Shown piece after piece: positions 1 through 64,000 of a DNA stretch of 64,000 nucleotides. Source of the stretch: Liolophura sinensis (lineage: Eukaryota > Mollusca > Polyplacophora > Chitonida > Chitonidae); the NCBI RefSeq assembly GCF_032854445.1, contig NC_088307.1:13888001-13952000 (forward strand), given 5' to 3'. Position numbers and translations under genes: made by a program. Every line of letters begins with the position of its first letter. Position 1 is the first letter of the stretch. Below the pieces are notes generated by a model. It was not told where the DNA came from, searched no databases, and saw only the letters and a program-made list of their open reading frames with translations.

Positions 1-1056
1 AGTAAGCGTATATTATTATAAAGAAAATGTAAAAATATATGCATAAAATATGGAACTCTTCAGGATGAAAATAGGTGGATTTCAATCATCTCTATCGCAA
101 ATTGTCAACTTTGGTTTTTGTCTTGTTAACGAGTAAAATAAAAAAAAATATTTGTAAAGTAAATAGGTGTTAAAACATATTCGCAAGCTTTCAACAGCAT
201 TTGTCTTTATAGTTAACGACATAACAAAGAAAACGTGAAAAGCTTAATAAAAGCATATCCCAATTAATTTTAAGTGAGAAACAATTTTTACACCTGAAAT
301 AAACATCAGTCACATGAATGAAGAAAAATCCCACTTAAAAATCAGCTCTTATAAGAACACTTATAATACATGTTGTCCTCAGGTGTAAACAATTAGAATA
401 AAAAAAAATTTATCCTAAAAATTTAAATTTTAAAAAGAAGAAAAACAAGGGGAAGTATGTTAAATAAAGTGCTCGGAGATCCATTAAAGATGTGTGTAGT
501 GAAGTTTGAAAACAAAGATCACGAAACACACTAAAACATTAGGATGCGAAAAGTCAGAATCAATAAAATGGCAGATCCAGAGCGCAGATTTGGGTATATC
601 AGATGAGGATCATCAATATTTGACAGGACTAAATCCAACTGTACAAGTTGTCGTTTACACTCAATGCAAATGTTTTCCCCACATATATATTGACATCATC
701 GAAATGCTCAGATCAACCTGAGCAAATTCTGCTCAAAAAGTGGTCGTAAGTACACCCTGGAATGTTTGCCCCCCCCCCCCCCCCCAACCCTTCCAATAAT
801 CATACGCACACTTTTTTCCCCACTATAGTAGAAAAAAATCCATTCAAAACATATTAGCCAACAAGAGTTTCAGTTTGTTTTCTTGTGATCATATTTAATG
901 GTGGTACTAGTATTAGCTTAGTCATTTCTGTTGAGTTTCCCTTTCTTGCATGCAACCTTCCCTTCCCCCCCCCCCCAAATCTTTTACTCAATACCAATAC
1001 TGTTTAAATAACAAATCCACAAGCAAAATCTGTCGACCTTCTGTCTTCTTCATTCT
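1..1056. other. 3' flank of the SLC44 gene, no gene recognised
   Basis: AT-rich sequence with two poly-C runs (about 769-785 and 965-976). The short open frame at 506-721 has no recognisable motif. It probably holds the SLC44 3' UTR and the start of the next intergenic region. Confidence 0.5.
894..899 (-). terminator. Possible polyadenylation signal (ATTAAA) of the SLC44 gene
   Basis: ATTAAA on the minus strand about 160 nt past the SLC44 stop codon. No AATAAA was found nearer. It is weak evidence on its own. Confidence 0.25.
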
Positions 1057-4000
1057 TCACTCTTTCTTGTTCTTCTTCCCCAAAAGACTCATCAGACCTT
1101 TGCTCATGTAGTACGGTTTCTCTGCTGATCCATCATGACGTTCCAAATCCTCCACTGAAAAAAAGAAAAAATTCAAAATTATTGCCTTCATACTTTTGCA
1201 CTTCACTATTAGGAGCATCACATTATGTACTGCATTGTACTTAAAGATACAGTTTTTTTTAACGTAAAAGAGCTTTTTTGACTCTCCCAGAGTCATAAAA
1301 AACCACACTACGAGCATTTTTAGACAATAGAATTAGCTGTGCTACCCTTTACTTATATCATAAAATATTTACTTCTTTGGTGCCAAATTCTTGAATTTTT
1401 TTACTTTACTTTTTACTTTAAATGCTCATGTGTGAATTAAGGAAACCTGGAGTGCTCAGACTGAACACTGAAAAATAACTGAAAAACTCTAATTAACAAT
1501 TAACTCCCAGCCTAACAAGCACACAGTCAAACATGCTCAGTGGTCAAAGGCCTGACAGTTGCAGCGATACGGCGCTTTAACGGCGCTTTATCAGTCTGAG
1601 TCGGTAAGGATTCCAGAGAATATTATTGTTACACAAAGGTCAAATCTGGAAAGATTTTTTGTGCATGCTGTGCACACACAGATTTACAAAATGGCTACAC
1701 ACGTACCTTTCCTTTGGGTACTTCAGCTAAAGGCAGGTACTTACGTGCAATGATTCACCTTAAGAGAGGCTGTACCAGACATTTATGGCAAAAATCAATC
1801 AGTACGTATCCAAATGAACTATTATTTCAGAATCGCTCAAATAATGAGCATTCCTACAATATCAGCCTTGTCTTTGCACAATTTACTGTTTAAAATTGGT
1901 TTAAAAGTTTCCTAAAATTTCCAGTGCAGGTCATTTTAATGTAACTTTTTTTTTTTAAACTTTAGAATCATTTTAGTACAGGTATGAGTCTAATATTTGT
2001 TGAAACTATTCCTTGGTAGATAAAGAAAATTTGATTTGATTAGCAAATGTGGATCTTTTTGCACCAATAATCTCTGGCATACATGTATAGCTGCCACTTA
2101 TTCCAAAAGGCCTATACTCACAGAAGCAGAGGAACAAGGTGTCCACAGCCATACTGTACACACTGAAGAAACAACAGGCGATCATGTACGCTCCAATCAT
2201 TACCACCTGTCACAAGGAAATAATACAAATCCTTAGCGACTTGAAAGCTAGAATTTGGAATAATTGGAGAACATATTTAATGAGGTAATGTAACTTTATA
2301 AAAGCAGGATGAGCAAATGTACATTTTTGATAATGAATTAATGTATCACAAAAAATCTTAATATGTATACACTCAAAAGTTTTAGTTATATTGATCAGTG
2401 AGATGTACAAAAGTCACCGGTAATTATTAATGTAATATAGCAAATGTAAAGCAGCATATTATGTAATAATCACAAAAATGTAAAAACTTGGTCAGTGAAT
2501 TCAGCATATGTACCATAATGGAATTGTACACTATCGTCTGTTTTGTAGAGATCCTGTATCAACATCTGACTAAAGTAAGATAATTGTCTTCCATACACAA
2601 ACCGAATAAAGGGAGACAACAACGAACAGGGGTCCACTAGATCAGGCCACTTGTGAAAAATTTAATAAAAGGATATAATCTTTAAAAATAAAGATTAAAT
2701 CCAACAGTGAAAAAAAACAGTTAATATGAAATTCCAATTAAAAGTGAATTGAATTTTGACAGAAATAATGTGATTCAAAAATTATAAAAGAATTATGTAC
2801 TATTGGGATGTCACACTGACCAGAAAGAGGGACTGAAACACCAGCCCCATACTGCCTGGTGGTGCAGTACGCTACACATAACTGGCGGAGAACGGGGTGG
2901 AGGAGGTCTAGAAAGAACAGACAAGAGACCTCGTACTGCAAGCTTGAATACTGAACGAATGTGGAGAGAGCATGAACCGTAGGAAGTCATGTGTTCCGCA
3001 TTCAAATTTCATTGCTGGATGGGTCACGACAATTTATAAGCGTCCAATCATGACAAGGGATCTTTCACTGGACAGCAGAAAAATTTTATGCTGGAACACC
3101 ATGTCAATTTCTGCCAGGTGAAATTGTTTATTTATCCCAATTCATCAAAGGACAACTCCTTGTATAAAAGAAATACAAAGGAATAGGATTGTATTGCTTT
3201 CGGTGGGGATGGATGGGTGAGTTTAATTAATGCATATGGAACAATAATCCATATGCAACAATAATGCATATTGAAAAAAAAAAGGTGGGGAATCTAAACA
3301 ACAGTCCTATAGATGGTCATTTCCTTTACCAACCCACCCCAATCCCTAAGCTTGTTCCAATGCCTATCATAATGATTGTATAAAAGAATGTCATTTATTT
3401 ATTTGATTGGTGCTTAACAGGTACTCAAGAATACACATATTTCACTTATGCCACGGTGGAAGAAAACCGAGCAGAGCACGGTGAGGGCAACCTATGTAAA
3501 AGAATATGTGATTTTGCTTATAATATAAAACATGGCCATGCTGTATTTAATAATAGTTAACAATGTTTCAGTTATCTGACGACTAGGAGGCAATAGGTGT
3601 GTCTTTCATAAAATAGGTCTTCTTGTCTGAGGACGAGTCCATTCTGCCAAGGTGCTGCAGTGACTGAAGAACCATGCCAAATGCACCACGCAGACATGAC
3701 ACCCCACACAGTCAAATTACACTAACACCAAGCCAACGAATCATGCAGTGTTTCTTTGCTCTAGCCTCTCAGTGCTGAGTGTCAAACAAGGCAGCAACAA
3801 GTACCACTTTTAAAGTCTTTGGTATGAAGTGACCCACGGTTGATCACAGGTACCCCGATTCCGAGGCATCCGCTCTAACCAGCAGGCCACCAAAGAGGCA
3901 TAAAGCTTGCTTTTTATTGTCATTATAATGTATGAACAACCTGAAATTATTATTTATTATAAATGTCTTGCAGATGTCACTTACAATGACAGGGGTGAGA

Positions 4001-7000
4001 TAGTAGTTGAGAGAGGGGACGTAGTCCGTGAAGACGGGAATTGATCCCTGGAACCAGAAGAAAGCTCCCACAACTGCAACAACAACACAGAGGTTTTCAA
4101 CCATTAGAATTCTCTCATAGTGCGGTATTAAGGTTTGAGCAGTACATGTAGCATTTATTTGCAAATAATTCCAGATTGTGATCTTTATCCTTATGCTGAA
4201 TTGAATGTTTTATTTATTTATTTATGTTTATTTGTTAGGTTTTTTGCACCGTATTCTACATGTACAATAATGCACTTCTACGACACCGGCCAGTTTTATG
4301 AGGAGAGCAAAGTGGGCAGAGCCGGGCCAATTGATTTGAAGAGAAAGGCATAAATAGTGTCTTGAAATTTTATCTCTTAGTTCCAAAATGAGCTTGTAGT
4401 GACTGGTTTATTTAGGTGAGATCTCCTAGCTACGGTATGTTGAAAAGCCCAAATCTATTCATATATGTAAATGTATTTATAATACTAGAACAAAATGGCA
4501 CAAAGTCTTTAAGATTTACTTATACATGCATACATACTTCTTCAATATTTATTCAATTTGATTGGAGTTCTATGCCATACTCAAGATCTTCTTGGCAGAC
4601 CTTCCCATGTGCCGCCAGAGCCAAGAGGGATATTTGGTAATGCAAGCAAATACAATCATATATTTAATCACACTTACATGCTCCAGCTGTCACAAACACT
4701 TTGCTGAGGAAGAGAAGGAAATCTGCGATTTTGTCCAGCACAACAGTCCTGAAATGATCCCAGATAAGAACGACATCAGTACATGTAAATCTCAAAATGG
4801 TATCATTTGACATCTGCTCCTTTGTAATATCTGACAATATCTGTAATATCTAATATAAAACATACAAATCAGATGTAAATAGGATATAACTGTTTAAATA
4901 GGTTTTAAAAACTGTTTTGCTTTTTTTTGTCACTCATCTACATACATATTCTATTCGAGTGACCACCCCTGCTGCTCTTCTGATAGTGTTGGGTCAGTAA
5001 GAGCCGCAATCAGACACAAGGGATCATGGGATACTCTAAGTAAAACTAAGGGTCAGTGAAACTGAATAGCATTTACTGTACTCTGCATTCAAGAATAATT
5101 CACTTATACAATGGTTGTCAAGATTACTACAGGAAAAAATAAGTGGAACCAAACGAAACTGCTGCAGTTGCGCAACCTGACGATTAAACGGCATAATGTG
5201 TTTGGCAAGTGCCATGCATAATTCTAAGAGCATAATACTAATTAAACTGTTGTTGTAATATCACTCTATGCAAAATTGTGATGCGTAATTTCTCGATCTG
5301 GAAAGAACGGCAGCCACACTTTCCTAAATTCATCTGGAATATCTGAGGAATTGTTCAGCCAAGCATATCCTGGCCATACCGCCATATACATACAGACTCA
5401 GAACTAAAACACCGCACCATTGCTGTCTGCGCACTGCGTATCTCACCTAATCCACAGGCATCGTTCTTTTAAGTAACACTAATGCAGACGTTTAAGTGGG
5501 AGAACAACTTTGTGACTGTACATTTCTGGTGCTTCTGGCCTCATACTTCTTATCCAGGAATGTACAGTTACGTTATTAAATAAGCGATGATTTCATTTCA
5601 TGATTTCTTTGAACTGTTGCTGAACCTACGCCATACTCACATATACGATGGTGTGTGAGTGGTCTGTGGGCAGAGGGAACCACCTAACTTTGGCAAGATA
5701 GTGGCCAACTTTTCCAAATGTGACATACAGATCATGCACACATTCTTCAACAAAGACAACGCTATGCAAATGGACACTATGCAAGAAGTTACTTACTCCT
5801 TACATTGTCACAAAGGTCCCACAAGCAAATTAATTAGTGTGGGGATTCTAATAATTCCTTGTCCAGGGTTGGTTTTGAACCAGCATCTCCTGTCTTCCAA
5901 CCATTAAATCATGGTCCACACCCAACAATAATATGAAACAAAAGATTTCCACATCTTGGAATACCTGACAATATTCCTCATGATCAAAAAGAAGGCGTTC
6001 TTGGCGGAGGTACAGAAGTTTTTTCCATACACAGCGGTCAGGATGTACGCATTTCTGTTCAGGAACTTCATGAATTTCTCCAGACACCAGAAGCAGCATT
6101 TAAGACACCTGAAAAATTGCGATGAAACAATGCAACTCTAAAAGTGCGATGAAACAATGCAATTCTAAAAGTGTGATGAAACAGTGCAATTCTAAAAGTG
6201 TGATGAAACAATGCAATTCTAAAAGTGTGATGAAACAGTGCAATTCTAAAAGTGTGATGAAACAATGCAACTCTAAAAGTGTGATGAAACAGTGCAATTC
6301 TAAAAGTGTGATCAAACAATGCAACTCTAAAAGTGTGATGAAACAATGCAATTCTAAAAGTGTGATGAAACAATGCAATTCTAAAAGTGTGATAAAACAA
6401 TGCAACTCTAAAAGTGTGATGAAACAATGCAATTCTAAAAGTGTGATAAAACAATGCAATTCTAAAAGTGTGATGAAACAGTGCAACTCTAAAAGTGTGA
6501 TGAAACAATGCAACTCTAAAAGTGTGATGAAACAATGCAACTCTAAAAGTGTGATGAAACAGTGCAATTCTAAAAGTGTGATGAAACAATGCAACTCTAA
6601 AAGTGTGATGAAACAGTGCAATTCTAAAAGTGTGATCAAACAATGCAACTCTAAAAGTGTGATGAAACAGTGCAATTCTAAAAGTGTGATGAAACAATGC
6701 AATTCTAAAAGTGTGATAAAACAATGCAACTCTAAAAGTGTGATGAAACAATGCAATTCTAAAAGTGTGATAAAACAATGCAATTCTAAAAGTGTGATGA
6801 AACAGTGCAACTCTAAAAGTGTGATGAAACAATGCAACTCTAAAAGTGTGATGAAACAATGCAACTCTAAAAGTGTGATCAAACAGTGCAATTCTAAAAG
6901 TGTGATGAAACAATGCAATTCTAAAAGTGTGATGAAACAATGCAACTCTAAACGTGTGATCAAACAATGCAATTCTAAAAGTGTGATCAAACAATGCAAC

Positions 7001-10000
7001 TCTAAACGTGTGATCAAACAATGCAACTCTAAAAGTGTGATGAAACAATCCAAACTATGGTATTTAGTTATTTATTTATTTGATTGGTGTTGTATGCCGC
7101 ACTCAAGAATATTTCACTTGTACAACAGTGGCCAGCATTATGGTAGGAGGAGAAATTCTACGTGTGTGTGAAAAAGTAAAATCTCCTGAGCTATTACAAA
7201 GGGTACTTATGAAGCATATTTTAAATTTACTCCTGTATATATATATATATATATAAGCATTATTGTTTTCATTATTATCAATTTTATACTCACTTTAAAA
7301 AGAATTTAGCCACCACATTTTCACTTCCTTTTAATTTATGATCCAGGTACTCAAGTCCAACTCGTATAATTTGTATAATGGCAATGATCAGAGAGCCAAA
7401 AGCCAAGGTTCCAAAGTGATAACGAATACATCGCCATAGCGACCCAAGAATGGGGAATGCTGGGATGTCTCGGGGTTTTTCCCAGGCCCAGTAATAGGAG
7501 GCAAAGGCACCAGCCAAGGTCATCTCTCCAAGGGCAATGACAAAGTTCAAACACCAGAAAAACATAAACAGCATGTAGATCTGCATGAAAATAGTGTACC
7601 TGGAAACAGAGATAAAACCGGAAAGCTTTAAGTTACAAGCAATGAAGAAGCAAGATTTCCCAAGAAGGGACATATAAACTCCGTAAAACCTATCACTGTA
7701 ATAGCATTCATGTTCAAAAGGCTTTTGGTCTGTGGTAGACAGGTTCAAAAGCTCTAGGTGAAGCTGTTCTATAGATATATAGTACATGTTACAAACAATG
7801 AAAAAGTTAACAGACTGAAGGACATACAGAGCTGGACGAATGGATAGACCCCGTGTGTAAATTAGTACAACCAGACATTAAACTGCTAAATATGAGTCTT
7901 GAAAGAAGTCTCCCTCTGTTTGTTTATCAATTTGAATTTTTCACTTACATGCGTACAATGGCAGTACATGTTATGGGTGGAGTGATCAACATAAACCCCC
8001 GACTTTTGGAAAGATCCTGACCAACTTTCCCACAACTCATGTACAGATATATGTGCACAGTTTATTGTTGGAAGACAAGTGGCATTCATTGAGCATTAGA
8101 CTGTAAAACTGTCCACACAAGAACCAATGACCTCTTTATGTTGTCACCACGGCCTCACAATCAGAGACATTGTAGAAATCTACTACAACAAATTCCCTGT
8201 CCAAGGTCAGGTTTGAACCCGTACTTCATGTCCTAGCAAACGATAGGCAAGCACACCTAATCATGTCCTAGCAAATGATAGGCAAGCACACCTGATCATG
8301 TCCTAGCAAATGAAAGGCAAGCACAACTAATCATGTCCTAGTAAATGAAAGGTAAGCACACCTAATCATGTCCTAGCAAATGAAAGGCAAGCACATCTAA
8401 TCATGTCCTAGTAAATGAAAGGCAATCACACCTAATCATGTCCTAGCAAATGTTAGGCAAGCACACCTAATCATGTCCTAGCAAATGAAAGGCAATCACA
8501 CCTAATCATGTCCTAGCAAGTGAAAGGCAAGCACATCTAATCATGTCCTACTAAATGAAAGGCAAGCACACCTAATCATGTCCTAGCAAATGTTAGGCCA
8601 GCACACCTAATCATGTCCTAGCAAATGAAAGGCAAGCACACCTAATCACTAGACAAGACTTGCTTGCTTGGGCAGAGGGTATAAAAAAAAAAACATGAAC
8701 TTAAAAATTGTCTAATTTTGTAGCAAATGTGGACTGACTTTGACAGCCTTAATTTCTTTCCGTTGACACACTAACATGATCAAAACCCCTTGAAAAGTCA
8801 CAAAAAATTTTAAGATCAGCCAAAATAAGAAGGCAGATTTCCAGTCTTATTTTTATTACATTTTGGGATTCTTTAGTGTCATTTTATCCATAAAACACGA
8901 AATAAACTTGATGTCACATACACATAAATCAAAAATAAACGGATTATTCACTAAATTTAACCATGCATCCGGGATCCACTTCATACAGCATGCTGATTAG
9001 ATAGCGAAAAATTTCCTTGAAATTAATGGTGACTATATAACACTGTGTGCACAAAAATTCTTCAACCTTTTTGTGTCTTTGCAAGGTGTTTATTCAAACA
9101 TATTCTGAAGGCATTATTCTGTGTAGACAGTCACAGTTATACTTTTTGCAAAGCCCAGAAGTTGGCCAACCCAGCCAATTTAGTTTTGTCTCCAAAATAA
9201 GATTAAAAATGTGCATAAATTGCACTGAAAGTTGCGATGTCAAAAATGCGAAGCCAAATGTTGAGGAATTTGGGTAGGCCTACAATATATACAGTTAAAA
9301 TGTCAGGAAAATGTGATGCTCAATCAATAAATCAATACTTACTCATCTCCTCCATACTTGACAAATTCACACAGGTCCCCAGCAGTATTACTGGTCTGTC
9401 AAACGCAGGACATATACAATTAATATTGACTAGTACCTTTCTCCCATTGTCACCACTGTTACTTTAAAATCATTTACATATTTCTGCCAGTTGTATTTGA
9501 TTTATTTATTTATTTGATTGGTGTTTTACGCTGTACTCAAGAATATTTCACTTATACGACAGCATTCTGGTGGGAGGAAACCGGGCAGACCCCGGGGGAA
9601 AACCCACAACCATCCGCAGGTTGTTGACAGACCTTCCCACGTACGGCCTGAGAAGAAGCCAGCATGAGCTGTACTTGAACTCACAGCGACAGCATTGGTG
9701 AGAGACTCCTGGGTCATGCCAGTTGTAACGTAGGCCTAAATATACCTTGTATTTATATGATCAAATGTCATGTTAATTTATTTATGTACTTTACAGAGGG
9801 TCCCAAGAAATGACAGATTATTCTGTAAATGAAGTCTGAGAAAATAAAAGGACTGATTTGTTTCATGTTTAACACTATACTCAAGAATTTTTCACTTTTA
9901 CGATGGTGGTCAGTTTTATGGGTTGAGCAAATCAGAGTGCCTGGGATAAACCACAAGCTTTGGGCAAGCTACTGACAAACTTCCTCTTGTGTGGCATACA

Positions 10001-13000
10001 GATGTACACATCATTTTGGTGGAAGTTACATGTTCCCTAAATGAACAAACATTCATTTTTCGAGGAAATTAAATGTCACAAAATATTACTCAGAAAATTG
10101 GAATGCTTTTAACTCGTGTCATAAAATGTAAAAAAAAAAAAAAAAATACATGAAAGTATATTTATGAAAAGTTTTAAATGGTCTATTTAGTGATGCCTAC
10201 ATGAACATTGAGTTTTAGAGGTCTGTTTCTTTAATAATATATCACAAAAGCAGGTGTCCAAGGCAGGATTTGAACCTGCACGTTAGAGAATGAAAGGTTA
10301 GAACCTTGACCACTCGGTCATGACAGAACTCAGATCTTCATACTTCAGTAATTAATACACAGTGTACTAACATTAACTGTACAAGGAATTCTCTCCAAGT
10401 AGTAGTTCACCACATCAGCTGTGTTGTTGGTTCCTGCGCCCAAGTACTCGGCGGATCCCATGGAGGCGATGTAACTGATCACAAGGTCAAGGTCAGCAAG
10501 AGGCAGACACTGATATTTGTGTCAACATTATTTTAGTCATATCACCACGGTGTCTCCTTTGCCACAGGCCCAGCCCATCTATCTACAGTGCTGCCTCACT
10601 GGAATACTATGCTAAAGACACCAGCCACATATCACCCAGTCATATTATACCCAAAACGGGCCGACCAGTACTTGGCCTATTTATCAGATATTTAATATCA
10701 AGCAAGGTAACGTGGTTGAAATCTTAGGTATGACTCTATCCACTGCACCAACGGTTTAATTAATGGTAAATACGGTAATATGCACCAATAGCATGATAAG
10801 AATACGTTTAGAGGTATAAATATAGATCATAAAATTTTAAATACTTTTAGTACCAAAACAAACATTCCAAACAAACGTCAAAACATCTGTTTAAAATCAA
10901 TGAAACTCTTGGAATCATTCAAAATAACTTGGTCCTGAACAAAATTTGAGGTCAATTACATTTTTTGCTAAACAGGTGGAGCCACCAGAATAGAGCCCAT
11001 ACAACCCAATGTACAATCTATATATTTCTTGGCACTTTTCTAGACAAAAAGAAAAAATTTTCCTATAGTCCATCTGGTGATCTTCATGTGATGTTTTCTG
11101 CTCCTTTTAAATCTTAAGGTTTGACCTAGCTAGGATTTGAACCCTAGCTGTATCCAGCTCGATTCTTTGATGGGCAAAGATTTAAATCTATTAAACCTCT
11201 CAGCCCTTGAAGTTGAGTCAGAACAAGGATACATTGCTGAGGCCCCCCAATAGGCCACCACACCCACTTGTAGTATGAAAGGGAAGATGGGCCAAAACAA
11301 GGTGAATATCATACTGCCTATAGCTCTGAAAAAAAGAAAGAAACCAAACACAGAAAGTTAATCTCACATACCGGGAGTTCTTGTCAACATTGGGCAGCCT
11401 CTTCTCAAGTCAAAGTATGTTCTCAATACTGAACAGGGCATCTTGCCTTTAAATATCACTTGCCTGGAGAAGGTGACCGAGTCAGGGGAAAATGCATTTT
11501 AGAAACTGGAAATTTTAATCAGGAGAAAAGATATTACAAGTGAAAATATATTTGATCAGGTCTTCTAAAGGTGCATTTGGTCACCATTTTTATACACTAA
11601 AATGTATTAAAAAATGTGTATTTGAAATTTTTGTACGAAATTTGGTGGGAAAAAAGTCCTCTTTAACAAACATAAAAATTTGCCGGGTCAATGAAAACCG
11701 ATCTTCATACAGCATTTATCATACTGGATAATTAAAAGATCACAGTATGCACAGGTAGATAGATTTATATATTTATTTACTTGCTTGTTGTTTAATGTCA
11801 GACTCAAGAATTTTTACTGCAGTGCATGGTGATTAGTTCAGCACCGGATCAGCAGAGTTTGTTGCAACCCTTCAAATTCCCTGCCCACAGCCAGGATTGA
11901 ACCTGTAACCCTTGTGTCTTTAAATACCTGCTTCCCTCTTTGATCAGCTCAATGGCGATGCGTATCCTTGTACAGAGGAAGAGGACAAGTAGTAGAATGA
12001 TCAACAAGAGGACAGCTGACAGGATTCCTGATCGACAAGAAAATGGAGGAAATATTTAGTTGTTTGGTGTTTTACACTGCACTCAAGAATATTTCACATA
12101 TATACGACGGCGACCAGCATTATGGGGGGAGGAAACCGGTCAGAGCCCCAGAAAAACCCACAACCATCCTCAGGATACTGGCAGACCTTCCCAAGCACAA
12201 ACAGAAAGGATCATAGCCAACATGAGCAGGACTTGAACTCACAATGATCGCACTGGTGAGAGGCTCCTGAGGCTCCTGAGTCACTGCGCCAAACTGGCAC
12301 ACAAACCACCTCAGCCACAAAAGCCCCCTGAAAATGGGGAAAGTAAGCACAAAATGTGATACTGTATCAAAGTTTTTGAGGAAAATGTCTCCTTCCCGGA
12401 AGGCGAGAATGCAGAGAAAATAAAGCACACAAAATTGAATACTCTATTGAGGTTTTCAGAAAATCTCTCACAAGTGAACTGAAAATGTTGCATATCCAGA
12501 ATCAAACTGCAGTTGTTCATGGGAAAAAAAAAAAAAAATTCGACACGACCAAAAGTTAGAGAACTTTACACCTGTGTATCTCTTATGCACTATTTCAGTT
12601 CATTATCCAGTAAGCAAACTGAGCGATACAAAAAAAGTTTAATGAATTACTTGTCAATGTTAGTAAGAAGTAATTTTGTATCTTTCAGAAGCATGACTTC
12701 GCTGAACTGTGTTTATTTGTATGTAGCATATAACGTTATATTTTTATCCATTGCAAATTTACACCAGCTAAGTTTAATTACAGATAAACAAGTTATTAAT
12801 AATACTGACACATTCAAAAAGCAAAATGATGTACAAAGAAGTTAAGTTTGGGATTTAATCAGTGTTAATGCAAATTTCATCAAATTGGGCCTGAATCGGA
12901 GGACATGTGAACCTCCACCATACATGTAGTACAGGTGTGTTTAGCATTCATTAATCCTGATGATCATTGACTATTGATCATAACATATCGAGAACAGCCC

Positions 13001-16000
13001 ACTGTATTCATTCACATTTATACTTTCATATAATGATGTCAAAATTCCATTTGCTGCTGAGGTGTAAAATGTGATGGGGCTTACCAGCCAGGGATTTGAA
13101 CTAGTGATCTGCGCATTTTGAGTACAAACTTCTACTACTAGACTAGAGGGAAAAATACCCTCCAGTATGGAGGTATTTATTTATTTATTTCATTTATTTG
13201 ATTGGTGTTTATGCTGTACTGAAGAATATGTCATTTATACGACGGCTGCCAGCATTATGGTGGGTGGAAAGCAGGCAGAGCCCGGGGGAAACCAATGACC
13301 ATCCGCAGTTGCTGGCAGACCTTCCCACGTACAACCAGAGAGGAAGCCGGCATGAGCTGGACTTAAAGAAAAATATATAGGCTTGAGCCGGACTTGAACT
13401 CACAGCGACCAAATTGGTGAGATGCTCCTGGGTCATTACACAGCCCTAGCGCATTAACCAACAGAGCCACAGAGGCCTCCGTATGGAAGTAGATGGCACT
13501 AACATGCATATTTTATTTATCTGATTGGTGTTTTACACTTTACTCAAGAATATTTCACTTACACGCCGGCGATCAATATTACTGTAGAAGGAAACCGATA
13601 GTGATATATATATCACCCTCTTGACACAAAGGAGCACTTACCCAGGGCCAGCCAGGTTTCTTTCAGGTTGGTATAGTAGCTCAAGTTGGTGGTAAAAACA
13701 ACAGGTAGGCCATTGTAGTCAGCATTGTTACTGATTTCCAGGTATTTTGTGACCGAGTAGTAGACACCTGTATAGGTAAGACAAACATTATTTTCTTATA
13801 CACAAACTAAAACATGACTGACAGATATTTAAATCTTTATTGATAACTAACTGTACCTTCAAATACTGTATTTCATTTAATGTTTAGCATTTTTCATGTG
13901 AATCATTTTGCTATGATTCATTGTAAAGATTGTCTTAAAAACTTGAATCTTGCAATCGAAAGTATCGTCTTAAAACCTTAATGTGCTTCTGAAAGTGCAT
14001 TTTCATACCAAACTATTTATCTGATTGGTATTTAATGACCTACTCAGGAATATTTCACTCATACTCCGACCTTACCGGATTTAGCGCAACAAATTTACCA
14101 CATTTAGCGGAGTGAATTTAATCATCTATGTGAATTATAGTTTTGTGTGTGCAATCCAAATGCAACGAATACAGGTATATATTTTATAGGTATAACTAAA
14201 ACATACAGGTGCCAACAATAAAAGCAAACTGCTTGAGAATAGCAGTATTATCGTTATTAGAGATTACACTTTCAGGATACAACAACAGTGCTGAAAGCTG
14301 GTAGAGACCTCTCTGGGTTTTGAACCCGTTACCTCAATCAGGCATCAAATCACCAATAATACATGTTAACCATCCAGACCATTGTACAAACATCCAGGCC
14401 TCCTGCAAAACCAGTATTGGTGATTTGACTTTTTTTTTTTTTTTTTTTTTTTGATTGGTGTTTTACACAAGAATATTTCACTTATACAACGGAGGCCAGC
14501 ATTATGGTGGGTGGAAACCGGGCACAGCCCGGGGGAAACCCACAACCATCCGCAGGTTGCTGCAGACCTTCCCACTTACGGCCGGAGAGGAAGCCAGCTG
14601 GTGATTTGATGCATGACTCATGAGGTCACTGGTTCAAAACTTACAGTGGAATTTTTTCCTTCATTTATTTATTTCATTGGTGTTTTACTCCTAACATAAG
14701 AATATTTCACGTATACACCGGCCGCCAGCATTACGGTGACAGAGACCCCAATTTTTCAGCGCTAGAATCTGTGCTATATTCAGAAAGTGTAATCCCTAAT
14801 AATGACAATACTGTTACTGAAAGTCCATTTTCCAGATAACAGCTACCAATGTGGCTGAGAAATACCTGGTTGTACTTACAGAAGCCGAGTCCTCCCATGA
14901 CAAGGAAGATGGAAAGCCAGACCATGATACCTGCCAGCCAGCGCATCAACACGATCCAGATGAAAGACAATACCATTGTCATCCCAAGGAACCTGCAGAG
15001 AAATACATCATTAATCACAAAATTATATCTGAAACCAAATATTTTCCCAACAGTATCATACAAGTGCCTAGCAATCATGTGAATTGCTCTTATCACGTGA
15101 ACAGCTAGAATAAAACCATCGTGAGCCCAAACTTAGATTTGGAACTTATGTAGATCTTTATTTCGTGTATAGTTACATACGGCATCCAAACTATGTTGAA
15201 TATACATGGGCAAGATTTTCATTAATTATGACTTCAAAAGGATTTTTAAAATTATTCATTTATTTGATGCCATACTTGAAAATATTTGAATTATCCGACA
15301 ACAGAAAGCATAATGGTGGGAGGAAACAGAAGGTTGCCATCTTTCCATGCATGACCACAAAAGCAGCCAGCATGACCACAAAGGCAGCAAGCATGACCAC
15401 AAAAGCAGCCAGCATGACCACAAAGGCAGCCAGCAAGACCACAAAGGCAGCCAGCAAGACCACATAGGCAGCCCGCATGACCATAAAGGCAACCCGCATG
15501 ACTACAAAGACAGCCCGCATGACCGCAAAGGCAACCGGCATGACCGTATAGGCAGTCGGCATGAACACGAAGGCAGCCAGCATGACCACAAAGGCTGCCA
15601 GCATGACCACAAAGGCAGCAAGCATGACCACACAGGCAGCCAGCATGACCACAAAGGCAGCCCGCATGACCACAAAGGCAGCCAGCACGACTACAAAGGC
15701 AGCCCATACCCACAATGATCGCATTAGTAATTATGCTGCGCTAGCACGATCACCACTCGGCCATAGAAGGGTCCCTGATTTAAATGTGACATGATATCAT
15801 CATCAAGTCAGACCGGACTCCAAAGAGAGCCTGCATGACCACAAAGGCAGCCCGCATGACCATAAAGGCAGCTGGCATGACCACAAAGACAGCCCGCATG
15901 ACCACAAAGGCAACCGGCATGACCACATAAGCAGTCGGCATGACCACAAAGGCAGCAAGCATGACCACAAAGGCAACCAGCATGACCACAAAGGGAGCCA

Positions 16001-19000
16001 GCATGACCACAAAGGCAACCAGCATGACCACAAAGGCAGCAAGCATGACCACACAGGCAGCCAGCATGACCACAAAGGCAGCCCGCATGACCACAAAGGC
16101 AGCCAGCACGACTACAAAGGCAGCCCGTACCCACAATGATCGCATTAGTAATTATGCTGCGCTAGCACGATCACCACTCGGCCATAGAAGGGTCCCTGAT
16201 TTAAATGTGACATGATATCATCATCAAGTCAGACCGGACTCTCTTGTCACTGATGATATCATCATCATGTCAGACCGGACTCTCTTGTCACTGATGATAT
16301 CATCATCATGTCAGACCGGACTTTCTTGTCACTGATGATATCATCATCAAGTCAGACCGGACTCTCTTGTCACTGATGATATCATCATCAAGTCAGACCG
16401 GACTCTCTTGTCACTGATGATATCATCATCAAGTCAGACCGGAGTCTCTTGTCACTGATGATATCATCACCAAGTCAGACCGGAGTCTCTTGTCACTGGG
16501 GATAGCATTTATGGTGGCTAGAAGTATTCAGATCACCACTATACACACACTGTCATAGCAATGGCTGACCTGAGTATACGAAGCATTTTAGCCAACTTAA
16601 AAAATGTTCTGAAACATATTCTGTAAATTGTCACCAAAATGTATACTGAAGACTCCAAACAAAAATTATGATTTTATCCTCAGGATGGTATTGTAAACTA
16701 CCCAGCCAAAAATAGCATATGTACTTGGCAAAATGTGTACCGCTATACTTACACATGAGGAGTTATCCCCCCTGAGTCTTCACAAACTCTCCTGTTATCT
16801 GCCCTTGGGTGGGAATGATACAGGCCATTCCTCAAATTTTCTTAAAGTTTAATATTAAATTGTCACAATGATGAGCACAAATAATGATTAAGTTGAAACA
16901 AAAAATTACTTACACCAAAATCAGCCACCAGGATGCCAGAATGTCTTTGAAAATTCTTTCCCCATACTCTGCTGCACTCATGAACAAGGCCATATAGCTA
17001 AAAAAGAGGACATTGACTGAAATATACATGTGATATTTGAGCTGAAATGGAACTACAAAACAAAAAATAGTGAAGAAAATAGTTCCCGAAAAATGAAACA
17101 AAAGATTTCCAATTTTGAGCCACATTTGACATCTTTTATGCATATTTTCTGTTAAAATTTCTGGAAATGTTGTCATCAAAGAACTTCGCTTAGTGTCAAT
17201 ATCTGCACCTCCTTAACGGTGTCTTCTAATTTTTGGGAGAGACATTAGTAGTGCTGAAAGCAGAATATTGCATTCATTTCCCAGTTTTTTGTTTTTAAAT
17301 CAATATCAATATGTTGTTCACTAGATGGTCTAGACTACACTGGGGAAAAAAAACTAAATTTTTTTTTGTTGTCAGAGTTTTCTTTTGATGAATTATACTC
17401 AGGTTTTGGCTGAAGTTCAAATTGTGAAGGCCCATTCCAAATAAAACTTGTCTCTTCCAATGGCATCAAAACTTCTTACAGAATTAGTGTATTCCAAGTT
17501 ACACGTGGTTGTAAAGCAAATATTGCTAAAACTTTGCTGCATTTCAAAGATATACCTTTAAAGTTGTAAAATACATTCCGTTCAGCACAAATATTCACAA
17601 AGCTACCTGTATTCCTCACGATTTTGTTAACAAGGATGATGATCATTTTTTGTTCTGTTTAAGAACTGGAGAGTTTTCACAAACATTTGTACCAGATAAA
17701 AAATGATGATCATTATTTTGTCAAAAAAAAAATGGATAAAAATGGCTAGAATGCAAACTGACAGACCCCAGGTACTAGTAGAAAACTGATAGAACAAGGA
17801 AATAATGTTTGTTGAAAACTTACTAGCTGGCATCCTCCAATACTTGACCAGTGATGCTCGCCCCGTTTTCATTGACAAGGGTTTTATTGCCGGAGGTTAG
17901 CTCGGCTGCCTTGTCTACAATATCCTTGAAAATGGCTGGCACACAGCGGCCCACCACTTAAAGAAAAAGAATTCAAACAGAGGTTGGTCACCCCAATAGC
18001 TAAAATGTATTCACACCATTTTTTAAGCATTTAAAATACAAAATTAAAATAGCAAATTTTCATCTGCTGCTATAGTGAAAAATTTGTTGAAAAAAATGTA
18101 AGTTTTAGCTCCAAAAGCAATGCAACATTACATGTGTATATTTGCTTTGAAACATGTTGTTTTTGTTGGACAAAATGTTTGGTCATTTTAATATCAGATG
18201 ACCACAAAACTGCTATGATAACAGGTACTTCTATATTGGCTAAAAAGAACATGAGAATTAGGACAATAACACAGTGTTTAAGTATTCATTTGGTGTTTTA
18301 TGTTGTACTCAAGAACATTTCACTTACATTAAACTTATGCTTTTGACTTATAAAGCATTTATGGTGCGACAAAACTGGCCAGAGCCTTGAGAAACACACG
18401 ATCATCTTCAAGTTATATAACTTGTATTATCACTATGGCAATTCTTCGAGATTTTCACCCGTTTGAAAGGACTTTTATGCATTTCTGAAGACATTATCCC
18501 GTGTTGACTGATAAAATTATGCTTGTTGTGAAGCCCTGAAACTGGCCAATCCAACCAATGCAGTTCCAATCTCCAAAATCAAATTCAAAATGTGCACAAA
18601 TTGCACTGAAAATTGATCTTTCATATGTAAAAAGGTTGAGAATCATTGATTATCATTTTTCTGAATACAGCACAGATTCTAGTGCTGAAAATTGGCTGAG
18701 ACCATTGCTGGTTTCGAACCAACGACTTCCGAGTCAGGCACCTAATCACCAGCAATATATGTCAACATCACTCAACCAACAGGTCTCTCACAAAAAACAG
18801 AAGAAGAACCCCTCCCCCTCTTGATGATCAGAGATGACATATATGTCAGACTGGTATAGACGCCATTTATAAAGAGCATTTTAAGTAACAGTATTATCGT
18901 TATCATAAAATATAACACTTTAACTACACTCAGAGAAGTGTAATCCCTAATAACGATAATACTGTTACTTACTTTCTAACAAGACATCTATACCATTCCA

Positions 19001-21220
19001 TCTACGGGTGGCTGGCAAGTAACATGTTTACTTCTTTAGGTTCATTATGGCTTTCACAAATGTTTTCTGCGTCCATGCAGCACAGCACCATCCAGTCAGA
19101 TTATACTGACATTTCATGCACTGACCTGTATAGACGGCCGTAAAGCTACATATAGATGTCAGGCAAAAATATACCAAGACACTTGGTATTTCAGTGGTTT
19201 TACTTTACACCATACTCAAGGATATTTAACTTTATATTTGATGATGGCCAGCATTGTTCTCAGAGGAAACCATCACGAATAATGAAGTTATTCAAGTAGG
19301 TAGGTCTGTTGTTGTTACATGTGTTACAGGACCGACCACCATAAGTACAGGGCATCAGAACCCCATTACATTAGGTTGCATATTTTCAATTTTATAATAA
19401 TAAATTTTAAAAAAAAATTTCAACACAGAATTGATGTGGATACATGAAAAATGAAGGTCATAACACAAGTTGAGACATCTAACTGACAATTATCGCTCAC
19501 CTGGTGTGGTAGGAACTGTGTAGGACACGCAATCCTCATCTGTAACCAGCTGCTGTATGGTCTTATTCTAAAAAGTGAAAGCTTGTGAAAGTGAAAGTGT
19601 ACATAGACTACCTATTCATCTTTTACTGGGAATAGATTTTTTTTTCTCACTAATTTTCAAATTACAAATCCATTGTACTCTATCGCTATTTCCACAACAT
19701 CTCCATCCTTAACTAGCTGCTATACTGTCTTGAGATTGACTTACAGTGAAAACTTGGGAAAACGAAAGTGAAACCGTGAAGCACCAGTGTGATGATTATG
19801 TAACTACATGTTAACATAACCTTCAGTTGAGAATACATGTTTACGTTGTAAATCATGTCTGGTATTTAATACCCATCAATTCATTAAAACTCGTTAAAAT
19901 TCACTACTGTAAACATATGCACCCACATGTACACCATATTCATCCATAAATAACTTCTACATTGTTGTAAAAGTGAAAATGAAAGTAAAACCATATAAGA
20001 ACACTAAGTTGCCACAGTTTTAGATTATATATGTATATATGTAGCCATACCACTTGTTAAGCTTTACCTACTCATACATATCTTTAACTGTAAACTTGTA
20101 TATAATATATGTATACAACACTTATACACAATCACCGGAAGACAATTCTAGCCAGTTCTTCCCTTGGCTTTGTGCAAAAATTGTTGACAGTGAACAGTAC
20201 AATGCATTTTTACATAGAAATGTGACCCCCCCAAAAAAATGAACAATTAGAACACAGTTTAAAATTTTTTTTATAATCTTACCGAAGTTGAAGGATTTAC
20301 TCCGTTCTTACATATCATGTCATCACGACTGATACCACCACTCGCTGTCTCTCTGGCGAGGGTCTCCAGGTAGACATAATATGATGAGGTACAGTTCTCC
20401 ACACATATCTGATCAACAATTAAACAATAATATTTACGCCAATGTAAACGAAAGCATTATGGGATGCCTAACCCAAATGTCTACAGAGTTAAATCTTCAT
20501 ACGTCACAAACATTCAGATTCTCAATCTTCTATCATTCATTCACTCTAAATTACTTTTTACTTTTTCAGTCGCTCATGTTACAGTGAATTTGATCAAAAA
20601 TAGTTGCCTAAGATTTTTGACAGGTCACATGATACACTTGGGCATTTTCTACCTTCAACCAAAAAAGAGTTTGAACTCAAAACTCCCTTATTTTATAGGA
20701 CGGTGGTCAGCTTTATAGTTGGAGGAAACCAGAGGAAACCGGAGCACCTGGCATAAACCACCAAGTTAATGACAGCCTCTCCCAAATTTGAAGTATAGAT
20801 ATGTCCGCACCCGTATTGGTGGAAGACATGGGCCACAGGTCATCAATGAATGTTAGACTCTGTCAACTGAACAGCCACACAAGATGAGCATTTACTGAGC
20901 AGGGGGAATCTATGCTCAACAAAAAAAGAAACGCACAAAGCAATTATTATATTGTTGTCTCAACAATTAAGGTAATTATTCTTTATTATCAGTGACATCA
21001 ATTTCCACTTCAACTGGATCTGAGGAAAACAAATCAATCGAGATATAAATAAAGAATTTTTTGGAAAGGTGTTTCGTGAAAAGTCATTTTTGGTTTGTGT
21101 GTTTACAGTTTTGTTAAGTGTATACATTCTCTGGCAAAGGTTGGGTTTGAACCCGCATCCCAGGTATTTATATACTCACATGTATGGTGTAAATATAGAC
21201 TACCATGTAGAACTCTTCTC

Positions 21221-21286
<66 letters not shown>

Positions 21287-24200
21287 CATAACTAAGACGT
21301 CCATAAAAACCAGCTGTCCTATGTTTTTGCATTTCTTCACCCAATTCTGCATAAGCCATGGGGCTACTTAAGCCATGGGGCTACTTAAGCCATGGTGCTA
21401 CTTAAGCCATGGTGCTACGCAGCATGTAATTTTCTACTATTTAAACATTTATGTGTACATGAACAGTTAGAATAAAACCTTATAAACTGAGGTAGATTTA
21501 ATATGGTGTTGACAGGCCTGTCAACTACATGTACCAGGCTATCATCACTGCTATGGGGGGCCTCCGTGGCTCAGTCGGTTAAAGCGCTAGCGCAGCGTAA
21601 TGACCCAGGAGTCTCTCACCAATGCGGTCGCTGTGAGTTCAAGTCCAGCTCATGCTGGCTTCCTCTCCGGCCGTACGTGGGAAGGTCTGCCAGCAACCTG
21701 CGGATGGTCGTGGGTTTCCCCCGGGCTCTGCCCGGTTTCCACCCACCATAATGCTGGCCGCCGTCGTATAAGTGAAATATTCTTGAGTACGGCGTAAAAC
21801 ACCAATCAAAAAAAAAAAAAAAAAAAAAAAAAAATCACTGCTATGGTTTCTTGTCCATGCTGTAGTCTTTCAGTGTAATTCTTCAAGCCTTCAAAACGTT
21901 TGGAAAAAGTGTTAATTCAAGCATATTATGAAGGTATTACTCTTTGTACACTGCTAAAATTATAAGTTCTGCAAAGCCCTCAAACTGGCCAATCCAAAAT
22001 CAAATTACAAATCTGCACAAACTGCACTGTTAGCTTCTCTTTCATACGCGAAAGAGTTGAGGAGTTAGGGTAAGCAATAAATGATGCTCTGCTCAAATTG
22101 CAACCTAAATTATGCTCTTTGTATTTTCATACCAGTAACACCTGGCATAACTGACATAGCTGGAAAAATGTAAAACCTCAATCTAAATTTACCGTATGCA
22201 TTATTCACTGCTGAAAAAAAAATGTACCAAAATCATGAAATCTGCATGTATTTGGAATCAGCACAAAATGGCTATTTGGTGGGTACTTTGTTACAGGTGG
22301 TCAGTATGCCCTCTCCCCTTAACGAGAAACAGGTGTGAGCATCTTAGTTACCTGTGGTGTAGGACATCCCCCGGAGATAACAGCCGCACCCATCTGAGAG
22401 CACTTCAGGAAGTCAAAAAACAGGAGGTTTGGTTTGCCCCTGAAATGTACAACAGGTTATTTACAGTTACTTATTGATATGCTATATATAATTGTTAATA
22501 CGTTTCGTAACAATGATGAATTTTTTATTCTATGATGGAACTGATGGAACTTATTTACCATGGGTCTGAATTAAGCTACTTCAGGCAAAATTCCACAGCT
22601 CTGAGTGAAGTAAAAATTTTAAATCTTAATAATTTAAGCGCTAACATTTTTATCACAAGGAGTGGAAATTGGGAACACCTAATTAACATTCTGTTGGTTA
22701 GTGTATCACGTGGAAATTGGGAACACCTAATCAACGTTCTGTTAAGTCGCTTAGTGTATCACCTGGAAATTGGGAACACCTAACCAACGTTCTGTTAAGT
22801 CGCTTAGTGTATCACGTGGAAATTGGGAACACCTAATCAACGTTCTGTTAAGTCACTTAGTGTATCACGTGGAAATTGGGAACACCTAATCAACGTTCTG
22901 TTAAGTTGCTTAGTGTATCACGTGGAAATTGGGAACACCTAACCAATGTTCTGTTAAGTCGCTTAGTGTATCACCTGGAAATTGGGAACACCTAACCAAC
23001 GTTCTGTTAAGTTGCTTAGTGTATCACCTGGAAATTGGGAACACCTAATCAACGTTCTGTTAAGTCGCTTAGTGTATCACGTGGAAATTGGGAACACCTA
23101 ATCAACGTTCTTTTAAGTCGCTTAGTGTATCACGTGGAAATTGGGAACACCTAATCAACGTTCTGTTAAGTCGCTTAGTGTATCACGTGGAAATTGGGAA
23201 CACCTAATCAACGTTCTGTTAAGTCGCTTAGTGTATCACGTGGAAATTGGGAACACCTAATCAACATTCTGTTAAGTTGCTTAGTGTATCACGTGGAAAT
23301 TGGGAACACCTAACCAACGTTCTGTTAAGTCGCTTAGTGTATCACCTGGAAATTGGGAACACCTAACCAACGTTCTGTTAAGTTGCTTAGTGTATCACGT
23401 GGAAATTGGGAACACCTAATCAACGTTCTGTTAAGTTGCTTAGTGTATCACGTGGAAATTGGGAACACCTAACCAACGTTCTGTTAAGTCGCTTAGTGTA
23501 TCACGTGGAAATTGGGAACACCTAACCAACGTTCTGTTAAGTCGCTTAGTGTATCACCTGGAAATTGGGAACACCTAACCAACGTTCTGTTAAGTCGCTT
23601 AGTGTATCACCTGGAAATTGGGAACACCTAATCAACGTTCTGTTAAGTCGCTTGGTGTATCACGTGGATATTGGGAATCACCTTATATGCTAGAATCACA
23701 TTAAATGCTATAATCAAACAAAATGAGGCAGGATGAAATGCTTTAATGTATTCTCTGCAAAATAGTGTCCGTTGAAATTTAATAGCAAATATCTACCTAA
23801 CAGACACCCTACATGTACCTAACACATTGGGTCACTCAAAGGATAATAGCAGAAATATTTTAAAAAATGCTGTCTTATTATAATATTTAGTTATTTATTT
23901 ATTTGATTGGTGTTTTACATCATATGCACAAATATATTTCACTTATATGACCGTCGCTAGCAGTATGGTGGGAGGGAACCAGACAAAGCCTATGGGAACC
24001 CACGACTGTTAAACCATACATGTCGGCACACCTTCGGCACATGTACAACTGGGGAGGAATGCAGCTTATCGTGGCCGGATGTAACATCTAATAGTTGAGA
24101 TACAAGTCAAACTATGTGTCAGATGGAAAGTATAAAATATTAAATGAAATGAAAGCGAGCTAAATGATGTAGGCTTAGCTAAATGATGTAGACTTAGCTA

Positions 24201-27200
24201 AATGATGTAGACTTAGCCCAATGTCACTCACGTCATATCTCCTGTTCCGCAAATGTTCCCTTCTGAGTCAGTGGGGTAGATCAGTTTGTTAGGGTCACCA
24301 CGGACATAACCTGGAGGGTAGAAAATCAATCAAGCATTTTGTTAATTTCTTTTGATTTTTTTGATTGTTCTTTTATGCCATACCCCCTTTAGGCGTTACC
24401 AAAACTTCAGAGAAGTAGGGGTAGGGGAACTGACAGTGTTCAAAGAATTAGAAGAATTATAGTACTTAAGAACATGTCATAAATATTAAGCACATTAATA
24501 CAGATAATGCATGCACGGTTGGCTGTAAATGTCATCAAGGGGCCTCCGTGGCTCAGTCAGTTAGCACACCAGCACAGCGTAATGACCCAAGAGTCTCTCA
24601 CCAATGCGGTCGCTGTGAGTTCAAGTCCAGCTCATGCTGGCTTTCTCTCTGCCCGTACGTGGGAAGGTCTGTCAGCAACCTGTGGATGGTCGTGGGTTTC
24701 ACCCGGGCTCTGCCCGGTTTCTTCCCACCATAATGCTGGCCGCCGTTGTATAAGTGAAATATTCTTGAGTAAGGCGTAAAACACCAATCAAATAAATAAA
24801 TAAATAAAGAAGTAAATGTCATCAATAATTTGTACTCTTTTGCTGGACTAATGTCAACATAATTATACTGCTGCTTCACTGATGTGCCATGCTGAACACA
24901 CCAGACACATCACATCCGGAGGGCACTAAAACTGCTCGGGTATTTAATACGATGCTGTAGCTACATGTATTGCAAGTCATGGACAACTTTGATTTGGTTA
25001 AAATTCTTTTGCATACTTTAGAGGTTTAGGATGATAACCAACAATCGCATGACTGAAGCGAGCAGAAGAGCCGAATGTACAAAGGAATGTTCCAGGACAT
25101 GTGCATTAACATACATGTAAGCCTACTGCACTTAAACGTCACAGTCCTTCAATCTTACCAAATACTGAGAGGCAATCAATCAAATCAATCAGGTGACTTA
25201 CCTAGTACAGGGCAGGCAATCATTCAATCAGCAGACTTACCCAATACTGAGCAGGCAATCAGGCAATCAGCAGGCATACCCAATACTAAGCAGGCGTTCA
25301 GGAAATCACCAGTCTTACCCAATACTAAGCAGGCAATCAGGCAATCAGCAGACTTACCCAATACTGAGCAGGCAATCATTCCATCACCAGACTTACCCAA
25401 TACTGAGCAGGCAATCATTCAATCAGCAGACTTACTCAATACTGAGCAGACAACCATTCAATCAGCAGACTTACCCAATACTGAGCAGTCAATCAATCCA
25501 TCAGCAGACTTACCCAATATTGAGCAGGCAATCATTCAATCAGCAGACTTACTCAATACTGAGCAGACAATCATTCAATCAACAGGCTTACTCAATACTG
25601 AGCAGGCAATCATTCAATCAGCAGACTTACACAATACTGAGCAGGCAATCATTCCATCAGCAGACTTACTCAATACTGAGCAGGCAACATTCAATCAGCA
25701 GACTTACACAATGCTGAGCAGGCAATCATTCCATCAGCAGACTTACCCAATACTGAGCAGGCAATCATTCAGTCAGCAGACTTACTGAACACTTAGCAGG
25801 CAATCATTCAATCAGCAGACTTACCCAACATTGAGCAGGCAACTCATTCAGTCAGCAGACTTACCCAACACTGAGCAGGCAATCATTCTTTCACCAGGCA
25901 TAGCCAATGCAAAGCGGGCAATCAGGCAGTCATTCAATCAGCAGACTTACCCAATACTGAGCAGGCAATCATTCAGTCAGCAGGCATACCCAGCAATGAG
26001 CAGGCAATCATTCAATCAGCAGACTTACTCAATACTGAGCAGGCAATGACTCAGTCAGCAGGTATACCCAATGTTTATCAGTTAATCAGGCAATCATTCA
26101 ATCAGCAGACTTACCAAATACTGAGCAAGCAATCATTCAGCCAGCAGACTTACCCAATACTGAGCAGGCAATAAGGCAATCATTCAGCCAGCAGCCATAC
26201 TCAATGCTGAGCTACCAATCAGGCAACCAGCAGACTTACCCAATACTGAGCTGGCAATCATTCAATCAGCAGACTTACCCAGCAATGAGCAGGCAATCGC
26301 ACAATCATTCAATCAGCAGACTTACCCAATACTCAGTAGACAATCAGGCAATCATTCAATCAGCAGGAATACCCAATACTGAGCAGGCAATCAGGCAATC
26401 AGCAGACTTACCCAATACTGAGCAGGCAATAAGGCAATCAGCAGACTTACTCAATACTGAGCAGGCAATCAGGCAATCAGCAGGCATACCCAATACTAAG
26501 CAGGCGTTCAGGAAATCACCAGACTTACCCAATACTAAGCAGGCAATCAGGCAATCAGCAAACTTACCCAATACTGAGCAGGCAATCATTCCATCACCAG
26601 ACTTACCCAATACTGAGCAGGCAATCATTCAATCAGCAGACTTACTCAATACTGAGCAGACAACCATTCAATCAGCAGACTTACCCAATACTGAGCAGTC
26701 AATCAATCCATCAGCAGACTTACCCAATATTGAGCAGGCAATCATTCAATCAGCAGACTTACTCAATACTGAGCAGACAATCATTCAATCAGCAGGCTTA
26801 CTCAATACTGAGCAGGCAATCAGGCAATCAGCAGGCATACCCAATACTAAGCAGGCGTTCAGGCAATCAGCAGGAATACCCAATACTAATCAGGCAATCA
26901 TTCAATCAGAAGACTTACCCAGCACTGAGCAGGCAATCATTCAATCAGCAGACTTACACAATACTGAGCAGGCAATCAGGCAATCAGCAGACTTACCCAA
27001 TACTGAGCAGGCAATCAGGCAATCATTCAATCAGAAGACTTACCCAATACTAATCAGGCAATCATTCAATCAGCAGACTTACCCAATACTGAGCAGGCAA
27101 TCATCCCAACGATGAACACCAGAAATAACAAGCAGCAAAGCACATCTGTGCATGACCTGCAAATGAATAATCATAATACTTAACTACCAAATGACAAACT

Positions 27201-30200
27201 ATATTTATTCATTTAACTCAATCTTGTTATGTGTTGTAAAGAAATATTCAGCCAACCAAACAGCTGTACTTGTCTACATTTTTCTGAATATTATACATGT
27301 ACATGTATGTGATAAATTTTGATTTTAATTAATTTGTTCTCTGAACTATAAGTTAAATATATTAGCTTGCATCCAAAGTTTGGAACATTTGGAGTTTAAT
27401 ATTTAATATTACAGTTAATTTCCTATTCCATGTATGTAGTTCTAACTGTCAGAAACGGCACAAACCTGTTTTTGATTGGTCCTCGGAAAGAGGGATCATA
27501 CTTTTTTGGTGTTCCTAAAAATAAAAAGAAATGCACAAAACTTATAGATTTCAGAAGACAATGCAAGTAAATTTTGTCACGACATGTTCCACTGTTGAAA
27601 CAAAAATAAAACCAGCAAAACCTAATTAATTCCACATTTATGGGCAAATATACAGGTTGTGTCCAATTAAGTTTATTGCTGAAACTTAAATTGAGTGAGG
27701 AGTTCACCTACCGTCTACCACTCATATCATTATATAATTATAAAAAGATCACGGAACTCTAAGAATCAGGCCAAAGGAGCAACTTGTTTTTGGAAGAAAG
27801 CTTATGTCAGTTACCACAACTTTTTACGCTTTGTAATGTTCCCATACACTTTGATATTGACATCAAATTAATGTAAATTTCATGATGAAAGGCCGGGCAA
27901 AACATGTAGATGAAAAAAATTTCATTTTTGTTTCTTAATTTCAATATATATTTTGTTATAATTTTAAGATGAACAATGATATATACACTGCAACCTAAGG
28001 TGCATTTATGATCACAAGATATGAAATCTTCTCATGAAAGAGTGTAATCGTGAATATGTACTCTCTCTACGATAGATCACTAAAATCTAGACCATTAATT
28101 GATTCTCTGTATCACGTAAAGGCCTTGGTTATCGACAGGTATCATATTTGCAGGCCATGGGTGTGGTCTGCACCTGCCTTGATCGCCAGAGGATCAAACT
28201 TCCAGCTGAACATGTAGCAGGAATGTCACCAAGTGTCGGACGGTAAGATTTGGATGCAAAATGAAGTTAAATGTGCCATTTATTTGGTTATCAACAGACA
28301 GTTTATATATTGATGAATAAGATCATGACAAATTTAATGAAATAAATTTCAGTTTGATTTTTACTAAAGCAGGAGACTGGTTTTAATAAGGTCTATGTTG
28401 GCTAAGTGGAAATCCTCGCTTTCCCCACCTGTCTATTTTCTCGAGTCGTGTATATGATGTTTAATTACACTCTCTAACCATGTATCTGATACACCTGACA
28501 CACCTGATGTAGCCAGAGGCGTTCATTACAGTTATTTACCACATTTGGTTCAATCCCTTGTGGTTTAGAGCCGACAGGTAGGACATGCTGACAGTACTGC
28601 GTTAACACCTACATTATGTACATTGTATGACCATGTCTTCTATATCGTGACTCGATAACTCTTAGCTGGCCAGACCTGATCATGCTGAGAGTGACCAAGC
28701 ATGACCAATGATCAGTGGTCATGGCAACAACAATGTGGTAGCAATCAACATGTATTGTTACACATGGTATTAACCGCATTAAGCCCCTGCATGCCAGCCA
28801 TTTTGAACTGTGATTCCTACACTATTACTGTTCCCCAATAAAATGAAGAGGGACATTGTCAACTGCTGTATAATCCTTGTGGCTGTATAATCCATGTGGC
28901 TTTCAGCTTCAAAAACACAAGAATTCATTCATGTGACCATTATTAACAGCACACATTTTTCTTCAGGGTTCCTTTCATGTTTCATACCATTCCACCCTAC
29001 TTCAAAGCACAATGGACTTGCCCTGGGCCCTTATATAAACACATCAAAACATGACCTATGCATGACCTATTCTTTTTAACAGGGGTTATTGATAAACACT
29101 TTGCATGTTTACCAATATACCAGTACCCAGATTGTATGTACGTGACAAACAACGATCAGTATGACGTCGGTAAAATCACGCCCCGCACTTCTTGAATTAC
29201 ATGGTCACACCCTTTCTCCACAGGCCCATGGCTGCCAAATTCAAGTCAAAAAAAAAAAAAAAATGGCTGCCAAGTATGATGTTAACCTATTCAGCTGTTT
29301 CGGCATGTTCAACAGAAACACAAACGGTGAAGAATGAGTGATCACTTGATCAGGCCGTGCTCTCTGACTCAATACACTGCAGACTGCCATACACAATCTA
29401 TAAATAGATGATGGAGTCACAGCTTTTAACAATTCAAAGCTATCACTTGGTCCGGTTACACATACAGTCTGATCCTGAACTCGAACTCTATCAGCACATT
29501 ATACTGGGTTAGTCAGGTCTCTAAGTACTGCATTTCCCCCAAAAGTTTAGCATTTTTAATGTGTCACATTTTCCTTGATTCTGATCCATTCAGTATTTTT
29601 TTTTTTATTCAGATTAAGATTTTTTTGTGAAGCCTTATTTAATTTCTTATCAGAAAAACTAAAATGGGGGTATTAAAAAATATAATTTTAAGGCTTCTCA
29701 AAAAATATTTTTACTTACCAAACTTTAGGTGAACGACAGCTAGATACATACCCATGGCTTTGTTACAGGTATGTTACAAACAGAACCCACTGGCCGATTG
29801 AAGTGTATGTAACAGGGTTTAATGTTGATCCAACAATCTCATGCAGTAATGTCATTATTTATACAAAATCAAGTTTTTAACTTAATTATAGGCAAAATGT
29901 TTTGAATTGTTTTATATCTCAGTGTTCTATCCAGCAAATCTGCCATCAATCTTTAGATGGTCATCAGTTTCCCCCAAGATCTGCTCGGTTTCCTTCAACG
30001 AGAATCTTCATCACCATTATATAAGTAAAATATTCCCATATATGTATGTTTGAGGTTTTACATCGTACTTTAATAACAATTTTTCAGCTTTATGGTGACA
30101 AGGAATCATTAGGTACGTGTACGCATTTGGTGTCTTCTTGTGACAGGGCGAGTCCACGTGGCCAAAGTGCTGCCGCCACTGACGTATCATGCCGAAGACA

Positions 30201-33200
30201 TCAGACATGACACCCCGCCAAGCCACATTATACTGACTCCAGTTCTGTTTCCTTCCTCAAACTTCTCAGTGTTGACCGTCAAGCAAGTAGCAACAACTAC
30301 TATTTCAAAAGTTTTTGTATGACCCGACCCTGGTTCGATCCTGTGTCTCACGACTTTAAAGGCTGACACCCTAACCATTAGGGCACTGAAATAGTAATGT
30401 TATATTCTTGAGTATAGCAAAAACACCAATCAAACAAGCAAATCAAATAAACATTTCATTTGTGCATTAGGCGATGTGGTCAGGACAATTTTTCTCATAT
30501 GACCAATTTTTGATATTTGGTGGAGGAAACCACATGTTCTTAATGGAATCTCTGCATATAATTATATATACATGCAAGTCCCTTGTCAGCAAAACTTATG
30601 TCTACACATGTCTAACTTATGTCTATATGTGTCTAACTTATGTCTGTACACAGGTCTATACATGTCTAACTTATGTCTGTACACAGGTCTATACATGTTT
30701 AACATATGTCTATGTATGTCTAACTTATGTCTAAACATGTCTAACTTATGTCCAACTTATGTCCATACATGTCTAACTTAGGTCTATACATAGGTCTATA
30801 CATGTCAAACTTATGTCTATCATGTGTAACTTATGTCTATATGTTTTAACTTATGTCTATACATGTCTAACTTATGTCTATACATGTCTAACTTATGTCT
30901 ATACATGTCTAACTTATGTCTATACATAGGTCTATACATGTCTAACTTATGTCTATCATGTCTAACTTATGTCTATCATGTCTAACTTATGTCTATATGT
31001 ACATGTACATGTTAGCCTGTATGTAGTGGGTAATATGCCAAGTAAATACAGGCAGTTTATTCTGTATTGGCTAATGAGTTAATTAACCAACACTTTAGAG
31101 CTTCGACAAATAATTGGATTGGATATTTGACAATTAAAACAGCCTGGAAATAACTGGCGCCGCGTACATCAGACATTTTTATGCTAACGTGTTGTTTACT
31201 CAGACATACATGTATTTCAAAACAAGAGGGAACAGTATCCAACAGATTGCCCCCGTCATGATTTGTACACTAAACACGTAAAAACAAATGACATTAACCT
31301 TTTTAAGAACTTTTTTCCACAAATTTACTTTACCATGATGGCAAAGATTTTAGAAAGTTTACAGTATATGTAACCTACTTAGAGATATGCATGAAGTTGA
31401 AAAGTGTATGTAGGTAAGGTAATAAAACAGGTGCATAAACTTACAGGTAAGCTGACAATCAAAGAGCTATATATTTCAGGTGTGTTCAGGTAGAGACTTC
31501 TGAAAAACCTGCCTGTCATGCATTTTGTTGGATACAGATTATTCATTTGTTTTGATGTTTGTTTCAAGAATATTTCACTTATACAATGGCGGCCAGCATT
31601 ATGGTGGGCGGAAACCGGGCTTAGCCCAAGAGCAACCCTCAACCATCCCCAAGTTGCTGATAGATCTTCCCATGTACAGCCAGAGACTTGACATCCACAG
31701 CAATTACTAGTACATGGGTGAGAGGTTCCTAGTTCAGTGCGCTGTCACTGGCATGCTACCCCACTTAGGGTGTCTCAATTAATGAGGGTCTTAAGTGCAC
31801 AGGTTTTTACATATGATGCGGTATATGATGCATATTTAATGGGAAAAATAAAACATTAAACATACTGTAAACATCAGTAGAAAAACTATTAAAGAAATTA
31901 CCTTTAATTATTAATTTTAAGATTCTTTTTCATGAGAAAAATGCAATCAAATGTTTGGATTATAAGTCACGTGTAGGCTTTATGGATAATATCAATCCTG
32001 TATGCCTTCACTCACATTTATATGGCTGCATTCTCAGACATGAAGAACATGCCACATGGTTGCATTCTCAGACATGAAGAACATTGCACATGGCTGCATT
32101 CTCAGACATGAAGAACATTGCACATGGCTGCATTCTCAGACATGAAGAACATGCCAAATGGCTGCATTCTCAGACATGAAGAACATTACACATGGCTGCA
32201 TTCTCAGACATGAAGAACATTACACATGGCTGCATTCTCAGACATGAAGAACATTACACATGGCTGCATTCTCTGACATGAAGAACATTACACCACGACC
32301 ATCCCCAGGTTGCTGACAGACCTTCCCACGTTTGGTCGGAGACAAAGCGTATTGGTTTAAAGTTAATTCCTTCGTATTTGTAATCAGTTACAGACTAATT
32401 TCAGACTTGCTACGATAATTTATAGACCTTGTGTGTTTAAGTACTTAGTCACTTCGCACAGACAAGTCAGCTCAACAGTCCCTGCAACTCGATCATACTA
32501 GCAACCAAGTATATTACATTTCACTTAAAGTACTATATTTCACATAAAGTACTATATTTCACTCACTTAAAGTACTATATTTCACATAAAGTACTATATT
32601 TCACTCACTTAAAGTACTATATTTCACTCACCTAAAGTACTATATTTCACTCACATAAAGTACTATATTTCACATAAAGTACTATATTTCACTCACTTAA
32701 AGTACTATATTTCACTCACATAAAGTACTATATTTCACTCACTTAAAGTACTATATTTCACTCACTTAAAGTACTATATTTCACATAAAGTACTATATTT
32801 CACTCACTTAAAGTACTATATTTCACTCACATAAAGTACTATATTTCACTTAAACTACTATATTTCACTCACTTAAAGTACTATATTTCACTCACTTAAA
32901 GTACTATATTTCACTCATTTAAAGTACTATATTTCACTCATTTAAAGTACTATATTTCACTTAAATTTTTGCTGGTATGTAAAACTTTCAGCAGCCCACA
33001 ACATTGTTAGCGATTCAGAGATATACATACGATCTGATTTTAATCAGATTCAGCATCTCGTAAAGGTCTTAAAACGATACTTTTGATGTCAACACTGAAA
33101 TTAACAAATAAATATCACCTCACAAAGCAATCTTAATTGGCTGTATAAGGTGGCAGTTAAATCAGTCAGAATTAAGCAAAATGTGTCCCGTGAGAAATGG

Positions 33201-36200
33201 CAGGTGAAAAGTTCAGGTGAAAAACGGTAATAGCTTATGTTGTTTATATTATGACTTATATAGTTACCGTATTACAAAAAAAAAATTTTTTTTGACTATG
33301 ACCTCATGTTGACAGCATACATGCTGAGTGGAAGATCCGTGACTGACTTACTTCTTAATACACACCAAACCAATAATCCAGATTACCCAGTGAGTATAAG
33401 CTTAACTATAGGTCTGCAAAACACTATATATGGTAATTCTGACCTAAAATGTCATCCCAAAAGTTTTTTTAGTTTTCTCTGGAAGGTACGATGACATCCT
33501 ACTTGAAAAAACAGCAGGAATGTTCTACAAATGGCTTTTTCTTTCATGTGAAAAATTTAAGTGGTATATTGATTTTTTGTTCCACTTAGTGCATGTAAAA
33601 ACAAAACTAGATCAAACTTGACTGAATGATTAATATTCTCATGCATGTCAGCCTAATCACATTTGATTAGCACCCCATTTACACATTTGTGTTCAACATT
33701 TAAACTCATGCAAATTTTCATGAAAATTTCACGTACTGAGCCTTAAATACAAATTCACATTTATACCCTCAAAAACCAGATACATACAAATACAATAAAA
33801 CCATACGAACCCAGTTGGTGAAAAGTAGCATATTTTATTTATGTAATTTATTTTGTTGGTGTTTTGTGCCGTACTCAAGAATATTTCACTAATGCATTGA
33901 CGACCAGCATTATTGTGGGAGGAGACGGGGCTTAGGAAACCCACAATCTGCAGATCGCTGGCATATTTTAATAACATTCACTGACTATATGACAATTAAT
34001 ATAATAAACATGTAGCAATTTAAACTCACAGCATCTACATCTATAAGATTCACGCCATGATTTATAAACACATCTGATATTATTGTAAACACATCTGATA
34101 TTATCATAAACACATCTGATATTATCGAAAACACATCTGACATTTTCATGAACACATCTGATTTCCTTCTCAACATGATCCCTCAAAGGGTTGTTTTAAG
34201 AAAGAACCACATCATAGTTCCAGAAAAGATTCGATATTCAATTCTTTTTTGTTTTTAGTAGTTGTATGTTCAGTATTTTGCCCTGTAAATTTGGTTCTCC
34301 TCAGGTAGGAAGTCTCATTTACAAACAACTGTAAATGTAATGAAATGCTGAAGATTATAGAACAAGGACCAAAGTATTGATATTTACCAACAATGAGTTT
34401 CAAGTCTTTAATTTACCAAATAAAGAAACATGTACAAATACTGATCATTTTAAACAATGCTATCCATGTACTCCTTCAAATTTCCCCCACCTCCCCACTA
34501 ACCCCGCCAACCACCTATCCTTCTTCAATACATCCCCTGTTAACTTCAATAACATTTGTAGTAAAAATTATGTTAACTGTTGTAGAATACACATAAATGG
34601 GGTAACATTCTAGTTCATGGGCGACTTGTACCAATGATCTGTTTAACCATTCAATCCGTTTAACTGAATCTCCATACAATTTTATAGATTTTTTTGTGTA
34701 ATAAATAATGTATTTGCCGCAAAAAATCTACCTGCAAAATACATTTTAAGAGGCAGATAAATGTCAGAAAATATTACATTTGATGTGAAGCTATATATAT
34801 CTTCCTACCTTCAACAAGAAGTAGAAAAAAGAGAAAGAAAAAGAAAAAAAAGCCCTTTACATTCTTAAGATGGAGAGATTTTAAAAGAAGAACAATAAAA
34901 TCTGGTCAAGTTTTAGGTCCAGTACTGTAACTGGTAGCTGGATTCACATATGCCCTACATTTATCCCCCCCATCTTGATAACGAGAGACATGAATGGAGA
35001 CTTTGAATAGGTCTTTATACATAGGAACTAGTATAGGCCTACCTATTTATACAGGAACTAACAAAATGGGGAAATTTAAGCAGTTTTTACGATACTGGAC
35101 ACACTTTTTTTTTGATAAGTGAAAGAAAAATTTTGCAAACAGCCTTTTGATATAACAGAAATACCACTAGTACAGGACATCTTTTGATGGGGTGCAAAAA
35201 GAAAAAAAGAGACAAAAACCGAAAAAACCGGAATACTTTTCACAACTTCCCATGTAATGTTTTTCATTAGCATGACAAAGTATACACGAATAGCTACTGA
35301 CAGAGTTGTGTTGATGTTGTTACACTGAACTTTTACATACCTGTATTGAGAACAGCTGAAAAGCAGAGACTCTTATCTTTGGTCAAAGAACACGGAAGTA
35401 AACTTATATATATGAGTGTACATTTACACCGTAAGACCTTCAACTTTGTCACAAATGTTAGGTTACCAAGTTTAAGGCTGATTTTATCTATACAATGTCA
35501 CCCTGGCCATGTTGTACATCCTGAAAATATATTTCAGCATTTTGACACAAGAATACCTATGATAGGGTCAGGGTTTTACATCAAACTTAACAATTCTTCA
35601 GTCATATGGCGTAAGGAGAATGTACATATACTCTGCCTTCCAGTCAAGATTTTTTTTTTTTTTTTTTAAACTTATGTATACATGGAGGCAATTAAATAAT
35701 GAAAGACTAGAATATTGGTATTAAAATACACAGAAATAGAAAACTGTACAACACCAATTATCACATACCATTGGGCCACACCAATTATCACATACCATTA
35801 GGCCACACCAATTTCAATTGTTGTTTTATTTATCTATTTATTTATTTGATTGGTGTTTTACGCCATACTCAAGAATATTTCACTTATACGACGGCGGCCA
35901 GCATTATGGTGGGTGGAAACCGGGCAGAGCCCGGGGGAAACCCATGACCATCCACAGGTTGCTGGAAAACCTTCCCACATACAGTCGGAGACGAAGCCAG
36001 CATGAGCTGGTCTTGAACTCACAGCGACCGCATTGTTGAGGAAAATTGTTCTTTTATAAGCAGAATAAATCTTTTTTCAATGTCAAAGCAGGATACAGAA
36101 TGAAAAAAAAAATCATGTAATCTGAATGCAGACTAGCTAGCTATCTCAGTGATTTTTCCTGTTAAAGACGTATTCAAATGATTGGATAAGCCTTGAAAAC

Positions 36201-37349
36201 TCGGAAACTCACATAAAGATCAAACAGCATAAAACGGTGGACTTTTAATTTTAGTCCGTTTTTGGCGTTCATTGTACCAACAATTAAAATCATGATCAGA
36301 AATGAACTTCAAATGAAATTAAACTTTCTCCCTCTCTCTCTCTCTCACACACACACACACGTTTCATGTTCACGAAATTATCGGTTGCAAAAGCAGAATT
36401 AAACTCAAAACAAACTCAGTCTAGGCCAGAAAAAAATTAATTTTGGGTTTCCGGTTGTAAAAATTTGGACTTCTATGAATCCCTGTGTTGGCTCGTCCGT
36501 AAAACACAAATCAAATTGGTGTCGCCTTAGGAGTTCATAATTCCCTGTTACTGTACATGACCTAAAATTTCAAACATCATGATGTTTTTGCCAGATTTGG
36601 GGTGTTCATTTCATTTTCGAAAGATATTCCTCTTTGCCCTGGTTGCTGATACATTTTATTTATTTATTTATTTTTTTTTGATTGGTGTTTTACGCTGTAC
36701 TCAAGAATATTTCACTTATATGACGGCGGCCAGCATTATGGTGGGTGGAAACCGAGCAGAGCCCTGGGGAAACCGAGCAGAGCCCGGGGGAAACCCACTG
36801 CTGATACATGGTATGATAATCCAAGCACACTGACTAATGGTTGAGGAATATTTGGATACACTCTACCTGTGTACTCCCTTCTGTTATATATATTTATCCT
36901 TTTAAAATGTGATTTTTGGAATTTGCATTTATTTCGTATTTACGTGTACCTAAAGTATTTATTTGACAGACTTAATTTCCAAGCAGTATAATTTTGAAAC
37001 CTTTCAAACAAATTTGTTCGGTCTAGTTCTACAAGTCAAAAAAACAAAAAAAACATGTCTATACCCGGTATGTGTCAACAGAGAAGGCAAATGAAGTATC
37101 GTATTTCTTCGTCTAGAAAATGAAAGTACTAAGGCTAGATCGATCTACATAGGCCTACATAGAGCAAGTGTTGGGAATATATCATAGAATGTTGAAATGG
37201 AAAGCCAAGACAACTGCCGACAAACAGGCTGTTCCGAACAGGTGTTAAATAAATAAACGGTACCAGTAGGCCTACGTACCAAATTTGGAATTGGAATTAC
37301 CGGCACCCTTGTCTGACGACCCGTCATCTTCCACCTTTCCACCGCACAT
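1057..37349 (-). CDS. SLC44A2-like: Choline transporter-like protein (SLC44 family, CTL2/4/5-like), complete 21-exon gene, 716 aa
   Basis: Predicted multi-pass membrane transporter for choline or a related solute. Exons in transcript order: 37349-37280, 27514-27466, 27156-27083, 24310-24232, 22439-22352, 20408-20283, 19567-19501, 17956-17824, 16997-16914, 14992-14880, 13767-13642, 12027-11928, 11325-11233, 10474-10372, 9395-9343, 7599-7294, 6108-5965, 4748-4678, 4073-3985, 2206-2122, 1154-1057. All introns are GT-AG, every phase matches, and the total is 2151 nt. Family signatures: [17 protein letters not shown] (24-40); first membrane segment in exon 3 (about 43-64); [18 protein letters not shown] (exon 4); GCPTPQ (exon 5); RCVP (exon 8); membrane helices in exons 9, 10, 12 and 13; [21 protein letters not shown] in exon 16, followed by [27 protein letters not shown] (exon 17); [14 protein letters not shown] (exon 20); [14 protein letters not shown] near the end. 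Length matches the family (about 700 aa). The start codon was chosen because exon 1 joins exon 2 in phase. Donors of exons 13 (gtatcc) and 14 (gttagt) are weak and least certain. Which CTL paralogue it is was not resolved. Confidence 0.95.
3600..3895 (-). mobile_element. SINE family B copy
   Basis: Second tRNA-derived family. Body gacgagtccattctgccaag ... tgacaccccacacagtcaaa ... gctgagtgtcaaacaaggca, then the reversed tRNA-like head (cacggttgatcacaggtacc, ccgaggcatccgctctaacc). Confidence 0.78.
5965..6108 (-). CDS. SLC44A2-like: SLC44 exon 17, preceded directly by the 27-bp array
   Basis: Encodes the conserved CTL stretch [17 protein letters not shown], then [19 protein letters not shown]. 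The acceptor is ...gcaatttttcag|GTGTCT, and the tandem array begins 11 bases upstream of the exon. Incoming phase is 2 (AA from exon 16 plus G). The frame keeps the family motif, which confirms this acceptor over the array copies. Confidence 0.93.
6119..7050. repeat. 27-bp tandem array, about 34 copies, next to the SLC44 exon 17 acceptor
   Basis: Unit gatgaaacaatgcaattcta + aaagtgt on the plus strand. Variants (gat/gatc/gata-aaac, caatg/cagtg, aact/aatt) recur with a period of 324 bp (12 units). On the transcribed strand each unit reads tttcatcacacttttag, much like the real acceptor tttcatcgcaatttttcag. The unit is a multiple of three, giving open frames on both strands that are not genes. 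Confidence 0.97.
7068..7155 (-). mobile_element. SINE family A, 3' fragment
   Basis: tttgattggtgttgtatgcc through ggccagcattatggtaggag, directly after the 27-bp array. Confidence 0.8.
8226..8648. repeat. 35-bp tandem array, about 12 copies, in SLC44 intron 15
   Basis: Unit starts tcatgtcctagcaaatgaaa and continues ggcaagcacacctaa. It directly follows a tRNA-like box (aggtttgaaccc, about 8210-8220), so it seems to have grown from the head of a tRNA-derived SINE relic. Confidence 0.95.
9055..9290. repeat. Dispersed ~210-bp repeat, copy 1
   Basis: Diverged family with the shared core gcaaagccc-gaa-ttggccaa and aaaatgtgcataaattgcac. Other copies lie at 18436-18645 and 21872-22068, all in SLC44 introns and all plus-oriented. 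Confidence 0.65.
9496..9716 (-). mobile_element. SINE family A, head-truncated, 11-bp duplication
   Basis: Minus-oriented body from the (aaat)n tail to about the B-box region and beyond. Flanked by tgccagttgta at 9485-9495 and 9717-9727. Confidence 0.9.
10500..10645 (-). mobile_element. SINE family B, diverged relic in SLC44 intron 13
   Basis: gccacaggcccagcccatct ... gctgcctcactggaatacta ... gccacatatcacccagtcat. Similar debris lies at about 24845-24920. Confidence 0.55.
12058..12305 (-). mobile_element. SINE family A copy
   Basis: gtgttttacactgcactcaa ... cttgaactcacaatgatcgc ... aggctcctgagtcactgcgc, moderately diverged. Confidence 0.85.
13178..13478 (-). mobile_element. SINE family A copy with internal duplication
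   Basis: Nearly complete. It ends in gagccacagaggcctcc (the reversed head). Part of the B-box region is repeated ('gagctggactt' and 'gagccggacttgaactc'). Confidence 0.88.
13505..13605 (-). mobile_element. SINE family A, 3' fragment
   Basis: tgattggtgttttacacttt through acacgccggcgatcaatatt and gaaaccg. Confidence 0.8.
14429..14598 (-). mobile_element. SINE family A, 5'-truncated, inside the foldback
   Basis: Poly-T start, body to gaggaagccagc. Flanked by tggtgatttga at 14418-14428 and 14599-14609, so it landed in the foldback loop or arm. Confidence 0.9.
14655..14740 (-). mobile_element. SINE family A, short 3' fragment inside the foldback
   Basis: tttatttatttcattggtgt ... cggccgccagcattacggtg. 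Confidence 0.8.
15346..15708. repeat. 18-bp tandem array (block 1) inside a SINE, SLC44 intron 9
   Basis: Unit catgaccacaaaggcagc, about 20 copies. It is flanked on the left by a minus-oriented SINE 3' part (15255-15345) and on the right by a SINE-head-like sequence ('cgcattagtaattatgctgc'). The unit resembles the SINE's own 'gaagccagcatgag' segment. Open in several frames but not a gene. Confidence 0.95.
15826..16128. repeat. 18-bp tandem array (block 2), duplicate of block 1
   Basis: Same 18-bp unit as block 1. The ~115 bp that follow (about 16129-16243) are nearly identical to those after block 1 (about 15709-15823), so block plus flank were duplicated together with an offset near 420 bp. 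Confidence 0.95.
16205..16500. repeat. 41-bp tandem array, about 7 copies
   Basis: Each unit contains the 12-bp perfect palindrome gatgatatcatc followed by gtcagaccggactctcttgt. The unit's first part also ends the duplicated 18-bp block, so the arrays interlock. Confidence 0.95.
18283..18400 (-). mobile_element. SINE family A, diverged fragment
   Basis: ggtgttttatgttgtactca ... gccagagccttgagaaacac. Confidence 0.65.
18436..18645. repeat. Dispersed ~210-bp repeat, copy 2
   Basis: Shares gaagccctgaaactggccaa and aaatgtgcacaaattgcact with the other two copies. Confidence 0.65.
18650..18800. mobile_element. Solo relative of the 14.2-kb foldback arm
   Basis: Shares ttctgaatacagcacagatt, tagtgctgaaaattgg and the tRNA-like ggtttcgaaccaacgacttc with the arms at 14236-14820. 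Confidence 0.6.
18883..18972. mobile_element. 90-bp hairpin (MITE-like), same termini as the 14.2-kb foldback
   Basis: Left arm aagtaacagtattatcgtta..., right arm ...taacgataatactgttactt, each about 35 nt, with a loop of about 15 nt. The terminal sequence equals that of the foldback at 14236-14820. Confidence 0.75.
21224..21279. repeat. (AT)n microsatellite
   Basis: About 28 AT dinucleotides in SLC44 intron 5, a probable assembly-sensitive site. A shorter (TA)n lies at 7236-7256. Confidence 0.97.
21353..21420. repeat. 18-bp tandem repeat, 4 copies
   Basis: Unit taagccatggggctactt (g/t variants) in SLC44 intron 5. Confidence 0.9.
21557..21833 (+). mobile_element. SINE family A, full length, with perfect 13-bp target-site duplication
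   Basis: The tRNA-like head has an A box (tggctcagtcggtt) and B box (gagttcaagtcc), then a conserved body and the 3' end tcttgagtacggcgtaaaac plus poly-A. It is flanked by atcactgctatgg at 21544-21556 and 21834-21846. The clean duplication suggests a recent insertion. Reference copy for the family. Confidence 0.95.
21872..22068. repeat. Dispersed ~210-bp repeat, copy 3
   Basis: Shares gcaaagccctcaaactggcc and ctgcacaaactgcactgtta. It ends in cgaaagagttgaggagttag, parallel to the end of copy 1. Confidence 0.65.
22661..23690. repeat. 53-bp tandem array, about 19 copies, in SLC44 intron 4
   Basis: Unit ggaaattgggaacacctaat followed by caacgttctgttaagtcgct and tagtgtatcacgt. Differences are few (cgt/cct, aatc/aacc, gtcgc/gttgc), so it is a young array. 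No relation to neighbouring exons was seen. Confidence 0.96.
23888..24080 (-). mobile_element. SINE family A, diverged copy
   Basis: tttatttgattggtgtttta ... gcagtatggtgggagggaac ... acaactggggaggaatgcag. Confidence 0.8.
24157..24222. repeat. Short 19-bp tandem repeat beside SLC44 exon 4
   Basis: About three copies of ctaaatgatgtagacttag, ending roughly 10 bp before the exon 4 donor. Confidence 0.8.
24539..24811 (+). mobile_element. SINE family A, full length, 14-bp target-site duplication
   Basis: Head cctccgtggctcagtcag, tail (aaat)n. Flanked by gtaaatgtcatcaa at 24525-24538 and 24812-24825. Confidence 0.95.
25190..27104. repeat. 39-bp tandem array made of the exon 3/intron 3 junction of SLC44
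   Basis: Roughly 45-50 units. On the transcribed strand the unit reads attgcctgctcagtattggg then taagtctgctgattgaatg, which is the end of exon 3 (MIACSVLG) plus its 5' splice site and first intron bases. The real exon end (27083-27104) is the last unit. Variants include gtaag or gtatg donors and 'aagcaggcgttc' forms. The array reaches the exon 3 donor with no gap. Confidence 0.97.
27083..27156 (-). CDS. SLC44A2-like: SLC44 exon 3 (first transmembrane segment), founder of the 39-bp array
   Basis: Encodes residues about 40-64, [18 protein letters not shown] then MIACSVLG, the first membrane helix. Acceptor ttgcag, donor GTATTGG|gtaagt. The last ~20 exonic bases and the donor are the terminal copy of the tandem array that fills most of intron 3. 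Confidence 0.93.
30040..30390 (-). mobile_element. SINE family B copy in SLC44 intron 1
   Basis: ggcgagtccacgtggccaaa ... gacaccccgccaagccacat ... gaccctggttcgatcctgtg ... ctaaccattagggcactga. A family A relic precedes it (about 29965-30040). Confidence 0.85.
30590..31010. repeat. ~21-bp tandem array in SLC44 intron 1
   Basis: Degenerate unit taacttatgtctatacatgt + c, with length variants and interspersed 'acaggtctatacatg'. Confidence 0.92.
31560..31760 (-). mobile_element. SINE family A copy in SLC44 intron 1
   Basis: caagaatatttcacttatac ... gggtgagaggttcctagttc. The 3' tail is missing. Confidence 0.85.
32025..32292. repeat. 34-bp tandem array, about 8 copies, in SLC44 intron 1
   Basis: Unit ggctgcattctcagacatga followed by agaacattacacat. 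The right end runs straight into a SINE fragment (32293-32345). Confidence 0.93.
32518..32965. repeat. 19/23-bp alternating tandem array in SLC44 intron 1
   Basis: Unit aaagtactatatttcac with or without a tcactt/tcacat spacer, about 20 copies. Confidence 0.93.
33838..33968 (-). mobile_element. SINE family A fragment
   Basis: ttttgttggtgttttgtgcc ... acgaccagcattattgtggg. Confidence 0.8.
34062..34165. repeat. 21-bp tandem array, about 5 copies, in SLC44 intron 1
   Basis: Unit cacatctgatattatcataa + a, with the first and last copies diverged. Confidence 0.9.
35823..36033 (-). mobile_element. SINE family A, 5'-truncated
   Basis: (attt)n start, well-conserved body to cacagcgaccgcattg. Imperfect flanking duplication aattgttnttttat. 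Confidence 0.9.
36330..36361. repeat. (CT)n(CA)n microsatellite
   Basis: Run of ct followed by ca dinucleotides in SLC44 intron 1. Confidence 0.9.
36655..36798 (-). mobile_element. SINE family A, 5'-truncated, 11-bp duplication
   Basis: Flanked by tgctgatacat at 36644-36654 and 36799-36809. An internal 19-bp segment (gaaaccgagcagagccc-type) is tandemly repeated. Confidence 0.92.
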
Positions 37350-37454
37350 TCCGTCCTCTGTTGATTTCCCCTTAGTACTGTTCACCAGCTAAGATTTTCA
37401 CCTGGTCTGCTCAGGTAAGTGATTGGATTTCGACGGCAGTTTTAAATATATGGG

Positions 37455-37697
37455 CTACAGACCTCGAATGTCACTCCACGCCTGAGTTACATTGACGTAT
37501 TTGAACACGTCCCAAAGCGAATAGCTAGCACCTTCCCCTCGACCACTTGTTTTCGCCACAAGAATAACGAGCAGTTTAACAATGACCCAGGTATATCCCG
37601 TCATAAGCAGCACCACTGCCAAGCTAGCGCGAGACAGCGATTCAACTAGCCCACGTGACCTACTCTGGATTACTGATTGGGTGTCTTCACTGTTCAT
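37455..37697 (-). CDS. Unassigned 80-aa ORF with one hydrophobic segment
   Basis: Starts in a good context (aaaccATGA) and reads MNSEDTQSVIQSRSRG, then a hydrophobic stretch of about 23 residues (LAVVLLMTGYTWVIVKLLVI...), then a charged tail ending DIRGL and a stop. It lies about 105 bp upstream of the SLC44 start on the same strand, in less AT-rich sequence than the flanks. Joining it to SLC44 exon 2 does not keep phase at the plausible donor (GTCAAT|gtaact). I do not recognise the protein. It may be a small membrane protein, an upstream ORF of the same transcript, or chance. Confidence 0.3.
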   Translation of the reverse strand: MNSEDTQSVIQSRSRGLVESLSRASLAVVLLMTGYTWVIVKLLVILVAKTSGRGEGASYSLWDVFKYVNVTQAWSDIRGL

Positions 37698-39192
37698 GGT
37701 TTACAGTTTGCTTGGTAACGGAGAAGGTGTGTAGTCAGCGTGTTACCGTAAATTCTCGTTAAAACGCATTCCTACTTTAAAATTCTTCGGTCACTAAATT
37801 ACTTTAAGTCATATATCGAAGAAAAACGGCTATTTTAATAGAGTTATTTGGCTATGAGATCATAACTATTAAGAAGACAATCAATTAATGTGTCTTCCAG
37901 GATTTTGTAAGTATAACATAAGCTTACACCCACTGCACACTGTGGTAAAGGACATGGCGGTTCTATGCCATAAAGAAAGTTATCAATCCAAAGTGTGTCC
38001 TAACCAGAGCAAAAACAAACAAATAAAAACAAACAAAACAAACAAAAAAACCCCTTTAAGATAAACACGTGTACGCTTGCAGTAGGCCTAAATGCGAAAT
38101 CTGTACATGATGGCGAGAAGTGGTCACTTTCACGCAAGACTGACGACCACCGGGCTTACGGTACAAACATTTCACCATTCACACGTTCCACAACATGTTG
38201 TGGGATTATATGCATTTAATCCTGTTAAGCATAATTTCACGAGAATCCTAATTGATGAACCAATTCGTTATTAGACTAATTGTTATGTGAATTATCAACT
38301 TGTTGTTTTAATTCATTGCTGACCAAATTAATTGATTGTAGGTAACGGTTAGATTTTAATTAATTATTAAATATTTGTCGTATACATTGAGTTATAAATA
38401 TAAATTTAATTTTAATGGATTGTTGGGTTTTTATTTATCAAAGAAGAAAACATGTTCTCCTCACCTGCATTCCGTACATCAGTTTTCCATTATACAACGA
38501 GATGTCTGCATTTATTTATATTACAAAAAATAAAAAATTCTATTTTGGTCGCCGCGTGCAAATAAGCATTCCCCCCCCCCCCCCAATTAAATGTGTTTTA
38601 TCAAATAAAAAAACATGTTCCCTACACGTGCATGGCATATTTAACTTTCCTTTAGGCCTACTTGGCGAGATGTCAACATTTTACATATTAATCAAAAATA
38701 TTCTAAATTCAATAATTTTCTGCAAATGACTCCGGCAAAGCAGATAGATGTACGTTTCCCCATTAAATGCTTTATTTATTTACATTTATTTATTTATTTA
38801 GTGTCCATGAATGTATGAAATAAATTTGGGGGAAAAGTTGAAAAAGATGATCATCGTAAAACATGACCGACCTTACTGTCTACAGTTAAATCAACTGGAC
38901 AAATTAATTACATTAAAGAAATAAACTGATACATGCTGGATTTTCGAACCTGCTACTGTATATAGGTATGTATGTATGGACTAGGAGACATTGGCATAGA
39001 ATTACGACACTTTTGGTTGATTGATTGATCGATCGGTTGATCATTTATTCACCATTTTTATGCAACATACATCAATAATTGGCAGGAAAAAGCTGAAGAG
39101 ATCTGCTGCATGGGGATTTGAAATCCATGCATGATAGATTATAGGTTAATGCCTGGATTTGACACATACCATGTTTACAACGTGCAGAGTTC

Positions 39193-39434
39193 TCAGTGGC
39201 CGAGGAGACTAGCGTGCTAGTGCAGCACAGTGACCTAGGATCCTCTCACCAACGCAATCGCTGTGAGTTCAAGTCCACCTCAAGCTGTCTTCCTCTCCTG
39301 TCGTACTTTGGAAGGTCTGACAGCAACCTGCAGATGGTCGTGGTTCTCCCTCCCACCAAAATGTTGACTGGCAACATAAAAGTGAAATATTCTTGATTAA
39401 GGCGTAAAACACCTATCAAGTAAATAAATAAATA
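39193..39434 (+). mobile_element. SINE family A copy
   Basis: Head tcagtggccgaggagactag, B box gagttcaagtcc, tail (aaat)n. Central deletion in the 'gggctctgcccgg' region. Confidence 0.88.
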
Positions 39435-39789
39435 TTGGCCATTAGTTTATTCAACCGAATATTGCACTTTCTGCAGTGCAAACATAGGCCTACGGATACC
39501 CTGCAGGCTCGCAGCTTATCAGTCATAACCACTTTCTTATCTTCTGTACGCTGCGTGCATTCACGACTGATCGTTCTTTTTTCTTTTTGCTTCCTTTGAA
39601 ACCACTGATTCAGTCAGTCTTAAGCGAGAGGGTGGCGTAACATAACAATGAAATCAGTTATTCTTGCATACCTAGTTTGCGAGACAGATCTTATAGTGTA
39701 TAGCCTACTACATGTTGTCACGCAAAAAATCCATATTGTCCTGCCTTACAACAACAGGTATGTATATACACTCAAAAAATAATATAAAA

Positions 39790-40038
39790 GCCTCCGTGGC
39801 CGAGGTGGCGAGCACCCCAGCGCGGCACAATAACCCAGGAGCCTCTCACCAATGCGGTTGCTGTGAGTTCAAGTCCAGCTAATGCTGGCTTCCAGTTTTC
39901 AGTCGTTCGTGGGAAAGTCTGTCTGCAACCTCAGGCCAGTCGTGGGTTTCTCCCGGACTCTGCCCGGTTTACTCCCACCATAATGCTGGCCGCCGTCCTA
40001 TAAGTGAAATATTCTTGAGTACGGCGTACAACACCGGT
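39790..40038 (+). mobile_element. SINE family A copy
   Basis: Head gcctccgtggccgaggtggc, body complete, ending gagtacggcgtacaacacc. Confidence 0.92.
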
Positions 40039-40218
40039 CATGTTTGTTACATAGTTTGTTACAATAATAGAATACATTCTAGCATCACTCATACAAGACT
40101 TTCTGCAAAATTTAACAAATTATTTTTTGAGAGAACAATCTAATTAAATTTCATTGAATATATACCTTTATGTGTATCGTGCTTTATTAAAAAACCGCTC
40201 TAATGTGACTTACAATCG

Positions 40219-40360
40219 GCACATGTAACAGCCTGCGGAATTTCGTGGGTTTCGCCGGGGCTCTCTCCGGTTTCATCCTGCCATAATGATCACCACCCTC
40301 GTATAAGTGAAATATTCTTAAGTACGGCGCGTAAAATACCAACAAAATAAATAAATAAAT
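40219..40360 (+). mobile_element. SINE family A, 3' part
   Basis: gcctgcggaatttcgtgggt through aagtacggcgcgtaaaatac and (aaat)n. Confidence 0.85.
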
Positions 40361-40906
40361 CCAAAATCAAAAAATTAATCTTTTAATTTTAAGAAATAGT
40401 TATCTGTTATTGTTACTAGAATGTATTCTGTTATTGCAGCAGGTTGTTCTGTTAAATATAACACACTCATGCTATAAATTCAACATAAAGATTTTGTTTG
40501 ACTAACAGGATATTATATGGAGTATGACAAAATATTATGTCATAATAACAGAATGTATGCTAGAATCATTTAGTCAATAGACGTTCTGTTATAATTAACA
40601 GATAATTTCTTTGAGTGTAGCCGCGGAAAACTCCTTACTGCATGTCTTGCGGATATTTACGGATCTATGTACCTCGGCATACACATGCGCCAAGAGGGTT
40701 TTTTTTTTATCGTCTTTATGAGTCTGTCTGTCTGTCTGTCAGTAACTCTAGAGACGGATAAGCACGCTTAATTTGAACGAAGCTTACACAGGTTGGCCTT
40801 GGGTCAGGCACCAATCTGGATCTGAATTGTTAAAGCGATTCTTCAACACTAACAGACAGGAGAGATATGCAGAGTGCTGTGCAGTATGTACTGTGTGAAT
40901 AAGCCT

Positions 40907-41163
40907 AATCGGCGTTTCGGGGATCTCGAGATTTCACGCATATATTGGCGAGACAGGTGGAAGCTCTCGCAAACTATAAGAGCTAAAAGACGTGATTTTA
41001 CGTTATGTTCCAACGGCGGCGCCGTCGACACGAAGGACGACAGGTGTGTATTTAGTCTAGGAACTACCGTAAAATAACGACTTTTAACTACGTTAATTTG
41101 CGAGAACTTCCACCTGTATCGCCGATATCTGCGTGAACTCACGAGACCCCTGAAACGCCAATT
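40907..41163. mobile_element. Foldback element with ~98-bp imperfect inverted repeats
   Basis: The left arm starts aatcggcgtttcggggatct and includes gacaggtggaagctctcgca. The right arm is its inverse, including tgcgagaacttccacctgta and ending cctgaaacgccaatt. The centre is GC-rich (ggcggcgccgtcg). Short ORFs on both strands here are by-products. Confidence 0.8.
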
Positions 41164-41866
41164 GTGTAAGACGGATCGGAAGCTGGAGACCACGTGATCT
41201 CCTTGGTAACAAACCGCGTGGGTGAAGAAAGCGATCCTCCCAACGTTATTGCATAGGAAAATGCCTATTTTTGGATCGCTGTCAGCGATCTTGTATCCGT
41301 TGGATTTGTATAATTTTCAGCTTTCCAGATAGTCTGAGTATTTCTGCAGAGCTTTGGTGACGTTTTTTTTGTACATCTAGGCCCAACTGGTCGCTAGCGA
41401 GAGGCAAAAAGTGACCTTTTCCCCAGTGCTTTAACATTGGGAGGCCATTTTGTTTTAGGCACAAAAGGATGCTCATGTGACCTACAACTTCCGACTCGTC
41501 TTACAGAATTGGGCTTATTTGTTGGCCTGCATTTAACTGAGTTGGAAGGTTTGCCCCTTGGGACTGTTAACGGACTGCTAATGGCATGCTCAAGAATTTT
41601 TCGCAATTAATTATGGATGGAAGCAACTGCAGTGCCATTAGTAAACCAACAACCTACAGACCCATATTCTTTACATCGTAGGCCTACGCGCCGCTCCCTA
41701 CGTTCGCTTTACATAACTGCCACTACTATAGCAATACCATAGCAATAGCAAAATATACAAATCTTTAACAATCTCCGATGTCACTCTGGAGGTCGCACGG
41801 CAATAAGGCAAACTAGTGACGTCAACAAACACAAACTCAGTCTCAAGCTTTGTATTAATAATTATA

Positions 41867-41986
41867 GGTTATTGGATTGTATGGTCCTGTATGAACTCGT
41901 CCTGGGCGCCGGAAAGGAACTCGCAAGCTCGTCCCTTTCCTGGGCACCCAGAACTCGTCCATACAGGACCATACAATCCAATAACC
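41867..41986. mobile_element. 120-bp near-perfect palindrome
   Basis: Starts ggttattggattgtatggtc and ends gaccatacaatccaataacc. The outer 27 bp pair perfectly and pairing continues with few mismatches to a small loop near aactcgcaagctcg. Some weaker symmetry extends into the flanks. It lies about 240 bp past the recombinase stop codon. Confidence 0.85.
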
Positions 41987-42222
41987 CATTTATTATACAC
42001 CCACTTGTCAAAAGCGTAAGTAAATAAACTCGAACGCTAAACAAATTGGGTAAAACCGTGCTAATTATTTCATATCGCGTAACAATAGCGGATAGCCGGT
42101 TGCGGATGAATATGGAATACTGAATGGAGCACTTTCATTGGCTGACGGAAAACTGGGTCAGGCGCACGTGGCCGAAGCGGTATTTTACAAACAGAAGTGT
42201 AAAGAAAAGGAATGCAGACGTT

Positions 42223-43050
42223 TCAGTGAAAATTAAAGGTGCAGTTATTGAAAACTGCGCCACCGAACAGACTAGTGTAATCTTTACAGGATGAGGACGA
42301 AAGAGAAGTAGAGTTTGCTGACAAAGTTAGCTGATTATCCTTGGGATTCTGTGCGGAAGTTGCTGGCATCGGAGTCGTGAAAACTTCGTTTGTGTGCACT
42401 TGAACTGACCGGCCAGGGAGTGGAAGCGCGGGAGATTTTTGACTGAAGGCGCGATTGCCCTGAAGTAAACTCGACATTTGCTTCTGCTCTACGTGATCTA
42501 ATTTAGAATCATACTCCTGGATGCTAGCAAGGGATTTGTGTCCGGTGACCTGCATAATTTTATGTGGAGCGACGCCAGATTTTACAAGGGTTTGGACGGT
42601 TGTTTTTCGGACCGAATGATTAGTTTTCCAGCCTTTCAGTCCAGCAGCCTCGGCTGCCCTCTTCATTAGCTCTCTCAAACGATGCTCTCCCATTGGAGTG
42701 GAGTAATACCACACAGCTGTATCAGGTTTGAGGCGACATTCGGGAATTGTTGTGAGGTAGAACGGACTGTCCGGAGACACACACTTTTCTGGACGAGCAC
42801 GGACGAACATCGTGTTGTGTCGTCTGCTTGTTGACAAACAAAAAGTAGTCCGTACGTGTGACGTCACAGTTACAACTGTCCCATATATTAAAAATATTGG
42901 ACAGTTGTGTTTACTACATAATATAGTAGGCGCTGGACACTTCTGTGTACAATAATGCTTTATATTAATGATTCGCATGCGTGTGTACAACATGATTCTA
43001 ACGAGGACATGAAGCAATTTTATTGCTGAATACTGATTAAGTAGTTCCAC
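42223..43050 (-). pseudogene. C-terminal half of a Crypton-like tyrosine recombinase (DUF3504-type), 5' truncated or missing upstream exon
   Basis: The supported part runs from about the ATG at 42810 to the stop at 42223. It contains SPDSPFYLTTIPE, VWYYSTPMGEHRL, KTNHSVRKTTVQTL, MQVTGHKSLASIQEYD and a C-terminal LFGGAVFNNCTFNFH. His-x-x-Arg (NHSVRK), the second His (GHKS) and the Tyr nucleophile (EYD) of the tyrosine-recombinase fold are present. The segment that should hold the first catalytic Arg is absent. The upstream part of the frame (82810-side, roughly 42811-43050) looks non-coding. A possible acceptor (caacaagcag) precedes position 42823, so a spliced upstream exon is conceivable but was not found. 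SINE debris starts at 43050. Family: the ZMYM2/KIAA1958-related, Crypton-derived recombinases common in marine invertebrates. It could be a decayed element, a retained exon of a domesticated gene, or a truncated copy. Confidence 0.7.
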
Positions 43051-43100
43051 GCTAGTGTTTTACGCCGTACTTAAGAATATTTCACTTATACGACGGCGAA
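43050..43100 (-). mobile_element. SINE family A, short 3' fragment
   Basis: gctagtgttttacgccgtac ... cttatacgacggcga. It lies between the recombinase frame and the 815-bp inverted-repeat element. Confidence 0.8.
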
Positions 43101-43115
43101 GTTGTTTTGTCTGTA

Positions 43116-43930
43116 GTCAGTTTCTTTTAACCAGTCGCCTATATCCAGCCATCTGTAAAATCATTCACACCCGATATTAAAATAGACTTTCGATAGTTAC
43201 ACGTAACACCACGAGCTCTACACATTAATATGTTGTACATCCATATTATTTCAAAGAAAATGCAGTAATAATACATTTTCTATTTCATAATGTTAAACCC
43301 ATAGGTCTAAGCTCGGTTTCCACGCCAAGAGCTCATTGCCTCAGGTGACGCTATAATTATTCAAAGCCAAGTGGCATGCTGGACAATGGGCACGGAGAGT
43401 AATTTGCTTAACAATGGCTCTTCCAACAAGCGGTTAATAAGAACAATTTGCACTCAGTAACACAGCCTACACTACTGTCTCCGCGAATAGAGATATTTTT
43501 GGTGTTTTTATTATAAAAGAATTTTTTAACATCCAACTCTAAAACCATTCAGCGGCTAGTTGAATTAAAATTCATTTATTACGGTTATCTTATCCTAAAC
43601 CGTGTAAACAACTTTAAATATGCCAGTGTCAGAAACAGGGTTTATAATAAAGTCGACAGCAGTTTAGGAAATTGCTTGGTGCTCAATAACCAACATGCCC
43701 ACTGTTTCATGAATAATTGTGAAGTCACTCGAGGTTTTGCCTCCCGCGGTTTAACATTATGAATTAGAAAAAGGTTTTATTTCATCTCCTTTGCAAGAAT
43801 ATAACTTTCAACATGTGAGTGTGTAGAGTTTGTGGTGTTACGTGTCATTATCGAAAGACAATTTTCGTAGTGAGTATGATCGATTTTACAGATAGCTGAA
43901 TGTAAGTGGCTGGCTGAAAGAAACAGACTC
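43116..43930. mobile_element. ~815-bp element with ~190-bp terminal inverted repeats
   Basis: The left terminal repeat (about 43116-43310) begins gtcagtttcttttaaccag and includes atctgtaaaatcatt, cacgtaacaccac and cataatgttaaacc. The right repeat (about 43735-43930) is its inverse (ggtttaacattatg, gtggtgttacgtg, gattttacagat, ctggctgaaagaaacagac). The ~425-bp interior has no clear ORF. It is likely a non-autonomous transposon of unassigned superfamily. Confidence 0.78.
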
Positions 43931-44003
43931 TAGTAGAGAGCAGTGATGTAAAGCGAGCGGTGAGAGCGGCACATGCGTTCATGGTACAGACTTCAACGCC
44001 ACA

Positions 44004-44458
44004 GGCAAATGTACGGAGCCGTAAAAAGTGACATTGTTAGAAAAAAAATTAAATAGAAAAAAAACACATGCACACACAACTTTCAAAGTGTCAGTTATGT
44101 CTTTTTTTAGTAAGTCGGGCTCACGAGATAGTTGACCAATAGAAATGCACAATGATGTGCGCATAAGATCTTTGTTAAGTCGTGCACAGAGATCTTTGTT
44201 AAATCGTGTACACGAGATCTTTGCAAAGTCGTGCGCACGACTTTATAAAGATCTCGTGCGCAAAAGTTACTAATGATCTCGGTATAATAATGCATTTCTA
44301 TTGGTGAATTATCTCGTGCACACGAGATCTTTACTAAGTCGTGCGAACGACTTATTAAAAAAGATAACTGAAATTTTAATAGTTGTGTTACTATTTTCTT
44401 TTTCTATTCAAATTTTTGGCTAATTAACCATGTCACTTTTAAAGCTCAGTACAAATGT
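44004..44458. mobile_element. ~455-bp foldback with long terminal inverted repeats and internal mini-palindromes
   Basis: The outer arms (44004-44150 and about 44291-44458) are inverse copies: aaaaagtgacattgtta versus aaccatgtcactttt, and gaccaatagaaatgca versus tgcatttctattggtg. The interior and right arm hold several copies of self-complementary ctcgtgcacacgagatcttt and agtcgtgcgcacgactt. Confidence 0.75.
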
Positions 44459-45095
44459 CGTTCAGCGAATTAACATTATAAACTGTATAAATGCACACTC
44501 ATGCATCCAATTATTGTTGTGAAGAATCCTAGAAGAATGAGAACCGAGGAATTTACAAATGATCAGATATGTGTGAATAGGGCTAAATTGTCTCACACAA
44601 CCCACCTTTGTTTACTGAGAATTTCATTTTCCCCGAGTATTGTTATTTTAGATGTAAACGCATGACAGTCTGAGAGTTGTTCCCGTGTGAAAATTGGCAT
44701 CATTGAAAATACCATTTCATTTTCAGACATTCCTTTAATGAAGTTAATTGGACTGTAACAAAGAATTGGATTTCCATGGACAATCAAGTATACTTGTCCT
44801 GTCAACGTAGCCAGCGGCACGTCTCTACACCGCTAGAGCACATTTGTTCTTGTACAGTGAAATTCGCTGTCAGTTGATTAGGGTACATTTTCCTATAGAC
44901 AAACAGTTCTCTTCTGGCAGTAAATTCACAGCCACGCCTGCTTAGTTTTACATGCAAGGTGTAATAAAAGTACAACATCGTCTCAAGGATTTTTGTTTTT
45001 TTGTTTTTGTTTTTTGTTTTTCACTGCAAGTCCCACAAATATGCAATTGTAATCAGATGTGCAGCTGCATGGTGTAGAGTTACAGAGCTAAAATG

Positions 45096-45415
45096 AGAGC
45101 CTCCTTGGCCGGGGTGGTTAGCGCGCCATCGCGGCGCAATGACACAGGAGCCACCAATGCGTTTGCTGTGAGTTCAAGTTCAGCTCATGCATGCTGGCTT
45201 CCTCTCCGGAAGAAAGGTCTTCCAGCAACCTGCGGATAGTCTTTGGTTTCCCCGGGCTCTGCCCGGTTTCCTCTCACCATACCACTGGCCGCAGTCGTAT
45301 AAGTCAAATATTCTTGAGTACGGCTTAAAACACCAATCAAATAACGCTGGCCGCAGTCGTATAAGTGAAATATTCTTGAGTACGGCTTAAAACACCAATC
45401 AAATAAATAAGTAAA
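45096..45415 (+). mobile_element. SINE family A copy with duplicated 3' end
   Basis: The head starts gagcctccttggccggggtg. The last ~65 bp (cgctggccgcagtcgtataa ... caccaatcaaataa) occur twice. An inverted copy follows immediately. Confidence 0.9.
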
Positions 45416-45690
45416 TGTTTATTTATTTGATTTATTTGATTGATATTTTACGCCGTACTCAAGAATATTTCACTTATACAACGGCTGCCAGCATTTTGAA
45501 AACCTGCCAAAGCCTGGGAGAAACCCACGGCCATCCACATGTTGCTGAGAGGCCTTCCCAAGTACGGCCGGAGAGGGAGCCAGCAAGAGCTGGACATGAA
45601 CTCACAGCGACCGCATTGGTGACAGGCTACTGTGTCATTGTACCGTGCCTTCGTGCCAGCCACCTCCGCCATGGAGGCCCTCAATAAGTA
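45416..45690 (-). mobile_element. SINE family A copy, tail-to-tail with the preceding copy
   Basis: tttatttgattgatatttta ... cgccatggaggccctc. It contains the whole reversed head and lacks part of the centre. Confidence 0.9.
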
Positions 45691-47221
45691 AATAAACACA
45701 GAGTTAAAATCGGTGTACAAATCGATGGTATGTCAATTCCGTAAACCTATGCAGCATATTGTTCTCATATTCACAAAATTTGTTCATTTGTAAAGTATTC
45801 ACAGTAGATCTCTTGGTATAAAAATGTGTGTATTTTATGGTGATTTGTTGAGTTTAAAAGTATTTAAGGCCTAAAATGAGCGAAACCTTTATAGGATTTG
45901 GCACTTCTGACAGACGAACCAACAATTTTAGAGGTATACGCCGAGCTAGTATAGCTATAAAATACTCAAATTGTAACTAAATCGTTAAAAAGTGTTTGAT
46001 AGCATGAAGTGCTCAAGATGTCTGCCTAGATACACAACCAGCTACTTGTGCAGTATTGACATTTTGTTCTTCATATTACTCGGTGAAATCTCATTAAAAT
46101 AATAAAGTATGATACGTTTTAGACAGCCTGAGAATCCTGCTCTCCATTGAAATATGTTTTAGCCAGTTGCTGGCTTGTCCTATAAACTGGTAAGCTGGTT
46201 CATGTGTCCATTGACTGATTGACTGATTTCCAAGTTGACCCGTTACTGGCTAACGAAATGATCCACCGATTGGCTTCTTGGTGGATTGGTTGGTTTATGT
46301 ATCAACTGATGAATTGATTTATTGATTAGGTTTTTGGATTTGGTACACCTATAGGCCTCTATACAATTTATACATGTAAATTATTATGAAAGGCACTCTT
46401 AGATATGTTAGACTACATTTCAGATATTCCAGATAGTCCAAGCATGATTTCATCTAAGGTTATTTTACTTAGGCAATAATTTGCGCAATCAGACTAGCTT
46501 AGAGACTTTGTATGCGATCGGTCGTGCAAGATACGAATTCCTAAGGTTAATACATAGCCTTATTCGATTCGTCACTGACATCATACATAATAAAGGAAGA
46601 AATATCTGGATTTTTTTTATACATTCGTCTTGTCAGTATGTATGTTCCGCTTTTCTTTATAGCCGTTTACCTGATCGACTCCATACTTGCTTGCGTGTAT
46701 ATAGCAGAGGACGCAAAGCAGTGCAGTCTCAGGTATCAAAAAATTCCGTGTGAAAATTAGGCACTGATAACCTCACACACCTTTTGAACGTGTGCTGCCC
46801 TCAACATGCTGACTTTGTACACAAAACCTATACATTACCCCAATAGGGCTTGGTCTTTGATCCATAGGTGTGGAATATATGCTACACGACGTAGATAAAT
46901 ATCATTTATAGGTATGGACTTCCAACAGGCATTGGGTTAGTCGGCAGTAATGACAGGACCGGTCAGCGAAATAATCTGTTAATTTAGTAAAACTGATGAT
47001 ACAGTATGTGAAATGTACATATATACACTTTGTAACCTTGCTCTATCGTCTCAGTGTTGAACGAGGCAGCAACAAGTAACGTTCTCAAAGGTATGACCAA
47101 ATCCTAACGGTACCATGCACATGATCACGTGCGGAAAGCGCTACATAATAACATAGTTCAAGATGACATATACAAACAAACCATGAAATGCGGACTTAAA
47201 TTTCAGTGAATTTGTGAGCGA

Positions 47222-47538
47222 GTGAGTGAGCCAGTGAGTGCTTGGGGTTTAACGTCGTGCTTAACAGTTTTTCAGTCATATGACGACGAAGGAATCCTTA
47301 GAGTGCGTGTGATGTGTCTCCTTGTTGCAGGGCGGATTTCCACCGCTCTTTTATCTAGTGCTGCTTCACTGAGACGTCTTATCGAAGGAAGTAAGCCGCC
47401 TTCATGCTGAACGCCAAGCGAGTAAGTTACAACTTCCTCTTCTAAGGTCATACGGGTTCTGCCCGGTTTCCACCCACCATAATGCTGGCCGCCGTCGTAT
47501 AAGTGAAATATTCTTGAGTACGGCGTAAAACAACAATC

Positions 47539-47570
<32 letters not shown>

Positions 47571-47650
47571 AAGGTCATAGGTGTGACGACCCAGGATTGA
47601 CCCTGGATCTACAGCCTCCCGAAGCGGACGCTCTATGAATGTGTGAGCAA
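47222..47650 (-). mobile_element. SINE family B copy split by a family A insertion
   Basis: ggggtttaacgtcgtgctta ... cagtcatatgacgacgaagg ... gaacgccaagcgagtaagtt, then the nested family A copy, then ccaggattgaccctggatct and gcggacgctctatgaa. Confidence 0.88.
47452..47567 (+). mobile_element. SINE family A, 5'-truncated, nested in SINE family B
   Basis: Starts at cgggttctgcccggtttcc and ends in a ~28-bp poly-A. Flanked by perfect tctaaggtcat at 47441-47451 and 47568-47578. Confidence 0.95.
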
Positions 47651-48243
47651 CTCATTTTTAATATATGCAGTATAAGCTGAGTGCACTACAAGTCAACAGC
47701 CTTCAACTCCTTAAAGAGCAGGTATGATAACTGGCCATATCACGGATTGTGAGAGCGTGTGAACACTATATAATGGTGCTATGAACATCAGCTGTGTTGG
47801 TAAAGGTCTTTGTGTGATTTTTGTTTAACCGTCCTAACATCGGGATACTTATCAACATCGTCGATAGGATCTGGGGCCGATTCCATCAAGCAATTTCTGA
47901 CTTAAGTCAAAATTTAAAACTTTGTTAGAATTTTTAATTTTTGGTGTTGTAGGTTGAAAATTTGGACACATTTGTCTTACGATAACATTTATGAAGTGGG
48001 CAAAATTTTAATTTCTAAAACCGAACAATAATCTTTAAAAGCGTATTTCAAATTTCAACTTAAGTCCAAAATCTGTTTGTGGAACTGGCCACTGGACATA
48101 GTTAAGCTACGGTATTTGAGCAGAGATTGTATTGAAAATGCTCTTGGTGTATGTACTTTTTGATAACAATCTTAGAATCATTAAACATAACCAGGACACT
48201 TTTGACCCTATCATCGGTCATGACAGGAACATTCGTTGTTAGG

Positions 48244-51200
48244 TTACTCCGTTTTAACACCAACTGCGTTGAAGAAAGCCTTGGTGTGCTTGTTATGGTT
48301 GACAATTTCCCATCGCCCGATCCACGGCCCCGTGATTGTCGTGTCGAACTGATCCTCTTCGTGTTTCTGAATGAAATGATAACAATAATTCACTGTAAAC
48401 TAATAAGAGTTATAACAGAATGGACGTTGTTTGGTTGAAAATTCTTTGAATAAAATTAAAGGCCTTCTATACCACTTCAAAAATTTGCAGAAATTTTAGG
48501 AAAAAAATTACATTTACGGATTTCTTGAACGTAAGAAGTCTGTCAGATCTCTTATGAGACAGCCGTTTGGTCACTCTTGGTTTGAAATAAACTAATTGAG
48601 TTGCTTAGCACAAGCAACCTGTTGACATCCCAAGATTGAGATGCAGAATGTGAAGCCGAATAAACCTGTTTGAAGTATTTCTTTTGCCAGACGTCTTTTC
48701 TGTCGACGGAGAAGAACTTGGCCCAATCAGGTTTCAGTTCCGGGTCAGAGGCAGAGCGAAAATTGATTCCTTCTTGAATGTCGTAAAAGCCCCAGTTGGA
48801 TGATGGCGACTGCCATCTAAGGTCAACACTCCAACGAACGTCATTGGAAACATTCGGCAAACTGCGGTTAAACAAACTTTCTGTTTAAAATATATAAAGA
48901 TCCCATAAGCTGACACATACAGAATGGTATTTTTTTAAACTGGCATTTGTAGACAGGAATTGTTGTGCGATCACAAGAAATCACAAATTGTGATGAGGAC
49001 TTACCTCCGGTGAGGTGTTATGTTGTGGAACAGAAGAAACCCGCCATACTTAACCGGAACTGTGACGAGATCACGCGTCATGTCTACCCCTGAAATAGAG
49101 CAAGCGAACCCCGAATATGACAGGGGCAAATTTATTATTTTTGGATTTTCTCGATTGGTAATTCTTATCTCTCTCCTCGAGATAAATACGAACAGGTGAA
49201 TAAAAAACACGAAATGCGATAGTTTGCATGTTAATCCTTTGACACACTTCTACAACATTACGCCCTACTTAATGTTTCCTCCCCGTTTTCCTTCGACCAA
49301 AATCCTAGCCGACGTCGTATAAAAGCAGAATAGTCTTGAGTACCAGTCAATAAATAAATACATGTGAATAATACAAATGAAGCTTAAATTATCAGGAGAT
49401 GCTAAGCGTGTTTGAATGCTCTAGCCAAACAGTTCTATAATCTGTTTCAGAATATTTTCGATGAGTTTACCTTTCGGAATCATGTATAACATGCTTGACT
49501 TCACAGAAGGCTTTTTCTGACTCTTCGGGTCATGTTCATAAATAAGCATTTGTGAAAACAGTTTACGTGTGGAACGCTATATACGGTTTCCTGCCTGGTT
49601 TCCTCTGCCAGATTTCCTCTGCCCAGTTTCCTCTGCCCAGTTTCCTTCCGTCATAATGCTGCCCGCTGTCGTATTAGTGAAATATTATTGAGTACCGCGT
49701 AAAACACCAAAGAAATAAATAAATAAATGAATAAAGACCACTATATACAGTTAACTGCCTAAGTGTTTCTAAGTGTTAAGTTCACAAGGTGACAGTCGAA
49801 TATGCACGTATCGTCTGCTTACCCAATTCCTTCTCCATATCTTCTTCCTCCAGCATCACGTACCAAGTGGGACCTTGACAACACGTGTGACGGGCGACCT
49901 TGCCCTCTCGGTGACCTCGACGAACGACCTTCAGAAGCATTTTATTCAACAACAATGAATCACGTGAAATCAATATTAGAAATATTAAATATAAATTAAA
50001 ATATAAATATTACACAGTTACAACATTGCACTTCTTTGGATCCTCAGAAATACACACGTCACGAGTGAAGTCTGTAAATACAGAACGTATATACAGATAA
50101 ACATAGAAATTTCTTCCAGTATAGATAAATATATGAAACGAACAAACTCTGACCATCCTCCTTAACTTATAAACCAAAACGACATCATATATTTATTTAT
50201 TCATTTATTTGATTAGTGTTTTACCCCTTACTCAAGAATATTTCAATCATACGACGGCGGCCAGCGTTATATGGCGGAAGGAAACACGGCAGAGCCACCG
50301 GGAAACCCATGGCCATCTGCAAGTTGCTGAAATACCTTTCCACGTACGACGACATCATATAAGTGAAATATTTGTGACTCTGGCGTGAAACACAAATCAA
50401 ATAATAATAAAACAAAAACAATATTTTTTCGCTGTTTTGATTTGTACTGTATGCTCATCCAACTTGTCGAATAGGTTAAGAACAGAATCCCGTGGAAACG
50501 ATTCATATAATTTTGATTTAACTGAGTCACACATTTTCCATACAAATACACCTTTCTTTAGTCCCATATAGCGCAGGTAACCTAAAATGCTGACTGTTGA
50601 GCCTGACCACAATTCTTAATATTCTTTGAAAATATTCAGTTGGACATTATCAACAGCTATTGTCAACAGCTTTTGTCAACAACTATTCTTAGCAATTATT
50701 CTCAACAACTGTTCTCAACAACAACTCCCAACAGCTATATTCTTCAGAATTATTCATTATTTATTTTGATTGGTGTTTTACGTCTTACTCAAGGATATTT
50801 TACTTATACGACGGCGACCAGCATTATGGTTGTAGGAAACCGGGCAGAGCTCGGGGGTAATACTTGACCATCCGCAATTATTCTTGACGGCTGTTGTCTG
50901 CTGATATGGAGCTTCGATCGTCTGTTTCTGATGTTGTTAAACGCCTGGTTTGCACCATACACGATAACTTTGTTTTTTTTGTTTAAATTAAAAAATTTGA
51001 AAAAAAAAATAATCTGCACTATCTGCCTTGCAGTTGCTTTGAATATTGATTTTATAACCTTAACAGCGTAATGACCCAGGAGTCTCTCACCAATGCGGTC
51101 GTTGTGAGTTTAAGTCCAGCTCATGCTGGCTTCCTCTCCGGCCGTACGTGAGAAAGTCTTCCAGCAACCTGCGGATGGTCGTGGGTTTCTTCCGGGCTGT

Positions 51201-54200
51201 GCCCGGTTTCCACCCACCATAATGCTGGCCGCCGTCGTATAAGTGAAATATTCTTAGGTACTGCGTAAAACACCAATCAAGATCATAACCTTAATGATTA
51301 ACGGTCGATGACTGGCATATAACTGTGAGGATAGTAGTGTAACAGGTTTACCTGCATACAGCCATTCTCCTCGGTCGTGTCCAGGAATGGTACCCAGGCT
51401 GTGGGGATCAGGTGGTAATAGCTGTCCGCACTGAAGTAAGCGCTGTCTGTAGCAACATATCATGTAACAGAATTATTAGCATGTGCAACGTTTTCCACAA
51501 CATCTGGTACAATTTTTTACATGTGAAAAAACAAAAAACAAAAAAACAAAAACAAAAAAAAAAAAACGCAGAAGAAAATGTAATGCCTTACGTTAGCTAG
51601 GCATTACTATTTTTGACGTGTTTGTTGGTCTATTGATTGGCTGGTTTTCTTTGTTGATTTGTTTCTCCATTTCTTTCTTTAGGCAGACAAGAACAGCGCG
51701 TAAAACTACATCTAACGAGGGATAGCCATATACATATACATGAACTGATTCCCTTTTCTTCATCATTCTAGCAGTCCTGTTTGCCTGTTTATATCGTTGC
51801 TTAAGTAGAATAGATCGGTGGTATTAATGAGATGAACGTCGGATGATTTCATTTACCTTGATGCCAAGGGATGTTGACGGCCTCGCTATTTGGGGTTTTG
51901 GTTCTAAGGTTCCAGACCGGATGTCCGGCTACGTCTGGACCAATCAGTTGTTCCATCACATTTAGAATCCTCTCGTTGGACCAGAGATTACAGAACGCCT
52001 GTGGCAAACACATGACAGGAAGTAGTGTACTTTAAAGGTATACAAAGCATTCATTGAAGATCTTATAATTCTAAGCGTTGTATGAAATGAACAGTACTTA
52101 GAGTATTTGCTCTGTAGCTTGGTTTTTTTTTCGACACAACTGTAAAGCTGACTGGTATTTCTATGACTTCGTAAAATAAAATAAAAATATTTTTTACATG
52201 ACATATCAACCAAAACTAATCAAACATTGGAATAATTTACCTTTGGCATTTTCTGATGTTTAAACAGCAGAATGTTAGAACCTTGAAAATCCTTCTCCAA
52301 TTCCGTCAGTCTTTGAAATAACCCAAATTCTTTATACCGATCTGTGAGAGAGATTCAAAACAGAATGTGTTGAATTTAACAGAAAGTCTCTTGTCTCAGT
52401 GATGCTGGATTGTATTTTTGTCATGAAGGTGTAAGTCTTACCATTAAAATGAACCTTCCTAAGATGAGTTATACTTTTAGCCCGGTAAACTGTTTTAAAG
52501 TTAAGACAAAGTCTGACTTTCTACTGAAGACAACTTCGCCAGTGGCTGTTGGATCAATCCCTTCCCTAGGGTTATACATGCAAACTAGTACAGAATATAA
52601 CTAGTACTGAACATTTTATGTCAAGCCTGTCACAACTTGATTGATAAAATTGCTGAAATGATACTCACCTTTGACCTTTCCGGCGCAGTACAATTTCTCC
52701 GCCAAATTATCAACCATCATGTTAATAGCGTCACGACATGGTTGGAGTTCATCGGCCGTGAAGAAGTCCTCGACAACGACATAACCCTTGATGACAAAAA
52801 TCAGTAAATCAGATTAAAGGGCACCTACTCTGACAATATGAATATGAGAGTTTGGAACCATTTGGGGGAATGATGTATTTATTTGTTTACTTGTTTATTT
52901 ATGTACTTATTTATCTATCTATTTATTTATTCATGTATATTTTTCTGCTGTTAAAGGAAAGTTTTTTGTAATAGTTTGTCTTTTGTTTTTTGTTTATTTG
53001 TAACTGTATGTATGTATGTATGTATGTATGTATGTATGTATATATGTATGTATGTATGTATGTACGTATGCAGGTCTTGCGTCGTAATGAATCGTTTTAG
53101 CCATATGACCACGTGGAGTCATTAAGTGTGTGTAGACATACTGTGTCTTCTTCTGGCACGGGTGAGTCCATGCCGCCGCAGTGTTGGCGTCACTGAAGCA
53201 GCATGCCGAAGACACTAGGCATGACACTCCACCCAGACATATAATACTGACATCGTTCCAACAATTCATGTTTTCTTGCTCTAACTTTTCAGTGCTGAGT
53301 GTCAAGCGATCCGGGATTTATCCCAGATCTCCGCACTTCGAGGCGGATGCTCTATCCATTAGGCTAAATATTTCATATGGACACCTTATATGGTAGCACG
53401 GTACACGATCTAAATGCTGGTTTCACTCATTTATCTAGAACATTCATTGCATCTTTCCAACATTATTGAAAACTACTGGCTCCTTCTCTTCGTGCGATTC
53501 CGTCTTAATTTTCAAAAATTTATTTTCTTAGTTCTTTGGTGGTTTATGCTCAGGTTTACGATAAACTTCGTTTGGGGATTAGGCCTTGCGATTATTGACC
53601 TGGAATGTCCATATTGATTGATGACTTGACGTGTAGATTCAATGAATTTTCGGTTTTTGTTTGAGGAGTCTTCTGCAACGCAATGCAATTGGCTCAATGT
53701 CTCATACTGGAAAGGAATCCCAGTCTGTCTGAAGTGACGGAAATGTCGCTGACAAGGCGACAGTACATTCTGTGTGTACTGAAGCGACGGAAACGTCGCT
53801 GACAAGAGTACAATACATCCTGTGTGTATTGAAGTGACGGAAACGTCGCTGGCAAGAGGACAATACATCCAGTGTTTACTGAAGTGATGGAAACGACGCT
53901 GAATAGGCGACTACACATTCTGTGTGTACTGAAACGTCGCTGACGAAGCCACAATACAGTCTTGTGTGTACTGAAGTGACGGAAACTCCGCTGAAAAGGC
54001 GACAATACATCCCGGGTGTGATGAAGTGACAGAAATGTCGCTGACAAGGCGACAGTACATTCGGTGTGTACTGACGTAACGGAAACGTCGCTGACAAGGC
54101 GACAATACATTCTCTGCATACTGAAGTGATCGAAACGTCGCTGACAAGAGGACAATACATCCTGTGTGTAATGAAGTGACGAAAACATCGCTCACGAGGC

Positions 54201-54553
54201 GACAATACATCCTGTGTTTACTGAAGTGATGGAAATGACGCTGACAAGGCGTTTACACATTCTCTGTCTACTGAAACGTCGCTGACGAAGCCACAGTACA
54301 GTCCTGCGTTTACTGAAGTGACGGAAACGCCGCTGACAAGGCGACAATACATCGTCTGTGTGCTAAAGCGATGGAAATGTCGCTGACGACAGTTCGACAA
54401 TACAGCATTCATAAAACACTTAAATCTCACCTCTTCAAAGAACTGCCTGATCTGGTTGTCGTTCAGTTGTCCAGGTTTCCGGGTTTTGGGCTGCGGAGGA
54501 ATCATTATGAATGGAGCCGGGTTCCACGGCCTCGCACCACCGTTCTCCGCCAT
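48244..54553 (-). CDS. Phytanoyl-CoA dioxygenase-like Fe(II)/2-oxoglutarate oxygenase, complete 9-exon gene, 362 aa
   Basis: Predicted non-haem iron hydroxylase of the PhyH superfamily. Exons in transcript order: 54553-54431, 52786-52669, 52341-52241, 51998-51857, 51446-51352, 49928-49823, 49089-49005, 48861-48666, 48366-48244. All introns are GT-AG with matching phases, and the coding length is 1089 nt. Active-site residues are visible: the iron pair in WHQDSAYF (His160, Asp162), the distal His255 in ITPHRSLPN, and Arg266 in NDVRW, 11 residues after that His. This spacing equals that of human PHYH, as expected for the 2-oxoglutarate-binding Arg. Other family-like segments are GYVVVEDFFTADEL (42-55), GCMQVVRRGHREG (190-202) and WSVDLRWQSP. 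The protein has no obvious signal peptide. Fold and chemistry are well supported. The substrate is unknown, and phytanoyl-CoA itself is not implied. It is longer than PHYHD1, so no symbol is given. The exon 6 acceptor (ctgaag) and exon 8 donor (gtttat) are weak but keep frame. Confidence 0.93.
49590..49730 (+). mobile_element. SINE family A, 3' part with repeated segment
   Basis: tttcctctgcc(ca)agtttcc repeats, then gtcataatgctgcccgctgt ... (aaat)n. A weaker relic of the same type lies at about 49270-49360. Confidence 0.8.
50185..50405 (-). mobile_element. SINE family A copy with an inverted 3' fragment at its end
   Basis: tttatttgattagtgtttta ... taccTTTCCACGTACG-type body, then a plus-oriented gacatcatataagtgaaata ... 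cacaaatcaaataat at 50348-50405. Confidence 0.8.
50757..50880 (-). mobile_element. SINE family A, 3' part
   Basis: tttattttgattggtgtttt ... gaccatccgcaatt. It follows a degenerate ttctcaacaact repeat. Confidence 0.85.
51065..51282 (+). mobile_element. SINE family A copy in dioxygenase intron 5
   Basis: cagcgtaatgacccaggagt ... ggtactgcgtaaaacaccaa. It lacks the first head bases and ends about 70 bp from exon 5. Confidence 0.92.
53005..53068. repeat. (GTAT)n microsatellite
   Basis: About 15 gtat units with two interruptions (tatatgta, tacg). Confidence 0.95.
53075..53372 (-). mobile_element. SINE family B copy in dioxygenase intron 1
   Basis: cttgcgtcgtaatgaatcgt ... ggtgagtccatgccgccgca ... 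ggatttatcccagatctccg ... ctatccattaggctaaa. A (gtat)n tract precedes it. Confidence 0.85.
53728..54400. repeat. 50-bp tandem array, about 13 copies, in intron 1 of the dioxygenase gene
   Basis: Unit tgaagtgacggaaacgtcgc followed by tgacaaggcgacaatacatc and ctgtgtgtac. The core agcgacg-gaaa-cgtcgct is a self-complementary 7-bp stem with a 4-base loop. It ends about 30 bp from the exon 1 donor. Copies are moderately diverged. Confidence 0.94.
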
Positions 54554-57500
54554 TTTGTTTTCTGACTTATATACGTTTGTAGTCTACATCTTGTCTCGTC
54601 TTGACCTCACAACATCCAGTTTTTTTTATATCTGGCTTATTTTACGTGACAACACATTAGTGAGGTGCTTATCTGTCCACCGACCTATATATTGTACCGC
54701 CTGTTCACAATAATTAGAGCATTTTCCTCACGCGTACCCACAAAAAAATATTCTGTTAATTTTAACCGAAAATCTGAAGTCTGAGTAATGTTTGAATTTA
54801 TTCTTTTATTGCGGAAGATTATTCAGTTTATTGTCGGCTTGGGTCAATTCGATATACTCATCTGATTTATGCAGAAGTCACGCCCAGGTGAATACATTTT
54901 CAGTGGAGAAATTTCGAACACAAAAACTTATCACACGGCATAGCAGATTAACAGTATACAATCTGCCATAACAGGTAACATTTCATAAAATAAGATCCAA
55001 CGATAATGTTCAAATGGCTATTCGTGATACGTGTATCTTATCTTTTCAGGACCGTTTAAGGACCTGGTACGGTAAGGCGGAGAATCGTCCCCAGAGTGGT
55101 ACGATAAGAAAGTGCAAATTTCAAAATCCAAGCCCAGTACTGTAAATTTCCAAATCAGAAGTATAAAATTTGGTCGAATCACCCATAAAAGTTATGGGGT
55201 TATAAAAGAGATGGTTGCTTAGTAATAACTCGCCAAAATGTACCCTCGATCAAAAACGCCAATTTTTCGTTCAAACAAGGTACTGTGTCTTTAATTTACA
55301 GTATGAAGATCAACGCTAAACCGATGAATATCTTTCCTGAAACATTCATGCTTGTATTTCTGCGTGCTGTTAAAGTTTATTTCATTCATCTTCATATAAA
55401 ATAAACTTCATAATATGATCAGTTTTGTCATGTTTTTGGCAAGTTTAAAATTCGTATTTCGGCTGCAAGCTCTCAGGCATCCTTCGTAGTACAGTGAACT
55501 AACAAAGTCAGTGTGGAGGACAGCTTCCACCTCTTTTCAGAGCTCGCACCCTTGTGGTTCTTTATTTATCTTTGACAACATACTTTTTGTGTGAGTAAAG
55601 ATATAGGCTGTCTTGCATTAGATAACTGTTATCATGAATTAGAATGGATAATTGTTAAACTATGGTATTACGTAACGTGCGGAACTATAGCGAGATCATA
55701 CGTGAATCATAATTGATTTTTTTTTTGATTGGTGTTTTACGCCGTGCTGAAGAATATTTCACTTATACGACGGCAGCCAGCATTATGGTGGGTGGAAACC
55801 GGGGGGAAACCCACGACCATCCGCAGGTAGCTGACAGACCTTCCCACGTACGGCCGGAGAGGAAGCCAGCATGAGCTCGACTTGAACTCACAGCCACCGT
55901 ATTGGTGAGAGACTCTTGGATCATTACGCTGCGCTGGCGCGCTAACCAACTGAGCGAATCCTAATTGAGAGCACAAGTGGTCCTCGGGCTATCATTAACA
56001 TTAACATGTTATGCGAAGCCGAAATATAAGGCTGAACATTGGTTATACATGTATTTTTTTGACAGCGTGCTCAATATTTCAGAAAGTTACATTTGTGGCG
56101 CAGGGATTCTCCCCACTCTACAGTATCTGATGCAAAGACAAAAAAAAAAAAAAACAAAAAAAGCCTCCCCCCCCCCCCCAGATATTTCAGTGTGACTGAA
56201 GCAGGCTAACATTTTACGGTTTTATGACCCTTACTTTGCTTCAGCGTATGTTTGGAGCTTTATAAGTCGCATGCTTGCCATATAACATGAAAAGAAGAGT
56301 AAAACAGAACTGAAAAGGAAGTGGCCTTACGAGTGTATCAACAGCTATCAGTTACAGCTATAGTCAGTTTTGCTTCTCGAGGTGCACGGTTTCTTGCACT
56401 GGGGCCGATTCCTCGCCTTAACATACCAGGTCCTTTGAACTCTGTATGATTGCTCTACGAACGTAACAAGATCTGTGAGCAGCAAGAGGAGTTAACCCAA
56501 AGCAATGTGGAAAAATTGGTATCACACATATGCGTTGATTACGTAACGCATACCTAAATCAAGGTTTCATTCTTTTTTGATCACAATGACTGAAGTGTGT
56601 GTATTCAGCACCACGGAGGACTTGAACGGAATAAAGCTATAACGAATGATATGAGGTTGAAATTCATGTAAGTCGGAATGAAAATATTCACTTCTCATTC
56701 CTATTATCTGAAAAACTTCTCGCTGACAAGCCGCATTTCGAGTTACATGAGCTAAGCCCCGTAAAATATCTCGTTGAAATACATGATTTTTGTCACATTC
56801 GCACATACTTTCAAAGTAACACTGGTAAGCGATACACATATCATTTTGTGACATATGATTTGCGTGATGCATGTAAGCTGAAGGTTGGCTGTCATTATCC
56901 CAACCAATTAGGCGATGGTCCAGGCGTCACCAAGGCCCAGGAAGCTCTTGGACGCATGCTGTACGCGCGTTTGAACGTGTTTTAAGAGAAAAACGATCCA
57001 TCCTCAAGGTTGTGATGAAGTAGGCCTATACTGCACATGTTGGCACAAATTTAGTTTTCGGATCGTTTCCATACTTTACATGTATATACTTACTTTCCAT
57101 TGAAATACCGATGTGCGTTGTGTGAGTTGTAAAATATTTAATCTAACAGCGCATGCGGATAAACTGAACAATGTTTATTATATTCTGACCAGAGTAATCA
57201 GGCCTTTAGGTAGCGAGGTGCTGGGATCGTACTAAGGTAAGCGGAACGACTATCCCAGTCAATTATGGGCTTTAGGGGCCATCCAAGCCCCGGATGCTCC
57301 GAGATTCCACACGCCCGTGGACCATGTTCTAAATGACTTTTCGGCCAGTTATAGTAACTACAAACAGATATACAGAGCCTTTTGAAAATATTGGAAATTT
57401 GTGTGCGAAGATGGAGGTCATCTAAACAGGGAGCTAGAAGCATCCACGAAATCGCAAGGGAATTCCTATCCAGCATTACGATAAAAACCAAGGTAAACTC

Positions 57501-57900
57501 GATATTTATATTCTTATGTTCTTTTGTGACAGAAAACATACAGGCCTGGCTTCATAAAACATTAGTATCGTTTGTAAGTATTATCGCCTTGCTGAAAATA
57601 TTCCATAAAAAAGGACAAATACTGCACTGAGTTTTGCTGGGTGCTAGAGGATAAGAGGCCTTCCGGAGGAATTCATAGACGTGAGTGTTCTCTCCGTTTG
57701 AATGCTGAGTTAGATTGTCCAGCTTTGCCCTTCACAAAATTTCAGATACAATAAAGATATGACGACATGAACCCTTGTCCCCGAGGTCAAAATATATGAC
57801 CGATGAAATTACAGTGCGTTAATCTATTTGAACAAATTAAAAGAAATGTCTCACAGCATGAAATGCGTACAGCGTATCTTGTATTTGTACAATAAAAGGC
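54554..57900. other. Intergenic region between the dioxygenase and STPGR genes
   Basis: Contains one SINE (55717-55955) and a poly-C run (about 56167-56179). Open frames at 56567-56872 and 57198-57539 have no family motif. The dioxygenase promoter should lie just right of 54553. Confidence 0.5.
55717..55955 (-). mobile_element. SINE family A, near complete, 13-bp duplication (one mismatch)
   Basis: Flanked by gaatcataattga (55704-55716) and gaatcctaattga (55956-55968). The head reads gcgctggcgcgctaaccaac reversed. Confidence 0.92.
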
Positions 57901-57904
57901 AGCC

Positions 57905-58020
57905 GGGGCCCCCGTGGGCTAGTAGTTAGCGTGCTCGTAGTAGATGCTCGTGGGCTTCCCTGGTCTCTCCTAAATTTAATCCCACCATAATGTTAAGACA
58001 CATTGGTGTTGTAAATGATT
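57905..58020 (+). mobile_element. tRNA-like SINE relic downstream of the STPGR gene
   Basis: ggcccccgtgggctagtagt resembles a SINE head. The following gtgggcttccctggtctctc and cccaccataatg match the family A body with a deletion. Confidence 0.55.
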
Positions 58021-58097
58021 CCCATGCCCGCCTTTTACGCAGAGAGACGACGATGAGAAATAAAACACCAGCAACCTGATCTGGAATAAAACCGACC

Positions 58098-58103
58098 TTT
58101 ATT
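58098..58103 (-). terminator. Polyadenylation signal AATAAA of the STPGR gene
   Basis: AATAAA on the minus strand, 26 nt past the TGA at 58132-58130. Position and sequence fit a canonical signal. Confidence 0.65.
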
Positions 58104-58129
58104 CGTAGCTGCAGCTGTTAACATAGGAG

Positions 58130-61100
58130 TCAAAATGTTGAGAAAGGTCCGAGTGAGAAGGACTTTTCCCGTCTGAGCCCCTGAATGGTGAAGGCGGGGC
58201 AGGCGTGGCGGGGGGCACTGGTGGAATCGTACTGCCCGGGGCCAGGCGTCAGCTCTGCGAGAGGAAAAAAAACATCAAGTAAACGATTTGACTCATTCAT
58301 CAAAAGCCTTCACTCTTAGTTTCTTGAATATAATTTTCTCGAAAGTAAACATAAACAGAGCGTCCAGAATCGTCTATAGGAATCTCCGGATAACGAATTA
58401 ATTCGTTCCTGATGGCGATTTTTTTTTGTTTTCAGAAACAGATTATCAGTAAGATAGCCAAAAATGCAACCCATCATCGCTCAGAAAAACCAACTTCAAG
58501 TTGTTTTTTTTTCCCTGAGATTAACGGAGACCTGTATGTACCTGTGACCGGCCATGGGATTGTACCTCCTCTTCTCTGCCCGTGGGTGAAAGAAGAGCTT
58601 CTCCGTAACGTTTGTCCGTCTGCGAACTCTCGACTGTAGTGACTGGGCGAGGGCGTCTCTAGCACCCCTGAGGAATCAGCAACACCACAAGACGGTCAGA
58701 GTGTTTTCGTTCTGGCATCGATATCAACAATTGCTATTATACGTCTTAAAGACTATTTAACTCAGATTTAATGATATTCCACATAGGTCATGTAAAGGGT
58801 CAGCTGTTTTTTCGGTTTCACCTTTCAGAAAATCTGTATTTATGGAACTCAGGCTTCACCGAACAATATTCTTAAAATTTATTTTTAAGTCGTAATTTTT
58901 TCTGATCGATTGTGTATCAAGCCGTGTAATAGCCAAGGTGTAATAATAAATATGTAATAACAACTTTGATATTACAACTTGTGAGATATTACTATATCTA
59001 TGGAAAAATCCTAAAATTTCAATATACCAAATAATAGCACATAAAGGTAATATTTACATTTGGCTACCTTCTCGTCATATTCCATCCTTTCCACAAACTT
59101 CAAAATAACAATTAAAGTTTCCAATCATAAGATGTTTCATAACTTCTGGGGTTTTTTCTTGTCACGCAGTGAAGTCTAGGATAGTTCCAATCAATGTACC
59201 AATCAGATACAGAAATTTACTTTATGCCATCTGTATGCATCTATTGCTTACCCGGAAATCTGATCTTTGAGCTCTTCTTTTCTGGAATGGTGAACGCTGT
59301 GGCAGAGGGCTTGGACGCTTGTCTTGACCCAATAGGAGATTGGTTTTCGTACAGAGACGGAGTCGGCCACTAAAACAGAGAGGTATGTCACGTATATCAC
59401 ATGCAACATCATGGGTTCGAAGTCGTCTTTGGTCAGAGCTGTGTCTAACACAATAGGGCAAAATCTATAAACACACTTCCTGGGCCTCGCTGGATCAGAA
59501 GTCAAAGCCCTTTCTTGCTGCCATCATCAGGAACTTGACCAACGAGGTCGCACGTTCGAATCCTGCTCTCGCTCTTTTCACTGTGGCTTTAAGTCAGGGG
59601 GTTTGTAAGGTACCTGGAGAAGGCCGGTGGTTTACTTTGGGCACTCCCTTGAACCCTAATCGACTAATGGATCAACCATGTATACATTCGAAAGAGTGAA
59701 ATTGGGATCTATGTTCTAAGGGTTTTACATTAATGTGACACCAACACAGAAAATACCCAAACATCACAAATCTGTAGCCATGTATTTCCATCCTTTCTAT
59801 TATAAAGGAACATCCCACACTGCCTATTACTCCTTAAATGAAGTGTTACTGGAATGAATAGACCTTTCTGACCTGTCAATCGAGAACACGCAATTAACCA
59901 ACCATAAGTATTGTCGCAAATAGGTCAACCGAATGTCCCACACATTGGTTACAAATGCTCGATCTTTCTATGATGCCATAACGTCACAATTGCTTTCACC
60001 AGGAATGGAATGAAAAGTAACGTCATCACTAGAAGAGTTGGTGGGACATCGGATGTGTTGGATTCATCCAATTAGTTATTAGAATTAATAGTAAATAATT
60101 TTAATTAAATCAACTGGCCACAGTCGTTTAGAAAGTGTATAAGCTAATACTGTTATTAAGTCATACTTTAAATTTTATTTATTTGATTGGTCTTTTACGC
60201 CGTACTCAAGAATATTTCATTTATACGACGGTGCCCTTAAATTTTAACTCAGTAGACAATATGCAATAGTCCAAATTACAGAGTATAACAGCAGAAGTTT
60301 TGGTTCACATTTGATATATTGTTAAGCAATTATTTCTGGGCTAAGTACAAAACGACTTTGATTGTAATTTAACGTATTAAGCCTTAAAATAGTTTTCAAC
60401 AACCGGGACGTGCGGTTTAATGTTGATTTCAAGATTACTTTCAATCACCTCTGCTTCTGTTCACGAAACACCATTTGATATAATCTCTCAAGACCTTAGG
60501 CACCCATGTGGGCACATCACTGGATTAAAGCATCAAAGGAATGGGTGTCTATCTAGTGCGGAATGCCTGTCTACCGATACATGCAATCGCTGGCTGTCTG
60601 ATTAGTGAGCAAGGTTTCAGACCACTAGAATTGACAAAATGAGATCAAATCCGTGTGGTTTGGCTGAGGCTTTAAGCCAGGAGATGTGCTGGGTACTTGA
60701 CTGGGTGTGGGATCTCATGCGTAATCTATACGTTCTGCACAAGTTAACGAGACACTCCTCGTACCATTAAAATATTTAGAAATCACCATTCCCAAAATGA
60801 ATGTTATGGGTGCTTCAGCATGGAGAAACAACGGCGGTGAGTTACAACTCTTCAGAAGATGTGCTTGTATTTGTTTGTTTCTCATAAAAAATAACACTTT
60901 TGCTAATATTTCAGCTGAAATAAAGCATCGACATTTCATCATAGTTTTTAGAGAAAAAAAGCATCAATATTTCATCTAAAACTACAAGTTTTAATGTTCT
61001 TTTTAGGGTTTTTGTCCAGAATGGTTAGACCGCTCCGGTGGCCTAATAGTTAGAACGTCCGCCTCGAAGTCGGGAGACCCGGGATCTAACTCGGGTCAGG

Positions 61101-64000
61101 TCATACCAAAGAGTTTAAAAATCGAGCAAGGAAACATGACTGGTGGCCCGGTGTCAGTATAATGTGATTTGGTGGGGTGTGATGTCTGGTGTCTTTGGCA
61201 TGATACTTCAGTGACGTCAGCACTTTGGCGGCGTGGACTTGTCCTGCGACAAGAAGACACAATATATGTACACACACCTAATGACTCCTCGCTGTCATAT
61301 GACTGAAAAATTGTTATGTACGACGTTAAACTCCAAGAATGGTTAGCTGTGACCGACGTCCTTACCGCTCGATCCCGAAGAAAGTCAACCTTGTTTAGCC
61401 AAACATGAGGCGTCTGGAACCAAGCCTTCCACCACGACGTCCTGCCGCCGCCATCTGTCGGTAGAAACGTGCAAAGAAATCATTCCAAGGGCAGTTTATA
61501 CACGGTGATGAGATAAAAAGTTTGGCAGTTAACTTTGCCCAGTCAGTCAAAATTCATGATAAAGTAAAACGCTTAGAAACGTGTTTTTATGTTGTCTTGT
61601 TTTTCAGAAAGATGTACGATCCCATTGTTAGGATTACAGATGCGCAGAATAGCTATTTCATATTCTTCTTCGTACTCGTCTTCTTATAGTTTATTATGGT
61701 AACAAAATGCTTTGACCTCAATTCCATCAGCAACAGTGGCGTCAGATATGTTATGAGATAGCATAATGCCAGACTAATGTTTGGTGATGATATTTGTTTT
61801 GAATTGAAGATCAGAAAGTATGGAAACTCACTTAGCATGTGCAGCAAACTGGCATAGCCAAGGGAAACAAAACGAAACGAAACGAAACGAAACAACCATG
61901 TAAATGGTTTGGCATAAGCCAGATTTATTTAAGACAAAGTAATACAAAGGGTCCATTCAGACTCCTTTATACAAATGTATTTTGTTGATATAAAATGTAA
62001 TATCACTTTTATATGCTCCCTAATAATGTGTCAAAACTGTGTTTATTTATTCGTTTGTTGGCATAAGGCATCTCTTTCATGCTGACTTAGGTCACATATC
62101 ATGGGTGTCCCTTTGTAATAGATTTGTATCTAAGATGCTGTCTCACTAAAAGACAATGCTGAAGACACCACACGTGGTGCAATGTGGTGTAAACTGACAC
62201 GAAGATGACGAATCCTCGGTCTGTTTCTTGATGCTGAGTGCTAGATAAGGGAATGTTGAGATTGCTAATTTAAAGTTTTCGACATGAGTTTTCTTGGGGT
62301 TGATGGTAGCCACCGTTCGGTTGGATAATTAAATTCCACAGGAATATGACGTGTGTTCATGTTTACATTAAATTCTATACCTTCTTTAAATTTTACTTAC
62401 TTTTTTCTGGCTGACACTTCATCCCAAAGCTATAGGATGGGGCGTTGGTCTCTCCCAAGGGTTTATTCCGGGGTGAGTAGGTACAGGGGGTCGGGCCTTC
62501 CAGGTCTATCCTCAGCGGGGGACGGGAATTCGTGGCCTCTGACCATGTTACCCCTCTGCAGGGTCGCCTTAGAGTATCACTGCTTACGGTGCTCTCACGA
62601 GTTATCGGCCTTGGTGAGCTGAAATGGATTTATTTATTAGTTTATTTCATTAGATTTGTGTGCTGATTGATGCTTTCTTGATGTATGTTTCTCTTGGAGC
62701 ATATTCTTTTTGTTATTTTGTTTTTACGCCAAAATCCAGAATTCAGACCGTTTTACGGGCATCCGAAGCAAACTACAGAGACAAACCCATTTCTGGTTCT
62801 GGTTCTTTCAAAATGGATTTCCGAAGCCGGCTGGACAGCATCCCTGATTGTGTAAGCTTGAATTATATAAAGAAAAATTCGTGTAAAAAAGCTTCTGTGT
62901 GACAATTTTCAATCGCTTGGTCATGCAAAATTTGTGTTCATTTGTCCTTCCTTGACAAGGAATTTTAAAGACTCAACTGCTCACATTGTTCTCGTTGCCT
63001 TGGTGGCAATATGAACGATGATACTCTCTCGTGTAGTCGTGCATGAAGTTTACCTTCTACCAATACGACATATGTCACACTTTAAATAGTTCGCCAGAAT
63101 GATTTTCCTATTGCCGTTGGTTTTTACTCCTGTGTCTCTCACTCATTATTTATACTGGCCTTCTTATTTTTTTTTGCTTGAAATACTTCCTTTCAAGGCC
63201 AATTTGAATGTATTCATAGATCTGTATATATATATATGAATTTGAAATAATGAAATCTAGCACTACATGTGACAAAAACCTGATGTGACGTCACTGATCC
63301 CTACACGCCACTGTAGAATAGAATGTTTCTTACGCATTTTTTTCAGGTTGAAAAAAATTCTTTAAAAAATCAGTCGAACTGTTAGTGAACATTGTTTAAT
63401 GGTCTTTCGTCTGACATCTATATCATTCTAGTGTTTTCTTTTCCTTAAAAAAATTCTTGTGACCCTCAGCAAGCATAATTGCTGAGAACTTCTGTGTTTT
63501 AGCTCCTATTATTCAAACATTTGCGTTAATAACCACTTTTGATTCCACTGTCCTATTAATGATATAAATGAAAGTTGTAAACTTCATTGTACGGTTTATT
63601 TTATGATACTGCAAGTTTAACTTTTCATATACTTGTCCGATCTTAAGATCTGTTCGGTTGTCAACATTTTCTCACGCCGAGATTCGACAATAAACGTCTA
63701 AGTCAGGTTTCATATCTGAATGAAGTCAGTTAAATTGAAAACATGAAAGAAAATGGAAGAATCTCACCTGTTGATCATAGCTACAGTTGACATGCGCATA
63801 AACTTTGGCGGTACCCTGGTCCGTGAGCCGGTGACGCTATCACGTGGGGAATAAATGACATCACTTGCGGGGATTGCGCCGATAAAAGGCTTCCCCGGCG
63901 TCAGTAACGGTAAAGAAGTGTTAAGAGCAGGCGCTATGTCCCCTTTGTTTGTTGGTAGTTTTGTTGAGTCCGGATCTTTGGATGCTATGTCAACAGTTTT
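58130..64000 (-). CDS. Sperm-tail PG-rich repeat (STPGR/SHIPPO) protein, 3' part, at least 6 exons, 302 aa visible
   Basis: Predicted axonemal or sperm-tail microtubule-associated protein of the ODF3/CIMAP/STPG group. Exons in transcript order: 64000-63768 (open at the window edge), 62618-62401, 61454-61366, 59369-59252, 58667-58542, 58254-58130. All donors and acceptors are GT-AG and phases match. Repeat motifs of the type PGPxxY...PAFxFG are visible: GPTPCTYSPRNK...APSYSFGMK (exon 2), WPTPSLYEN...SATAFTI (exons 3-4), TPSPSHYSREF...SSSFTHG (exon 5), and canonical LTPGPGQYDS...CPAFTI (exon 6). Exon 3 encodes a Trp-rich, non-repeat segment (TSWWKAWFQTPHVWLNKVDF). The 5' end lies outside the window. 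STPG3-like is possible but not established. Outside the last repeat the motifs are diverged (Pro-Thr-Pro or Pro-Ser-Pro instead of Pro-Gly-Pro). Confidence 0.88.
60172..60233 (-). mobile_element. SINE family A, short 3' fragment in STPGR intron 3
   Basis: tttatttgattggtctttta ... tttatacgacggtgccc, flanked by ttaaatttta repeats. Confidence 0.8.
61029..61335 (+). mobile_element. SINE family B, full length, 11-bp target-site duplication, next to STPGR exon 3
   Basis: The tRNA-like head is clear: gctccggtggcctaatagtt (A box) and gggatctaactcgggtc (B box). The body ends gttatgtacgacgttaaact. Flanked by agaatggttag at 61018-61028 and 61336-61346. The element ends about 30 bp from the exon 3 end at 61366. 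Confidence 0.95.
62040..62260 (-). mobile_element. SINE family B, diverged relic in STPGR intron 2
   Basis: Matches in order: gatgctgtctcactaaaaga, caatgctgaagacaccacac, gatgctgagtgctagataag. The head is not visible. Confidence 0.55.

Follow-up and report, generated by a model that had tools for sequence, protein, structure and literature searches.

The window, a 64,000-base stretch of the Liolophura sinensis genome in which all positions below are counted unless stated otherwise, carries on its minus strand a gene that, by homology, is an SLC44 choline transporter-like (CTL) gene. Exon 2 (27466-27514), exon 3 (27083-27156, 74 nt) and exon 4 (24232-24310, with a provisional donor end), numbered according to our own analysis, join in one open frame, and the junction between exons 3 and 4 is of phase 1. 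The joined exons match chains 7wwb and 9qu3 of choline transporter-like protein 1 (CTL1) in the PDB (E 1.5e-5), with the alignment running across the exon 3/4 junction, and Pfam family PF04515 matches later exons of the gene at 7287-7616 (E 2.6e-32). Exon 3 by itself gave no PDB match, and exons 2-4 gave no Pfam match. Together, the homology and the reading frame support the end of exon 3 at position 27083; both this exon end and the SLC44 identity had been proposed in an earlier, sequence-only reading of the window, and the CTL1 match and open frame lend support to them. Upstream of exon 3 lies an intron of 309 nt, and downstream lies intron 3 (24311-27082, minus strand), with a length of 2772 nt of which ~70% is a tandem array. 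A 19-bp, 3.2-copy repeat is also present at 24158-24217, ~15 bases past the exon 4 donor, which is not within the repeat. Another repeat near 24600-24800 resembles one from molluscs, which is mentioned as a lead only.

The array in intron 3 extends over 25154-27104 of the minus strand and comprises 48.7 copies of a 39-bp unit (score 2324), as determined with Tandem Repeats Finder (TRF) in one assembly. The unit spans the exon 3/intron 3 junction, with 22 exon bases, corresponding to the last 22 nt of exon 3, and 17 intron bases. Read along the minus strand, the exon end ATGATTGCCTGCTCAGTATTGG is followed by GTAAGTCTGCTG and then by tandem copies of that junction. Unit register and alignment place 49 donor positions in the array, with the first copy consisting of the real exon 3 end and its donor (first intron base 27082) and the following 48 being decoys. 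The unit had been described from the sequence as the end of SLC44 exon 3 with its donor and the first intron bases, present in ~45-50 copies, and the unit register confirms this composition and bears out the count. The upper boundary proposed for the array, 27104, also stands, but the lower one, 25190, does not, because TRF extends the array to 25154. GT is kept at 48 of the 49 donor sites, with the one loss at a decoy at 25903, and GTAAGT is present at 36 of them. Over positions -3 to +6, 22 of the 48 decoys are identical to the real donor, TGG/GTAAGT.

The 48 units measure 39 bp in 39 cases, 47 bp in six, and 38, 40 and 43 bp in one case each, and 42 of the 48 unit sequences are distinct. 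The array also contains two copies of a 461-base block set 1210 bases apart (copy A, 26396-26856; copy B, 25186-25646; both minus strand), which are identical at 442 of the 461 positions. When up to three mismatches are allowed, 28 bases taken from the unit match at 41 places in the window, where none are expected from 100 shuffles. With a 30-base stretch and the same tolerance, all 39 matches in the 609-Mb genome fall inside the intron 3 array in a search that skips very common words; under those conditions, no unit copies were found elsewhere in the 609-Mb genome that would point to a dispersed satellite or a transposon-borne repeat. The array is of local origin, and its head-to-tail units of tens of bases and internal reshuffling are those of a minisatellite.

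The real donor, GTAAGT at 27077-27082, has a U1 pairing energy of -10.3 kcal/mol. Counting the real donor itself, the ~1.9-kb array has 24 GT sites of equal or stronger U1 pairing, whereas the remaining 62,059 bases of that strand have 10. Scoring the donor of each unit, as the sequence-only reading had suggested and as done here by U1 pairing, thus finds 23 decoys that equal or surpass the real donor.

Use of any decoy would retain the first unit, and therefore all 48 decoy products stop at one in-frame TGA in that unit (27068-27066, minus strand, by translation), ending SVLGKSAD, so that the real donor alone gives an open product. The sequence-only reading had expected truncation from most decoys, including the first; the truncation holds, but "most" becomes all 48. 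It had also divided the units into closed ones with gattgaatg and open ones with gattgcctg, a split that is irrelevant because every product includes the first unit with its TGA; the presence of gattgcctg has no bearing on openness. Nor does a unit length divisible by three keep every decoy in register, as had been supposed, because 9 of the 48 units differ in length from 39 bp. Frame-keeping as a function of the array is ruled out by these varied unit lengths, by truncation in 48 of 48 cases, and by the periods of the other arrays described below, which leave any remainder on division by three.

The aligned units show no special conservation of the splice positions. Positions -3 to +6 carry 43 mismatches in the 48 units; the 39 cyclic windows average 38.3, and this one is 29th from the most conserved end. 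Positions critical for U1 pairing are among the most variable, with mismatches in 14 of 48 units at -1, 9 at +4, and 12 at +6. GT is nearly invariant across units, yet 3 of the 39 pairs of neighbouring columns vary as little. When the decoys are divided into three blocks of 16 with increasing distance from the exon, the blocks contain 8, 8, and 7 strong sites, showing no gradient of strength. This column-wise test gave no support for selection maintaining the donors, and the decoys show no sign of being kept or removed.

A mirror array is found at another junction of the same gene, where TRF and a reading of the units identify 34 27-bp units ending in TTTAG (6113-7053, minus strand) that precede the real acceptor. 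This acceptor, CGCAATTTTTCAG/GTGTC, is the final copy of the array, and the first exon base is 6108. The array is held in an intron of 1185 nt (6109-7293), and the exon that follows it, placed at 5965-6108 from the sequence and from matching exons in paralogs, lies on the same strand. This array goes unmentioned in the sequence-only reading of the intron 3 repeat. Overall, the SLC44 gene presents one junction with 49 donors and another with 35 acceptors, of which 34 are decoys.

We examined stretches of five SLC44 paralog loci in the same genome, locating exons and seeking arrays with TRF. The end of exon 3 is shared by the closest paralog, in which that exon is 69% identical over 26 residues; in the corresponding intron TRF detected no comparable array, only a 21-bp, 3.3-copy stretch with a score of 80. 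In a second paralog (L014, 3669-5065 of its stretch, minus strand), a 55-bp, 26-copy array consists of the end of another exon and its donor. In a third, on C7 (L021, 3516-4412, plus strand), a 24-bp, 37-copy donor array starts at an exon end, many decoys outpair the real donor with U1, and the frame is open for 188 bases. The 22-residue exon end in L021 gave no hit when it alone was compared with Pfam, and we take it to be an SLC44 exon end from its place in the gene and a known motif. Acceptor regions are repeated on a smaller scale as well: in one SLC44 paralog, an acceptor reading TTTGCAG or TTTACAG and a little coding sequence next to it recur about three times in tandem (L024, 9506-9700, plus strand), and at an SLC44 paralog locus a 155-bp, 3-copy repeat includes the acceptor region of an exon (L015, 1667-2142, minus strand).

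Arrays of splice sites also recur in other genes. Genome-wide, triples of GGTAAGT at a spacing of 21-51 bases gave 1724 matches compared with 2441 for the reversed motif, and triples of CAGGTAAGT gave 249 compared with 161, where the counts are of matches and not of arrays; a few large arrays could be the cause of the excess of CAGGTAAGT triples. Among the matches listed, the first 3.55 Mb of contig C1 hold 8 GGTAAGT arrays and 6 of the reversed motif, and outside arrays the heptamer and its reverse are about equally frequent (36 and 43 occurrences in 237,784 bases). In this comparison with reversed patterns, the idea that minisatellites tend to carry donors was rejected: for GGTAAGT triples, the reversed motif is no rarer by the genome-wide match counts.

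From the matches listed on C1, we grouped and sampled 20 GGTAAGT arrays and read their exon-side flanks by eye. By our own reading, nine abut an exon end (L037, L038, L039, L042, L043, L044, L045, L050, and L052, with ~50 bases between exon end and array in L050), nine do not, and in two (L036 and L049) the array occupies most of the stretch, which makes them unjudgeable. Homology with E<0.01 was found in six of the nine exon-abutting cases: glycoside hydrolase family GH31 in the flank of L044 (E 3.5e-13), RNA polymerase III RPC1 in L052 (E 3e-9), N-acetylneuraminate lyase in L043 (E 9.8e-4), Branch in L050 (E 0.0076, a match below the curated cut-off), and, among L037 and L045, a myosin head (E 2.2e-10) and DUF4457 (E 3.3e-15), the latter presumably marking a KATNIP-like gene. 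The matches of L039 to polycystin (E 0.086) and of L038 to chitinase (E 0.49) are weak, and the flank of L042, which we take to be TMC-like, gave no homology match. Eight open reading frames from L049 and from seven of the nine non-abutting stretches (L048 and L053 were left out) gave no Pfam match. In the oriented stretch L048, the flank, read by eye, seemingly codes on the opposite strand, which places the donor motifs antisense to that gene.

With the three SLC44 cases, the nine arrays on C1 make a set of 12 exon-abutting donor arrays. The period is divisible by three in 4 of the 12, as chance predicts, and in all 12, within the stretch examined and under our own definition of a decoy, at least four decoys equal or exceed the first donor in U1 pairing. 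Two of the 12, L021 and L044, have a period divisible by three and a first in-register decoy whose use would give an open in-frame insertion, and in L052 an off-register GT 18 bases into the array would also stay open. In these three, the first donor pairs with U1 more weakly than many decoys do. The array of L044, in the GH31 gene, has a 39-bp period (1435-2001 of the oriented stretch) and a frame that is open for 275 bases beyond the exon end; use of its decoys could add 13-residue repeats.

In five 10-kb stretches (L031-L035), one from the 3.0-Mb position of each of C1-C5, minisatellites occupy 4508 of 50,000 bases (9%; range 1-16%). They occupy 7198 of the 64,000 bases of the window (11%), and both values represent a high load. 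At a density of ~9-11%, some junctions are expected to be struck without a special mechanism, and an excess of arrays at junctions, for example twofold, may also be compatible with the data. Extrapolation from the 9 of 20 arrays on one contig suggests hundreds of exon-abutting arrays genome-wide.

Most probably, the intron 3 array is a passive minisatellite that was born locally on a splice junction, with the exon-proximal donor being used and the decoys being removed with the intron. In this account, of which we infer the donor choice at exon 3, the route of array growth and the neutrality, the founding duplication would by chance have covered the exon 3/intron 3 junction, and the array would then have expanded by slippage and unequal exchange. 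Exon 3 would be recognised by exon definition, as is expected because the 74-nt exon sits between introns of 309 and 2772 nt, and the donor nearest to the upstream acceptor would be preferred, leaving the 48 decoys passive inside the removed intron. A study of competing donors reports that long flanking introns and equal sites favour the donor lying nearest across the exon, also in minigenes whose two CAG/guaagu sites are identical, and it cites a switch to exon definition at 200-250 nt (PMC9225289). Such an exon-centric proximity rule predicts use of donor 27082 in intron 3 and of the exon-proximal acceptor in the mirror array. Use of 27082 is not certain, because the same study finds the downstream donor to win in ~60% of human events taken without a strength filter (PMC9225289). 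Between the two options left by the sequence-only reading, a position rule that picks the first donor and use of alternative donors, our analysis favours the position rule. The passive account agrees with the confinement of the unit to one array, with the closest paralog having no comparable array, with truncation in all 48 cases, and with a lack of strength gradient, of splice-position conservation, and of any departure of periods from chance. It fits equally with the GGTAAGT match counts, which do not exceed those of the reversed motif, and with the minisatellite coverage of 9-11%. Against it count the excess of CAGGTAAGT triples, the 9 of 20 sampled arrays that adjoin exons, and the weak first donors of L021, L044, and L052, which would be disfavoured if donors were chosen by strength.

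A functional alternative would be a rheostat of nonproductive splicing, in which some transcripts use decoys, meet the early TGA and decay, and the number of units tunes transporter output. One early stop common to all 48 decoys and the 23 decoys that match or exceed the real donor in U1 pairing fit this idea, and in IFI6 splicing is said to start from two of the downstream units as well (PMC4526556). However, the splice positions are not conserved, there is no strength gradient, and unrelated genes contain a like structure with any period, making the rheostat improbable. A wider proposal, that splice-site arrays form a genome-wide active class in which unit number tunes nonproductive or stepwise splicing and whose birth is perhaps favoured at junctions, also appears unlikely; if it were true, the length of junction repeats would be a fast-evolving control of gene output.

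The U1 snRNP guards introns against premature cleavage and polyadenylation, and the decoys might serve, unspliced, as a platform of donor-like sites that hold U1 snRNP and shield the long intron. The concentration of 24 strong U1 sites in 1.9 kb, when the remaining 62 kb of that strand hold 10, is what such a platform would provide, but the variability at the critical positions -1, +4, and +6 and the presence of acceptors instead of donors in the mirror array make it very unlikely. We give still less credence to recursive, or stepwise, splicing and to 6-nt microexons, in which inclusion of TATTGG would add Val-Leu in frame. Although 32 of the 48 decoys have an AG six bases before the GT together with an upstream CTGAY resembling a branch site, the AG and the branch-like bases are inherited from the coding exon and its flank and need no function. 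Known ratchet sites have an AG that directly adjoins the GT, whereas 40 of the 48 decoys here have their AG six bases upstream of the GT, and the ~33 nt from a donor to the AG of the next unit would probably be short for an intron. Tandem arrays are often mis-sized in assemblies, and the array is known from a single one, but 42 of the 48 units are distinct and comparable arrays occur at other loci, so that an inflated copy number is hardly to be expected either, even if the exact count may differ somewhat.

The human gene IFI6 has a donor-bearing minisatellite at the end of an exon, and splicing from units further downstream reportedly yields three mRNA species (PMC4526556; also referenced in PMC2572611). 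IFI6 is therefore a precedent for what the sequence-only reading had thought undescribed, and the intron 3 locus alone is thus of an already known kind. As in IFI6, the units of the intron 3 array carry donors (GT in 48 of 49) and the array begins inside the exon. IFI6 contains ~26 short (12-base) units; here the unit is 39 bp of exon and intron, there are 48 decoys, read from DNA, and a mirror acceptor array and further cases occur in the same genome. The donor-proximity study resembles our locus in its competing donors of equal strength and its long flanking introns, with preference there for the site closest across the exon, but it concerns pairs of sites in minigenes and human data, rather than up to 49 at a native junction (PMC9225289). 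Earthworm metallothionein genes likewise have intronic minisatellites in an invertebrate gene, in their first introns, and copying of a splice site by the units is not stated in the accessible portion of that paper (PMC12783039). Intron gain by tandem duplication is similar in that part of a gene is duplicated with consequences for its introns; a new intron arises in that process (PMC4974935), whereas here an intron that already existed has grown by dozens of copies of its junction. In a literature search conducted largely outside subscription journals, we recognised no splice-site minisatellite besides IFI6, and no mirrored acceptor array or recurrence in many genes of one genome.

Choice among identical splice sites is usually tested with few competitors, and these junctions provide a natural set with many. 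RNA reads from the species over all of the exon-abutting arrays could therefore test the exon-centric proximity rule. The occurrence of such arrays in this genome suggests that dozens of decoy splice sites are tolerable, even in a gene for a subunit of RNA polymerase III.
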